Source of the DNA: an archaeon CG10_big_fil_rev_8_21_14_0_10_43_11 | GTDB lineage: Archaea; Nanobdellota; Nanobdellia; PEZQ01 | Assembly (NCBI GenBank): GCA_002763265.1 | Contig: PEZQ01000008.1 | Coordinates: 37,788-82,427, forward strand | Reading direction: 5' to 3' | DNA: 44,640 nt | In this document: one piece after another, positions 1-44,640 of the stretch | Layout of the letters: the number at the start of each line of letters is the position of its first letter | Position numbering within the stretch: position 1 is the first letter of the stretch | Made by a program: the position numbers and the translations under genes | Notes under the pieces: model-generated | The model's database searches: none | What the model was told of the DNA's origin: nothing | Seen by the model: only the letters and a program-made list of their open reading frames with translations

Positions 1-217
1 CTTGAATCGTGATGCCTCGCTCTTGCTCTTCCTCAAGAAAGTCAAGCGCGCGCGCTTCTCCTGCTACTTTTTCACTGAGCATGCCTGCTCCTGAAAGAAG
101 CGAGTCTGAGAGCGTGGTTTTTCCATGGTCAATGTGAGCTACAATACCCATGTTTCGGATTTTTGTAGGCTCGCTCATCAATTCCTTAATCTTTTGTGAA
201 TTATCCTTCTTTGCCAT
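1..217 (-). CDS. fusA: Translation elongation factor 2, N-terminal part (runs off the window)
   Basis: This is the first 72 codons of the GTPase that drives ribosomal translocation. The translation starts [14 protein letters not shown] and contains the P-loop AHIDHGKTT at about residues 27-35 and the switch I region RGITIQ at about 67-72, both typical of archaeal and eukaryotic EF-2. The ATG at 217 is the natural start because the family has this short lysine-rich lead before the G domain. It lies downstream of rps7 in the same orientation, which resembles the archaeal str-like order, but a promoter of its own is likely (259-270). The rest of the gene lies outside the window. Confidence 0.96.
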
Positions 218-258
218 ACTAACACCATTAATACGAGTAGTCAAACTAAACTCACATA

Positions 259-270
259 GCTTTTTAATGC
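259..270 (-). promoter_or_regulatory. Probable TATA box of the EF-2 gene
   Basis: On the minus strand this reads GCATTAAAAAGC, an archaeal TATA-like element. Its centre is about 47 nt before the EF-2 ATG, which predicts a leader of roughly 20 nt; GGTG stands about 9 nt before the ATG as a possible ribosome site. The rest of 271-480 is intergenic, with short direct repeats of GAGTTA near 420-440 and no further gene that I can support. Assignment is by position and composition only. Confidence 0.45.
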
Positions 271-487
271 TTGTGGTACGCCCTTATTTTCCTGCTGACC
301 CTACACATGCAAACCGCCTTTTTTAAAACATGACTCGTGTAGGTAACAACAAACCAATGCTTTAAAAAAAAAGCGTGCGCAAAAAACCCGGGCTAACTCA
401 CTACTCGCGCGTGGTTAACAAGAGTTAAAAAGAGTTAGTGCGCATAGTTTAGAGGCATTTCTTGAAATACGCTCCTGAAGGATAATC

Positions 488-676
488 ATGACAAACAGAA
501 GCGATGAACGTAAAACTCTTGAAAAACTTGTTGACACAAAAAATATGTCTAGTCAGGTGCCTGATTGGACTGCATACGAGAATGGATGGTGCAAAGACCC
601 GCGCGACCAGACGTGGATTTACATCCAAAATGGCAAACCCTTGTTTGGAGGGTATGGAAAAACAGAATTACGCTAA
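488..676 (+). CDS. Small hypothetical protein, 62 aa
   Basis: I do not recognise this family. The ORF codes for a soluble, polar 62-residue protein whose second half is rich in W, Y and G (DWTAYENGW, TWIYIQNGKPLFGGYG), which looks like a small beta-rich domain. It is the only plus-strand gene inside a minus-strand block. The ATG at 488 is preceded by AAGGAT about 8 nt upstream, a plausible ribosome site, and by a TATA-like stretch CATAGTTTAG near 444. It ends 3 nt before the convergent 37-aa gene. I think it is real, but there is no homology evidence. Confidence 0.5.
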   Translation: MTNRSDERKTLEKLVDTKNMSSQVPDWTAYENGWCKDPRDQTWIYIQNGKPLFGGYGKTELR

Positions 677-679
677 AGA

Positions 680-793
680 CTAGTTTTTGTTTGCGTAGCG
701 GTACACTAAAAAGAGCAGGGCGCCTGCAGCAACAATAGCACCAATATACCACGGCGTAAGACCTGCATCAATAATCACGCGTCCGGTAATCAT
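680..793 (-). CDS. 37-aa single-pass membrane peptide
   Basis: A short minus-strand frame encodes 37 residues starting MITGRVIIDAGLTPWYIGAI and ending VYRYANKN. A hydrophobic stretch of about 20 residues (PWYIGAIVAAGALLFLVYRY) followed by positive residues predicts one membrane helix with its C-terminus in the cytoplasm. It begins about 50 nt after the rps7 stop. A good TATA-like sequence, GTTTAAATC at about 817-826, lies 29 nt before the ATG, so a leaderless transcript of its own is possible. There is no Shine-Dalgarno sequence. The function is unknown, and the start and coding status are inferred. Confidence 0.5.
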   Translation of the reverse strand: MITGRVIIDAGLTPWYIGAIVAAGALLFLVYRYANKN

Positions 794-843
794 ACTAAGA
801 ATTAGAGCAGGTGAGTGATTTAAACGTTTAGGAAAAAAAAGGT

Positions 844-1446
844 TTAACGGCTTGCTGCTGCTTGTCGTTCTGCTTCAACTTTTTTAGTGATTGAAAAACT
901 GGTTTTATCATCTTTTGATGCTTTGATAAGCTCGTCTGCCAATACTTGCGCTGCGCTGCGCTTGTTTTTCACACATTTCAAGTACACGCCCTGCGTGAGC
1001 CAGCGAAGCGCTAAATCAACGCGTCGTTGCGGTGAGCAATCAACTGCTTTGGGGTGTCTAATACCCCCATACTCGATAGTAGTAACTTCTTCCATAGGTG
1101 CAGAATATTCGATTGCGCGCACAAGAATCTGAATAGGATTATCATTTGTTTTTTGCTCAATAATATCAAACGCATCAAGAACGGTTTTCGCGTTAGACAC
1201 AAATTTTCCGCTGTTTCTTCCGCTGGTGAAATTGTGTTTTTTTCCTTTGTGGCCTGAAACCATCATTTTCGTGATAAGTCGCTCAACAATGTGCATGTCC
1301 TCACTTTTCCAAAAACGCTTGGTTTCCTGTCTGCCTTCGTTTCGTGGAACAATGATGTTTGGCGTGCTAATGTAGCCAATAAGACCCGGATCCCTAATTG
1401 AGACCGCGTTGTCATACTTATTGAATAATCTGATAGTGTCAACCAT
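844..1446 (-). CDS. rps7: 30S ribosomal protein uS7
   Basis: uS7 binds the 3' major domain of 16S rRNA and nucleates assembly of the small-subunit head. At 200 aa it has the archaeal length with the long N-terminal extension (MVDTIRLFNKYD). Family signatures are visible: KMMVSGHKGKKHN, NPIQILVRAIEYSAP and GIRHPKAVDCSPQRRVDLALRW. The C-terminus ends in basic and alanine residues. It starts 11 nt after the stop of rps12, so the two genes form one transcription unit. Confidence 0.97.
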   Translation of the reverse strand: MVDTIRLFNKYDNAVSIRDPGLIGYISTPNIIVPRNEGRQETKRFWKSEDMHIVERLITKMMVSGHKGKKHNFTSGRNSGKFVSNAKTVLDAFDIIEQKTNDNPIQILVRAIEYSAPMEEVTTIEYGGIRHPKAVDCSPQRRVDLALRWLTQGVYLKCVKNKRSAAQVLADELIKASKDDKTSFSITKKVEAERQAAASR

Positions 1447-1457
1447 GTTTTAGCGCC

Positions 1458-1892
1458 CTACTTTTTCTTCTCCTTTTTGCCCTTAATAATTTCAGGCAAG
1501 CTGATGTTATTGACTTTAATTACTTTAAATTTAACCCCCGGCATGTCTCCTGCACTGCGTTTTTGGGGTCCGCCAACACGCTGAATTATCACGTTATCGT
1601 GCTCATCAATGTGCTTGAGCGCGCCAACACCCGGCATGAATGCGGTTACGGTTCGGCCATTTTTGATGAGTTGCACAACCGCACATTTACGCAATCCGCT
1701 GTGAGGCTGTTTGACTTCAACGTTTTTCTTTCGAATAACAATACCTGACGCCATTGGAGCTCCTCCAAGCGGGTCGTACTTTCTCCACGTTCCCTGAGAC
1801 TTGTGCAATGACCCTTTTGCGGAGTTCTTGTAGTCTTTTCTTCGCTTTAATAAGGTTCGTCCGGCCATAATGCCGCGTGCTTTCTTAACCAT
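1458..1892 (-). CDS. rps12: 30S ribosomal protein uS12
   Basis: uS12 sits at the decoding centre of the small subunit. The 144-aa product starts MVKKARGIMAGRTLLKRR, which matches the archaeal N-terminus, so the ATG at 1892 is preferred over the internal ATG at codon 9. The conserved loop QPHSGLRKCAVVQLIKNGR and the AGDMPGVKFKV segment are present, and the C-terminus is a lysine tail. GAGGT lies 5 nt before the start codon and a TATA box lies at about 1917-1929. In this window, therefore, rps12-rps7 appears to be transcribed separately from the rpo genes upstream. Confidence 0.97.
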   Translation of the reverse strand: MVKKARGIMAGRTLLKRRKDYKNSAKGSLHKSQGTWRKYDPLGGAPMASGIVIRKKNVEVKQPHSGLRKCAVVQLIKNGRTVTAFMPGVGALKHIDEHDNVIIQRVGGPQKRSAGDMPGVKFKVIKVNNISLPEIIKGKKEKKK

Positions 1893-1916
1893 TTTACCTC
1901 ACAACTAATAGCACAA

Positions 1917-1929
1917 GGGTTTTTAAAGG
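1917..1929 (-). promoter_or_regulatory. Probable promoter of rps12-rps7
   Basis: The minus strand reads CCTTTAAAAACCC here, about 30 nt before the rps12 ATG, which fits an archaeal TATA box. The transcript would have a very short leader that still contains GAGGT. No experimental support is available from sequence alone. Confidence 0.5.
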
Positions 1930-1988
1930 TTATTCTTTGCCATGCAATAAACCAAACACGGCATTGCTTTTATCATCATCACAAATCG

Positions 1989-2702
1989 TTACCTGACATA
2001 TGAAAGTACAAAGAGAATGCTCAACAGGATTGGCTGGTGGATAAGATAGATGACAAGCGAGCGCCTGCCAAGAGCACACAGGTGACTGACTACCGGCAAT
2101 TTTGAGAAGTCTGGAACGCTGAGTTTTCGCGTCTGATTTTGGTAAAAAAACGCGCCAAAGGCAACACCGCTAAAGACGAAAAAAAGCCAGGGAATAAGGG
2201 GTTCATAATCAAAATAATACCAGTTGGGTTGCACAAGACCGGTTGGAATAAAAAGCGGGTGTGAAAATGAGAACAAGGGCTTTGCATACGTGATAAGGGC
2301 AACTCCAAGCGCGAGAATACTGTTTGCAACACCCAAACCAAGGTAAAGCGGGGCAAAAAGTACTGCTACCCCGATGAAGTGAAGCGTTCCAAACACAACC
2401 GTGTTTTGAGGAAAAAATGTAAACGTTACGATAGTGATAATAACGCCCAAAAGGAATACGCGCGCGCCGCGAAACACAAAATGCGTTTTTTGTTGTCTGC
2501 GCGCGTAGCTAATCGCAAGACTGGTGCCTACAAGAAACATAAATAATCCAAGACCAATCCACACCCCTACTTTGAAAAACGGCGCTGACAAGTTAATAGA
2601 GACAAACCCAAAAAAGGCAAGGTCAAACAAGAAGTGATACACGACCATAAGGCTGATAAGGCTTCCGCGCAAAAAATCAACTTCCCAAAACCGCTCATGC
2701 AT
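1989..2702 (-). CDS. DUF1624 / acyltransferase-like multi-pass membrane protein
   Basis: This 237-aa protein starts MHERFWEVDFLRGSLISLMV, the hallmark RxxEVDxxRG segment followed by MVVYHFLFDLAFFG, which is the N-terminal signature of the DUF1624 family related to heparan-alpha-glucosaminide N-acetyltransferase and other membrane acyltransferases. About seven hydrophobic helices can be seen, and the C-terminal LGRRSLVIYLIHQPI motif is typical. The likely role is acyl transfer to an envelope sugar or lipid, but the substrate cannot be read from sequence. It interrupts the usual archaeal nusA-rps12 order, which is unusual for such a conserved block. Confidence 0.8.
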   Translation of the reverse strand: MHERFWEVDFLRGSLISLMVVYHFLFDLAFFGFVSINLSAPFFKVGVWIGLGLFMFLVGTSLAISYARRQQKTHFVFRGARVFLLGVIITIVTFTFFPQNTVVFGTLHFIGVAVLFAPLYLGLGVANSILALGVALITYAKPLFSFSHPLFIPTGLVQPNWYYFDYEPLIPWLFFVFSGVAFGAFFYQNQTRKLSVPDFSKLPVVSHLCALGRRSLVIYLIHQPILLSILFVLSYVR

Positions 2703-2747
2703 AGTTATGGTTTAGGAGTGCGATTCATATTCAAAAAGTATTCGCGC

Positions 2748-3095
2748 TCAAGGCAGTTGCGTTGAAAATGAGGTTAAGGCGCGTTTGAGTTGGGCAGTGT
2801 TTGTAAGAAGGCGGTTGCGCAACAATTGCATGTCAGGTTTCTTTTCAATCTCATCAAGATTCCTTTTGCACATTTCAAACAAACTGTAGAGAAAGCCAAA
2901 CGAGCGTTTTGTTGAGGTTGGCGTGTTCCTGATTGCTTCACGAACGCTCGGCGCGTGTTCTGCAAGCTCTTCACATTCCTCTAAAAGCGCGCGTATAGAT
3001 GGTTTTTCTGTTGTGCTAAACGCGTCAAGATTAGAACAAAACGTGCTTGTTGCACGAATAAACGAATCAAGGGATTGTCTAGTCACAATGCTCAC
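2748..3095 (-). CDS. Hypothetical helical protein, 115 aa
   Basis: I do not recognise this protein. It is soluble, mostly helical by composition, with a heptad-like C-terminal half (LFEMCKRNLDEIEKKPDMQLLRNRLL). The start at 3095 is GTG; a second in-frame GTG lies at 3086. AT-rich TATA-like sequence (GTTTTAATTC) lies about 20-26 nt before the first GTG, which suggests its own promoter. It sits between the NusA-like gene and the DUF1624 gene inside the ribosomal/rpo block. Its role is unknown; a link to transcription or translation would be guilt by association only. Confidence 0.6.
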   Translation of the reverse strand: MSIVTRQSLDSFIRATSTFCSNLDAFSTTEKPSIRALLEECEELAEHAPSVREAIRNTPTSTKRSFGFLYSLFEMCKRNLDEIEKKPDMQLLRNRLLTNTAQLKRALTSFSTQLP

Positions 3096-3148
3096 TCTGA
3101 CGTATTAAGAATTAAAACATTGTTATACGCCACAGAATATGATTTTTC

Positions 3149-3562
3149 TCAGGTTAAGCGCACAATAGTAATGTTGTGGTAGCGCTTGATAAGCTGGGTT
3201 GCGTATTTGAACTTGCTTTTTACGAGCCCCTTATCACTTTCAGGTGACAAGTGCAGAATTGAATTGCCTGATGAGTCAGTGCTCACATAACTTCGTCCAA
3301 GCTTTGCGGGATGAAAAATGTTGCTTGCAAACTTGACCGGGTCCTGGCTAAACTCAATAACTTCCACTTTCTTATTGAGCTTGTTTTGAAGTGCAACAAT
3401 ATTACTTCCTCTCCTGCCTATTGCAAGTCCTGCTTGGCCTTCTTCAACAACAAAAATTATCTTGTTATTTCCAACAATACAATCTTTGACACGCGCGCCT
3501 GTTACACTCTCAAATAATCCAACAAAACGAAGCGAGTCCGTGTCAAGCTTGATTCTAACCAT
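3149..3562 (-). CDS. nusA: NusA-like KH-domain transcription factor
   Basis: The archaeal NusA homologue is made of the two KH domains only and has no S1 domain; at 137 aa this product fits. The first KH domain includes GNNKIIFVVEEGQAGLAIGR with the GRRGSNI loop, and the second carries a basic C-terminal half ending HNITIVRLT. It is thought to act in transcription elongation or termination and RNA binding. It starts one base after the uL30e stop codon, in the canonical archaeal order rpoA''-rpl30e-nusA. Confidence 0.93.
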   Translation of the reverse strand: MVRIKLDTDSLRFVGLFESVTGARVKDCIVGNNKIIFVVEEGQAGLAIGRRGSNIVALQNKLNKKVEVIEFSQDPVKFASNIFHPAKLGRSYVSTDSSGNSILHLSPESDKGLVKSKFKYATQLIKRYHNITIVRLT

Positions 3563-3563
3563 C

Positions 3564-3866
3564 TTACTTTTTCACCGCTAGAGCACTAACCATAAATGGT
3601 TTTTTACACACCACGCCAAGGTCATAACTGTTTCCAGGAAATACATTCACACGCGTGCCAGTTAGTTCTGCGTAGTACGTGACGCGCTCTTTGACTTTTT
3701 GGCTTGTGTTATTTGAAAGAAAGACTTTGCTCACAGCATCTTTTTGCAGTGCAGAAATCACATCATCAACGCCCACAACAGTTTTTTTTGCTTTGAGCGC
3801 TGCACGTATTTCAGTTGATTGTGCTACGCGCGAAGCGTCTTGTGTTATGTCAGTATCTTGTGTCAT
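3564..3866 (-). CDS. rpl30e: Ribosomal protein eL30 (L30e) family
   Basis: The family is a small alpha-beta-alpha sandwich that binds kink-turn RNA. I place the start at the ATG at 3866 (MTQDTDITQD), giving 100 aa, the usual size. The frame stays open to 3959 through the end of rpoA'', but that would add a basic 31-residue tail unlike the family. Characteristic features are GVDDVISALQKDAVSKVFLSNN, YYAELTGTRV and the C-terminal VVCKKPFMVSALAV. AAGGAG lies 12 nt before the ATG. It sits directly after rpoA'', as in most archaea. Confidence 0.93.
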   Translation of the reverse strand: MTQDTDITQDASRVAQSTEIRAALKAKKTVVGVDDVISALQKDAVSKVFLSNNTSQKVKERVTYYAELTGTRVNVFPGNSYDLGVVCKKPFMVSALAVKK

Positions 3867-3876
3867 GGGGGAACGC

Positions 3877-5025
3877 TTACTCCTTAGAAGGTTTAACCTT
3901 CTTCTCTTTTTTATTACTATCTGTTTTTTTTGCAACCAGTTCAGGAAGCCCTGTTCCAATTGGTGCAGGCTGGTTTATCATGATATTTTCAATCACACCG
4001 CGAAGCATGTCTACCTTATTGTGTGTTGCTGCGTCAAACAAGTGTACGATAGGTGTTTCAAAACTTGCTCGTGCAAGCGGACTTGATTTTCTGCCAACAA
4101 TACCATAGCGAGTGATTCCCCGAATCTCGCCTGTGTAGGTCATAAGGTCTGCTACAAGCATGATGTGGCGAATGTCAACACCAAGACCTTGTTCTTCCAT
4201 AGTGCTTACAACTTCGCGAATAATTGCTTCACGAGCAGCATCAATGCCAAGCACGTCATACATTTCCCAAATATGATTGCTATGCGTGCGGGTTTCGTCA
4301 ACTTCAGGAATTTTCACCACTTTTTTAAGGTTGGTTCCGCTTGTTTTAATAACAAAACCGCGGCCGCTTCGGATTGGAAGCACTTGTGAAATGCCTTTAA
4401 CACCGCGCACATAGGTTTGCAACACTTTTGCTTTAAACTTGTACACGTCAGTCACATCAATATTTGTTTCTGCGCTAATGCAAATAGTTGATTCGCCTGC
4501 AAGCTCTGCTTCAATTTTCTTGACGCGCTGCTGTAATGATTCAAGCACTTCTTGTGCAGTAATATCATAACTGCCCAGTTTTTCTTCATCAAGTTCAAAA
4601 TTGATTTTGAAGTTAAGCAGGTCAATAGTAACATACTTGATAAGGTCATCGAGCGTGATTTCAATCAAACGGGCTGCCACCTTTCGCGCAATTGACTCGT
4701 CTGCTTCAAACTCTGGTTTGAGATAGATAACCATTGTTGGCGTTGAGGGCTCTTTTCGTGCGTCAAAAATTTCAATAATACGAGGCAAACCCAAGGTAAC
4801 GTTCATATCACTTACGCCAGCGTGATGAAACACGTTCATAGTCATCTGCGTGCCGGGTTCACCAATGGATTGTGCTGCAATAACGCCAACGCTGTCTCCT
4901 TCTTCAACGTACATGCTATATAATCGTTCCAAAATCTTTGGAAGCGCGCCTTTCTTGTTTTTTGAAGCTTCAAGCTCTGCTTCGATTTCGCGTCTAATTT
5001 GTGGAGCAACGTCTTCTATGTTCAT
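3877..5025 (-). CDS. rpoA2: DNA-directed RNA polymerase subunit A'' (C-terminal part of the largest subunit)
   Basis: This 382-aa subunit supplies the C-terminal part of the beta'-like subunit, including the end of the trigger loop region, jaw and cleft. Conserved segments are [24 protein letters not shown] near residues 47-70, [19 protein letters not shown], and [27 protein letters not shown] near the end. The tail is lysine-rich ([11 protein letters not shown]), longer than I would expect for the family. The ATG overlaps the rpoA' stop as ATGA, with GAGGTG 5 nt upstream, so translation is probably coupled. Confidence 0.97.
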
Positions 5026-7622
5026 TCAAGCACCTCAGTAATGATTTGTCTCATGTTTGGTTTGCCGCCGGCACTTTTTCCAACGTCAATACCATCTTCT
5101 CCAAACAGGAATTGAACAATGTTATTCCAGTCATCTCGCACGCTCTTGTCGCGCACAACCTTAAGGTCTTGCAAGGAATTAACCAGTCTGCGCTGCAAAT
5201 AACCGCTCTTTGGCGTTGCCATGCTCTTGTCCATAAGGCTTGCACGACCCGTGACCGCAACAAAGAAAAACTCGAATGGATCGAGCCCGTGAATAAAACC
5301 GTTTTCAATAAACCCATGACTTTTTGCACCAAGGTCTCCGCGCTCAAAGTGAGGAAGCACGCGTTCAAAATATCCTTTGCTGATTCGTGAACCGCGCAAA
5401 CTTGTTTGTCCGTTAAACGCGTTCATCAAACCAATGTTGAGAAGTGAGCCTTTTGCACGTGTTTTAACCATAACCATGGTATCGTTTTCAAGCGTTTTAA
5501 AGACTTTTCCAATTTCATTGATTGCCTGGTTTCGTGCTTTGTTAAGCTCAGTTACGATGCGAAGCTCAAGAGTTTCTCTAAGAGTCCTGCCAGGAAATGC
5601 AACCAGTTTCTTTTGCTTGAAGTCAGTAATAAGATCCAAAACGCGTTTGATGCCATCCCGTTTGATTTGCTTAACTGTTTTTTCAAGGTCTTGGGGGATT
5701 CTAATATCTCGAAGCAGCATAGAAAACCCGTGCATTTGCAGGGTTTGCACTGCAATTGATGAGATTTGTTGGATAAACGTTGCCGCGCGTGCTGAGCCAT
5801 GCTTATTTGCAATTGCTTGCACAAGCTTTCCGCCAGGACCCACGCTTGATGCGTCAATGGCACCATGCACAAGCTTTCCTGATTTAATCACCACAAGCGC
5901 ATCATCTTTGATAAGCTCATCTTTACTTGCTTGTTTTTGTCCATACGCAGTTGGGCCTTCATAATCAAAATCGTCGGGCAAAAAAAGACTAAACACTTCT
6001 TTTCCCGTGTACTCTTCTTTTCGTTCAGGAAATTCTGTTTCAATGCCTGACTTGAAAAGAAGCTTGTACGCTTCTTTTGCGCTAAGCACCATGCCTTTTC
6101 GTGTGAGCACGTAACAACCACTAATCTGGTCTTCTACAGGTGCAATAATTGATGTACCATGTCGAGGAGAAATTATAAGTTCATTAACGCCCATGAGGAT
6201 GCGTGCTTCTGCTTGCGCTTCTTCAGTTTGGGGAACGTGCAAGTTCATCTCGTCACCGTCAAAGTCTGCGTTGTACGGCTTTGTAACTGCTAAGTTGATT
6301 CTAAACGTTTTTCCAGGCAACACGCGCACGCGATGACCCATAATAGACATTTTGTGAAGTGAGGGTTGTCGATTGAAAAGTACAACATCATCATCAATGA
6401 GGTGGCGTTCAACAATGTATCCTGGCTCAAGTTCTTCAAGCAATACTTCTTTTGTTTGGTCAGTGACTTTCTTTCGCTTTCCATCAGGTGTGATAATGTA
6501 GTTTGCTCCCGGATAGTTCGGCGTGTTTTTGAGCAGGCGTTTCATGTAATCCATGTTCCATTCTGTCACGCGTTCAGGAATAGTGAGGTCTTTTGCGATT
6601 TGTTCAGGAATACCCACCTGATCAATTGCAATACGTGAATCAGGTGAAATAACGGTTCGTGACGAGAAGTTCACGCGTTTTCCTGCTAAATTTCGTCTAA
6701 AGCGACCTTCTTTTCCTTTGAGTCGTTCTGTAAGGGTTCGCAGCGGTCTGCCGCTTCTGTGTCGTGCTGGTGGGATTTGTGAAATACTGTTGTCAAAAAA
6801 TGTAGTAACGTGATACTGAAGAAGCAACCACAAGTCTTCAATAATAGGTGCGGGTGCTCCTGCGTTAAGGTTCTCATAGAGGCGTTGGTTTGTCCGCACA
6901 ATGTCACCCAGCTTGTGGGTGAGGTCGTCTTCGCTTCTCTGTCCGCCTTCAAGCGTGATAGATGGTCGCACAGTTACAGGAGGAACGCCAAGAACAGTGA
7001 TGATTGCCCATTCAGGTCGTCCTGCACTCAAGTCAAGACCAAGAAGCGCGGTGTCTTCTGAGCGAATTTTTTCAAGCCAATCACGAATATCAATAGGAGT
7101 AAGTGATTCAGTTCCAAGGTAGAATTTGCTTGGTTTTTCGTACACAACTTTTTCTTTCTCAGCATTGCAGTGCGGGCAGGTTTTCTTTGCTTTGAGCCGG
7201 TTCACGATTTTTTTGATGTGCGCCCACATTTCAAGTTCTCCAACGTTTTCTTTAACTTGGTGGAGTTCATGTTCGTATTTTTCTTTTGTTGCATCCGTTA
7301 CCATTAAACGGCCGCAATCACGGCACGTTCCGCGAAGCATGTTGTACATCATACCAATGTATTCATAATGAAGTACCGGCCGGGCTAGTTCAATAATGCC
7401 AAAGTGTCCTGGACACTCATTGACTTTTGCACCGCACGTTCTGCAACGGATGCCCGGGTCAATCACACCCATACGCTGATCCATAAGACCACCCTCAATA
7501 GGGTAACCGTCAACATCGTAGAGTTCAGGGTTTACAATATTTACAACAGCATTACTCCTGATGAGCTCAGGTGCCATTATCTTGAATTCAATGCTTCCGA
7601 CTTTATCCATTACGCGTATCAT
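5022..7622 (-). CDS. rpoA1: DNA-directed RNA polymerase subunit A' (N-terminal part of the largest subunit)
   Basis: A' carries the clamp and the active site. The metal-binding loop [10 protein letters not shown] is intact. Zinc ligands are visible in [14 protein letters not shown] and in a CxxC pair CRDCG plus CPHC. The bridge helix and funnel region ([16 protein letters not shown]) are near the C-terminus. The frame is open to a TTG at 7634 that overlaps the rpoB' stop, but I choose the ATG at 7622 because AAGGTTGA stands about 9 nt before it; the product is then about 866 aa. A third candidate is the ATG at 7613. Confidence 0.96.
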
Positions 7623-7630
7623 AGTAGTGT

Positions 7631-9433
7631 TCAACCTTTCTTGGGTTTTAGATTTAGTTTTGGATGAATGCCCAGTGTTCTTAGCTCATCAAGCATGAGT
7701 TTGAATGCGTAGCTCATCTCTACGAACGTGATTCGTGCTTCTTTACAGCTTGGGCATACTGCTTCATTTCTAAATGTGTTGTATACTGCAGTAAGGCCAC
7801 AATTCTCACATACGGGAATAACGGTTTTGTCACTGTCAAAGCGCTCCTTGAGCAGGAGTGATGCTCCGTGAGCAACAAGCACATCTTTTTCCATCTCACC
7901 AAGGCGCAGACCGCCGTCTTTAACACGACCTTCAGTTGGTTGTCTTGTGAGCAGCTGCATTGGTCCGCGTGAGCGTGCGTGAATCTTTTTGCTGACTAAG
8001 TGTTTGAGTCGCATATAGTAAATATTTCCAACAAGGATTTTTGCCTGCATTTGCTCGCCAGTCACACCATCGTAGAGTGTTTCTGAACCGTCTTCTCTAA
8101 ATCCAAGTTCTTTGAGTTTTTTCATGAATTCTTCCTGTTTTTGACCTTCAAACGCGGTTCCATCCATGTACTCACCGGTAAGCGCACCAACTTTTCCTGC
8201 AAGTGTTTCAAGCACTTGACTCAACGTCATTCGACCCGGAAGTGAGTGCGGGTTGAAAATGATATCAGGCACAACACCGCTTGCAGTAAACGGCATGTCT
8301 TCTTGACTGTAGACCATGCCAATAACGCCTTTTTGTCCATGGCGGGTTGAGAATTTATCACCAATTTCTGGAATCATAAGTTTTCGAACCTTGACTTTAA
8401 CGCTCTTGTTTCCATCCTCGCTTTCAGTGAGAACAACACTGTCAATAACGCCGTCTTCTCCGGGATGCACGATAATTGATGCATCTCGTCGTGCTTCAAC
8501 ACCCATCTTGAATTCTTCCATTTCTGCAAGGAATCGAGGCGGGCTTGTTTTTCCAATCACAACGTCTCCTTCAGAAACAATTGCTTCAGGATGGATAAGA
8601 CCATCTTCTTCTAAATAGCGATAATCAGTTTCCACTTTGTAGCCGCGAACATCTTTATCAGGCACTTCAAACAAGTCAACTTGACCGCCAAGATAGCGGA
8701 GTTCCTGACTCTTATAGGGTTTGAAGTATGCTGAGCGGAAGAGTCCCCGTTCAATTGATGATTTGTTGAAAATAATTGAGTCTCCAACGTTGTACCCATC
8801 AAAACTCATAACCGCAATCACAATATTTGAACCGCAGGGGTGCTTATCATATCGGAGTCGGTTAAAAATAAGGGTGTCAACAATGGGTCGTTGAGGATAG
8901 AATAAGAGGTGTGAGTCAGTGTCTTGGCGCAGGTGGAAGTTTTGCGTGTACAAACCAATGCTTTGCTTTTGCAGCCGTGCACCAAAACTGACACGAGGTC
9001 CCTGATTGTATTCTGAGAAGGGAACCATTGCCGTGAGCACGCCAAGAATCACATTTGGACTAATTTCTACATGAGTGTGTTCTTTTGTGATTTCTTTTTC
9101 AGTAATGGCAATAAGCGCGTTTTCTTCCTCATCAGAGTCCAGATACTCAATAATACCGGACTTAACAAGGTCGTGCCAGCTCATTTTTCCGCTGGTCATA
9201 TCTTTAATAATGTCTTTTGTGAGTTTTGACACGCCTTTTTCAACAACAAGAAGAGGCCTGCGTGCTCTACCTTTCTCAGTGAGGATTTCAACAGAATTTT
9301 CTACCTCATTGTAGTACACATTCATACTTGAAGGGAATATTCCTGCTCTTCGCAGTTTTTTAACCTCTTCAATGAATTGCACGGGTTCATCGTGCGTGCC
9401 CACAAATATGTGGTCAAAACTTACATCAGCCAT
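7631..9433 (-). CDS. rpoB1: DNA-directed RNA polymerase subunit B' (C-terminal half of the second-largest subunit)
   Basis: This 600-aa protein is the catalytic half of RpoB. It contains GYNVGDSIIFNKSSIERG, the switch/hybrid-binding region KFSTRHGQKGVIG, and NPHSLPGRMTLSQVLE. At the C-terminus there is a zinc ribbon (CENCG and CPSC) followed by YAFKLMLDELRTLGI. The gene begins 2 nt after the end of rpoB''. The split of RpoB into two polypeptides at this place is known from methanogens, halophiles and some other archaeal groups; here both halves are intact, so this is a genuine split rather than a frameshift. Confidence 0.97.
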   Translation of the reverse strand: MADVSFDHIFVGTHDEPVQFIEEVKKLRRAGIFPSSMNVYYNEVENSVEILTEKGRARRPLLVVEKGVSKLTKDIIKDMTSGKMSWHDLVKSGIIEYLDSDEEENALIAITEKEITKEHTHVEISPNVILGVLTAMVPFSEYNQGPRVSFGARLQKQSIGLYTQNFHLRQDTDSHLLFYPQRPIVDTLIFNRLRYDKHPCGSNIVIAVMSFDGYNVGDSIIFNKSSIERGLFRSAYFKPYKSQELRYLGGQVDLFEVPDKDVRGYKVETDYRYLEEDGLIHPEAIVSEGDVVIGKTSPPRFLAEMEEFKMGVEARRDASIIVHPGEDGVIDSVVLTESEDGNKSVKVKVRKLMIPEIGDKFSTRHGQKGVIGMVYSQEDMPFTASGVVPDIIFNPHSLPGRMTLSQVLETLAGKVGALTGEYMDGTAFEGQKQEEFMKKLKELGFREDGSETLYDGVTGEQMQAKILVGNIYYMRLKHLVSKKIHARSRGPMQLLTRQPTEGRVKDGGLRLGEMEKDVLVAHGASLLLKERFDSDKTVIPVCENCGLTAVYNTFRNEAVCPSCKEARITFVEMSYAFKLMLDELRTLGIHPKLNLKPKKG

Positions 9434-9435
9434 GA

Positions 9436-10935
9436 TTATAATTCACCTATTGTTTTGAGTCCGAGTTTCTTGAGTTGGGGAAGCGCGTCTTTGAGTTCAA
9501 CCGGGTTCTCAGTTGAGATTTCACAACTGAGCGCTAAGTGTTTTCGCAAACCCACGTTTTGTCCTTCAGGAGTCTCGGACGTACAGAGTTTACCCCAGTG
9601 CGTTGGGTGCAAGTCACGGGCTTCAAAATTTTCGCGTGAAGATGAAAGCAAAGACACAACACGGCGCAGATTTGAAACTGATGCGAAATGATTCATGCGG
9701 TCAAGACGTTGTGAAATACCGTTTCTACTGCCCCAATTCCCTGTTGCAAGCGCGCTTCGCAGGCGGGATGTGAAAATCTTTGAGCGCGTTACTCCCTGCA
9801 ATGAAGGAATACGACCTCGTTTAATGAGTCGTTCGTAATTGTATTTAATGTCTGAAATCATCATTCTAAATGAGCGTCTAAAGAGGATTTCCATCATGTC
9901 TCCGGCAAGGCGGAGGCGTTTATTAGAATAATGATCCTTATCATCAGACGGCAAGTCACCATTTGAGACAAGAAGCAGTTTTTTCACACACTTTCCAAGA
10001 TAGTGCGCTTTGAGAATGCGCGTTTCTGGCGCGTTACCAACATGGGGAAGAAAATAGTTGTCAATCAGGTTCATGATGCGTTCTTTTCGCTTATCTTCCT
10101 CAATATAGGTTATCTTTGCTTTTTTCGCGATGTAGTTGAGCGCATCTTCCTGGGTTTTAATCTCTTTTGCTGTGTAGAGATTGATGTAAATATCATTGTA
10201 GAGTTCGCGCTTTGTTGAAATATATTCTGCGATTTCACTGTCTTTTGTAATGCCAAGCGCTTTCATAAGAATAACAAAAGGAATATCGCGAAGACGCGTG
10301 AAGCTTGCATACACCATGCCTTGTTTGTTTCTTCCAAACTCATGGGGGATACGGTATCCTTGCCGTTCTGAAAATATTTTTCCAACAAACTCGTGTTTTC
10401 CATGCGGATTATCCTGGATGAAAAGCTTGTTTGGCGCAAGATCCTCAATAATCACGATTGCACGCTCAGTGCCATTAACAATAAAATAGCCGCCAAGGTC
10501 GTACGGGTCTTCTCCAAGCTTAATGAGTTCTTCCTTGTTCTTGCCATTAAGGTAGCACAACTCGCTTTTGAGCATGACGGGCATGTTTCCAAAATAGACC
10601 GTGACTTCATCTTCACGAACACCATCAGCAATAGGAGTCATTTTAAGATAAATAGGAGCTTCATACACAAGGTCGCGCGTGCGCGCTTCAATTGGCAGCA
10701 CTTTTCGAGTTGAACCGTCTGCTTCACGAATAACTGGTTTTTCAACCCACACATCACCAAACTCGATTTCGTACGTTTGATACCCTTCTGGTTTGATGTC
10801 AAGGGCAATAGTCTTTGTTTCGTTTACGACTTCCTGCATGGTTTGTTTAATAAATTCATCGTAAGAACAAATATTGTGTGATACAAGGTCAACTGATTTG
10901 AAATATTCTTGAAGTAATTGTTGAGAATTATGCAT
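9436..10935 (-). CDS. rpoB2: DNA-directed RNA polymerase subunit B'' (N-terminal half of the second-largest subunit)
   Basis: The 499-aa product holds the protrusion, lobe and fork regions of RpoB. Recognisable segments are GYFIVNGTERAIVIIEDLAPN, ALATGNWGSRNGISQRLDR and LHPTHWGKLCTSETPEGQNVGLRKHLAL, which is the fork region next to the split point. It ends in KKLGLKTIGEL, where the unsplit protein would continue into B'. The ATG at 10935 overlaps the end of rpoH by 8 nt, so the two are probably translationally coupled. Confidence 0.97.
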   Translation of the reverse strand: MHNSQQLLQEYFKSVDLVSHNICSYDEFIKQTMQEVVNETKTIALDIKPEGYQTYEIEFGDVWVEKPVIREADGSTRKVLPIEARTRDLVYEAPIYLKMTPIADGVREDEVTVYFGNMPVMLKSELCYLNGKNKEELIKLGEDPYDLGGYFIVNGTERAIVIIEDLAPNKLFIQDNPHGKHEFVGKIFSERQGYRIPHEFGRNKQGMVYASFTRLRDIPFVILMKALGITKDSEIAEYISTKRELYNDIYINLYTAKEIKTQEDALNYIAKKAKITYIEEDKRKERIMNLIDNYFLPHVGNAPETRILKAHYLGKCVKKLLLVSNGDLPSDDKDHYSNKRLRLAGDMMEILFRRSFRMMISDIKYNYERLIKRGRIPSLQGVTRSKIFTSRLRSALATGNWGSRNGISQRLDRMNHFASVSNLRRVVSLLSSSRENFEARDLHPTHWGKLCTSETPEGQNVGLRKHLALSCEISTENPVELKDALPQLKKLGLKTIGEL

Positions 10936-11170
10936 CCACTACCACCCGATAATATTTTGCTTCCCCTGCTGTTCTGCTCTTACGTGTGATTTCCACCACG
11001 TCACCCGCCTTGAGTTCCAGTCGCTCGACAATAGGGTCGGATGAGAGCAGCTTTGGCAGCTTTACCCGTTTAATAGAAAATGATTCAAGAAGTGAGGTAA
11101 TTTCAGATTCTTCAAGCTTACGGTAGGCGGGTACAAAATCATGTTGAAGGATATCAAACTTTTTAGGCAT
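10928..11170 (-). CDS. rpoH: DNA-directed RNA polymerase subunit H
   Basis: RpoH is the archaeal counterpart of the C-terminal domain of eukaryotic Rpb5. The 80-aa product has the family's size and motifs: FDILQHDFVPAYRKL, KLPKLLSSDPIVERL and LKAGDVVEITRKSRTAGEAKYYRVVV. It is the first gene of the rpo operon. The ATG at 11170 follows GGTGA by about 5 nt and a TATA box lies at 11206-11215. Confidence 0.97.
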   Translation of the reverse strand: MPKKFDILQHDFVPAYRKLEESEITSLLESFSIKRVKLPKLLSSDPIVERLELKAGDVVEITRKSRTAGEAKYYRVVVDA

Positions 11171-11205
11171 TCATTTCACCAAAGCTTTATGCAACACAAT
11201 GGTAT

Positions 11206-11215
11206 CTTTTAAAAG
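11206..11215 (-). promoter_or_regulatory. TATA box of the rpoH-nusA operon
   Basis: The palindromic CTTTTAAAAG lies 36-45 nt before the rpoH ATG, giving a predicted leader of roughly 14 nt that holds GGTGA. No other strong TATA-like sequence is seen on this strand in 11171-11300. It would drive the whole rpoH-B''-B'-A'-A''-L30e-nusA unit. Confidence 0.6.
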
Positions 11216-11344
11216 CTTTTCGATGAGCTTTTCAGGGCTTTGTGTTTGGGGAGTGTGGAAGTGAGAAACATAACATTACAACTTCTTTTAAACGTTTTGG
11301 TAATTAACGAATTTATCCCCGATTGTATACCTTTTGTCTAACAT

Positions 11345-11362
11345 AAACACATAAATGTGTTT
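11345..11362. promoter_or_regulatory. Perfect 8+2+8 inverted repeat in the promoter of the CrtC-like gene
   Basis: The sequence AAACACAT-AA-ATGTGTTT is a perfect inverted repeat with a 2-nt centre. It lies 21-38 nt before the ATG at 11383 and overlaps where the TATA box of a leaderless transcript would be. Such placement is typical of an archaeal repressor site that blocks TBP/TFB. The regulator that binds it is unknown. Confidence 0.45.
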
Positions 11363-11382
11363 CACGCATCAGAACCCCCTGC

Positions 11383-12267
11383 ATGCACGCGGTTGATGAA
11401 TTTTTGTTTTGCAAAGCAGATCTTCCTTGTTATGGCAAGGAATGGTACTATTTTGTTCTCTCACCAAACAAAGGCGAGCAAGCGGTCTACTGGCTTTTGC
11501 GCTCGCAGATGAAAACACAAGGCAGCGCGCACAAAGAAATAGATTCTGCATGGTTTTACAAAAACCAAACACTAACTGAACTTGGACGGGCACCCTCACA
11601 CATGAAAACTGCAAAAGGTATTCGCATCTCAAATGATGCACGCACATTTGAACTGCGCGGGTCATACCCTCACTACGCGATACGGCTCACGCATGAGGGA
11701 AGCGTGCTTCTTGAAGGACGCACAAAACAAGCCTATGCAAAAAGCGCTGAACTGAGTAACTCACGCGTTCTTGCCTTTAACACACGAGTCTATAATGATG
11801 TGCTTAATTTTAGCGGAACATTTCTCGAAGACAATGTTGAGTCACATATTATCATCCAAAAAGCAGTGGTAAACGGACCCTTTCTTCCCTGGAGATGGTC
11901 GCGTCTCTCTTTTGAAGATGGAAGCGTGCTTGGTTTTTCAAAAATACCGATTCCAAAACTCAAAAGGGATTTTGCTAACTACGCATACTTTTATGACGCA
12001 ACAGATTACAAAACACATGACCTTGGGTGCGTGAGCGTAGAGCAAAGCCCAAAACAGTGGCAGATACAATCAAAAAATCTTGAACTCATCTTAGAACCCT
12101 ACGCAAAACAACTCACCACCTTTGAAGCCCGCGGTTCTTTTAGCTATGAAGTGAATCTTGTACGAACAAAAGAAGTGCTCATCAAAAACAGGACAATAAC
12201 GCGCAGTACGCGCGATTTAGGCACAGGGTACGGACCGTTTGAGAATGCAAATGGTTTTGTGTTATAA
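11383..12267 (+). CDS. Hypothetical protein with a CrtC/lipocalin-like look, 294 aa
   Basis: I do not assign this with confidence. The protein is beta-rich, with no signal peptide or membrane helix. The segment FLPWRWSRLSFEDGSVLGFSK resembles the tryptophan-and-DDG motif of the CrtC (carotenoid hydratase-like) and related lipocalin-fold families, and the repeated aromatic/basic beta strands fit a two-barrel fold. The N-terminus MHAVDEFLFCKADLPCYGKEW has two cysteines. It stands alone between the divergent rpo operon and nucS, with a palindromic promoter (11345-11362). No carotenoid genes are nearby, so a pigment role is not supported. Confidence 0.6.
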   Translation: MHAVDEFLFCKADLPCYGKEWYYFVLSPNKGEQAVYWLLRSQMKTQGSAHKEIDSAWFYKNQTLTELGRAPSHMKTAKGIRISNDARTFELRGSYPHYAIRLTHEGSVLLEGRTKQAYAKSAELSNSRVLAFNTRVYNDVLNFSGTFLEDNVESHIIIQKAVVNGPFLPWRWSRLSFEDGSVLGFSKIPIPKLKRDFANYAYFYDATDYKTHDLGCVSVEQSPKQWQIQSKNLELILEPYAKQLTTFEARGSFSYEVNLVRTKEVLIKNRTITRSTRDLGTGYGPFENANGFVL

Positions 12268-12316
12268 CCTTTGAGCGCAACAAGATTTATGTGCAAAAAA
12301 TGCATGACCCTTACCC

Positions 12317-13063
12317 ATGCGCTCGGTTATCAGACCTGAACCTGCAACGTTTCGAACGCTCTTTTTGCGGGCTCTCAAAAAAGGACATAGTATCAGCATG
12401 CATTGCACGTGCCGTGTTGAGTACAAAGGACGCGCAGTGAGCACGCTTGAAACAGGCGACCGTCTTGTTATTATCAAACCAGATAAGACCGTTATTATAC
12501 ACCAGCCTGCAGGACGAAACCCAGTAAACTGGATGCCGGTACACTCACACATCACACTTGATGAGAATATTATTCGCGTTGAAAGTGTGAATCCTCGTGA
12601 GTTTATGACAATTCATCTTGAAAAAGTGCTCGTATTCTTATCCTCACCGCTCACTGACGGCGCATCACTCGTGCAAGCGGGCAGCGAGGCTGACATGGCA
12701 AACATGATTTATCAAAACCCACACGTGCTTGGCGAGTTCGTGCCGGCAAGCAGAGAAGAACAGACCGCTTACGGGTTTATAGACGTGTTTGGCAGGGATT
12801 ACAACAATAATCTGGTAATTGTTGAGTGCAAGCGCTATAAGGCCGGCCTAGACGCGGTTCAGCAACTGCGCAGGTACGTGGAAAAAATAAAAAAAGACAA
12901 GGGTAAGGAAGTAGTAAACGGAATAATCGCTGCTCCGGCAATAACTGAGAACGCGAAGAAAATGCTTGAAGACTGGGGTTTCAATTTCATTAAAGTTGAA
13001 CCGCCAATGTACCTGCTCCCGGATAGGGAAAAGCAAAAAAACTTAGGCGAGTTTTTTTCATAA
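12317..13063 (+). CDS. nucS: Endonuclease NucS/EndoMS, mismatch-directed, with C-terminal PIP box
   Basis: NucS/EndoMS cleaves both strands around mismatches or branched DNA and works with PCNA. The 248-aa product has an N-terminal beta-sandwich DNA-binding domain (about 1-120) and a RecB-like nuclease domain with GFIDVFGRD (D156) and VIVECKRYKAG (E170, K172), the PD-(D/E)xK core. The last nine residues, KQKNLGEFF plus S, contain QKNLGEFF (Q240, L243, F246, F247), a textbook PCNA-interacting motif. A TATA-like AAGATTTATG lies about 26-35 nt before the ATG. It overlaps the convergent gene at 13058 by 6 nt. Confidence 0.95.
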   Translation: MRSVIRPEPATFRTLFLRALKKGHSISMHCTCRVEYKGRAVSTLETGDRLVIIKPDKTVIIHQPAGRNPVNWMPVHSHITLDENIIRVESVNPREFMTIHLEKVLVFLSSPLTDGASLVQAGSEADMANMIYQNPHVLGEFVPASREEQTAYGFIDVFGRDYNNNLVIVECKRYKAGLDAVQQLRRYVEKIKKDKGKEVVNGIIAAPAITENAKKMLEDWGFNFIKVEPPMYLLPDREKQKNLGEFFS

Positions 13064-13351
13064 ACGCGTGAGAAGCGTGTTAGGGATATTTTTGGTTTGT
13101 CTGATGTAATCAATAACTGCCTGAAGCCCTGCACCCCAGCGCTGAAGGCGCATAACGTCATATTCTGAGCGTAGCGTCCCGTTTTGCTGAAGCGTCCATG
13201 TCATGTCTTTGTAATGCAACACTTGCTCAATTGTGTTGGAAAAAATATAACGCAATTTCACTGGACAGTCGGGTTTTGAAAACTGTTCAGTCAGCTCATC
13301 TAATGTTTCACGCGGCACGTGCGCGCTAATGGTATCATGCAACGTGTTCAT
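13058..13351 (-). CDS. Hypothetical protein, 97 aa
   Basis: I do not recognise this one. It is a soluble 97-residue product starting MNTLHDTISAHVPRETLDEL, with amphipathic helices and no cysteine motif. The ATG at 13351 is preceded by GGGG about 7 nt upstream and by the TATA-like GTTTAATAATGG at about 13365-13376. Its end overlaps nucS by 6 nt in convergent orientation. Function unknown. Confidence 0.55.
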   Translation of the reverse strand: MNTLHDTISAHVPRETLDELTEQFSKPDCPVKLRYIFSNTIEQVLHYKDMTWTLQQNGTLRSEYDVMRLQRWGAGLQAVIDYIRQTKNIPNTLLTRL

Positions 13352-13437
13352 AATAGCCCCATTATTAAACTACGCCATGCCTATATTAATACACCTAGCC
13401 CGCCACCCCGCTACTTTAAAAAGAGCGTGAGAACGGG

Positions 13438-14517
13438 TTAGCCAAATGTGAACGCGTTCGCGCTTACGTTTTCTTCAAACACGAGTTGGAGCAAATGATT
13501 GGCGTACTCTCCTGCAACCACGTTATAGAGTCGCGGCTTGTCAATAGTGATGTAGGCTCCAGATTCATCAAAGCGCACGTCATCTCCGGCATAGGACTCG
13601 TTAATGTCAGCACCATTAAGCATAACCCGCACGCGCTTTGCACCATTATTTGAGTCTGCAACAATGTTTGCGTTTTTTGCGTAATAGTCAAGAAGCATTA
13701 CTGACTCATTTGATTTGGCAATCACATACTCGTTTGTGCTCTGCCATGCTCCGCTTAGATACACGCGGTGCGAGCCAATTGAGCTTGGAAGCGTGTAGGT
13801 AACTATTTCACCAAGTTGTAAACCCCCACTGTTTCCGATGTTTTGACCGCGTGGAATTGCATACGCATAGCCAAGATAGAGTTCAGGCGTGTTTGGTGTT
13901 GTCGGCGTGAGGTCAGGCATTATGTCACCAACATCTTCAAGACTCGCACCGGCTTCTTCAAGAAGTGCGCGAATGGTTTGCTCGGTTTTTTCATATTGTC
14001 CTTCACCAATCACATCATCACGAATCACGCCGTTTGCGTCAATAATGAATTTGTGCGGCCAAAACCGATTATTGTACGCGCGCCACGTGAGATAATCATT
14101 ATCCTGCACCACCGGGTACTCAATGCCAAAATCCGCAACAGATTGTGCAACGTTATCATACTCTTTTTCAAATTCGAATTCAGGCGTGTGCACGCCAACA
14201 ATCACCAGCCCGGCATCTGCATATTTCTCATACCAAGAGGTAAGATGCGGAATGGTTCGAATGCAATTAATACAGGAATACGTCCAAAAATCAACAATCA
14301 CCACGTTCCCGCGCACGCTTGCAAGCGTGAAATTCTCATCAGTGTTAATGTAGCCACTAATGCCTGCAAGCTCTGGTGCTTCAACATTTTGTGTTGACCA
14401 GTACGCGTCAGAAATAGTGCCAAGCACGCCTTGTGACGCATTTTGCCCCTGTAAGTAAAGTATAAGTCCTACAATAATAATCAATGCAAGAGTGAGCCAT
14501 ACGTGTCGTGATTTCAT
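13438..14517 (-). CDS. DipZ-like periplasmic-side thioredoxin with C-terminal domain, 359 aa
   Basis: The N-terminus is a membrane anchor or uncleaved signal (about residues 6-23). A thioredoxin fold follows with the redox motif YSCINCIR (C82, C85) in the context VIVDFWTYSCINCIRTIPHL, typical of the TlpA/DipZ family. The second half (about 210-359), starting ELYLGYAYA, matches the C-terminal beta-sandwich found after the thioredoxin domain in DipZ. In bacteria DipZ often fuses these parts to CcdA; here CcdA is encoded separately just upstream with a 4-nt ATGA overlap. It probably reduces or isomerises disulfides outside the membrane. Confidence 0.88.
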   Translation of the reverse strand: MKSRHVWLTLALIIIVGLILYLQGQNASQGVLGTISDAYWSTQNVEAPELAGISGYINTDENFTLASVRGNVVIVDFWTYSCINCIRTIPHLTSWYEKYADAGLVIVGVHTPEFEFEKEYDNVAQSVADFGIEYPVVQDNDYLTWRAYNNRFWPHKFIIDANGVIRDDVIGEGQYEKTEQTIRALLEEAGASLEDVGDIMPDLTPTTPNTPELYLGYAYAIPRGQNIGNSGGLQLGEIVTYTLPSSIGSHRVYLSGAWQSTNEYVIAKSNESVMLLDYYAKNANIVADSNNGAKRVRVMLNGADINESYAGDDVRFDESGAYITIDKPRLYNVVAGEYANHLLQLVFEENVSANAFTFG

Positions 14518-15281
14518 TTTGAATCCTTACCTTTTTTTGCTATGTTTTTTGTTGAGATTGATGCAAGATACGTTAAGTATCCGGGAATAAGGGGGAGCAC
14601 GCACGGACTTAGGAACGAGACAATACCGGCTAAAAACGCGATGCCAAGATTAAGAGACGCGCCAAGGGATATTGACGCGTTAAAGCTTACAAGAATATCT
14701 GTTGCAAGCGCAAAGTTTGCAAGACGGCTAAGCTGGTTTGTAAACACCAGAATGCCAATAAGCACGAGAATCGCGCCAAAAAACTTGTTTACATATTCAA
14801 GTGTGCGCCCTGCTTTTTTGATAAGACCGCGCGCTTCATTGGTAAAAAGACCTACTAACAGGAAAGGAACGCCAAGACCAAACGAGTACGAGAGCATGAG
14901 CAGCAATGCCATGCTTGGCTGAGTTGCAGCTAAGGTGAGAATCGCTCCAAGAACCGCGCCGACACACGGCGTCCAGCCAACAGCAAAGGACGCGCCAAAC
15001 ACAAATGACGCAAGATATGATGAATTGAATTTTCGCGTGATACTGAATTTGTGTTCGCGTGAAAGAAAATCAATACTAATAAGCCCCATCACGTACAGAC
15101 CAAACACAATAATGATAACGCCGCCAACGCGCGAGAGCCAGATTTGCACAAGATATGAGACGCGGACAAGAATGGTTTGTAAAAGCACGCCAAGAATGGA
15201 AAACACCACTGAAAATCCCAGCACAAAAAACACGCTACTTATAAATGTTGACCAATCCCGCTTTTTTAGTGATGTAAACAT
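14514..15281 (-). CDS. CcdA-family thiol-disulfide membrane transporter with circularly permuted helix order
   Basis: CcdA passes reducing power across the membrane using two cysteines in two helices. All six expected helices are here, but the usual first helix is last. The protein starts in what is normally the loop before helix 2 (KKRDW, then FVLGFSVVFSILG) and goes through the second-cysteine helix ASFAVGWTPCVGAVLGAIL (C106). It then ends with FLAGIVSFLSPCVLPLIPGY (C227) and a polar tail, the part that begins ordinary CcdA proteins. Both cysteines and helix-breaking prolines are intact. The ATG at 15281 directly follows the TAA of the preceding ccdA; the end overlaps the DipZ-like gene. 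Confidence 0.9.
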   Translation of the reverse strand: MFTSLKKRDWSTFISSVFFVLGFSVVFSILGVLLQTILVRVSYLVQIWLSRVGGVIIIVFGLYVMGLISIDFLSREHKFSITRKFNSSYLASFVFGASFAVGWTPCVGAVLGAILTLAATQPSMALLLMLSYSFGLGVPFLLVGLFTNEARGLIKKAGRTLEYVNKFFGAILVLIGILVFTNQLSRLANFALATDILVSFNASISLGASLNLGIAFLAGIVSFLSPCVLPLIPGYLTYLASISTKNIAKKGKDSK

Positions 15282-15998
15282 TTATAGACCAACTCCAAAG
15301 ACAGTGTGGATTCTAAACACAAAAATAAGATAGTAAAGCGAGATTAAAAACATGATGATTCCTGCGCCCCGGTTAATAATGGTTTTATATTTTGTTACAA
15401 ACAAAATGATGTGCTTGCTTTGATTAAGGGATATAAAAGAGAACGCAAGAAGCGGTGCGCTAATACCAAAGCCAAATGCAATAAACGTGAGCACGTTTGT
15501 TACAAAACCAATGACAGTAATTGCGCGCGTAAAAAGTGCTGCAATAAATAAGGGATTGCAGGGAATCACGATTGCGCCAAAAAAGAAACCAAACAAGAAC
15601 GCGCGCAAAAACGTGTTTTTTACGCGGGGAGCCTGCAGGTGAGGTGCGTACTTTGACACATCAATATCAAAGATGAGCAGGACACTAATAATAAGAAGCA
15701 CCACAAATGCGAGCGGAGAGATAATGCCAATCACGTTTGTAAGTGAAACTTGTAAGATAGTGGTAAAAACCAAACCAACAAGTGACATGAAGGCAATCAC
15801 GCCAAGACTCACAATCACGCCAAACAATGCAATACTGTTTTTATCATTCTTTTTTTTCCGATGACCCGGTGAGAAGGTGCTTGCAAGATAGGATAAAAAT
15901 GCGGGGTATAACGGCAAAACGCACACAGCAGTAAGCGGAGTGAGCACGCCAAGCACGAACGCAGCAAGAACATCAGCAATAAACGGGCTCACCGTCAC
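15282..15998 (-). CDS. CcdA-like cytochrome c biogenesis / thiol-disulfide transmembrane protein
   Basis: This CcdA homologue has the normal helix order: first helix FVLGVLTPLTAVCVLPLYP with its cysteine (C26), and the second redox helix FFFGAIVIPCNPLFIAALF (C147). About six membrane helices are visible. The frame is open to a GTG at 16010, but the GTG at 15998 overlaps the stop of the lipoprotein gene as GTGA, a typical coupled start, and is preceded by a G-rich stretch, so I choose it. Together with the permuted paralogue it gives two CcdA proteins in one operon, perhaps for two electron acceptors or as partners. Confidence 0.86.
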   Translation of the reverse strand: MTVSPFIADVLAAFVLGVLTPLTAVCVLPLYPAFLSYLASTFSPGHRKKKNDKNSIALFGVIVSLGVIAFMSLVGLVFTTILQVSLTNVIGIISPLAFVVLLIISVLLIFDIDVSKYAPHLQAPRVKNTFLRAFLFGFFFGAIVIPCNPLFIAALFTRAITVIGFVTNVLTFIAFGFGISAPLLAFSFISLNQSKHIILFVTKYKTIINRGAGIIMFLISLYYLIFVFRIHTVFGVGL

Positions 15999-16540
15999 AC
16001 GCCCCCGCACTGTGAGAGCGCCTCTGCTTCAAGCGTGCTTGCTGATTTCACGCCAGACTGCAGAAAATACGCTGACTGGTCAGGACAAACAAGGATAACC
16101 GGTGCGCTTGGTGCTGACAAAACACCAAGACCAAACGCGTCGCGAAGAAGCGCGGTCATTTGCGAATCTGCAACAGCAAAACGCCAGTCAAAACCATACG
16201 CGTCCAAATGCGAGCGCACGCGAGCTTCATCTTCATTAGGGTCTGTGTCAAGAGACACGTGCACATATGTGTCCTCAGTTATTTTTGCAAGCTCCCGCTG
16301 TTGAGCAAGACATGTTGGACACCATACTGCAAAGCTTTCAACAAACACGGTTTTTCCCGAAAAATCAGACACGCTAAACGATTCGCCACTCAACACGTCA
16401 GTAAGAGGAATTGTCTTCCAGTCAATCTCAGCGTTTGATGAGAGTTCAGGCGTTGTTTGCAACGCAGTTGTGCAGCCTGAAATAAACATTCCCGCTATAA
16501 CAAGCATGAATACAAGACCTGGATGATGCCCATTATTCAT
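15995..16540 (-). CDS. TlpA/ResA-like thioredoxin lipoprotein, 181 aa
   Basis: The start is the ATG at 16540 (MNNGHHPGLV); an upstream extension to 16669 would run through the divergent ogt gene and is unlikely. The N-terminus is a hydrophobic signal with the lipobox ISGC (lipidated C23). The mature part is a thioredoxin fold with the CxxC motif AVWCPTCLAQ (C74, C77), preceded by KTVFVESF. A cis-proline-like segment LSAPSAPVILV follows later, and there are further cysteines near the C-terminus. It heads the four-gene redox operon and presumably accepts electrons from the CcdA proteins on the outer face. Confidence 0.88.
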   Translation of the reverse strand: MNNGHHPGLVFMLVIAGMFISGCTTALQTTPELSSNAEIDWKTIPLTDVLSGESFSVSDFSGKTVFVESFAVWCPTCLAQQRELAKITEDTYVHVSLDTDPNEDEARVRSHLDAYGFDWRFAVADSQMTALLRDAFGLGVLSAPSAPVILVCPDQSAYFLQSGVKSASTLEAEALSQCGGV

Positions 16541-16619
16541 ACACAGTAAAATGTAACATTTGTTAATAAATATTGTTGGAATGTGCAAAAACACATTAAA
16601 ATACTGAACACCTTTTTTT
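16541..16619. promoter_or_regulatory. Divergent promoter region of the redox operon and ogt
   Basis: This 79-nt AT-rich spacer holds a TATA-like sequence for each direction: AATATTTATT (minus strand, about 16565-16575) some 26-35 nt before 16540, and ATTAAAATAC (plus strand, about 16594-16603) some 17-26 nt before 16620. Two small inverted repeats are present: AAATGT-A-ACATTT at 16549-16561 and AATGTG-n6-CACATT at 16580-16597. Both operons would be leaderless or nearly so. Co-regulation of the two is possible but not shown. Confidence 0.4.
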
Positions 16620-16943
16620 ATGAGTATGACATCATTTGCTGAGGGGGTATACACCGTTGTTCGCACCATCCCCTGCGGGCGCGTAACAACGTATCAGGCA
16701 GTTGCACACGCTCTTGGATGCAGAGCCTATCGGGCAGTGGGTGGTGCGCTTGCAAAAAATCCGTACGCGCCACAGGTACCGTGCCATCGGGTTGTGCGCT
16801 CAGACGGAACACTTGGCGGTTTTGGAGGCGCAACAGACACCACAGAAAAACGCGCACTTCTCAAAGCAGAAGGCATCCGCTTTGATGGCGACCAGATTCG
16901 TGATTTTGACCGGGTTTATGTGGATGTAACACATCAAGAATAA
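16620..16943 (+). CDS. ogt: Methylated-DNA--protein-cysteine methyltransferase (O6-alkylguanine repair) or ATL-like
   Basis: The product transfers an alkyl group from O6-alkylguanine to its own cysteine. The active site PCHRVV is intact (C55) in the context YAPQVPCHRVVRSDGTLGGFGG, with the helix-turn-helix region GRVTTYQAVAHALG before it. At 107 aa it contains only the C-terminal catalytic domain, shorter than the usual 150-180 aa but like other short archaeal forms. The start is ATG at 16620, with an alternative at 16626. It is divergent from the redox operon. Confidence 0.93.
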   Translation: MSMTSFAEGVYTVVRTIPCGRVTTYQAVAHALGCRAYRAVGGALAKNPYAPQVPCHRVVRSDGTLGGFGGATDTTEKRALLKAEGIRFDGDQIRDFDRVYVDVTHQE

Positions 16944-16975
16944 ACTATTTCTATGCATAGTGCGAAAAGAAGAGT

Positions 16976-17770
16976 ATGAAAAAACAAAAAACACGCCAAG
17001 ACGCGCTTGACAAGCGTCTTTTGGCACGAAACGGGAAAAAATTGAACACGGTTATTAGCGCGCTTTTGGCTGATAACGAACTTGATGCTCTTTTAGAACT
17101 TGCAAACATTGTCTCAATAAAACGCCTCGGATTCAACGACCATGGACGCGTGCATGCGCGCATTGTTGCGCTTAACGCGCTCACCCTGCTTGATTTGATT
17201 CATGCAAAAACAAAAACCAGTCTTGAAGAAGAAGGAATCGGTGATTTTGAGGACTCTCAGGTCGTAGCGGTTGTTGCCGGATTTGTGCATGATGTTGGTA
17301 TGAGTACCGGACGCTACGAGCATGAAATGCACGGACTTGTTCTTTTGCACGATATTGTGATGCGCATACTTACCACACACTATGAGCCTGCAAAAGCGCG
17401 CGTGATGCACGCAATGATTCAAGAAGCGGTTGCAGGCCATATGGGAACGCGGCCAATTACCAGTATTGAAGGCGGGGTTGTGCCCATTGCAGACGGGTGT
17501 GATATCACTAAAGGCCGTTCTCGCATCCCCCTGCGACTGAGTGAACAAGCGCATAAAGCAGATATTCATGAATTCTCAGCAAACGCAATACAAAGCGTAA
17601 GCATAGAAGGCGGAAGAGAAAAAGCAATTCATATCACGGCAATCATGGACAATCCTGCGGGCTTGTTTCAAATTGAGCAAATCCTATTGCCAAAAATAAA
17701 AGTCACACCGCTCAAAAATGATGTGCGCGTGCTTGCTCGAATTGGGAAAAAAACGTACACATACCTGTAA
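16976..17770 (+). CDS. HD-domain metal-dependent phosphohydrolase, 264 aa
   Basis: The HD superfamily hydrolyses phosphoester bonds with metal ions held by histidines and aspartates. The motifs can be followed along the chain: FNDHGRVHA (H56, H60), GFVHDVGM (H105, D106), YEHEMHG (H116, H119), AGHMG (H155) and IADGCDITKGRSR (D173). The last 70 residues form a second alpha-beta domain. The start codon ATG at 16976 lies 33 nt after ogt and could be co-transcribed with it. The substrate is not evident. Confidence 0.88.
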   Translation: MKKQKTRQDALDKRLLARNGKKLNTVISALLADNELDALLELANIVSIKRLGFNDHGRVHARIVALNALTLLDLIHAKTKTSLEEEGIGDFEDSQVVAVVAGFVHDVGMSTGRYEHEMHGLVLLHDIVMRILTTHYEPAKARVMHAMIQEAVAGHMGTRPITSIEGGVVPIADGCDITKGRSRIPLRLSEQAHKADIHEFSANAIQSVSIEGGREKAIHITAIMDNPAGLFQIEQILLPKIKVTPLKNDVRVLARIGKKTYTYL

Positions 17771-17806
17771 AAACGTTTTTAAACACGCGCGGGATTATTG
17801 CGGGCT

Positions 17807-18205
17807 ATGAAAACAATTCGCGTATATCCCGCATACCATATTGTTTCTCGTAGTGATGAAACAAAAAACGGAGTTATCTTTGTTGGCCAACACAACAACG
17901 TTATTGGATTTAGAGGCAAAAATTGTGAGCTTATCCCGATTAGAAGCGTGTACAATCCAAACAATCACTACACGCTAAGCTGTTTTAACAATGATGCGAG
18001 CGTGCCAAGCGTGGATGAGATGCAAAAAAAACAAGGACTTGTGATATATGAACCAACAAAAAACGTAACGCATGGCAGTCTTGTTGGCATCTTGGAACAC
18101 ACGAAAAAAAGTGGCATCCAAAAATTCTTTTTTGATTCAAAAGGAGTTATTAGCGGAGAACCTGATTTTGCGTGGCTTGTTGAAAACCTGCTTGAAACGC
18201 AGTGA
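17807..18205 (+). CDS. Hypothetical protein, 132 aa
   Basis: I do not recognise this family. The protein is soluble and beta-rich at the N-terminus (MKTIRVYPAYHIVSRSDETK, then VIFVGQHNNVIGF), with a helical C-terminus ending FAWLVENLLETQ. A frame extension to a TTG at 17798 exists, but the ATG at 17807 is preferred: a clear TATA box, GTTTTTAAACAC at about 17775-17786, lies about 26 nt upstream and predicts a leaderless transcript. It converges on the MscS gene with an 7-nt spacer. Confidence 0.62.
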   Translation: MKTIRVYPAYHIVSRSDETKNGVIFVGQHNNVIGFRGKNCELIPIRSVYNPNNHYTLSCFNNDASVPSVDEMQKKQGLVIYEPTKNVTHGSLVGILEHTKKSGIQKFFFDSKGVISGEPDFAWLVENLLETQ

Positions 18206-18212
18206 GCGCGGC

Positions 18213-19097
18213 CTACACGGTATCGTAACCGGAAAATCTTGGGTAGGTTATTTTCTCTTTTTTAAACACTTCTTTTACGCGCAGCGCAATATCAGTTCGA
18301 AACGCGACTTCTCTTCTCTGGTCAAACACGTAGGCTTTGACAACAAATTGAGTAAAATGCGTTCCTTCACTTACCACAATGCTCACGGGCTTATGGAAGT
18401 TGCAGTATGATGAGCCTACTGCAGCTTCCCACAAAATCTTTTTGACAAGGCGTGGGTCGTTTTCTGGTGCGGTGTAAAAGGTTGTTATCACAAGCATTGA
18501 CAATCCCCCGCTTGTGGCGTTTGCAAGCTGGCGTGTTTGCACAAGACTGTTTGGAATGCTTACCTGCGTGTCATCAAGGGTTTGAATTCTTGTGTCAAAC
18601 AATCCCACGCTTTTAACTTCTCCATAAAAGTTATCAACTGAAATCTTATCCCCCACGCTATACGATTTTGACCAGGTAAGCATGATACCACTTAAAATGT
18701 TTGCAATAATCTCTTTTGCTCCAAAACCAAGGGATATAACAACAATTCCAACACCGGCAACAAGTGTGCCGCTTGGAATGCGAAACACTGATGTAAGAAT
18801 AAGAAGAAACGTGACTGAATAAATAAGAAACATGATAATGGGCACCACGTTTTTTATCATCAAACGATAGCGCGTTGTTCGCTCTGAAACGTAGGTAAGA
18901 AACACACGCAGTGCGCGGGAAAGCAGTAGTGCGAGCACAAAAAGGATAATGCCTGAAATGAGTTGCGCAACTGAAATGTCGTGGAGAACATCAAATTCAG
19001 GCATGACGTTTGAAACAACGCTTGGAAGCGATAAATTTTGTGCAAAAACACTTGTTAGGGATAATAACGCTGCAAGCACCACTTGTTTTCTTCTCAT
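18213..19097 (-). CDS. mscS: Small-conductance mechanosensitive channel (MscS family), 294 aa
   Basis: An N-terminal hydrophobic segment with a possible signal-peptide cleavage site (VFAQN) is followed by three membrane helices. The pore-lining third helix is clear: GVGIVVISLGFGAKEIIANILSG, then the beta domain with YSVGDKISVDNFYGEVKSVGLFDTRIQTLDD and IPNSLV. Length and order match MscS. The ATG at 19097 shares a base with the TGA of the upstream ATPase gene; a GTG one codon earlier (19100) is the alternative. GGAG lies 6 nt before the ATG. Translation is almost certainly coupled to the ATPase. Confidence 0.93.
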   Translation of the reverse strand: MRRKQVVLAALLSLTSVFAQNLSLPSVVSNVMPEFDVLHDISVAQLISGIILFVLALLLSRALRVFLTYVSERTTRYRLMIKNVVPIIMFLIYSVTFLLILTSVFRIPSGTLVAGVGIVVISLGFGAKEIIANILSGIMLTWSKSYSVGDKISVDNFYGEVKSVGLFDTRIQTLDDTQVSIPNSLVQTRQLANATSGGLSMLVITTFYTAPENDPRLVKKILWEAAVGSSYCNFHKPVSIVVSEGTHFTQFVVKAYVFDQRREVAFRTDIALRVKEVFKKEKITYPRFSGYDTV

Positions 19098-20269
19098 CAC
19101 ACGTTCTCCGTGAGTATGTTATATTTTTTGAGCACACCTTCAAGCAAAGGAAGAATAATAATTGGCGCACGATAATAGTTTCCTTCTTTTATAATGATGC
19201 GCTTAAAGTGCAAGTCATTAAGAATGATTTTTGCTTCCACGCGCTCAAGGCCCATGATAACAGCAAAGTCTTGAGCGCTCAGCGCGCTGTGAAAAAGAAT
19301 AGTTGAAACGGCAAAGATACGGTCTTCTGCATCTGAGAGCAAATCATCCATGTCAAGGGCACGCACGTTTTGGAGAGTAACGCGTTTTTTATCATACATT
19401 ACTGAGTGCTTCACGTATTGCAATGCAGCAAGGGGGTTTCCTTCGCTTACTTTTGCAATTTGCGCCCATAACTCGCTCTCAAGCTTTTTTGCATTTACCA
19501 CGCGATGCGTTTTTGCGTATTCTCGCGAAGCTGAAATGCGGATTGCAAGTCCTGTTGATTCAAATACGCGCGTAATCAAAAATTTGAGTTCGCGCTCACC
19601 CATGCCCGGGATGACTTTTACTTTTGAAAAAAGAAGAGACAGTTTAAGCACTTCATTAAGATAGTAATAGGAATACTTGTCCCACGTTGTGACCCACAGC
19701 ACGTTTTTTTGTGTCACTTCAATAAGATAGAATAATGTTTTTATCAAATCAAAACCTCCAATTTTTCGCAAAAAAAGAAGGTGACAGTCGTCAATAAAAA
19801 TAGCACGTTTCTTCTTGTTGAGTTTTGTGATTAATTGGGAGATTGACGAGCATTGAAGCTTCAGCGCTTTTGAGAATGCGTATATAAGTTCGCGCTCATC
19901 ACTCATTCGTTCAAGATGCATGAGAAGGGTTCCTTTTTGCGCGTGGTGTTTTAAAAACGCGGTTTTACCAACGCCTCTCCCCCCAACAATAGCAAAACTT
20001 CCGCTGCGCTTTTCGTTCCACTCACCAAACCAGCTGTCAACTTCCTCATCTATAGGGCGGGGGATATAGTCTTCTTTTGAAGGAAAATCAAGCACCAACT
20101 TTTTTTCAAGTTCTTGAGGAAGTTTTGATGCGTAATCAACAAATTCAATTGTTTCAGTTTCAATCACTTGTTTTCCAAGAACAGATTCGCGCAAGTCTAA
20201 CAGTTCTTTTTTTAACACGTCCTCAGAAGAGTACATGAACCGTTTGAGCAAGAACACCGTGTCAAGCAC
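19097..20269 (-). CDS. AAA/STAND-type ATPase with C-terminal winged helix, 390 aa
   Basis: The chain has a helical N-terminus (about 1-85), a P-loop ATPase domain with Walker A GGRGVGKTA (96-104) and Walker B AIFIDDCH (156-163), a sensor-like WVTTWD segment, and a C-terminal winged-helix-like part ending PLLEGVLKKYNIL. This layout matches the archaeal ATPase/Orc-like STAND group. The start at 20269 is GTG; ATG at 20236 (MYSSEDVLKK) is a good alternative. It has no membrane helix. It lies between two MscS channel genes and overlaps the downstream one, which hints at a role with that channel; this is inference. Confidence 0.8.
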   Translation of the reverse strand: MLDTVFLLKRFMYSSEDVLKKELLDLRESVLGKQVIETETIEFVDYASKLPQELEKKLVLDFPSKEDYIPRPIDEEVDSWFGEWNEKRSGSFAIVGGRGVGKTAFLKHHAQKGTLLMHLERMSDERELIYAFSKALKLQCSSISQLITKLNKKKRAIFIDDCHLLFLRKIGGFDLIKTLFYLIEVTQKNVLWVTTWDKYSYYYLNEVLKLSLLFSKVKVIPGMGERELKFLITRVFESTGLAIRISASREYAKTHRVVNAKKLESELWAQIAKVSEGNPLAALQYVKHSVMYDKKRVTLQNVRALDMDDLLSDAEDRIFAVSTILFHSALSAQDFAVIMGLERVEAKIILNDLHFKRIIIKEGNYYRAPIIILPLLEGVLKKYNILTENV

Positions 20270-20404
20270 ACGATTTAATGTTTTTAGGTGTTTTTTTTGC
20301 GCGCGTGCTTGCTTTTTGTAGTTTGTTCACTTTCACTTCCCCTCCCGCTAACAGAATACAGGACATACTGGCTATAAAAATGTTAAAGCACGCGTGCATC
20401 CTGT

Positions 20405-21490
20405 TTATTTTTGAAGAAAAACAGTTTGCGTAGGATACGCAAGTTCAATCTTGTTTTTCTCAAATGCTTCAACAATAGCAAGATTCACGTCTTGCTGTGT
20501 GTCCATATATCTATTGTAATCACTTGTGTTTACATAATACACAACTTCGTATGAGAGACTTGAATCCTTAAATGATTGAAAATGCACACGGTCAAGATCT
20601 GCACTCTCAATTGTTTTAAAAATATCACTAATAAGAGTTGGAATAGTTCTAAGCTTTTTTGCCGGCGTCTGGTATGTGACGCCAAGGGTAAACACGACGC
20701 GGCGTTTTTTCATGCGCTTGTAATTCTGCACGCGCGTTTCAGTTAGTTCTTTGTTTGGCACGATAAGTTCTTGTCCTTGTAGTGTGGTGATGCGCGTTGA
20801 CTTGATGCCAATCTTTTTTACAGTTCCGCTATCAGTGCCGATTACAATAAAATCACCTGCTTTAAAGGGTTTGTCAAAGAACAAGGAAAGTGAGGATAAC
20901 ACGTCAGAGAGAATGTTTTGGAGCGCAAATGCAATTGCAATACCGCCAATACCAAGACCTGCAACAAGGGCTGAAACATCATAGCCCATGTTTTGGATGA
21001 TAAGCACAATTGCAATTACCCATACCAGTGCTTTGAGAATTTTTGAGAGCACGTCTAAGAGTGACATATCAATCTCGCCGGCGCCTTTTCGTTTCTCCAC
21101 AAGTTTTGCGTATCCAAAATCAATAAGGGCCGTAATCGCGTGCACCGCGTAATACACAAGAACCAAACTTATCAAAAGTGAGAGCACGGTCGCAAACGTG
21201 CCGGTAAACCCAAGAAAGGGTGAAGAAACGAGCAATGCTACTGCAAGATAAAAGGGCGTGCCTGCGCTATCAAGAATGGAAACCACCAGGTCGTCAACAT
21301 CGTTTTTTGTTCGTTTTGAAACGTTTTTTAATCGTTTGACAAGAAGCAATTCAAAGACTTTAAGCGAAATGATTGTTGCAAAAAAACTAATCACCGCACT
21401 GCCATACCTAAGCGCAAAGTCAGAGCCAAACACGGCGCTTGCTCGCGCCATTGCGTCAGTTATAAGAAGTGCAAGCGTAACTTCAGCCAT
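20405..21490 (-). CDS. MscS-family mechanosensitive ion channel, 361 aa
   Basis: About five membrane helices precede the conserved pore helix and beta domain: VSALVAGLGIGGIAIAFALQ, then NILSDVLSSLSLFFDKPFKAGDF, followed by GTVKKIGIKSTRITTLQGQELIVPNKEL. The C-terminal alpha-beta domain ends YPTQTVFLQK. It is longer than the neighbouring MscS and has extra N-terminal helices, so the two are paralogues but not recent copies. A TATA-like AATTATTTATAGC at about 21517-21528 lies about 30 nt before the ATG. It probably protects against hypo-osmotic shock. Confidence 0.94.
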   Translation of the reverse strand: MAEVTLALLITDAMARASAVFGSDFALRYGSAVISFFATIISLKVFELLLVKRLKNVSKRTKNDVDDLVVSILDSAGTPFYLAVALLVSSPFLGFTGTFATVLSLLISLVLVYYAVHAITALIDFGYAKLVEKRKGAGEIDMSLLDVLSKILKALVWVIAIVLIIQNMGYDVSALVAGLGIGGIAIAFALQNILSDVLSSLSLFFDKPFKAGDFIVIGTDSGTVKKIGIKSTRITTLQGQELIVPNKELTETRVQNYKRMKKRRVVFTLGVTYQTPAKKLRTIPTLISDIFKTIESADLDRVHFQSFKDSSLSYEVVYYVNTSDYNRYMDTQQDVNLAIVEAFEKNKIELAYPTQTVFLQK

Positions 21491-21532
21491 CCCACACCAT
21501 AGCAGTTTGTAGTGCTATAAATAATTTGTTAA

Positions 21533-21608
21533 AAAAAATGAAAAAGAATAAGCGCCCAAGCCAGAATTCCACCGCACCTTTTTTAGAAAAAAAGCTGCAC
21601 CAAAAAAG
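21533..21608 (-). repeat. tRNA-3'-end mini-element behind tRNA-Asp, with att-like copy of the tRNA 3' end
   Basis: Two parts, read in tRNA orientation. Positions 21608-21566 form a hairpin element containing GGTGCAGC, T-run, CT, A-run, GGTGCGGTGGAAT; it is nearly identical to the element behind tRNA-Thr. Positions 21568-21533 hold a copy of the end of tRNA-Asp plus its downstream flank: the 25 nt at 21533-21557 equal those at 21665-21689 exactly, and a further 11 nt of T-stem match at 7 positions. The distance between the copies is 132 bp. The layout is that of a short insertion bounded by att-like repeats. Confidence 0.8.
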
Positions 21609-21684
21609 TAGGTGTATCAAAGCGTTTAGAAAACTACTAAATAGAGCAGAGTAAGCCCTTAAACAAAAAATGAAAAAGAATAAG

Positions 21685-21759
21685 CGCCCCGGCCGGGATT
21701 TGAACCCGGGTCATCGGAGTGACAATCCGATATCCTAGGCCAGACTAGACTACCAGGGC
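21685..21759 (-). tRNA. tRNA-Asp (GTC)
   Basis: The 75-nt gene folds as a cloverleaf: acceptor GCCCTGG pairs with CCGGGGC (one G-T pair), the anticodon loop is TTGTCAC within a TCGGA/TCCGA stem, and the T-arm is CCGGG-TTCAAAT-CCCGG. The discriminator base is G and CCA is not encoded. No intron is seen. The 3' end is directly followed by a flank that is duplicated 132 bp further on. Confidence 0.96.
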
Positions 21760-21817
21760 CTAGCGTTGAATAAAATAAGAATCATTTAAGTACTTTTCTG
21801 CAAGAATGCTTCAAAGG

Positions 21818-24800
21818 TTATTTGTAGTTGTCGCATGAGATACCATTTGATGAATTGTACAAGTCATTCATCTGATTTTGAGTAATATCCATGTTAAACA
21901 CCATGAACTCATCAAGCAAGCCATCCCATGGATTCCCATCCCAACCCTTGCCAATCGTGTTATTGCCCGCGCGCGTTGATGAAGCATATGCGTTCGTTGC
22001 AGACTTCATAAGAGTCGCGTTCGTATACCCTTTAACTGAAGAAAGCGTGTTATTCCACGTCAAGCATGAGAAATACCATTGACTCGTGCTGTTTGAAAGG
22101 AAAGGCACTCCCCAAAGCCCACTGCCAAGATTGTTTTGCACCGCCCAAACATAACCCTGTTCATTGCCATTACCATGAATTCGCCACGCAATTTCACCTC
22201 CAGAATAGCTTGCACCACCATACAAATAATCCCACGAACCGCTGGTAATACCCTCCGTGTTATGCCACACGCACACTGTCCCGGCTGCAAGCTCATCAAG
22301 CATTGCATCTTCAATGGTAGCATAGGCATCCACACCATCAAGGGTTAAACACTCATTTATTTTACAATTCGTATGCGTTGAATTCGCATCATTAAGATAT
22401 TGTGCAGCGTACGTTCCTGTTGCGTCAAGCGCAGTATCGTTTCGTCCATTATTATCAAGGTCATCATAATCAAAACTAAAACACGCAACCAAATTTTCTT
22501 TTGCAGGTGAAACGGCACTCACATTAAACGTGACTGTGTCACTTCCATATCCCCCCGTGTTCGTGCACGTCACTAAAACAGTGTACATTCCCCCATCAAG
22601 AACTGAGGAATTTGTAAAGTTAAAAGGTGCTGAATAATCACTACCACTAAAGTAGCTCGAGTTTGTGTAGCACTCATCAACAGAACCTTCCACGGTTACA
22701 TCAATTGATATTGTTTCATTAGACAAAAGCGTTACCCCCTCAGAGGGAGTATCAATTGTAACACGTGGAGGCGTGTAGTAGTGGTCACATGAATACCCAC
22801 GACCATAATTGTATAACAAGTTTGCAAGGGATTGGCTCATATTTGTTTCAAGCACAATAATTTCATCAATCGTGCCATTCCACGGCTGACCGTCCCACCC
22901 GTCACCAAATGTGTTATTCCTGCTGCCCGTTGATGAGTCATACGTGTTTGGCGCTGACGAGACGAGTTTTCCATCCTGCCACACGTACGTGTTTGACGCG
23001 TCCCAACTCATGCAGATAAAATAATTCTTTGACGTGTTCGTATCCACACTCACGCTTGTTCCTGCATTGTTTTGAGTAAACCAACCACTTGTGCTATTAA
23101 GAATACGCATACCAAGCTCATCACTTGATGGATTTGATGACGCGCCAAGCAAATAATTATAACTCCCACTGGCAAGACTATCAACGTTGTACCACATGCA
23201 CACCGTGCCATTCTCCAAATTATTTAACAAGCCATTGTCAACGCTCAAATAATCGTTTGTGCCATCAAATTTCAAACACTCACCCAACTGGCACTCAGTC
23301 GCTGTAGGTGTTGCCCCAACAACTTGCGCAGAATAATTCCCACGCTCACCAACAACTGTATCATTCACACTCGCACCTGTTTCAAGCTCATCATAATCCA
23401 GCGAAAAACACTCACGAACCTCAGAAGAACCGAAAATTGTGTTATAGGCATTGACAATACCATGACCTTGCTCAATATCATTACATCTATCTGAAACTGA
23501 CTCATCATAAAGTGAACCATCAAAATAATAAAAATAATTTCTAGGTTGACAACTAATCGTATCTAAAGTAGTAGATTTTAAGATGTGGATGATTTCTTGA
23601 TTTGATGCAGAAGGATTTTTTTGCAGATAAAGAGCTGCAATCCCTGAAACATAGGGCGCAGCATATGAAGTTCCAGAATCATAAGCATACCATTGACGAG
23701 TGCAGTTGTCAGTTACATTAATAGAACAGGAATAGGAAGAAAATGTTGTAACTCCTGGAGCCACGACATCCAACTCCGTTCCATGACTAGACCAGTAGGG
23801 AACAGTGCCATTATTATCTATTGCGCCTACTGATAACACTTTTGAAGCACACGCGGGGTCACGCATACCCCCAACGCCTTCATTTCCTGCAGCAACAACA
23901 ACTAAATAACCACTATCTACTGCCCAATTAGTTAAGTTAGCAAATACTTCAGTATCACAGGTAGATGTATGAAGATTAGTCTTGTTACCAAAACTTAAGC
24001 TCATAATACGCGCATCAATACTATCCACCGCATATTCAATTGCGTGGCGAACGTTATCCTCTGTACCAACTCCATTTGCATCTAATACTTTTAGCATATA
24101 GAGCCCCGCATTTGGAGCAATGCCTCTAACAGAATTACCCTTCAATTGATTGAATCCACTGCCCACGATTATTCCAGAAATAAGAGTTCCATGCCCTCTT
24201 AAATCAGTGCAGTTATTAGTCTGATTTCCTGAAGGTTCATCAGCAACAAAATTATAACAACCAACAATACTGCTATTTGTCTCGTAGTGTAAGTTGTCAA
24301 CACCCGAATCAAGAACAACGATAGTTTCCCCACTTCCATTAACACCAAAGGTACTAAGTAACTCAGCTCCAATGACTTTTAGACCTGACAAATCACTTTC
24401 TTCATAATAGATTACATCTCGCAACCAATCTTCTAGAGCAATTAATTCGTCTGCAATTTTTTCAGGACAGTTGAATGAAGCGGAGTCAGAGAAAATGTAT
24501 ACTCTAAAGCAACCATTGCTAACTAACAAATCAATGTTTTTCTTAAGAGAAGATTCAGCAACGACACGCTTGTAAGAAATATTATTTTTGACAGTCACTC
24601 TCGTTTCGTAATTTCTTTGAACATTTGAAAAGTCAAACTGTGGCACTTCACTCCAATTAACTTTATCTTCAATAACGGATTGTACCAGCGTTTGCGTGGA
24701 AGAATTATTGTATGTTACAATTGTTTGATTTGTAGCATTTGTAGAATTAGTAATATTCAATGCAAAACCAGTGAGCGCGAATAAAAACAAGACAGAGAAT

Positions 24801-24838
24801 GATAGACTAAAAATGAACAGATATTTCTTCTGATTCAC
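21818..24838 (-). CDS. Secreted subtilisin-like serine protease (S8) with two LamG-like domains, 1006 aa
   Basis: A signal peptide (about 1-27) is followed by an N-glycosylation-rich propeptide region. The S8 domain has the complete catalytic set: IVVLDSGVD (D177), DLRGHGTLISG (H216), VVAAGNEG (oxyanion N319) and DSGTSYAAPYVSG (S391). Then come a LamG/concanavalin-like domain (about 490-700), an Ig-like domain (about 705-800) and a second LamG-like domain (about 805-1006), with no membrane anchor. The start is GTG with GGAGGG 6 nt upstream. The protease half is AT-rich and poor in the GCGC-type words common elsewhere, while the LamG half is not, which suggests a mosaic origin. It likely degrades extracellular protein or modifies the surface. 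Confidence 0.95.
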   Translation of the reverse strand: MNQKKYLFIFSLSFSVLFLFALTGFALNITNSTNATNQTIVTYNNSSTQTLVQSVIEDKVNWSEVPQFDFSNVQRNYETRVTVKNNISYKRVVAESSLKKNIDLLVSNGCFRVYIFSDSASFNCPEKIADELIALEDWLRDVIYYEESDLSGLKVIGAELLSTFGVNGSGETIVVLDSGVDNLHYETNSSIVGCYNFVADEPSGNQTNNCTDLRGHGTLISGIIVGSGFNQLKGNSVRGIAPNAGLYMLKVLDANGVGTEDNVRHAIEYAVDSIDARIMSLSFGNKTNLHTSTCDTEVFANLTNWAVDSGYLVVVAAGNEGVGGMRDPACASKVLSVGAIDNNGTVPYWSSHGTELDVVAPGVTTFSSYSCSINVTDNCTRQWYAYDSGTSYAAPYVSGIAALYLQKNPSASNQEIIHILKSTTLDTISCQPRNYFYYFDGSLYDESVSDRCNDIEQGHGIVNAYNTIFGSSEVRECFSLDYDELETGASVNDTVVGERGNYSAQVVGATPTATECQLGECLKFDGTNDYLSVDNGLLNNLENGTVCMWYNVDSLASGSYNYLLGASSNPSSDELGMRILNSTSGWFTQNNAGTSVSVDTNTSKNYFICMSWDASNTYVWQDGKLVSSAPNTYDSSTGSRNNTFGDGWDGQPWNGTIDEIIVLETNMSQSLANLLYNYGRGYSCDHYYTPPRVTIDTPSEGVTLLSNETISIDVTVEGSVDECYTNSSYFSGSDYSAPFNFTNSSVLDGGMYTVLVTCTNTGGYGSDTVTFNVSAVSPAKENLVACFSFDYDDLDNNGRNDTALDATGTYAAQYLNDANSTHTNCKINECLTLDGVDAYATIEDAMLDELAAGTVCVWHNTEGITSGSWDYLYGGASYSGGEIAWRIHGNGNEQGYVWAVQNNLGSGLWGVPFLSNSTSQWYFSCLTWNNTLSSVKGYTNATLMKSATNAYASSTRAGNNTIGKGWDGNPWDGLLDEFMVFNMDITQNQMNDLYNSSNGISCDNYK

Positions 24839-24983
24839 CTAAGCCCTCCAAAACAAAATAACAAAGTTACAATTATATAAAATTTATTAAAAAACTACTA
24901 AAAACAAGATACTACATACAACGAATACAACACTAATTCAAAAACAATTGACATTGCTTCATAACTAAAACCTATACAAATAA

Positions 24984-25490
24984 TTATTGAAAAACACACG
25001 TTGTTTCTGCTGAAGTTCCACCTAGAAAGAGGGCGTATAAACCATACTGGCTTCCAACGACAAAATTGGAATTTTCTTCATCAAGTACCCAAGTAACAGT
25101 AACTGAATCACCTACATCAAGAAAGTCAGAATCAGCAACACCAACAACGCTATTGTTTTCTATGTATAGTAAATCAACACCATTCTCATCCCGCACTGTA
25201 AGAGAGATTTCCCCGTTATGAATTGGTCTAGACCCGATGTTCTTAAACGTAAGTGTAATCTTACCTGATTCAACTCCTTCCTGTGCAATACATGACTTTG
25301 AGAGTATATCAACACGTATGGGTGCTGTTGAAATCCCAAAACTAGGCGTACTTACGCTAGGAGGTGAAGGAGGAGTTATAATCTCATAGACAATAGGATA
25401 TATTAAAAATATTCCACTAGCAGCGCTTATACCCACTACCACACCGATCGCGAGAAAAAAATATTTATTTGCAAGTAAGTTTCCCTTCAC
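24984..25490 (-). CDS. Membrane-anchored protein with one Ig/CARDB-like domain, about 168 aa
   Basis: One N-terminal membrane helix (YFFLAIGVVVGISAASGIFL) is followed by a proline-rich linker and a beta-sandwich region of the CARDB/Ig type (GKITLTFKNIGSRPIHNGEI, VGDSVTVTWVLDEEN). Two cysteines could form a disulfide outside the cell. No ATG is available at the N-terminus; I take the GTG at 25490, about 26 nt after a TATA-like TATAATACTG, over a TTG at 25496. The region is AT-rich like the protease domain next to it. Function unknown; probably a surface protein. Confidence 0.65.
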   Translation of the reverse strand: MKGNLLANKYFFLAIGVVVGISAASGIFLIYPIVYEIITPPSPPSVSTPSFGISTAPIRVDILSKSCIAQEGVESGKITLTFKNIGSRPIHNGEISLTVRDENGVDLLYIENNSVVGVADSDFLDVGDSVTVTWVLDEENSNFVVGSQYGLYALFLGGTSAETTCVFQ

Positions 25491-25568
25491 AATCAATTAA
25501 TCCTCATACAGTATTATAAAATTTTTCCCTTAAAAAAAAGTTAAAATCCACATCATAACCACAAACAC

Positions 25569-25784
25569 TTACCGCGGCACTTCACTCCAATTAACTTTAT
25601 CTTCAACTACTACTTTTGTTTCGATTTGCGTGGAAGAATTATTATACGAAGCAAAAGTTTGATTTGTCCTGTTTGTACTATTCGTTGAATTAGTAATGTT
25701 AAGTGCGGTTGCGGTTACAATCGAAAAGAAGACAGAAAAGAATAAAGAAAGAATGAACAAAAACGTATTCTTACTCTTCTGGAG
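25569..25784 (-). pseudogene. Relic duplicate of the N-terminus of the subtilase gene
   Basis: The frame encodes about 70 residues that mirror the first 67 of the protease at 24838: QKSKNTFLFILSLFFSVFFS against NQKKYLFIFSLSFSVLF, then ALNITNSTNSTN, ASYNNSSTQ and VEDKVNWSEVP. It then stops abruptly at VPR. The original GTG start and its GGAGGG are missing, and only a TTG at 25760 could start it. It overlaps the end of the gene at 25771 by a few bases. A short secreted peptide remains possible, but a truncated duplication is the simpler reading. Confidence 0.7.
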
Positions 25785-27177
25785 TTATGACAAAAAGTTG
25801 GGTTTTTGCGCGCGCAGTTCTACCCCTGAATTTTGCCGTAATCAAAGTTGCGGGCAGAATGATTTTTCCAAGAATACCAACAGACGTTCGAATACGGTAT
25901 GAAATAACTGCTTCATCACCCGGACCAAGCTCATTGATTTCCCACAACAATTTCTTACCTGTTGAATCCTTAATCATTTTTGGATGAAGCGTGCCATAAC
26001 TGCCAACCGTTTTTGCAAAAGGCAAAAGCTTTTCGCGAACGCGAATGTTTTTGAGCTTGTCTTGCGACACGTTTTTGACCCTAAGCACAACCTTAAACGA
26101 GAACTCCTCGTTTGTCATGGTCGTTTCTGTGACTGCGCGAGAAACATCCATTTTTCGTGTGAAATGTTTGAACGCGACAACAAGCCCAAGCAGGACAAAA
26201 GGACTTATGAGAAGCGGGATGTACGTTACTTTATACACAACGTCTTTTGATTGACCTGGAAGCAATAACGTGTAAAGCGTGAGCGCACCGTTCGCGTAGG
26301 TTACCTCACCTTCAGTCGCGTAGTTGAGTAAACGTTGCAAGGGGGTGAGACTTACAACACGCGTTGAGCTTCCAATTGCCGTCCCCTCATTAGTGAAACG
26401 CACGCGAATGGTTTTTCCAAAAATCGAGCTTGAACTCAAATCAGATACGTTAAATTCAGAAAAACCACCAACCTGAAACACGCTGAAGTTTGCTGGAAGC
26501 GAATAGTTCTGGTTATATGCACGAATAGTAAACGTGTAGTTTCCCGGTTCCTGATAATAAAAGAGGTCAACAGGAATCTCAATCTGGCTAAACGCAAGCG
26601 GCTCAAGAAGGGTAGTAATATTATTATTGAGAACGATTTCAGTATCTTTTTTTACGCTGTAATTGATAAAAGATTCGACAAGACTATCTGACGGGTTGTA
26701 TATAGTTGCGATAATAGCTTGTTCATCTCGCGGGTCAAGGCTTTCAGCAATTTCAATCTTTGTAATGACTGGTCGCTTTGGAATGTCTGACGGAAGCTTA
26801 TCAAAGCGGCCGCGAAGAACAAGTTCTTGATTGTTGTCCACAAGACTTGAAAAATAGATTTTAAACGGAACTTCAATTGCAAGCGGCGTGTTGTCAGTTG
26901 AACTAATGAGTATGGTCACGTTCTTTGTTTCTCCCGCAGCAAGCAGGACACGCGAAATGGGCACGTAGGACACGCGAAATGAAGAAATACTTACTAAATC
27001 AAAATAAGACACGGTATCAGTAATATTCTTGTCGTTTGTTATTTCAACGGTGTAATTGAGCTTTTGTCCTTCATACACGCTTCGATTAATATCATACGCA
27101 CTAAGCGTGAACGCGCTTGCGCTTTGAAGAACAAGAAGTGACGCAAGTATGATAAGCGCGCCTATAATATATTTCAC
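25771..27177 (-). CDS. Type I membrane protein with CARDB/DUF11-like domains, 468 aa
   Basis: A signal peptide ending near residue 22 (LQSASA-F) is followed by an external part of about 300 residues rich in beta strands and N-glycosylation sites, with NEW3/CARDB-like text such as AAGETKNVTILISST and EPGNYTFTIRAYNQNYSL. A membrane helix (about 325-345: YIPLLISPFVLLGLVVAF) and a basic segment then lead to a cytoplasmic or second domain, LRVKNVSQDKLKNIRVREKL, that resembles DUF11 repeats. Function not recognised; surface or S-layer-associated by architecture. Confidence 0.75.
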   Translation of the reverse strand: MKYIIGALIILASLLVLQSASAFTLSAYDINRSVYEGQKLNYTVEITNDKNITDTVSYFDLVSISSFRVSYVPISRVLLAAGETKNVTILISSTDNTPLAIEVPFKIYFSSLVDNNQELVLRGRFDKLPSDIPKRPVITKIEIAESLDPRDEQAIIATIYNPSDSLVESFINYSVKKDTEIVLNNNITTLLEPLAFSQIEIPVDLFYYQEPGNYTFTIRAYNQNYSLPANFSVFQVGGFSEFNVSDLSSSSIFGKTIRVRFTNEGTAIGSSTRVVSLTPLQRLLNYATEGEVTYANGALTLYTLLLPGQSKDVVYKVTYIPLLISPFVLLGLVVAFKHFTRKMDVSRAVTETTMTNEEFSFKVVLRVKNVSQDKLKNIRVREKLLPFAKTVGSYGTLHPKMIKDSTGKKLLWEINELGPGDEAVISYRIRTSVGILGKIILPATLITAKFRGRTARAKTQLFVITPEE

Positions 27178-27227
27178 AAGAGTTTACTATCATAGCGCAA
27201 TATTAAAGATTTTCTTGCAAGCAGAGA

Positions 27228-27782
27228 CTATTTCACGCCAAATGAGTGCATAAGCGCATCAACTTTATGATACAACTCCAAAAGGGTGGTAGTATTGTTA
27301 AGCGTGAAATCAGCGCGAGCAAATGTTTTGTCAATGCCAAAAATGTGTTGTTCACGCGCTTCATGCTGGCTAAATTCTTCAAGAGTTTTTGGAAAACCAG
27401 GTCTTCTGCGCTTTTTTAAGCGTGAAAAACGGACTTCTGGTTTTGCATCCACTAAGATAAGCGAAAATTGTTTGCCAAACACTTTTTTTGGCACTTCAAC
27501 ATCCCATTCACCCCTAACCCCATCAATAATAATACGCTCTTCTCCTGATTGTTTTATTTTTTCAACCATTAAATCAATAAAGCACGTTTTTCCGTACTTT
27601 TTGCGGTATTCTGCATAAATATCCTGCAAATTCTTTCGCGTCGCTTCAACATCCCGTTTGCGTGCAATATCACGCGCAAGGTCTCCCATGCGAAACATAA
27701 CAAAACCATACGTTTCTTTGAGATATCGTGAAACAACGTCTTTTCCTGCACCAATCGTGCCGGTTATGCCAAGAATAATCAT
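27228..27782 (-). CDS. P-loop nucleotide kinase, dephospho-CoA-kinase/UPF0200-like, 184 aa
   Basis: The Walker A motif GITGTIGAGKDVVSRYL is at residues 5-21. The rest matches the archaeal AAA_18 or UPF0200 type: FRMGDLARDIA, an IIIDGVRGEWDVEV acidic segment, and a lid-like stretch RLKKRRRPGFPKTLEEF. A phosphate transfer reaction on a nucleoside or nucleotide-like substrate is likely; dephospho-CoA is one candidate but not proven, since other archaea use an unrelated enzyme. The ATG at 27782 is clear and the gene stands alone. Confidence 0.8.
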   Translation of the reverse strand: MIILGITGTIGAGKDVVSRYLKETYGFVMFRMGDLARDIARKRDVEATRKNLQDIYAEYRKKYGKTCFIDLMVEKIKQSGEERIIIDGVRGEWDVEVPKKVFGKQFSLILVDAKPEVRFSRLKKRRRPGFPKTLEEFSQHEAREQHIFGIDKTFARADFTLNNTTTLLELYHKVDALMHSFGVK

Positions 27783-27854
27783 TGAAACGCTTCCCCCCTC
27801 TTTTGTATGCAGGCACGCATATTAAAGAGTTGCTTAAAAACAAAGACGGGTGTT

Positions 27855-28229
27855 TTATGTTTCTAACTCTTTTTCAAGAGCAGATGCGTACTGTTTTGCA
27901 AGAGCGTAACTTTCAGGAACTGGAGCGTACACTTCAAGTGCGATACTGTTATTGGGCAACGCAACATGGGATATGTCACTAGGCATTTTGTCCCAATCAT
28001 ACTTCCAATCAATGCCTTGTTCTCGTATGATATCCATTGTCTCAGAAACGTATGCGCGTTTACATGCGTCCAAAAAACCTGCTTTTACTAGTCTTAGTGT
28101 CGAACCTGAAACATTGGACACAAGATAACCCACGCGATATTGGTCCCATTTGTCTTTGAAGAACGTGACTTTTTCAAGAGGCGCATTCATGTAATGAGAA
28201 TTAACTTCCTCATCAAAACTATCTCCCAT
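27855..28229 (-). CDS. Hypothetical protein, 124 aa
   Basis: I do not recognise this family. The product starts MGDSFDEEVNSHYMNAPLEK and has mixed alpha-beta composition with no membrane helix. A TATA-like stretch (CTTTAAAATATATTTTT) lies about 10-25 nt before the ATG. A plus-strand ORF at 27782-27982 overlaps it and looks like a shadow. The only nearby feature is the tRNA-Thr gene and its element upstream. Function unknown. Confidence 0.6.
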   Translation of the reverse strand: MGDSFDEEVNSHYMNAPLEKVTFFKDKWDQYRVGYLVSNVSGSTLRLVKAGFLDACKRAYVSETMDIIREQGIDWKYDWDKMPSDISHVALPNNSIALEVYAPVPESYALAKQYASALEKELET

Positions 28230-28283
28230 ACCAAATAAAAATATATTTTAAAGCTCTTTAAACTTTCGCTTGCGTACCCTAAA

Positions 28284-28340
28284 CGCCCGGGGAGAGATTC
28301 CACCGCACCTTTTTTAGGAAAAAAAAGCTGCACCAAAAAA
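28284..28340 (-). repeat. tRNA-3'-end mini-element behind tRNA-Thr, with copy of the tRNA 3' end
   Basis: Read in tRNA orientation, 28340-28297 is the same hairpin element as behind tRNA-Asp (about 41 of 44 positions identical by eye), with arms CTTTTTT and AAAAAAG and the flanks GGTGCAG and GGTGCGGTGG. It is followed at 28299-28284 by AATCTCTCCCCGGGCG, a copy of the tRNA-Thr 3' end AATCTCTCCCGGGGCT (28366-28351) with few changes. The spacing between the two is 67 bp. The copy begins in the T-loop. Confidence 0.8.
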
Positions 28341-28350
28341 AAAGAAAAAG

Positions 28351-28424
28351 AGCCCCGGGAGAGATTTGAACTCTCGACCTCTGCCTTACCAAGGCAGCGC
28401 TCCGCCGAACTGAGCTACCGAGGC
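28351..28424 (-). tRNA. tRNA-Thr (GGT)
   Basis: The 74-nt gene folds well: acceptor GCCTCGG pairs with CCGGGGC (one T-G pair), anticodon loop TTGGTAA within CTGCC/GGCAG, and T-arm GAGAG-TTCAAAT-CTCTC. The discriminator base is T and CCA is not encoded. No intron is seen. A pyrimidine-rich tract and the mini-element follow within a few bases. Confidence 0.96.
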
Positions 28425-28477
28425 GATGCTCAACTAGAAAGGACTAAAAGTGCGTTTATTACTGTTTTGGTAGTGTC

Positions 28478-29518
28478 TTAATACTGACCTGAAACAATTG
28501 AACTAAGACCACGCTCGTTGAGTGATTGTAACTCTCCTGACTCCCGATAGTTTCCCTGGTTATAGGCAATAAGCGCGTTGGTGAGGTCTTTAACGCGGTT
28601 GCGAATCGTTACTTCAGATAGGTGCGCGAGTTTTCCAATGGAGCTTTGTGTTCGTTTAGTACGGTCTAAGATGCTTACCACATATGAAACGCCTGCTGCA
28701 ATACCAAGCGGGTCTTTGCTTGTTTGCGCTCCTGCGCGTTTGAGTAATTCAACTAAATCTTTTGCAAGAAGAAACGAGCGGCCAAGACCAAGTTCAGCAA
28801 GCATGCGCGGTAAGTATTCGTTTGGGCTTTGTGCGGGCAGGCGAATATTAAGCGAATTGAGAATAAAGCGATATTCTTTTCCAAGTTTTTTTCGACTCAC
28901 CTCTTGACATGATGCATCATACTCCCACTGACTAGATACGCTCTGGTTTTCAGTTATTGATGCAATTTCATCAAGGGAGCGTGGAATGCGTTTTGCACGC
29001 AATACTAAGTACAAGCTCGCAAGCGCCATGCCCTGAGTGGAATGACCTTTTAAAAGACCCTTATCAGCAATGTGATACGAGAATTGAATTGCGTCTCGTG
29101 CAACATGCGCGGGAAGTTCAAGCGTGCTTACTGCATGACGGATATATCTTTCAAGAGTAGCATTTCTTCGCGTGCTTTGAGTGCCACGATTGTTGATGTT
29201 TCGTAATTTAGCCCATTTGATAAAGTCAAGCGCATACCCTTGAGCATCTTTTGTATCATAACCCATAGCTGTTGAAAGTCTTCTTGGCGTGAATGCAGGG
29301 TCGCCTGTTCGTGCACGTGCTTGTTTTTCTTGTTTTGAGTACGCGCGCCATTCAGTGACATCTGTTTGGATAGCGTGTTCTTGAATAACAAGACCACAAT
29401 CAGAACACGTTTTTTCGCCACGGTCAGGGTCGCTTATGATATTATCAGAACCGCAATCGCTGCAAACGAGGGCTTCTTCTTTTTCAACAAGGTCAGCAAG
29501 CGTATGCTTATTTAACAT
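28478..29518 (-). CDS. tfb: Transcription initiation factor TFB
   Basis: TFB bridges TBP-bound promoter DNA and RNA polymerase. The N-terminal zinc ribbon is intact (C19, C22, C38, C41: CSDCG and CSDCG). The B-finger/reader region DVTEWRAYSKQE and RTGDPAF follow, then two cyclin repeats (about 110-205 and 215-310), including the recognition helix region EVTIRNRVKDL. The 346-aa length is typical apart from a short C-terminal tail. A TATA-like sequence lies 26-30 nt before the ATG, so the mRNA is probably leaderless. No second TFB is in the window. Confidence 0.96.
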   Translation of the reverse strand: MLNKHTLADLVEKEEALVCSDCGSDNIISDPDRGEKTCSDCGLVIQEHAIQTDVTEWRAYSKQEKQARARTGDPAFTPRRLSTAMGYDTKDAQGYALDFIKWAKLRNINNRGTQSTRRNATLERYIRHAVSTLELPAHVARDAIQFSYHIADKGLLKGHSTQGMALASLYLVLRAKRIPRSLDEIASITENQSVSSQWEYDASCQEVSRKKLGKEYRFILNSLNIRLPAQSPNEYLPRMLAELGLGRSFLLAKDLVELLKRAGAQTSKDPLGIAAGVSYVVSILDRTKRTQSSIGKLAHLSEVTIRNRVKDLTNALIAYNQGNYRESGELQSLNERGLSSIVSGQY

Positions 29519-29562
29519 CGCGGCTTATGATTGCAAGTCCGCTTAAAAACCTTGTGGTACGC

Positions 29563-29946
29563 TTATTTTTTGAGTTTTGACATTTCCAGCTTTTTCCCGC
29601 ACGCATCACAGGCGAACGTAAACTTCTTTGATGTTTTTGTGCGAATAAAGTGTTCTTGTTTTGCCCCTTCATGCGAACAATAAGGACACACGTATTCTAT
29701 GTTTGCTATTGCTTCAAAATCGTTTTCGTCAAGCGTTGTGCCGCACGTTTCACACTTAAAATATGGTGCTTTTTTTCGTCCGCGAATGCTTGGTTTATTC
29801 ATTGGCATATCACACGTTTCACAAACAGGTCGAAACACCCATACGCGCGCAAAGCCCGAATCATCAGTCTCTCCTTTTCTTGAAAGAGGTCGTTGTGTGT
29901 GATACACCACTTCTTTAATATCCGCGGGGTGTTTGAGTACTGCCAT
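29563..29946 (-). CDS. Zinc-ribbon protein with four CxxC pairs, 127 aa
   Basis: Four CxxC motifs are visible: CETC (about residue 42), CETCG (about 66), CPYC (about 86) and CDACG (about 111). They could form two zinc ribbons. A basic segment (SIRGRKKAPY) and the KKLEMSKLKK tail suggest nucleic-acid binding. I do not recognise a named family. A TATA-like GTTTAAAATAC lies 27-30 nt before the ATG and predicts a leaderless transcript. It sits next to tfb, so a role in gene expression is conceivable but unproven. Confidence 0.72.
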   Translation of the reverse strand: MAVLKHPADIKEVVYHTQRPLSRKGETDDSGFARVWVFRPVCETCDMPMNKPSIRGRKKAPYFKCETCGTTLDENDFEAIANIEYVCPYCSHEGAKQEHFIRTKTSKKFTFACDACGKKLEMSKLKK

Positions 29947-30031
29947 ATCCTATCCTAAAAAGCAGAGGTATTTTAAACGTTACCCCTGTCTTAGTAATTT
30001 TTAAAAGCAGATTGCGAATAAAAGTATGCAC

Positions 30032-30115
30032 GCGGGGGTGGCTGAGCGGTCAAAAGCGCAGGACTTAAGATCCTGTGGGTTAGTCCCTTCGAGGGTTCAA
30101 ATCCCTTCCCCCGCA
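30032..30115 (+). tRNA. tRNA-Leu (TAA)
   Basis: This is a class II tRNA of 84 nt: acceptor GCGGGGG pairs with CCCCCGC, the anticodon loop is CTTAAGA within CAGGA/TCCTG, a long variable arm (TGGGTTAGTCCC) is present, and the T-arm is GAGGG-TTCAAAT-CCCTT. The discriminator is A and CCA is not encoded. A TATA box TTTTTAAAAG lies about 27 nt upstream. A hairpin element of the tRNA-associated family follows 56 nt downstream. Confidence 0.96.
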
Positions 30116-30170
30116 CATATTTTTTTTACTTGACATAAAAAACCTTGGAAAAAAAGAAAGAAGAATACTG

Positions 30171-30216
30171 TTTTTTGGTACCTGCTTCTTTTTCTAAAAA
30201 AAGGCGCGGTGCAACT
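30171..30216 (+). repeat. Divergent tRNA-associated hairpin element behind tRNA-Leu
   Basis: The sequence begins TTTTTTGGTACCTGCTTC and continues with a T-run, CT, A-run and GGCGCGGTGCAACT. It aligns over its full length with the elements behind tRNA-Asp and tRNA-Thr and shares their inverted T/A arms, with one mismatch in the stem. No copy of the tRNA-Leu 3' end is visible after it. The rest of 30116-30333 contains no gene that I can support. Confidence 0.65.
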
Positions 30217-30333
30217 AACAGTCCTCACGTGCTTTTAGGCTAAACACCAAAATATGGGTGTATCTTAGTCAAGAGCACAATAGATGACACACTTCCAAAA
30301 AGTATAATACCTCATGCTCTCTTAAAAAAATGT

Positions 30334-30750
30334 ATGCGGACAACAAGACTTGAATGCGAAGATAAAACACGCACAGAAAAACGTGCACGCCTTACTGATT
30401 TATTTGAGGATGTTGGAAACGATTACTTGCAATATAATGTGGCAGACCCTATGGTGTATCAAAGCCATGATGTACACGCGTTCTACCATCTCACCACAGA
30501 CTTAACCAAAGTCGTGCACGTGCAAGGCTATCTGGACATGAGTAGTGACAAAAAAGCACGAGTATTAGCGCGTCTATTGGATTATGAACACATGCTTAAC
30601 TTGCGCGAACAAGGTTGCGGCATAGGCAACGAGCACAACGCAGTAATTAAAGACTTTAACGCGTTTAAACAAGGAATCGAAATTGATTATGACCCAAAAA
30701 CGCTTGAAACAGTGCTCGCTCAATATGTTCTAGAATTAGTCCTTGAGTGA
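30334..30750 (+). CDS. Hypothetical protein, 138 aa
   Basis: I do not recognise this family. The protein is soluble and acidic, with the stretch HDVHAFYHLTTDLTKVVHVQ and a helical C-terminal part. The ATG at 30334 lies about 25-30 nt after a TATA-like TATAATACC. Its last 15 nt overlap the convergent nnrD gene. It is the first gene after the tRNA-Leu element. Function unknown. Confidence 0.58.
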   Translation: MRTTRLECEDKTRTEKRARLTDLFEDVGNDYLQYNVADPMVYQSHDVHAFYHLTTDLTKVVHVQGYLDMSSDKKARVLARLLDYEHMLNLREQGCGIGNEHNAVIKDFNAFKQGIEIDYDPKTLETVLAQYVLELVLE

Positions 30751-31581
30751 AATCATAACGCGTGAAACTTCCTTTGCCACATCACTTGCCAGATAGGTGT
30801 ACCATTGCTTCTCGTCTAATAATGCATCCCCACTTCTTCCACTAATAAACGCAGCATTCACTGCTGCTTGCGGCGCATCTTTGAGTTGCGCAAAAAAACC
30901 AGCGCACAAACCAGCAAGCACGTCACCAGTTCCTGATTTAGTCATTCCCGGGTTTCCCGTTGTGTTGTACCACACGTTTTTCTTGCTGATAATAACATCA
31001 GTTGAACCTTTAACGAGAAGCACATTATTCTTGTCAAAAAAGAACGGAAGAGATTGACGCAAGTGCTCGGGCTTTGTTGCAGGGTCAAGACCTGAGTTTT
31101 GCAAGAATAGTTCAAGCTCGCGCTTGTGAGGCGTGACAATCGCGTTTGAAAGCTCTTGGGCGCTTAATGCTTTAATCGCATCAGCATCAACCACTTTAGG
31201 CATGTTAAATGATGCAAGATGCTTAAAGAGTTTTAGTGTTGAATCATGAAGTCCTGCGCCATTGCCAAACAAAAGCACATCCGCATCTTTTGCAAGACGC
31301 GCAATCACGGTCTTGTGTGATTCTTTAAGATACGCACCAGAAAGTTTGTGCGTCATAAGGTCAGAGCTGATTAGGTTAATTGCCCACGCAACTTTTTGCG
31401 GTGCTGCAATCATAACACTGTCCGCGCCGGAATGCAGTGCTGCAATGCCTGCAAGCGCGCTCGCGCCAACGTACTCAGGCGACCCGCCGACAATAAGCAC
31501 ACGCCCATTATCACCTTTATGGCTTCGCTTTGCGCGCGCAGGAATAACCAAATCCTGAGGCGTTATGTATACGCTTCCCAC
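30736..31581 (-). CDS. nnrD: ADP/ATP-dependent NAD(P)HX dehydratase (NnrD)
   Basis: The enzyme repairs hydrated NAD(P)H. The ribokinase-like fold is clear: KRSHKGDNGRVLIVGGSPEY at residues 18-37, VVDADAIKAL, VTPHKRELELF and the catalytic GNPGMTKSGTGDVLAGLCAG (D220). At 281 aa it holds only the dehydratase domain; the epimerase domain (NnrE) that is fused to it in many bacteria is absent here. The start is GTG at 31581, about 22 nt after a TATA-like CTTATATATT. It converges on the gene at 30334. Confidence 0.93.
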   Translation of the reverse strand: MGSVYITPQDLVIPARAKRSHKGDNGRVLIVGGSPEYVGASALAGIAALHSGADSVMIAAPQKVAWAINLISSDLMTHKLSGAYLKESHKTVIARLAKDADVLLFGNGAGLHDSTLKLFKHLASFNMPKVVDADAIKALSAQELSNAIVTPHKRELELFLQNSGLDPATKPEHLRQSLPFFFDKNNVLLVKGSTDVIISKKNVWYNTTGNPGMTKSGTGDVLAGLCAGFFAQLKDAPQAAVNAAFISGRSGDALLDEKQWYTYLASDVAKEVSRVMISLKD

Positions 31582-31673
31582 ACCAAACTAAGGAGCCCAA
31601 TATATAAGAAGTCTTTGCAACCACACACATTAGAAAAACCTTTTAAATGCTAATACGGTTGTGTGTCAAAGAT

Positions 31674-31748
31674 GCCCTTGTCGTCTAGTTCGGCCAAGGA
31701 TTCCGGACTTTCAATCCGGAGACCCGGGTTCAAATCCCGGCGAGGGCA
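31674..31748 (+). tRNA. tRNA-Glu (TTC)
   Basis: The 75-nt gene folds as a cloverleaf: acceptor GCCCTTG pairs with CGAGGGC, anticodon loop CTTTCAA within CCGGA/TCCGG, T-arm CCGGG-TTCAAAT-CCCGG. The discriminator is A and CCA is not encoded. A TATA-like CCTTTTAAATGC lies about 27-35 nt upstream. A mini-element with a copy of the gene's 3' end follows. Confidence 0.96.
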
Positions 31749-31767
31749 CTTTTTCACTTTCTTTTTC

Positions 31768-31840
31768 TTTTGGTACAGCTTTTCTTTTAGCAAAAGAAAA
31801 GGTGTTGTGAAATTCAGGCAAGGGCACTTTCTTTTTCTTG
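31768..31840 (+). repeat. tRNA-3'-end mini-element behind tRNA-Glu, with copy of the tRNA 3' end and flank
   Basis: The element starts TTTTGGTACAGC and contains a perfect 10-bp hairpin: CTTTTCTTTT at 31779-31788, a 3-nt loop, and AAAAGAAAAG at 31792-31801, then GTGTTGTGAAATT. A copy of the tRNA 3' end follows at 31810-31827: 15 of 18 positions match the segment at 31732-31749 that runs from the T-loop through the discriminator. The CTTTCTTTTTCTT flank is also repeated. The distance between copies is 78 bp. Confidence 0.8.
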
Positions 31841-31901
31841 ATTCTGCGCGCTCCACACTATTAATGCTTAAATACACGCACGCTCCCAGATTTTTAACAT
31901 A

Positions 31902-32369
31902 ATGAACGCGCGCACCCTCTTTGACAGCTTGATTGATAATTGTGGTTCAAACTTTGTTGGTTTTTCAGAATTACTAGAGAGCCGCGAGCGATTTGAAGTG
32001 CTTAATGCCATTCCATCAATTGTAACCTACCTAGAATCACAGCAGTTTTATCCAACAGGGTTTGTGCTTCAACAAGAGCAGGGAGGAACGCAAAAAGAGG
32101 CAAGCAACATAACACAGTATGCGCTTCTCACAAAAAGACTGGAACGAATCGCTGATGACGTGCTAAATGGGGACACACTTTTTGAATTACATGTTGAGTT
32201 CTTCAAAAAAATAGCTCAAAAAAATGCGTATCAGCATATGCTCCTCGTGTACAAGGACAACACCTCACTTGAACCAGAAAACATGACGCAAGATTGTACC
32301 GCGTTTTTGCATCTTGATGCGTTGGGCATGGTTCTAAAACCTGACTCATCTTTAGCACGTGAAAAATAA
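31902..32369 (+). CDS. Hypothetical protein, 155 aa
   Basis: I do not recognise it. The product is a soluble, mostly helical protein starting MNARTLFDSLIDNCGSNFVG. A TATA-like GCTTAAATAC at about 31866-31876 lies 27-35 nt before the ATG and predicts a leaderless transcript. It ends 21 nt before the convergent secreted-protein gene. No motif suggests a function. Confidence 0.58.
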   Translation: MNARTLFDSLIDNCGSNFVGFSELLESRERFEVLNAIPSIVTYLESQQFYPTGFVLQQEQGGTQKEASNITQYALLTKRLERIADDVLNGDTLFELHVEFFKKIAQKNAYQHMLLVYKDNTSLEPENMTQDCTAFLHLDALGMVLKPDSSLAREK

Positions 32370-32390
32370 CAAAAAAGATGTGTGGGAAAA

Positions 32391-34046
32391 TTAACCTGAA
32401 AACAAGTTTCTCAAAAACGAAAGCACATTCTCAAACAGGCTTTTTTGCGCTTCTTCTGCTTCAAGCTCATCAAATTCAGGATACTGACTTGCAAACGAAT
32501 CCTCAAGAGGCGTTGATTTGATGCCTCCGTCTGTTGCGCTTGAGTCCTGACTAGCTGCGCTTACAAGTGACGCAGTTTCTGCTGAACCCGCACTTACTTG
32601 GTCAAGACTTCGCGCAATTCCTTCTTCTGCGTAAAGCGGGTAAAACACACCGCCACCAGCACGCATGGTCAAATTCCATTCTCCCGTCGCAAGATAAAGG
32701 TCAATAAATGACTTGATTTGTTCCTGAGCTTTAGCGGGATTGTTCTCATCAAGGGTTATTGATGAGTATACTCTGTCTTGGGTTATGACAAAGTTTCGAT
32801 CCCAATAACTAGGTGGCAAAATGCTGCGCTCTTCGCTTGATGCTACAGACCGCGCTTCTTCAGGTTGTTCTGGCACGTAAACACGAATAAAAGGTTTACT
32901 CACGCTTATGCTCACGTTCGCACCTTCATAGTATGAATCCATCTGATTTTGGTAAAAGTTTAGCCCTTCAACACTAGATTGGTCAAAATTGAATGAACTA
33001 ATCTTTGCCTCACCTGAAATGTACGTGTAGCGGTCATCACCTTGCTGTTCAAGTGTGACTTCATACGCCTGAGCTAAGTACGTTCCTGTTACTTCGCGTA
33101 CAAAAGCAAGAATATCACTCTCAAAAAGAGAAATATCCTGTCCGTACGCGTTGACAGAAATCCTGCCTGCACCATCCTCAAATCCGTACACACTCACGTA
33201 CGCTCCGCTCTCTTCTGAAAATTGTTTTTGTGCTGAAATGTAGATGCGCGTGTTCTCTTCGTAACTGCCAAAACACTCTTTTACGCTATTATAATATTGG
33301 GTGCTTCCAAAGTCACAATCAAGACTTGAAAAAAGCGTTGCTAAATCAAAGCTTCCCTCACTATAGCCGCTAAAGCTAAAAGAGAGCGTATCTGTTAGAT
33401 ACCAAATGTACGCGACATGTGTTGATGCAAGCGATTTTATCTGATTACTTGACGTTTTAAACACAACACGACACTGATTGTAGTCATCCTCATAATATTT
33501 CTCAGCACTGATTGCATCATAATATGCGCGCAATGAATCACAATCATATTCTCGCGTATCCGAATTGTAAAGCGGTTGTGCCTGCACATAAAATTCTTCA
33601 ATCGTACCATTTATGAGGTGGTCAGCATACCTGCGTTTGAGATTCCAACCAAGTTGTTTGCTCTCATTTGGCGTGAACACAACATCATAGTCTTGCACGT
33701 CATTTACGTAAAATGATACGCCAAGCACTTTGCCAGTAATATCAGATGACGCGTTTTTGACAACAATATTAAAGTTCACGCTCTTGTAGTCACTCCACTG
33801 ATAGCAGTTTGTATCAGACACGTTTGTGTACGCGTACCCTGACAAGCGCATTTCTTCAAGAATACTTGGCAAAATAGCGTCCACAAAGCCTTCTGACACG
33901 TTGCACTGAGTGTCACGCACGTCATCTGCTATGCTGATTGCAAGAGCCGGTTCTGATACGGCAACACTACTTGTTCCTTGAGAGGTTTGCCCAAAGCCAA
34001 CGCCAACCACCATTAGTGCAAGTAACACAAAACTCAGTATTCTCAT
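32391..34046 (-). CDS. Secreted or surface protein of unknown function, 551 aa
   Basis: A signal peptide (MRILSFVLLALMVVGVGFGQ) leads to a long beta-rich region with many N-glycosylation sites and a few cysteines (DTQCN, NCYQW, YDCDS, LDCDF, KECFG). The C-terminus is a short amphipathic helix, SLFENVLSFLRNLF. No family is recognised. The ATG at 34046 is 28 nt after the TATA-like TTTATAAAGT and 5 nt after a perfect palindrome, so it is leaderless and likely repressible. The divergent neighbour encodes a membrane-bound winged-helix protein, a good candidate regulator. Confidence 0.72.
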   Translation of the reverse strand: MRILSFVLLALMVVGVGFGQTSQGTSSVAVSEPALAISIADDVRDTQCNVSEGFVDAILPSILEEMRLSGYAYTNVSDTNCYQWSDYKSVNFNIVVKNASSDITGKVLGVSFYVNDVQDYDVVFTPNESKQLGWNLKRRYADHLINGTIEEFYVQAQPLYNSDTREYDCDSLRAYYDAISAEKYYEDDYNQCRVVFKTSSNQIKSLASTHVAYIWYLTDTLSFSFSGYSEGSFDLATLFSSLDCDFGSTQYYNSVKECFGSYEENTRIYISAQKQFSEESGAYVSVYGFEDGAGRISVNAYGQDISLFESDILAFVREVTGTYLAQAYEVTLEQQGDDRYTYISGEAKISSFNFDQSSVEGLNFYQNQMDSYYEGANVSISVSKPFIRVYVPEQPEEARSVASSEERSILPPSYWDRNFVITQDRVYSSITLDENNPAKAQEQIKSFIDLYLATGEWNLTMRAGGGVFYPLYAEEGIARSLDQVSAGSAETASLVSAASQDSSATDGGIKSTPLEDSFASQYPEFDELEAEEAQKSLFENVLSFLRNLFSG

Positions 34047-34051
34047 AGTAA

Positions 34052-34067
34052 AATAACACGTGTTATT
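34052..34067. promoter_or_regulatory. Perfect 16-bp palindrome, candidate operator
   Basis: AATAACACGTGTTATT is a perfect inverted repeat without spacer. It lies between the TATA-like sequence (about 34068-34080) and the ATG at 34046 of the secreted-protein gene, so a bound protein would block RNA polymerase at the transcription start. The divergent gene at 34140 encodes a DNA-binding membrane protein and is the obvious candidate to bind it. Confidence 0.55.
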
Positions 34068-34139
34068 ACTTTATAAAATGTACATACACTTTTGTTGATA
34101 TAACAATCTTTAATACAAAAAAAAATAGGGAGTATAGAT

Positions 34140-34655
34140 ATGGACCTCAAGCTCAAAGATGAACTTACCAAAGCATTGATTGAAACACCCGGTCTTTCTA
34201 TTAGCGAACTTGCAAAAAAAACAGGCAATTACTATTCGTACACGCACAAGGTCATAACTGAAATGAGTGCTAAGGGGCTTATCAGCATTAAAAAACGTGA
34301 CAAGAACGGAAAAGACGTGACTGTGTGCTATGTAAATGATGCGTACAAAAAAGAATGGGTGGGGCGTGTTCGCACATTTCTTCGTGCCATTCTCAAAGAT
34401 GGAGAAATAAAAGCAGCATTTTTTATTATGTACGCTTTTATCATGCTTAATATTGCAAAAGACTATCTTTTGCAGCAAGCACCACACGGGACCGCGCTTT
34501 TTTCGCGCGCAACAGCTGAATCCGCAGATTCCGCGCTCCAAACCATTGCTGCAACAAGCACTCCTGTTTTTTCAAGCATAAGCATTGCCGTTATTATTCT
34601 TTTGAGTGCGAGCGCGCTTCTCGTGGTATGGCTGTATCGCACGCGGCGTTCTTAG
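34140..34655 (+). CDS. Membrane-anchored winged-helix transcriptional regulator, 171 aa
   Basis: Residues 1-75 form a winged helix of the MarR/ArsR type: TPGLSISELAKKTGNYYSYTH is the helix-turn-helix, and GLISIKKRDKNGKDVTVCYV the wing. Two membrane helices follow, about residues 98-112 (FFIMYAFIMLNIAKDYLL) and 145-165 (SISIAVIILLSASALLVVWL), with a short outer loop. Such a layout lets a membrane or outside signal control DNA binding directly. GGGAG lies 8 nt before the ATG. It is divergent from the secreted protein whose promoter holds a perfect palindrome. Confidence 0.82.
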   Translation: MDLKLKDELTKALIETPGLSISELAKKTGNYYSYTHKVITEMSAKGLISIKKRDKNGKDVTVCYVNDAYKKEWVGRVRTFLRAILKDGEIKAAFFIMYAFIMLNIAKDYLLQQAPHGTALFSRATAESADSALQTIAATSTPVFSSISIAVIILLSASALLVVWLYRTRRS

Positions 34656-34972
34656 AATTTGCTTCCTTCACTAAAATTTTCCTTAACTGATTTGTCTTGG
34701 CGAATAATTTCTAGCACTTCAGCAGGCGAATCATGCGGGTTTGAAAGCACATAGTTTGTCCCCTCCTTGATAAAAAGGGTTTTTCCTTTTGCAAACTCGT
34801 AAGTACTTTCTCCAAATATGACGCGCATCACACCCTGCAACACGTAGAGCACACAATCGCTTGACGCGGTTTTGCTCACTTCACCTTGTAATTCAAGAAT
34901 TTTGCCAACAAACCACTCCTCATTAGCAAAGAGTATTTCTTCTCCCCAATCAAACAAATTAATCTTGCGCAT
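34652..34972 (-). CDS. Cupin-domain protein, 106 aa
   Basis: A single small beta-barrel of the cupin type is suggested by YVLQGVMRVIFGESTYEFAKGKTLFIKEGTNYVLSNPHDSPAEVLE: the G-x-hydrophobic-x repeat, the KG(x)TLFI turn and the late histidine. Only one metal-ligand-like histidine is clear, so a catalytic role is uncertain and a sensor or binding role is possible. It overlaps the end of the regulator gene by 4 nt in convergent orientation. Confidence 0.7.
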   Translation of the reverse strand: MRKINLFDWGEEILFANEEWFVGKILELQGEVSKTASSDCVLYVLQGVMRVIFGESTYEFAKGKTLFIKEGTNYVLSNPHDSPAEVLEIIRQDKSVKENFSEGSKF

Positions 34973-35057
34973 ACCTCATGTTATGCCTGTTGAGAATTTT
35001 AAGGATTTTTAGCATAGAGCACAACCCTTAATATTTCTAACCGTGTAATGCACACGT

Positions 35058-36155
35058 ATGGGCAAGTGGAGTGCGGTTGGCACAATTATTGCGCTTGTTG
35101 TTGGGGCAGGCGTGCTTGGCATCCCTTATGTTGTTGTGCGTGCCGGATTCTGGAATGGGTTTGTGCAAATCTTTTTGATAGGCTCACTTATGATTGTGCT
35201 CAACCTTTTTGTTGGTGAAATTGTGCTGCGAACCAAAGGAAAACACCAACTCGTTGAACTTGCAAAACACTATCTTGGCGCGCGCTTTGAAAAACTTATG
35301 TTTATCACCTTCATGCTTGGACAGTACGGCGCGCTTGTTGCGTACCTTGTTGGTATCAAAAACATTCTTATCACCTTGTTTGGTCCTTGGGGATTACTTG
35401 CAACACTCCTCACCTTTGCGGCACTATCGCTTTTGCTTTTAATGCGCTTACACATGCTCGCTGACATCGAGACCGGGCTAACCATTGTTATGCTCATACT
35501 TATTGGCATTATTGCCCTTTCCCTCTTCTCACAGGTTGATTACATGAATTTCAGCGTGATAGGAAGCGCACCATTCTCAGCATATGGTGTCATCCTGTTT
35601 TCAGTGATGGGTTTTACCATTATTCCTGAAGTGATTCGAGAATTAAAGAAAAAAGAAGAACTCGTTTCAGTTGTGTTTAATGCGTTTCTTGTTATCATGC
35701 TTATTAACGCTTTGTTTGCGTACGTGTTTGTTGGCGTGTACGGATTTGATGTTGCAGAAATTGCAACAAACTCGCTTAGCGGCTCGCTGCTCTACATTGG
35801 CGGATTTCTCGTGATGAGCATGCTTATCACTTCATTTCTTGCAATTGGTCTTGTGCTCAAAGACATGTTTGTCACTGACTTGGAAGTTAAAAAAACCAAA
35901 GCCTGGCTTTTTGCCATTGTTCCTGCATATCTTTTCTTTTTTGTTGCACGACCTGACTTCATCAACGTGCTTGGCATTGTAGGAAGCTTTACTGCAGGCA
36001 TTGTAGGCATTCTTGTATGCTGGATGGTGCTTCGCTCACGAAAACGCGGGAATCGAAAACCGGAATTCGTGGTGCCGGGCGGAAGCGCTCTTGTGTACGT
36101 ACTTATTGGTGTGCTCTCACTTGGCGTTGTGTGGCAAGCGCTCCACCTGTTCTAA
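35058..36155 (+). CDS. Amino-acid permease-like membrane transporter, 365 aa
   Basis: About eleven membrane helices are visible. The first has the diagnostic GTIIALVVGAGVLGIPYVVV, the GAGxLGxP motif of the aromatic amino-acid permease and AAAP/APC superfamily. FSVMGFTIIPEVIRELKKKEE, in the middle helix, matches the same group. The substrate is probably one or more amino acids taken up with a cation. A TATA-like CCTTAATATT lies about 25 nt before the ATG. Its end overlaps the convergent CTP synthase gene by 39 nt. Confidence 0.85.
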   Translation: MGKWSAVGTIIALVVGAGVLGIPYVVVRAGFWNGFVQIFLIGSLMIVLNLFVGEIVLRTKGKHQLVELAKHYLGARFEKLMFITFMLGQYGALVAYLVGIKNILITLFGPWGLLATLLTFAALSLLLLMRLHMLADIETGLTIVMLILIGIIALSLFSQVDYMNFSVIGSAPFSAYGVILFSVMGFTIIPEVIRELKKKEELVSVVFNAFLVIMLINALFAYVFVGVYGFDVAEIATNSLSGSLLYIGGFLVMSMLITSFLAIGLVLKDMFVTDLEVKKTKAWLFAIVPAYLFFFVARPDFINVLGIVGSFTAGIVGILVCWMVLRSRKRGNRKPEFVVPGGSALVYVLIGVLSLGVVWQALHLF

Positions 36156-37757
36156 CTCTTTTGCGCATGCTGCAACAAACGCGCTAAACAACGGCTCGGG
36201 TGCTTCAAAGCGCGACGAGAATTCAGGATGCGCCTGGGTTCCAACAAAGAAAGGATGATTAGGAAGTTCAATAAATTCAACAAGCAGTCCATCAGGTGAC
36301 CGGCCTGAAAACACAAGACCTGCCTCACTGAGTTGTTTGTGGTATGCGGGGTTAACTTCGTAGCGGTGGCGGTGGCGATGCGAAACCTCACCTGAGCCGT
36401 ACATGCGCGAAACGCGAGAATCTTTTGCTAATACCGCGGGATACGCGCCAAGGCGCATGCTCGCCCCATACCTGCTTTGTGCAAGCACGTTTTTTTGGTC
36501 GGGAAGCACACAAATCACCGGGTGTTTTGTGAGGGTATTGGTTTCTGTTGAGTCAGCATCAAGACCAACAACGTTTCGGGCAAATTCAACAACCGCAAGT
36601 TGCAGGCCAAAACACAAACCCAAAAAAGGAATCTCATGCTCGCGCGCGTACTGTATTGCCTTAATTTTTCCTTCAACCCCGCTTGAACCAAAACCGCCAG
36701 GAACAAGAATACCATCAACACCGTCAAACACGCCCTCTCTATCAATGCTTGACGCGTCAATCCAGTTGATGCGCACGCGAACATTGTGGTGCGCGCCTGC
36801 ATGGTGCAATGCTTCGTTTACTGATACGTATGAATCTGCAAGCGTAAAATCACCAGTGTTCACGTACTTACCAACCATGCCAATCACGATTTCCTTGTTC
36901 GCGCTCTTGATTGCATTTACCACGCGCGCCCATTCGTGCATGTTGCTTTTGAGCGGCGGCGTGTCAAGCACATTCAATATTTTTGTTGAAAATTGCTGGG
37001 CTTCTAAGAGAAGCGGAACTTCATAAATCGTGCCAACGTCAGGAGCTGAAATAATATGCTGTGGCTTTACATTGCAAAAGAGCGCAATCTTGTCCCGGCG
37101 CGCCTGATCCAAGTGAGAAGGGGTGCGACACACCACAAAATCAGGATGAATGCCCATGCCCATGAGCTCACGCGTGCTGTGCTGGGCGGGTTTTGTTTTT
37201 GCTTCGCCAAGATGGCTTGGCACGGGAACAAACACTAAGTGCACAAAAACTACGTGTTCCTCATCTTCAAAACGCATTTGCCTAACTGCTTCAAGAAAGG
37301 GCACGTTTTGATAGTCTCCAACTGTTCCGCCAATTTCTACAATCACGAAATCCGTGTTCTCATCGCCAACTGCACGAATGCGGCGTTTTATCTCATCAGT
37401 AATATGAGGAATGATTTCAACAGTTTTTCCCAAGTACTTTCCCAAACGCTCGTTATCAATAACTTGCTGATAAATTTGACCGGTAGTAAGATTATTCTTT
37501 TTTGGCAGGGAAATGTTTAAGAATCGCTCGTAATGGCCAAGGTCTTGGTCAATTTCACCGCCATCATCAGTCACCCATACTTCACCATGCTCTGTTGGCC
37601 GCAGGGTTCCTGCATCCACATTCACGTAGGGGTCAATTTTAACCGCCGTAACGTTAAACCCTCTGCTTTTGAGCAGACGGGCAATGCTTGCAGACAAAAT
37701 GCCTTTTCCAAGACCGGAAATGACACCGCCAGTGATAATAACATACTTTCTTGGCAC
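36117..37757 (-). CDS. pyrG: CTP synthase
   Basis: CTP synthase aminates UTP with ammonia from glutamine. The N-terminal synthase has ITGGVISGLGKG and KIDPYVNVDAGTLRPTEHGE; the C-terminal class I glutaminase has PGGFGSSGVEGK and the nucleophile region FLGLCFGLQLAVVEFARN. The ORF extends to an ATG at 37817, but I choose the GTG at 37757: it gives the family's MPRKYVIITGG-type start and about 546 aa, and a TATA box at 37780-37790 sits 28 nt upstream, so the transcript is leaderless. The longer form would add 20 residues made from the promoter. Confidence 0.94.
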   Translation of the reverse strand: MPRKYVIITGGVISGLGKGILSASIARLLKSRGFNVTAVKIDPYVNVDAGTLRPTEHGEVWVTDDGGEIDQDLGHYERFLNISLPKKNNLTTGQIYQQVIDNERLGKYLGKTVEIIPHITDEIKRRIRAVGDENTDFVIVEIGGTVGDYQNVPFLEAVRQMRFEDEEHVVFVHLVFVPVPSHLGEAKTKPAQHSTRELMGMGIHPDFVVCRTPSHLDQARRDKIALFCNVKPQHIISAPDVGTIYEVPLLLEAQQFSTKILNVLDTPPLKSNMHEWARVVNAIKSANKEIVIGMVGKYVNTGDFTLADSYVSVNEALHHAGAHHNVRVRINWIDASSIDREGVFDGVDGILVPGGFGSSGVEGKIKAIQYAREHEIPFLGLCFGLQLAVVEFARNVVGLDADSTETNTLTKHPVICVLPDQKNVLAQSRYGASMRLGAYPAVLAKDSRVSRMYGSGEVSHRHRHRYEVNPAYHKQLSEAGLVFSGRSPDGLLVEFIELPNHPFFVGTQAHPEFSSRFEAPEPLFSAFVAACAKELEQVERLPHNAK

Positions 37758-37779
37758 AAGATACGAAGCAAAAAAGAGT

Positions 37780-37790
37780 CTATTAATGTT
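37780..37790 (-). promoter_or_regulatory. TATA box of pyrG
   Basis: The minus strand reads AACATTAATAG with its centre about 28 nt before the GTG at 37757. This spacing matches leaderless archaeal promoters and is the main reason to choose the GTG start. Confidence 0.5.
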
Positions 37791-37878
37791 ACGGTCGCGT
37801 GACCATAGTATGAACATCCATCAGCCAACGTTATGCACCATCATTTTTTCTTTGAAATCTAAAATGTATTGAGCACAC

Positions 37879-38658
37879 CTAGGTCATGGTCATGTCATTA
37901 ACCGGGTCAGAGTTTTGTTCAAGCAGAACTGCGAGATGGTCTTTAAACACGTAGTGCACTAACTCATCATAGTTCGTTTTGTACACGCCATACACTGCAT
38001 CGGATTCTGGAACGCTTCTGCCCGTAAAATCGTGAAGCATGGTTTTGTAACTCTCAAGCACGTTTGCGTATTGCGCGTCAAGATTGTTTTGTGAGAGGTC
38101 GGGCGATTTCAAAAACCAGAACTGTAAGGGCACGTGCTTTTGTGCAAGAAGACCTGCAACATCGCAGCGAGAACTGGACATGAACACGAGTCGTGGAAAA
38201 TCAATTGCCATGCTTGCAAGGAGTGAACCGTCATTAACCGGATTGCCTGTTTTGTCCACGTTTAAGACAAGATAGTTTGTGTTGTCAAACATGTTTTTGT
38301 ACAGGCTTGGGTGCAATTCATCAACAATAACGCCTTTGCTGGTTTGTTTTGCAAGCTTTGAGAAATACGCGAGCGCGTCATTTCGAGCTCCTGTGCACTG
38401 ACCACTAGTTCGTTCTGCAATAGGCACGCCTGAAGGAATAGAAAGACGCGCGCCATTACCAAATTCAAACGTCAAATACGAGCCGGTAATTCTTCCAAGA
38501 ATATTGTCATACACGAGCCCGCCACGATTGTGTTCTGACACGTGCTGAGAGAGCGTGTCTGTCTGAGCGTTGTAGAGGCTGCGCACCAGGTATGCGAGCG
38601 TGGGGTGCGCGTCAAAAATAAACATGTGCGGACGCTTTTTTGCGCGATTAACTATCAT
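37879..38658 (-). CDS. Hypothetical protein, 259 aa
   Basis: I do not recognise this family. The product is a soluble alpha-beta protein; FIFDAHPTLAYLVRSLY near the N-terminus and VIVDELHPSLY and NYLVLNVDKTGNPV in the middle suggest a nucleotide- or carbohydrate-binding fold without clear motifs. The frame opens at a TTG at 38667, but the ATG at 38658 lies 26 nt after a TATA-like CTTTTTAAGAGA and is preferred. It lies between pyrG and glmS, same strand as both. Confidence 0.62.
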   Translation of the reverse strand: MIVNRAKKRPHMFIFDAHPTLAYLVRSLYNAQTDTLSQHVSEHNRGGLVYDNILGRITGSYLTFEFGNGARLSIPSGVPIAERTSGQCTGARNDALAYFSKLAKQTSKGVIVDELHPSLYKNMFDNTNYLVLNVDKTGNPVNDGSLLASMAIDFPRLVFMSSSRCDVAGLLAQKHVPLQFWFLKSPDLSQNNLDAQYANVLESYKTMLHDFTGRSVPESDAVYGVYKTNYDELVHYVFKDHLAVLLEQNSDPVNDMTMT

Positions 38659-38694
38659 GGAGAGCAAACATTACTAATCTCTTAAAAAGGGTTT

Positions 38695-40473
38695 CTATGT
38701 TACGGTAACGCTCTTTGCTAAATTTCGTGGTTTGTCAATGTCTCTGCCGCACGCAAGCGCCGTGTAGTAGGCAAGAAGCTGGCAGGGAATGTTTGCAAGA
38801 AGAGGGTAGTGAAGCGAATCAACTTTTGGAATAACCAGGTTCACGTCAAACACACCATTTGCATAATCAGTAATGCCAATAGTAAAGCCTCCGCGCGCCT
38901 TGACTTCATGCACGTTGTTTACTGTTTCTTCATAGGTGTAGTCATGAGGGGCAATGCACACTACCGGCACGTCTTTTGAAATGAGCGCAAGCGTGCCATG
39001 CTTAAGCTCTCCTGCGGGCATGCCTTCAGCGTGAATATAGCTAATTTCTTTCATTTTAAGCGCGCCCTCGCTTGCAACCGCAAAATTGATTGCGCGGGCA
39101 AGATAATAAATATCAGATGATTTGCTCAAGCGTTTTGCAAGTTCTTTGATTTTTGGCTCGTTATCTACAATAACTTGATGAATTTTATCTGCAAGTGCTT
39201 CAAGGTGCGGAATGTTCTCATCCAGTGTATACGCAAGCGTGTAGGCAATCATGTACATCACCGTTACCTGTGCAGTAAACGCTTTTGTTGAGGCAACACT
39301 CACTTCAGGACCACAATTAAGGTAGAGTGACACATCGCTTAACGTATCAAGAGATGAACCCACCACGTTAACAAGACTCACCACGTTACACCCGTTCTTT
39401 TTTGCTTTGCGAACCGGGTTTAACACGTCAGCAGTCTCTCCGCTTTGGGATACGGCAATAACAAGCGCGTCTTTGCCGATTTTGTCAACAAAGTATTGGA
39501 ATTCTGAGGCCATGTATACATCACAATATTTTCCTGAAATTTCAGAAACAGCATAGCGACCAACAATTGCCGCATAGCGTGACGTTCCCGCAGCAACAAT
39601 GCAGACGCGAGGAGCGGCATTAATGAGGCTTGCAACTTTCTGCAGTTTCTTTTTATCCTGCATCAAGGCTTTACGAAACGTTTGGGGTTGTTCATTAATC
39701 TCTTTAATCAAAAAATGAGGATATCCTTCTTTGCTTGCCTGTTCTGCATCCCACTCAACTCGAGACACTGATTTTTTGAGCGGATGTCTTGTTTTTGCAT
39801 CAAAAAATTCCACTGACTGCGAAGTGATTTTTGCAGCCTCATCTTCATCCATAAAATACACGTTTTTCGTATGCTTCAAAAAAGGCAGTGTATCAGACGC
39901 AATATAATACTCATCAGGTCCAACACCAATAACAAGAGGGCTCTCGCGCTTAACTGCTAACAGGGTATCAGGATTGTCTGAGGATACGGCAAGAATAGCA
40001 TACGAACCTTTGAGATGATTAATTGTTTTAAAAAACGCGTCCTCAAATGAGTTTCCCTGATGCAGGTAATCCTCAATAAGATGAGTAACAATCTCAGAAT
40101 CAGTTTCGCTTTTGAACACGTATCCTTTTGCAAGGAGCAGGTTTTTAAGAGAAATGTAGTTATCAATAATACCATTATGCACAATAGCAACGCGTCCTTC
40201 TTTAGACACGTGCGGGTGCGCATTTTCATCAGTTACGCCACCATGCGTTGCCCAGCGCGTATGAGAGATTACTGTGTTTCCTGAAAGCGATTCAAAATCA
40301 AGGCGTTTTGAAACGACGTCAATTCTTCCTGCTGCTTTTTTCACGTTGACTGTCGGATTTGAAACAACAGCAATACCGCACGAATCGTAACCCCGATACT
40401 CAAGTGCTTTTAACCCATTAATAACGGTTTGAACGCCATCACGTTTTCCTACAAACCCAAAGATTCCACACAT
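38695..40473 (-). CDS. glmS: Glutamine--fructose-6-phosphate aminotransferase (GlmS)
   Basis: GlmS makes glucosamine-6-phosphate, the first step of amino-sugar synthesis for glycans. The start must be the ATG at 40473, since the mature enzyme needs Cys2 as nucleophile (MCGIFGFVG); an extension to 40509 is excluded. The class II glutaminase has GYDSCGIAV, HTRWATHG and HNGIIDNY; the two SIS sugar-isomerase domains follow with ASEFQYFVDKIGKDALVIAV, SQSGETADVLNPVRKAK, ASTKAFTAQ and the end ANIPCQLLAYYTALACGRDID PRNLAKSVTVT with K between D and P. Length (592 aa) is typical. A TATA box at about 40531-40541 implies a leader of some 35 nt. Confidence 0.96.
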   Translation of the reverse strand: MCGIFGFVGKRDGVQTVINGLKALEYRGYDSCGIAVVSNPTVNVKKAAGRIDVVSKRLDFESLSGNTVISHTRWATHGGVTDENAHPHVSKEGRVAIVHNGIIDNYISLKNLLLAKGYVFKSETDSEIVTHLIEDYLHQGNSFEDAFFKTINHLKGSYAILAVSSDNPDTLLAVKRESPLVIGVGPDEYYIASDTLPFLKHTKNVYFMDEDEAAKITSQSVEFFDAKTRHPLKKSVSRVEWDAEQASKEGYPHFLIKEINEQPQTFRKALMQDKKKLQKVASLINAAPRVCIVAAGTSRYAAIVGRYAVSEISGKYCDVYMASEFQYFVDKIGKDALVIAVSQSGETADVLNPVRKAKKNGCNVVSLVNVVGSSLDTLSDVSLYLNCGPEVSVASTKAFTAQVTVMYMIAYTLAYTLDENIPHLEALADKIHQVIVDNEPKIKELAKRLSKSSDIYYLARAINFAVASEGALKMKEISYIHAEGMPAGELKHGTLALISKDVPVVCIAPHDYTYEETVNNVHEVKARGGFTIGITDYANGVFDVNLVIPKVDSLHYPLLANIPCQLLAYYTALACGRDIDKPRNLAKSVTVT

Positions 40474-40627
40474 AGTTACACCAATACCGTTACGCACGTG
40501 CGTGCGCATTCACAAAACCATTCAAGGAGTATTTAAAAAGACGTGGCACAAAACGTTCACAACATTTAAAACATGACGCGCGCACAACGAGTTTTTTAAA
40601 GAACCGGCATGTACAATACCATCAGGT

Positions 40628-41656
40628 ATGAGAATTATTCGCGCTGACTACAAAAAAGACACGGTCCGTCTTGCTGTTGAAACAAATGATGATGTATACT
40701 TTCTCCAACGCGTGCTTGAAACAGGCGACCTCATCACCGGCTCGACCACGCGCAAAGTCAAAAAAGGTGCAAAAGAAGAAGCAGTGCGAAAACACGTAAC
40801 CCTCACGTTGCGTATTGAAAAAATTGAGTTCAAAGATGAACCGCTCGCGCTTCGCGTGAACGGAAAAATTGTGCAAAGCAGCGATGAAGACGTTGCCCTT
40901 GGCAGTTATCACTCGCTTGAACTTGGCGAAGCAAGTATAGTAACTGTTTTAAAAAAATTCTCAGCAGTTGATAAGAAATTGCTTGAAAAAGCCGCAGCAA
41001 AAACAAAACACAAACTAATTTTGCTTGCCGTGCTTGACTATGGCGAAGCCCACTTTGGCATGCTCACACGAAACAAGATAAAACCAGTAGGAAGTTTTGA
41101 AAAAAGCATGGGTCGAAAAGACCTTAAAGACGCTGAAAAAAACAGAGAGCTCTTTCTTAGAGAATTTCTTGAAAAAATACGCGTGCACCTTGAGAATTCA
41201 AAAGCAGAGATTGCCATTATCGGCGCGGTCGGATTTGTTTCTGATGCGCTCAAAAATCTCATATCAAAAGATTTGAAACCGCGCGTTCGCTTTGCAAAAG
41301 TCTCAACAAACACAACGCGCGGACTCCACGAGCTTATTGCACGCGGAGAAGTTGCACAGGTTATCAAAGATGATGAGATAAGTAAAGAAAGCACGCTTGT
41401 CATGATATTTTTTGAAAAGATTCAGAAAAACTCAAAAAAAGTATCATATGGTCTTGAAGCAGTGCATGAAAAAGCAAAAAAAGGAGGGGTGGAGACCCTG
41501 CTGGTAAGTGACGCGCGCGTTCGTGACGCGCGTGTGCAAGAACTTATTGAACGCGTAGAAGAGGGCGCGGGCAGCATTGAACTTATCAGCGCACAACACG
41601 AGCGTGGCGAAGAGTTTTTGCGCTTTGGCGGAATTGGAGCGCTCACACGATTCTAA
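40628..41656 (+). CDS. pelA: Pelota-family mRNA surveillance protein (aPelota/Dom34)
   Basis: aPelota rescues stalled ribosomes together with archaeal EF-1alpha/ABCE1. The 342-aa chain shows the three domains: an Sm-like N-terminal part (YFLQRVLETGDLITGSTTRK), an eRF1-like middle (LILLAVLDYGEAHFGML) and a C-terminal part with the characteristic YGLEAVHEKAKKGGVETLLVSD. It lacks the GGQ loop of release factors, as expected. The TATA-like TTTTTTAAAG at about 40590-40600 lies 28-38 nt before the ATG. Confidence 0.95.
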   Translation: MRIIRADYKKDTVRLAVETNDDVYFLQRVLETGDLITGSTTRKVKKGAKEEAVRKHVTLTLRIEKIEFKDEPLALRVNGKIVQSSDEDVALGSYHSLELGEASIVTVLKKFSAVDKKLLEKAAAKTKHKLILLAVLDYGEAHFGMLTRNKIKPVGSFEKSMGRKDLKDAEKNRELFLREFLEKIRVHLENSKAEIAIIGAVGFVSDALKNLISKDLKPRVRFAKVSTNTTRGLHELIARGEVAQVIKDDEISKESTLVMIFFEKIQKNSKKVSYGLEAVHEKAKKGGVETLLVSDARVRDARVQELIERVEEGAGSIELISAQHERGEEFLRFGGIGALTRF

Positions 41657-42204
41657 TACTGATATTTTGACCAGTAAATAGCAAACAGTGCAATACCCAC
41701 AAGAGCGAGCCCAAGCAATAGTATTGCAATCCACACAAACCAGGGAATCATTATTCCCGCTTCTCTTTGAATCGCGCTAAGCGGATATGTAATGGTGATG
41801 TTGTCCTGATTTTTGACAATGTGCACGTCAGAAGGAGTGACCAGGGTTTGTCCGTCCTCAAGCACGACCCACTCATCATCAAACGCGATATTGAGCTTAT
41901 CACTATTTGCCGGGTATTCAATAATAAGAGATTGGTTGTCTTCTGAAAATTTTGCTTCAAGCAAATTATTTGAAACATTCACCAAATACCAATTGTTTTG
42001 AGAATCATTTACAAATGCAAGCGGGAGCACGAGAAGGTCTTCAACTTGTTCAATTACTTCCTCAACAGTTTCATTCTCTTGTGCAGGAAGCTCTTCTTCA
42101 ATAATCGTATCTTGCTCAACTTGTGCGCTTCCCTGCGTTATGAAAAGGGCTACAAAAAATATGAAAATAAGGCCAAGCGCGTGATGGCGTTGCATAGTAT
42201 ACAT
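41653..42204 (-). CDS. Signal-peptide protein with C-terminal membrane anchor, 183 aa
   Basis: A signal peptide (GLIFIFFVALFITQGSAQ), an acidic N-terminal part with repeated E and V residues, a beta-rich middle with N-glycosylation sites and a C-terminal membrane helix (WFVWIAILLLGLALVGIALFAIYW) are visible. It is probably a type I surface protein of unknown role. The ATG at 42204 has an alternative 9 nt further in (42195), which is better spaced from the TATA-like GTTAATATG. It overlaps pelA by 4 nt in convergent orientation. Confidence 0.7.
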   Translation of the reverse strand: MYTMQRHHALGLIFIFFVALFITQGSAQVEQDTIIEEELPAQENETVEEVIEQVEDLLVLPLAFVNDSQNNWYLVNVSNNLLEAKFSEDNQSLIIEYPANSDKLNIAFDDEWVVLEDGQTLVTPSDVHIVKNQDNITITYPLSAIQREAGIMIPWFVWIAILLLGLALVGIALFAIYWSKYQY

Positions 42205-42229
42205 AAAGAAGAAGCGCGCATATTAACGT

Positions 42230-42766
42230 TTAGGTTAATTCAAGATAGAGGGTTCCTGCCTCAAATTCTTTTCGAAACACCGTGCGCGTCCTGCCCGTTT
42301 GGATGAGTGTGTGATACGTTTTTGAAGCGCAATGCGCGCGAACTTCAACGCTTTCAGGAAAATTCATGATTTCAACATCAGCCATGCTTTTTACTTCAGG
42401 AATCACCACTTCAACAAACAATGAATCACCATCTTCGCGAACCGTAGTTTTTGGCTCTTCAATCTGTTTTTTTGGCGCGCGAAGCGAAGACGCGCTTGTA
42501 GTGAGATTTGCTGGTTGTTTCACGTCCTGTTTTGAAAGATTTTTGATATGCACATTTGGCGTGCCGTCAATATCACTAATATTAATGGTAAACGACTGGT
42601 GGGGCTCGTCTTCAAGAATCCCTTCATTTCGAAATTGTTTGAAAACGTCATTTAACACTTTAAAAAAACCATTAAACATAGGCGAAACGCTTGCAGCTTT
42701 ATTACCACAAGATGGACAAAATGCCCACTCATGTTTCATGTCTTTTTCACATTGTCCGCATTTCAT
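42230..42766 (-). CDS. Zinc-ribbon protein with an Hsp20/p23-like domain, 178 aa
   Basis: An N-terminal zinc ribbon has two CxxC pairs (CGQCEK and FCPSCGN, residues 3-21). A linker of about 80 residues follows. The C-terminal part (about 105-178) reads as a small beta sandwich of the Hsp20/p23/CS type: GDSLFVEVVIPEVKSMADVE, then a strand FPESVEVRAHC and LYLEL at the end. The join of a zinc ribbon to a chaperone-like domain is uncommon. Function unknown. It stands alone between the surface protein and the kinase-like gene. Confidence 0.72.
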   Translation of the reverse strand: MKCGQCEKDMKHEWAFCPSCGNKAASVSPMFNGFFKVLNDVFKQFRNEGILEDEPHQSFTINISDIDGTPNVHIKNLSKQDVKQPANLTTSASSLRAPKKQIEEPKTTVREDGDSLFVEVVIPEVKSMADVEIMNFPESVEVRAHCASKTYHTLIQTGRTRTVFRKEFEAGTLYLELT

Positions 42767-42798
42767 ACTGCTTCATTGAGAACAATCAATATGCTCGT

Positions 42799-43425
42799 TT
42801 ATAAATGTTGAGGGAGCACAGTGCACGCGTAGTAAAATACGTCTGATGGAAGCAGGGTATCAGTCTTAATATACACGTTTGCTTCTTTTGCTAAATCAAA
42901 ATAATCAAATCCGTACTGTCTTTTCCATGTCTCACGCTCTTTTTTCTCCCGACCAAAAATAATGTCTTGTGCTTTTTCAACTGAAACCCCATCGCGCTTG
43001 ACTGTGCGATAGATGCGTGTCTCATCTGATGCATCAAGCCATACGCTCATCTTTGCGTATTGGCCAAGCATGCGGATGCTAAGTTTCCCGTCAAACACGG
43101 CATTGCCTTGTTTTGCAAGGTATTCTTGGGTTTGGTCAATAATTGTGTGCAAAAGCGGGCTCTGCCCGAGTCCCGATTCCCACACATCATGCACAGCATC
43201 AGCCTCTGAAGCGCCGTTCTTTTTTTTCTTTGGAATGTTAAACCCGTGCAAAGACGCAACACGCGCAAAAACAGGATAGTACTCACTGGTCTGAAGACTG
43301 CCATTGCCAAGCCCTTTAAAGATTTGACCCGGGCTCACGTAAGTGTAGCCAAGCAGTTCTGCCAAGCTTTTAGCAAGCGTGCTCGAGCCTGCCCCGGGCT
43401 TTCCAGAAACAACAATCACTCCCAT
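42799..43425 (-). CDS. Cytidylate-kinase-like P-loop protein, paralogue A, 208 aa
   Basis: The P-loop VVSGKPGAGSSTLAKSLAEL, with serine where most Walker A motifs have lysine, agrees with the T-for-K pattern known in archaeal CMP kinases. Other family marks are FDGKLSIRMLG (matching the VIEG-like acidic segment), VWLDASDETRIYRTVKRDG, and a helical lid FGREKKERETWKRQYG. An insertion rich in lysine and glycine (about 65-85) is not expected. It is next to a shorter paralogue. It may phosphorylate (d)CMP or a related nucleotide; one of the two copies may be specialised. Confidence 0.83.
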   Translation of the reverse strand: MGVIVVSGKPGAGSSTLAKSLAELLGYTYVSPGQIFKGLGNGSLQTSEYYPVFARVASLHGFNIPKKKKNGASEADAVHDVWESGLGQSPLLHTIIDQTQEYLAKQGNAVFDGKLSIRMLGQYAKMSVWLDASDETRIYRTVKRDGVSVEKAQDIIFGREKKERETWKRQYGFDYFDLAKEANVYIKTDTLLPSDVFYYACTVLPQHL

Positions 43426-43448
43426 TGTATGAGCAACACGTGAGATGC

Positions 43449-44000
43449 TTATGTATTTTTTGAGTCTCTAGAACGAATAAACGCCATAATTTTATCTACA
43501 ATCATATCTGTTTCAAGCGCGGACACGTCAATACTCGTGTCAGCTTCTTCTTTGAGTTTTGAGAGTTTGATGCCATACATTTTTTCAAAATTAAATGCAT
43601 CAATGCGCTCGCGAAGCGCGAGCTTTCGCTCTGCTTCATCAGGGGTCAGACCGTCCCGTTGTATGGTTCGCAACACGCGTGTTTGTTTTGAGCACGCAAG
43701 CCAGATACGATAGTCTGCAAGGCCGTGGAGGAAATAGAAACTGAGCTTGCCATCAATTACTATATTTCCACGCTTTGCTTTTTGAATCTGCAACTCATCA
43801 ACACGCGCGTGAAATGATTTACGCATGCCCTGCTCACTTTTGAGCACGTCAAGTGCCTTGTCAGTTTCTGTTTTCGCATTTGACTGTGATTTCACGTACG
43901 CGCCGGGACTAAAATGGTCAAGACCAAGACGCTTTGCTAATGCGCGCGCAACAGTTGTGCTTCCTGCTCCAACATCCCCTGAAATAACAATAACCACCAT
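43449..44000 (-). CDS. Cytidylate-kinase-like P-loop protein, paralogue B, 183 aa
   Basis: The P-loop VIVISGDVGAGSTTVARALA again has S or T around the K position, as in archaeal CMP kinases. NIVIDGKLSFYFLHG and IWLACSKQTRVLRTIQRDGL follow, then a lid-like LALRERIDAFNFEKMYGIKL. Length and layout are close to the family's norm, so this is the better candidate for the true cytidylate kinase. It lies 23 nt upstream of paralogue A. A TATA-like GTTTTATACG lies about 28 nt before the ATG. Confidence 0.85.
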   Translation of the reverse strand: MVVIVISGDVGAGSTTVARALAKRLGLDHFSPGAYVKSQSNAKTETDKALDVLKSEQGMRKSFHARVDELQIQKAKRGNIVIDGKLSFYFLHGLADYRIWLACSKQTRVLRTIQRDGLTPDEAERKLALRERIDAFNFEKMYGIKLSKLKEEADTSIDVSALETDMIVDKIMAFIRSRDSKNT

Positions 44001-44118
44001 ACCTTTCTATAAAGGAGCTGCACACGTATAAAACTAACGCACAACAGCGGACAAGGGGTTTAGAATCTGACTTAAAAAAAGACCGCGTGCACCCTTTATG
44101 CCTATTTACTGAGGAGTT

Positions 44119-44502
44119 ATGCGATTTAAAACTGTGTCTGAATTCGAGTCATTTGTTGCCACAAGTTCATGGCAGAGCTTTGAAGAACTGGTTGGAAGCG
44201 TGTTTGAATCACATGATTTTAACGTGCGCGTGAGCGTTGTCAAACGGTTTGATGATACCAAGCGCCAGTATGACGTGCTTGCAACACGCTATGGAAGAAC
44301 GCTTGCTATTGAGTGTAAACGCTGGCAGAAGCGCAGCAGGTCACAGATTATGCGCGCAGCAAAAAAGCATGATGAGCGCGCAAAACGCATTGGTGCAACA
44401 CCGCTTATGGTTACCCTGCTTGATGAAGATATTGTTTGCGCGCACAGCGTTTGGGTTGTTCCTGTTTTCAAGCTTAACGAGTTTATTCGCGCGTATTGTT
44501 AG
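44119..44502 (+). CDS. Mrr/RecB-like restriction-endonuclease-fold protein, 127 aa
   Basis: A compact PD-(D/E)xK nuclease fold is indicated by FEELVGSVFESHDF (early glutamate), RQYDVLATRYG (D54) and LAIECKRW (E66-C-K68), followed by a basic helix SRSQIMRAAKKHDERAKR. This matches Mrr_cat or archaeal restriction-like nucleases in small form. It is probably a single-domain nuclease for DNA repair or degradation. GAGGAG lies 3-8 nt before the ATG. The gene overlaps the convergent membrane protein by 4 nt. Confidence 0.8.
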   Translation: MRFKTVSEFESFVATSSWQSFEELVGSVFESHDFNVRVSVVKRFDDTKRQYDVLATRYGRTLAIECKRWQKRSRSQIMRAAKKHDERAKRIGATPLMVTLLDEDIVCAHSVWVVPVFKLNEFIRAYC

Positions 44503-44640
44503 AACACTCCTGCAAGCATAGCAATGCCAAGCAACACGAGCAACACGCCCATGGCAAGCCGCATCCATTTCTTTTTTGATTCGCGCATGTGCTTGAACCG
44601 GTCAAGATTAATGCCATAGACTGCACCAAACAGGATGAGC
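44499..44640 (-). CDS. C-terminal part of a multi-pass membrane protein (runs off the window)
   Basis: Only the last 46 residues are present: LILFGAVYGINLDRFKHMRE, a basic loop ESKKKWMRLAM, and a membrane helix GVLLVLLGIAMLAGVF followed by stop. The shape is that of an integral membrane protein's end. The family cannot be named from this part. Confidence 0.65.
   Translation of the reverse strand, partial: LILFGAVYGINLDRFKHMRESKKKWMRLAMGVLLVLLGIAMLAGVF

What the first reader, a model, noticed from the sequence alone, without database searches (positions are those of the whole stretch)
28284..28424. Same hairpin element and a copied tRNA-Thr 3' end: a family of tRNA-targeted mini-elements
The element at 28297-28340 is nearly identical to the one behind tRNA-Asp, and its far edge is again a near-copy of its own host tRNA (AATCTCTCCCCGGGCG against AATCTCTCCCGGGGCT), not of tRNA-Asp. 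So the hairpin is shared but the flanking repeat follows the host tRNA. That pattern argues for repeated insertion or recombination at tRNA genes and not for duplication of a whole block. In all three cases the copy starts in the T-loop at AAT, a place where some integrases are known to cross over.
Basis: partly seen in the sequence, partly recalled or inferred. Interest (0 to 1): 0.85.

Follow-up and report, generated by a model that had tools for sequence, protein, structure and literature searches.

The report
Tiny triplex-hairpin inserts at archaeal tRNAs
Behind this threonine tRNA gene, in the genome of a very small archaeon, sits a ~45-base hairpin element that appears to have jumped into the gene and duplicated the gene's end so that the tRNA stayed whole; relatives of the element occur in about a quarter of the sampled genomes of this archaeal class, often inside tRNA genes like introns, and most keep an unusual mirror-symmetric sequence expected of a triple-stranded fold.

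Summary
In this ~1 Mb DPANN archaeal genome the same hairpin lies behind 14 of 39 tRNA genes and, with one exception, nowhere else. It is followed by a copy of the tRNA's 3' end starting in the T-loop. The copy follows the host tRNA (0 of 20,000 permutations as good), with two clear exceptions. The integrase/att-site reading is not supported. The same element ('E') is in 90 of 378 genomes of the class. At several sites, including start or stop regions of protein genes, it has the same anatomy: a truncated gene end flush with E's 5' side and the intact gene on E's 3' side, from direct duplications of 14-61 nt (8 of 63 sites against 0 of 374 shuffled controls). The tRNA 'copy' is therefore best read as a long target-site duplication that restores the gene. 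In a related family E sits inside tRNA genes and 16S rRNA, like introns. E has a strongly conserved fold: a Py-Pu hairpin, a covarying 3-bp stem after a mismatch, then a second purine tract that mirrors the first, an intrastrand-triplex signature. The enzyme is unknown: Cas1, reverse transcriptase and Y1 transposase are absent from most carriers tested.

The parts
28350..28424 (-). tRNA-Thr(GGT), intact host gene
   Evidence: ARAGORN; Rfam RF00005 64.8 bits
28300..28349 (+). Element E, written in E-sense (+ strand, antisense to the tRNA): CCACC-GCACC-[S1 TTTTTT]-loop-[S1' purine]-CTGCACC-[S1'' A-rich]; model match 28304-28342
   Evidence: 49.6 bits, E 3.6e-10 in the window
28309..28327 (+). 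Hairpin stem S1/S1' (CTTTTTT...AAAAAAG) of E
   Evidence: sequence; R1 model alignment
28328..28344 (+). Linker CTGCACC and second purine tract S1'' (third-strand candidate; nearly all A here, so its mirror symmetry is uninformative in this copy)
   Evidence: sequence; mirror tests in informative relatives
28284..28299 (-). Copy of the tRNA-Thr 3' end from the T-loop (AATCTCTCCCCGGGCG), read as the left copy of the target-site duplication
   Evidence: 14/17 to host, rank 1
21569..21609 (+). Element E behind tRNA-Asp (model match 21573-21609)
   Evidence: 40.2 bits
21533..21568 (-). 36-nt copy of the tRNA-Asp 3' end plus its own 3' flank (89% to 21665-21700)
   Evidence: (D15)
31764..31806 (-). 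Element E behind tRNA-Glu(TTC), ACA-type
   Evidence: 53.5 bits
31811..31827 (+). Copy of the tRNA-Glu 3' end (AATTCAGGCAAGGGCAC)
30169..30208 (-). Degenerate element E behind tRNA-Leu(TAA); no recognisable tRNA copy
   Evidence: 24.7 bits

Best explanation
The block at 28284-28349 is one insertion of a member of a family of tiny non-autonomous mobile elements (E, core ~38-50 nt) found across a class of DPANN archaea. Shown: E's 5' end (E-sense) is flush with the insertion point, here in the T-loop; the target from that point outward past the gene end is present twice; the intact gene lies on E's 3' side and a truncated terminal fragment on its 5' side. Inferred: E entered the tRNA-Thr T-loop, the insertion duplicated at least 16-17 nt of target, and the insertion survived because the duplication rebuilt a whole tRNA. 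Shown by sequence: the E family conserves a hairpin with one mismatch, a covarying 3-bp extension and a second purine tract that mirrors the hairpin's purine strand. Inferred: single-stranded E folds as an intrastrand triplex, and this fold is what the unknown mobility machinery recognises. Inferred: when E lies in the sense orientation inside a tRNA or rRNA gene (family f8) it is removed from the RNA as an intron.
For: Genome-wide tRNA association: 12/12 exact hits, all but one of the model hits down to E 0.0423. Host-specific copies: 0/20,000 permutations. Copies run on into the host's own 3' flank: Lys(ttt) 28 nt exact, Asp 25-nt exact block, Ile(tat) tandem unit. The same anatomy with unrelated target sequence at protein gene ends: L262 in this genome (PHP-type ORF, 29-nt repeat), L268 (43 nt), L266, L267, L272, and at a tRNA-Gly 5' end (L274); 8/63 sites against 0/374 shuffled flanks. 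Syntenic empty sites in G001 for Thr(ggt), with both neighbouring genes conserved, and for Lys(ttt). Fold: 22 double-sided compensatory cells against 7.1 in shuffles (0/500 reach it), 99.4% paired. Mirror tract: 43 better, 0 worse, 17 ties among 60 informative elements, 0.975 against permuted 0.820 (sd 0.012); second set selected without looking at the third strand: 16 better, 3 worse, 19 ties. E inside tRNA genes of f8; in-silico excision gives a tRNA call in 25 of 73 element clusters (some calls with wrong anticodon); E inside 16S, 23S and RNase P genes; tRNA endonuclease present in G000, G008, G037.
Against: No enzyme identified. Duplication length varies widely (14-61 nt), unusual for a single transposase. 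The stretch between E's 3' end and the duplicated target varies (0-57 nt). Only 8/63 sampled sites outside the host's tRNAs show a detectable duplication; many E sit in tRNA introns, directly behind tRNAs or at stop codons without one. Two of the host's copies match another tRNA. In the Thr copy the tracts are nearly all A/T, so the triplex signature cannot be read from it. The fold energy of the Thr block is not exceptional (z -0.54).
Confidence: 0.68

Rival explanations
1. Relic T-loop intron: E was once an intron in the T-loop, the distal 'copy' is the old 3' exon, and an intronless 3' end was later placed in front of it so that splicing is no longer needed.
For: The copy starts at about the position where f8 tRNAs carry T-loop introns with the same hairpin; E is tRNA-linked in this genome except at one site; the tRNA endonuclease is present.
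Against: E is in the opposite orientation to f8 introns; the same D-E-D anatomy occurs at protein gene starts and ends (L262, L268, L266, L272), where an intron origin makes little sense; syntenic sites in G001 are simply empty.
Confidence: 0.12
2. Site-specific recombination at tRNA genes: the repeat is the attachment identity block of a tyrosine recombinase and E is a minimal integrated element or a remnant of one.
For: The block from the T-loop to just past the 3' end is the classical shape of such att sites (general knowledge); tandem units at Ile(tat).
Against: Duplicated blocks at other sites are unrelated sequences in protein genes; a ~60-bp element is too small for conventional circular integration (general knowledge); no larger element with these ends was seen in the stretches fetched.
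Confidence: 0.08
3. E is a functional RNA 3' element (terminator or U.A-U triple-helix stabiliser behind tRNAs and mRNAs) kept by selection, and the copies arise from gene conversion or slippage.
For: E lies immediately behind tRNAs in G001 and f8, and at stop codons of ORFs in several genomes; structure and mirror tract conserved in each copy.
Against: Orientation relative to the gene differs between genomes; E also lies inside tRNA, rRNA and RNase P genes; 25 of 39 host tRNAs have no E.
Confidence: 0.09

Closest known systems
Intrastrand triplex motifs of bacteria (TM_ECO; Holder et al. 2015, PMC4666352)
   Same: Same topology: pyrimidine stem, loop, purine stem, second loop, second purine stem; many copies per genome; purine-motif triplex geometry.
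   Different: TM_ECO is G/C-rich (CCCTCNCCC-N3-6-GGGNGAGGG-N3-GGGNGAGGG), always intergenic in E. coli and not linked to mobile elements in that paper; E is A/G-rich with a covarying 3-bp stem and conserved mismatch, sits at or inside tRNA and rRNA genes, and has flanking duplications. tRNA is not mentioned in that paper.
Archaeal tRNA/rRNA (BHB) introns
   Same: In f8 genomes E lies within tRNA genes at D-loop, anticodon and T-loop positions and in 16S rRNA.
   Different: In the window the tRNA is uninterrupted; E is behind it and antisense. A literature model of intron gain (Caldiarchaeum, PMC3293823) invokes a 1.8-kb recombinase-bearing element, not a 40-nt hairpin.
MITEs / REP elements
   Same: Short, structured, no coding capacity, interspersed, presumably moved in trans.
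   Different: No terminal inverted repeats; one asymmetric hairpin plus a mirror third tract; duplications of 14-61 nt rather than a short fixed length.
Casposons (Cas1-type integrases)
   Same: Target-site duplication; a tRNA-Leu-like region is among the reported M. mazei target sites (PMC10359463).
   Different: Casposon MetMaz-C1 is ~10 kb with a 31-nt TIR and a 14-nt TSD; E has neither, and Cas1 is missing from 11 of 12 E-bearing genomes.
Eukaryotic introners (intron-generating transposons)
   Same: Idea of a small mobile element that becomes introns in one lineage.
   Different: Different domain and splicing system; the link between E insertion and intron birth is only inferred here.

Membership tests
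Intrastrand triplex motif (hairpin plus mirror third tract) | Pyrimidine stem, complementary purine stem, third tract mirroring the purine stem | tested here: met
   for the family; in the window the Glu copy fits with a self-mirror tract, the Thr and Asp copies are nearly all A/T and uninformative
Intrastrand triplex motif (hairpin plus mirror third tract) | Triplex actually forms in solution or in cells | not testable with these tools
   Needs CD/NMR or chemical footprinting
TM_ECO | CCCTCNCCC...GGGNGAGGG sequence pattern, intergenic only | tested here: not met
   E is T/C-A/G rich (A2) and lies in genes as well
MITE | Terminal inverted repeats | tested here: not met
   Alignment of E: one asymmetric hairpin near the 5' end; 3' end variable
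MITE | Target-site duplication | tested here: met
   8/63 sites against 0/374 controls, but long and variable; host tRNA sites
MITE | Parent transposase with matching ends | not tested
   No larger element with E ends seen in the fetched stretches; no systematic search made
Casposon / Cas1-mobilised element | Cas1 in the carrier genome | tested here: not met
   Cas1 in 1 of 12 E-bearing genomes
IS200/IS605 or REP (Y1 HUH transposase) | Y1 transposase in the carrier; no target-site duplication | tested here: not met
   Y1_Tnp in 1 of 12 genomes; duplications present
SINE-like retroelement | Reverse transcriptase in the carrier | tested here: not met
   RVT_1 in 0 of 12 genomes; a highly diverged RT is not excluded
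Archaeal BHB intron (window copy) | Interrupts a tRNA gene and needs to be spliced | tested here: not met
   tRNA-Thr is complete without it
Archaeal BHB intron (f8 copies) | Interrupts tRNA genes; removal restores a tRNA | tested here: met
   (25 of 73 clusters by a coarse grid; splice sites not proven, some calls with wrong anticodon)
Archaeal BHB intron (f8 copies) | Strict bulge-helix-bulge motif at the junctions | tested here: inconclusive
   Examined by eye in a few cases only
Tyrosine-recombinase att site at a tRNA | Identity block restricted to tRNA 3' parts | tested here: not met
   Same element duplicates unrelated protein-gene ends

The most novel reading that the evidence does not exclude
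E is a new kind of prokaryotic mobile element: a ~40-nt strand that folds into an intrastrand triplex is itself the mobile unit, joins a break by its 5' end, and copies 15-60 nt of target. In tRNA and rRNA genes it either survives beside a restored gene (the window) or becomes a spliced intron (family f8), which would make it an archaeal introner explaining how tRNA introns arise.
Probability: 0.3. Interest if true: 0.9.

Novelty: new variant of a known kind. Interest (0 to 1): 0.74.

Why it matters
How tRNA introns arise and why tRNA genes are insertion hot spots are open questions. Here one structural family shows both outcomes: inserts that leave a tRNA whole by duplicating its end, and intron-like inserts in tRNA and rRNA genes. 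Many elements per genome across the class make the insertion rule and the fold testable. The mirror-tract covariation is also unusually clear sequence evidence that a triplex-type fold is under selection in a natural DNA or RNA element.

Tried and rejected
Block duplication of tRNA plus element: rejected as the main process because copies follow the host, though two loci show it. Casposon/Cas1, Y1 transposase and reverse transcriptase as a general enzyme: absent from most carriers. Viral carriage: one pattern gave 0 IMG/VR contigs and a second gave one contig with a weak match and no tRNA nearby; not pursued. Named relatives with the closest RNA polymerase subunit: pattern hits there looked like chance, although the covariance model later found real copies in one genome whose pattern hits have the same coordinates (G026). 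S1'' as an alternative Watson-Crick partner of S1 (a direct repeat of S1'): never the better fit in 60 informative elements. RNA folding energy of the Thr block was uninformative. Rfam has no matching family at gathering thresholds. Literature searches found no description of this element.

Full report
What is there. The window lies in a ~1.0 Mb, 11-contig archaeal genome. Its RNA polymerase A' subunit is at most 56% identical to named relatives, the closest being Parvarchaeota and Woesearchaeota records, so it is a DPANN archaeon. tRNA-Thr(GGT) at 28350-28424 (-) is intact. Directly behind it, in tRNA sense, lie a T-rich stretch, GGTGCAGC-TTTTTTTT-CCT-AAAAAA-GGTGC-GGTGG and AATCTCTCCCCGGGCG, the last a near-copy of the tRNA's own 3' end. 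The same arrangement is behind tRNA-Asp and tRNA-Glu; a degenerate one is behind tRNA-Leu.

All 39 tRNA genes with their 3' flanks were collected. Fourteen carry the element: Thr x3, Lys x2, Glu x2, Gln(ctg), Asp, Leu(taa), Val(tac), Arg(cct), Arg(tcg), and an intron-containing gene called Ser by ARAGORN, which by comparison with its neighbour pair in G001 is Ile(tat) and has two tandem units. All 12 exact pattern hits in the genome are at tRNAs; so are all model hits down to E 0.0423 except one. The distal 17-mer resembles the host tRNA (12.7/17) more than other tRNAs (9.0/17); no permutation out of 20,000 reached the observed sum (its regex scored 13 copies and missed Lys(ctt) and Arg(cct), which by eye also match their hosts). 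Exceptions are informative: Ile(tat) carries a Lys-type copy and Arg(tcg) an Arg(cct)-type copy, so some units have spread between tRNA genes as blocks. In several cases the copy runs past the tRNA into the host's own 3' flank (Lys(ttt) 28 nt exact; Asp with a 25-nt exact block), as expected of a duplication of the site.

Empty sites. In G001, the only same-family genome found, tRNA-Thr(GGT) is flanked by the same two genes but has no element and no copy, and tRNA-Lys(TTT) with a syntenic ORF is also empty. The neighbouring Ile(tat)/Glu(ctc) pair is likewise element-free there.

The element family. Written in E-sense (antisense to the tRNA in the window) the family is xyzAC(C)-S1-loop-S1'-C-z'y'x'-ACC-S1''. 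A 14-sequence alignment shows compensatory change in the xyz stem and the hairpin: 99.4% of cells paired and 22 double-sided changes against 7.1 in shuffles. S1'' is the mirror image of S1'. Among 60 elements whose tract is not self-mirror, mirror fits better in 43, direct in 0, 17 tie; mean identity over 79 informative elements is 0.975 against 0.820 +/- 0.012 when S1'' is swapped between elements. A second set from other families, chosen without looking at the third tract and counting both strands, gives 16 to 3 with 19 ties, above all 5,000 permutations. Duplication or inversion of DNA does not produce mirror repeats, so this points to selection for a three-stranded fold. That it forms is inferred, not shown.

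Distribution and context elsewhere. In family f8, E lies inside tRNA genes at D-loop, anticodon-loop and T-loop positions, up to three per gene, in the sense orientation. In-silico excision yields a tRNA call in 25 of 73 element clusters with a coarse grid (some calls have odd anticodons, so this is supportive only). E also lies in 16S rRNA, 23S rRNA and RNase P RNA genes. The tRNA splicing endonuclease is present in this genome and in G008 and G037.

The decisive comparison. At 8 of 63 E sites outside the host's tRNAs a direct repeat of 14-61 nt ends at E's 5' boundary; shuffled flanks gave none of 374 at that threshold. In L262 (this genome, start of a PHP-type ORF), L268 and L266 the repeat is the 5' end of a protein gene; in L267 and L272 the 3' end; in L274 (and by eye L273) the 5' end of tRNA-Gly. 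In each, the truncated gene end is flush with E's 5' side and the intact gene is on E's 3' side. The window's Thr, Asp and Glu sites have this anatomy. So the tRNA copy is best read as a target-site duplication, and its T-loop start as the insertion point, not as an integrase crossover block.

How it most likely works. E is joined by its fixed 5' end to a break in a gene; 15-60 nt of target end up duplicated; insertions survive where the duplication rebuilds the gene end or, in f8, where the insert can be spliced. The enzyme is not known: Cas1 occurs in 1, reverse transcriptase in 0 and Y1 transposase in 1 of 12 carriers. The steps shown are anatomy, host tracking, empty sites, fold covariation and duplications; mobility, triplex formation and splicing are inferred.

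Known relatives. The fold topology is that of bacterial intrastrand triplex motifs (PMC4666352), but sequence, genomic position and duplications differ. A model of tRNA intron gain by a mobile element exists (PMC3293823), with a much larger element. The M. mazei casposon has a 14-nt duplication and a 31-nt TIR (PMC10359463). No paper found describes this element, within a library that lacks most subscription journals.

Noticed in passing
G000:C10:12305-12345 (L262): The only confident element in this genome not at a tRNA: it follows a truncated copy of the first codons of a PHP-type ORF whose intact start lies just downstream.
   Followed up: yes
L026 and L034 (G000:C6:44524-44760): Intron-containing tRNA, probably Ile(tat), followed by two tandem element units carrying a tRNA-Lys-type 3' end.
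   Followed up: partly
L093, L281, L286, L287, L291: In several genomes the element begins exactly at the stop codon of an ORF, as if it supplied or replaced the gene's 3' end.
   Followed up: no
L086 (G045:C60): Four head-to-tail copies of a 34-nt element unit directly behind a tRNA gene.
   Followed up: no
L338, L292: Element in or at the edge of the archaeal RNase P RNA gene, antisense to it, near the 5' end of the RNA.
   Followed up: partly
24637-24751 and 25571-25685: A second, partial copy (77-94% identical blocks) of the 5' coding part of the subtilase-like ORF 21818-24838, 0.9 kb upstream of it.
   Followed up: no
L319 (IMGVR_UViG_3300010883_000187) 11169-11202: A viral contig with one element-like hairpin but a poor outer stem; possibly chance.
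   Followed up: partly
L318 (G000:C8:18037-18834) and L320 (G000:C2:66938-67303): This genome has one Cas1 and one Y1 transposase gene, unlike the other element-bearing genomes tested.
   Followed up: no

Follow-up and report, generated by a model that had tools for sequence, protein, structure and literature searches.

Short non-coding hairpins that recur through genomes, some of them in RNA genes, include REP/RAYT palindromes, Rickettsia palindromic elements and MITEs. In archaea, transposition of tRNA introns is known in the Thermoproteales (Fujishima et al. 2010, cited in excerpts of PMC4090602 and PMC4033280), by a mechanism given there as still unknown (PMC4090602), and introns in 16S rRNA are dealt with in PMC4496867, likewise in excerpt. 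BHB introns and short palindromic repeats cover the parts of the element described here; titles and partial abstracts of the open-licence PMC literature yielded neither a description of this hairpin family nor one of the combination. The hairpin behind the tRNA-Glu gene considered here is best read as belonging to a hairpin element that spreads and that has kin among the tRNA introns of sister lineages.

The window, i.e. the whole stretch of 44,640 nucleotides of archaeal DNA that was analysed, holds four tRNA genes. The tRNA-Glu locus has the following features:

31674..31749, plus strand: intact tRNA-Glu(ttc) (ARAGORN; Rfam tRNA match 31674-31748)
31757..31771, plus strand: T/C-rich tract CTTTCTTTTTCTTTT, immediately 5' of the element, with copy 1 of the flank repeat
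31772..31806, plus strand: hairpin core GGTACAGC-TTTTCTTTT-AGC-AAAAGAAAAG-GTGTT, with the mismatch G31778/G31802
31810..31826, plus strand: partial copy of the tRNA-Glu 3' end, beginning in the T-loop (direct-repeat search)
31827..31839, plus strand: copy 2 of the flank repeat CTTTCTTTTTCTT

The hairpin, the copied tRNA end and the repeated flank that the initial annotation placed here are all present. Positions 31810-31827 agree with the tRNA-Glu end (31732-31749) at 15 of 18 positions, and CTTTCTTTTTCTT occurs exactly at 31757-31769 and again at 31827-31839. Across an AGC loop, CTTTTCTTTT (31779-31788) pairs at every position with AAAAGAAAAG (31792-31801), as expected of the 10-bp hairpin first described, but the true helix is longer: in the folds it continues past the G-G mismatch 31778/31802 with A31777-T31803, C31776-G31804 and A31775-T31805. 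This longer helix with its fixed mismatch, common to the copies, had been overlooked, as had the same element within the tRNA genes of relatives. The motif GGTACAGC (31772-31779) is not confined to the Glu element but is found also in the Thr-tgt, Thr-cgt and Glu-ctc elements. An Rfam scan of the window at the gathering score matches the four tRNAs only and assigns the element to no known family. Recurrence excludes chance: 12 tRNAs of the own genome carry the element, and 56 of 378 related genomes contain it.

The remaining tRNA loci of the window have the features below, R1 being a model built from 13 cores of the own genome:

21684..21759, minus strand: tRNA-Asp(gtc) (ARAGORN)
21574..21601, minus strand: element core behind tRNA-Asp (GGTGCAGC...GGTGC; R1 model)
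21533..21568, minus strand: partial copy of the tRNA-Asp 3' end and trailer
28350..28424, minus strand: tRNA-Thr(ggt) (ARAGORN)
28305..28334, minus strand: element core behind tRNA-Thr (GGTGCAGC...GGTGC; R1 model)
28284..28299, minus strand: partial copy of the tRNA-Thr 3' end
30032..30116, plus strand: tRNA-Leu(taa) (ARAGORN)
about 30177..30211, plus strand: decayed element behind tRNA-Leu (by eye; below the R1 listing at E<=1)

At the tRNA-Asp locus, GGGCGCTTATTCTTTTTCATTTTTT at 21557-21533 is an exact repeat of 21689-21665. As tRNA-Leu has a decayed copy, four of the four window tRNAs carry the element.

The own genome (1.0 Mb) contains 40 tRNA-model matches, 39 of them above the cut-off. 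Reading all 40 downstream regions with a relaxed pattern gives an element on the sense strand in 12 cases (Lys-ttt, Lys-ctt, three Thr, two Glu, Asp, Gln-ctg, Arg-tcg, Arg-cct and the tRNA of locus L072), and the same 40 matches have no antisense, intragenic or upstream (<=100 nt) copy. These 12 tRNAs hold 13 downstream copies; a 14th (L006/L293) lies away from tRNAs with its own flank duplicated. R1 recovers 14 copies at E<=1e-6, the Glu core scoring 2.2e-12 as a member of the model itself. Decayed versions stand behind Leu-taa and Val-tac (by eye). The window copy is no intron, as the 12 carrier tRNAs of this genome have the element downstream and none is interrupted by it. The repeat at Lys-ttt is exact over 28 bp. 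Locus L072 (G000:C6:44524-44630) is an intron-containing tRNA, of inconsistent isotype in ARAGORN (Ser or Ile), followed by two tandem elements. Both bear a tRNA-Lys-type 3' end that mismatches the T-stem of their host tRNA, so this unit appears to have moved or been exchanged.

The element measures about 30-45 bp, is non-coding and follows the consensus GGT-NN-A-G-C-(T/C arm)-loop-(A/G arm)-G-G-T-N'N'. The G-G mismatch is invariant in 13 of 13 own copies; the structure may therefore be recognised, beyond a mere perfecting by template switching. Covariation, proposed earlier as a check on the stem, is strongly positive when plain shuffling serves as the null. The 13 own copies give 14 double-sided cells versus 3.4 after shuffling, with GC/AU/CG at one NN pair, CG/AU/GC at the other and no breaks; shifting the outer pairing by three columns leaves 7 double-sided cells versus 14 for the adopted pairing. 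Among 130 distinct rows from relatives, in an alignment fitted to the structure, 265 double-sided cells stand against 87 when shuffled; one NN pair has 78 double changes and a single unpaired cell, the next 71 and 1. With NN unconstrained, a search pattern has 106 distinct matches in own and relatives' loci, and in 103 NN is complementary to N'N' (shuffled mean 18.5, maximum 31), the relatives' loci being model-found, so that weakly paired copies are possibly under-represented. The same pattern matches once, without complementarity, in 1.6 Mb of unrelated loci. What the initial annotation read as a compensatory C/G change in the Glu arms, and as a sign of selection on the stem, is real; the change recurs at the same pair in Glu-ctc, Gln-ctg and L006, and in Thr-tgt it sits one pair further out. 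Collectively, this indicates either that the stem matters, as claimed, or that it arises by templated copying instead.

Which molecule is constrained can be judged from the arms of the pattern matches, where 524 pairs are Watson-Crick, 5 are mismatched and only 1 is G-U. This near-absence of G-U suggests constraint or copying at the DNA level rather than RNA selection. As single-stranded DNA, the fold of the Glu region is beaten by 1 of 200 shuffles (z -2.74); as RNA it is ordinary (z -0.46). These values bear on the reading of the element as an RNA hairpin that does a job in the trailer of the tRNA (a terminator, a processing signal or a stable small RNA) and is under selection for RNA structure. 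Archaeal terminators have a T-rich tract, and one lies directly 3' of the tRNA; the strong covariation and the recurrence at 12 tRNAs also fit an RNA role. Yet 27 of the 39 own tRNA genes lack the element and the Leu and Val versions have decayed, either orientation occurs at the tRNA 3' ends of relatives, no purpose is apparent for the piece of tRNA end that goes with the element, and neither the pairing counts nor the RNA fold is what such selection would leave. This explanation is improbable. Since the orientation relative to the host gene varies, the RNAs differ among copies, and 'processed RNA' or 'terminator', two of the three roles first proposed, find no support as a common function. 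The third, 'recombination site', comes nearest, given duplicated target flanks at many unrelated loci, and the earlier interpretation is in this sense partly supported.

Direct repeats of the upstream sequence were sought at >=13/16 identity, starting <=6 nt from the right end. The test covers 130 copies (150 less 19 whose right end was unlocated and 1 with a short flank) and replaces a whole-alignment test in which 12 of 149 copies exceeded the 99% line and similar tRNAs spoiled the control. Twenty-two of the 130 pass, against 2 for reversed upstream sequence, and 108 fail this strict test; most copies within tRNAs are without a repeat. In the own genome 9 of 14 pass. Repeats are exact in L280 and L309, exact save one base in L303, and vary in size, the extremes being about 14 bp in L387 and about 58 bp in L425; they accompany protein-gene and intergenic copies as well (L323, L344, L367, L392 and L293). 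In L425 (G089:C28), the roughly 58 bp repeated around the hairpin are joined on the right by an extra 14-nt stretch. Six pyrimidines immediately precede the left end in 93 of the 106 pattern matches, and the run falls within the repeat in L303, L309, L280 and L287. The element therefore seems to enter just after such a tract, although the sequence 5' of GGT is often similar to the left arm and may in part be the element's own. Dispersed homologous copies with an inverted repeat are present, as in MITEs, and the duplications vary in length instead of being fixed, which is unusual for a transposase and counts against the mobile reading.

The repeats might also be taken for the attL and attR of a tyrosine-integrase attachment site, running from the T-loop to the 3' end and left behind after loss of most of an integrated element. 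Comparison by eye of 14 tRNAs with an element, some of it decayed, places the start of the repeat in the T-loop in 13 cases, and the tRNA 3' terminus figures as an integrase target in excerpts of PMC3293823. Against this stand a hairpin found at many tRNAs, at protein-gene edges and inside RNAs, repeats unrelated to tRNA, the lack of either cargo or integrase between them, and the downstream copy of L072 that matches a different tRNA. Such an origin is very unlikely.

Beyond the own genome, R1 at E<=0.01 matches 17 of 56 genomes (own included). R2 matches 56 of 378 genomes of the class at E<=1e-4 (own included), in 48 of 248 genera, and 57 of 371 of the phylum (own included). The two samples overlap, and every genome in the phylum listing belongs to this class. 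Family f8 is rich in the element, G037 alone having 61 matches at E<=0.1. Sites are diverse. Two copies interrupt other archaeal RNA genes, one of them antisense in 16S rRNA (L414) and the other sense in RNase P RNA (L428, G128:C25). Further copies lie beside protein genes (L323, L417 and L368, by eye) and at tRNA 5' ends with repeats there too (L308, L314 and L328). At tRNA 3' ends of relatives both orientations occur, with antisense copies directly behind the gene in L358-L361 and L389. Tandem arrays or units are found in L072, L309, L315, L371 and L425. Within one genus G011 has a copy at tRNA-Thr and G021 one at tRNA-Trp, a difference that may reflect incomplete assembly.

Several loci deserve separate mention. 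In L417 (G037:C19) and L368 (G029:C1), the element stops right at the start codon of an spt4-like gene; the site is common to two genera of one family and may be old or functional. L371 (G045:C60) has a tandem array of the element with a 34-bp period at 477-611, upstream of a tRNA-like sequence. Two G011 contigs (C8 and C23; L303 and L370) have the same element at or close to their ends, in one case behind tRNA-Thr; a tandem copy has probably broken the assembly there. Finally, a loose DNA pattern hits at least 118 stretches in public genomes and 81 in viral contigs; these hits were set aside as chance because, among the matches listed, 0 of 199 had a same-strand tRNA <=250 nt upstream.

Relatives, family f8 among them, also carry the element inside tRNA genes, antisense to the tRNA, at T-loop, D-loop and anticodon-loop positions (as read) and up to three times per gene. 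When the antisense element is cut out by brute force, 43 of the 73 clusters chosen yield a tRNA that reads across the junctions, versus 0 of 73 on the other strand and 0 of 138 at shifted places. The clusters were formed from 120 matches hand-chosen among 231. Loci that overlapped were counted once, and no use was made of weak rows, of the echo that a palindrome gives on the other strand, or of copies known to lie outside tRNAs; because rows were selected, 43 of 73 is a biased rate. The copies thus interrupt tRNAs whose genes are restored by their removal, as archaeal BHB introns do. Eight hand-picked precursors, viewed for a putative BHB motif at the exon-intron junctions, are predicted to fold mostly into an exon helix, internal loops and an intron helix.

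With introns in view, the extragenic copies could be debris derived from them, no mobile element being involved: template switching, unequal recombination or gene conversion, all by way of host repair, would then have copied introns next to other genes and yielded tandem duplications that bear a hairpin. The variable length of the direct repeats, the tandem units of L072, L315, L309 and L425 and the 34-bp array of L371 agree with this, as does the right end of the 3' copies, which corresponds to the 5' side of the intron in relatives; nor does any mobilising gene (RT, Y1 or Cas1) track the family. However, 0 of the 14 own copies lie inside a tRNA, so no intron donor is visible in this genome, and long-range jumps would be required regardless for the copies that border protein genes or lie in RNase P RNA. 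We regard this account as unlikely, although it deserves some weight.

The search for a mobiliser compared 30 element-bearing with 20 element-free genomes. Reverse transcriptase (4/30 versus 2/20), Y1 transposase (4/30 versus 4/20) and Cas1 (1/30 versus 3/20) do not track the element, and all three are missing from the element-rich drafts G008, G037, G053 and G045. Membership in REP/RAYT was rejected on the Y1 (TnpA-REP) count. A resident reverse transcriptase copying intron RNA primed by the T-tract would fit the ends of the element and was set aside, the enzyme being absent from the element-rich drafts. The own genome has a profile-tested cas1 outside the window (G000:C8:18037-18834 plus flanks, L079 and L080), near cas2-like and cas4-like ORFs and the end of a larger ORF resembling a type V effector (by eye). 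On this basis a short hairpin might have been integrated by Cas1-Cas2 as a prespacer, with duplication of a target resembling a repeat, insert and repeat being of CRISPR-like size. The distribution of Cas1 speaks against such integration, the repeat length varies, and the inserts are a single homologous family rather than diverse spacers, which with the Cas1 count also discards membership in a CRISPR array; the proposal is scarcely credible.

On balance, the Glu element is probably, by a modest measure, a copy of a short, non-autonomous mobile hairpin of small-genome archaea, whose movement and splicing we infer. Entry would take place next to a run of pyrimidines, for instance the T-tract that follows a tRNA, and would duplicate 16-60 bp of adjoining sequence, so that the gene at the edge stays whole while a partial copy remains on the far side. 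At the edge of a gene, a copy would survive thanks to this duplication, which spares one intact version of the gene end. Within a tRNA, the sole surviving orientation would be that whose RNA the archaeal splicing endonuclease can excise, and the element would persist as an intron; antisense copies would survive there because they can be spliced. For the entry itself, a nicked T-tract may prime on the A-rich complement of the element by a template switch, the template being either DNA or intron RNA. This would account for a left end that is fixed, a right end immediately beyond N'N' and repeats of varying length.

It is tempting to go further and propose, tentatively and at somewhat less than even confidence, an archaeal counterpart of introners: a spreading DNA hairpin of ~30-45 bp that inserts at pyrimidine tracts and RNA-gene loops, duplicates its target, becomes an intron dependent on the splicing endonuclease when antisense in tRNA or rRNA, and is the source of many tRNA introns of the class. 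The element may then help to explain the spread of archaeal tRNA introns. As the same hairpin occurs between genes, with its flanks duplicated, and also as an intron, one family opens both insertion and intron to joint study. A dinucleotide that is nearly always complementary, G-U pairs being all but absent, hints strongly at a mechanism that works on DNA or by copying. In practice, tRNA finders can overlook genes interrupted several times in this way.

Among known systems, the REP/RAYT palindromes, Rickettsia palindromes and MITEs differ in that the present element has no Y1 association, a site linked to a T-tract and long direct repeats. IStrons and eukaryotic introners resemble it as mobile insertions tolerated thanks to splicing, whereas here the insert has ~30-45 bp, neither ribozyme nor transposase, and an implied BHB-type splicing by the host endonuclease. 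The BHB introns of Thermoproteales, as excerpted, are alike in being short and homologous at several tRNA positions, several per gene; unlike them, the present family belongs to another archaeal group, has a fixed hairpin signature with a G-G mismatch, and includes extragenic copies in both orientations with duplicated flanks. The GC clusters of yeast mitochondria (GC42, excerpts of PMC4478555) are likewise ~40-bp palindromic, non-coding mobile DNA with putative target duplications, mergers and an unsettled amplification mechanism, but their flanking repeats are AG or ACT versus about 14-58 bp here and, as described there, they have no intron role. Closest in logic is the model for the disrupted tRNA-Thr of Caldiarchaeum (excerpts of PMC3293823), which also ties the gain of tRNA introns to a mobile element at tRNA ends; it requires a recombinase-coding insertion, whereas the present element is non-coding.
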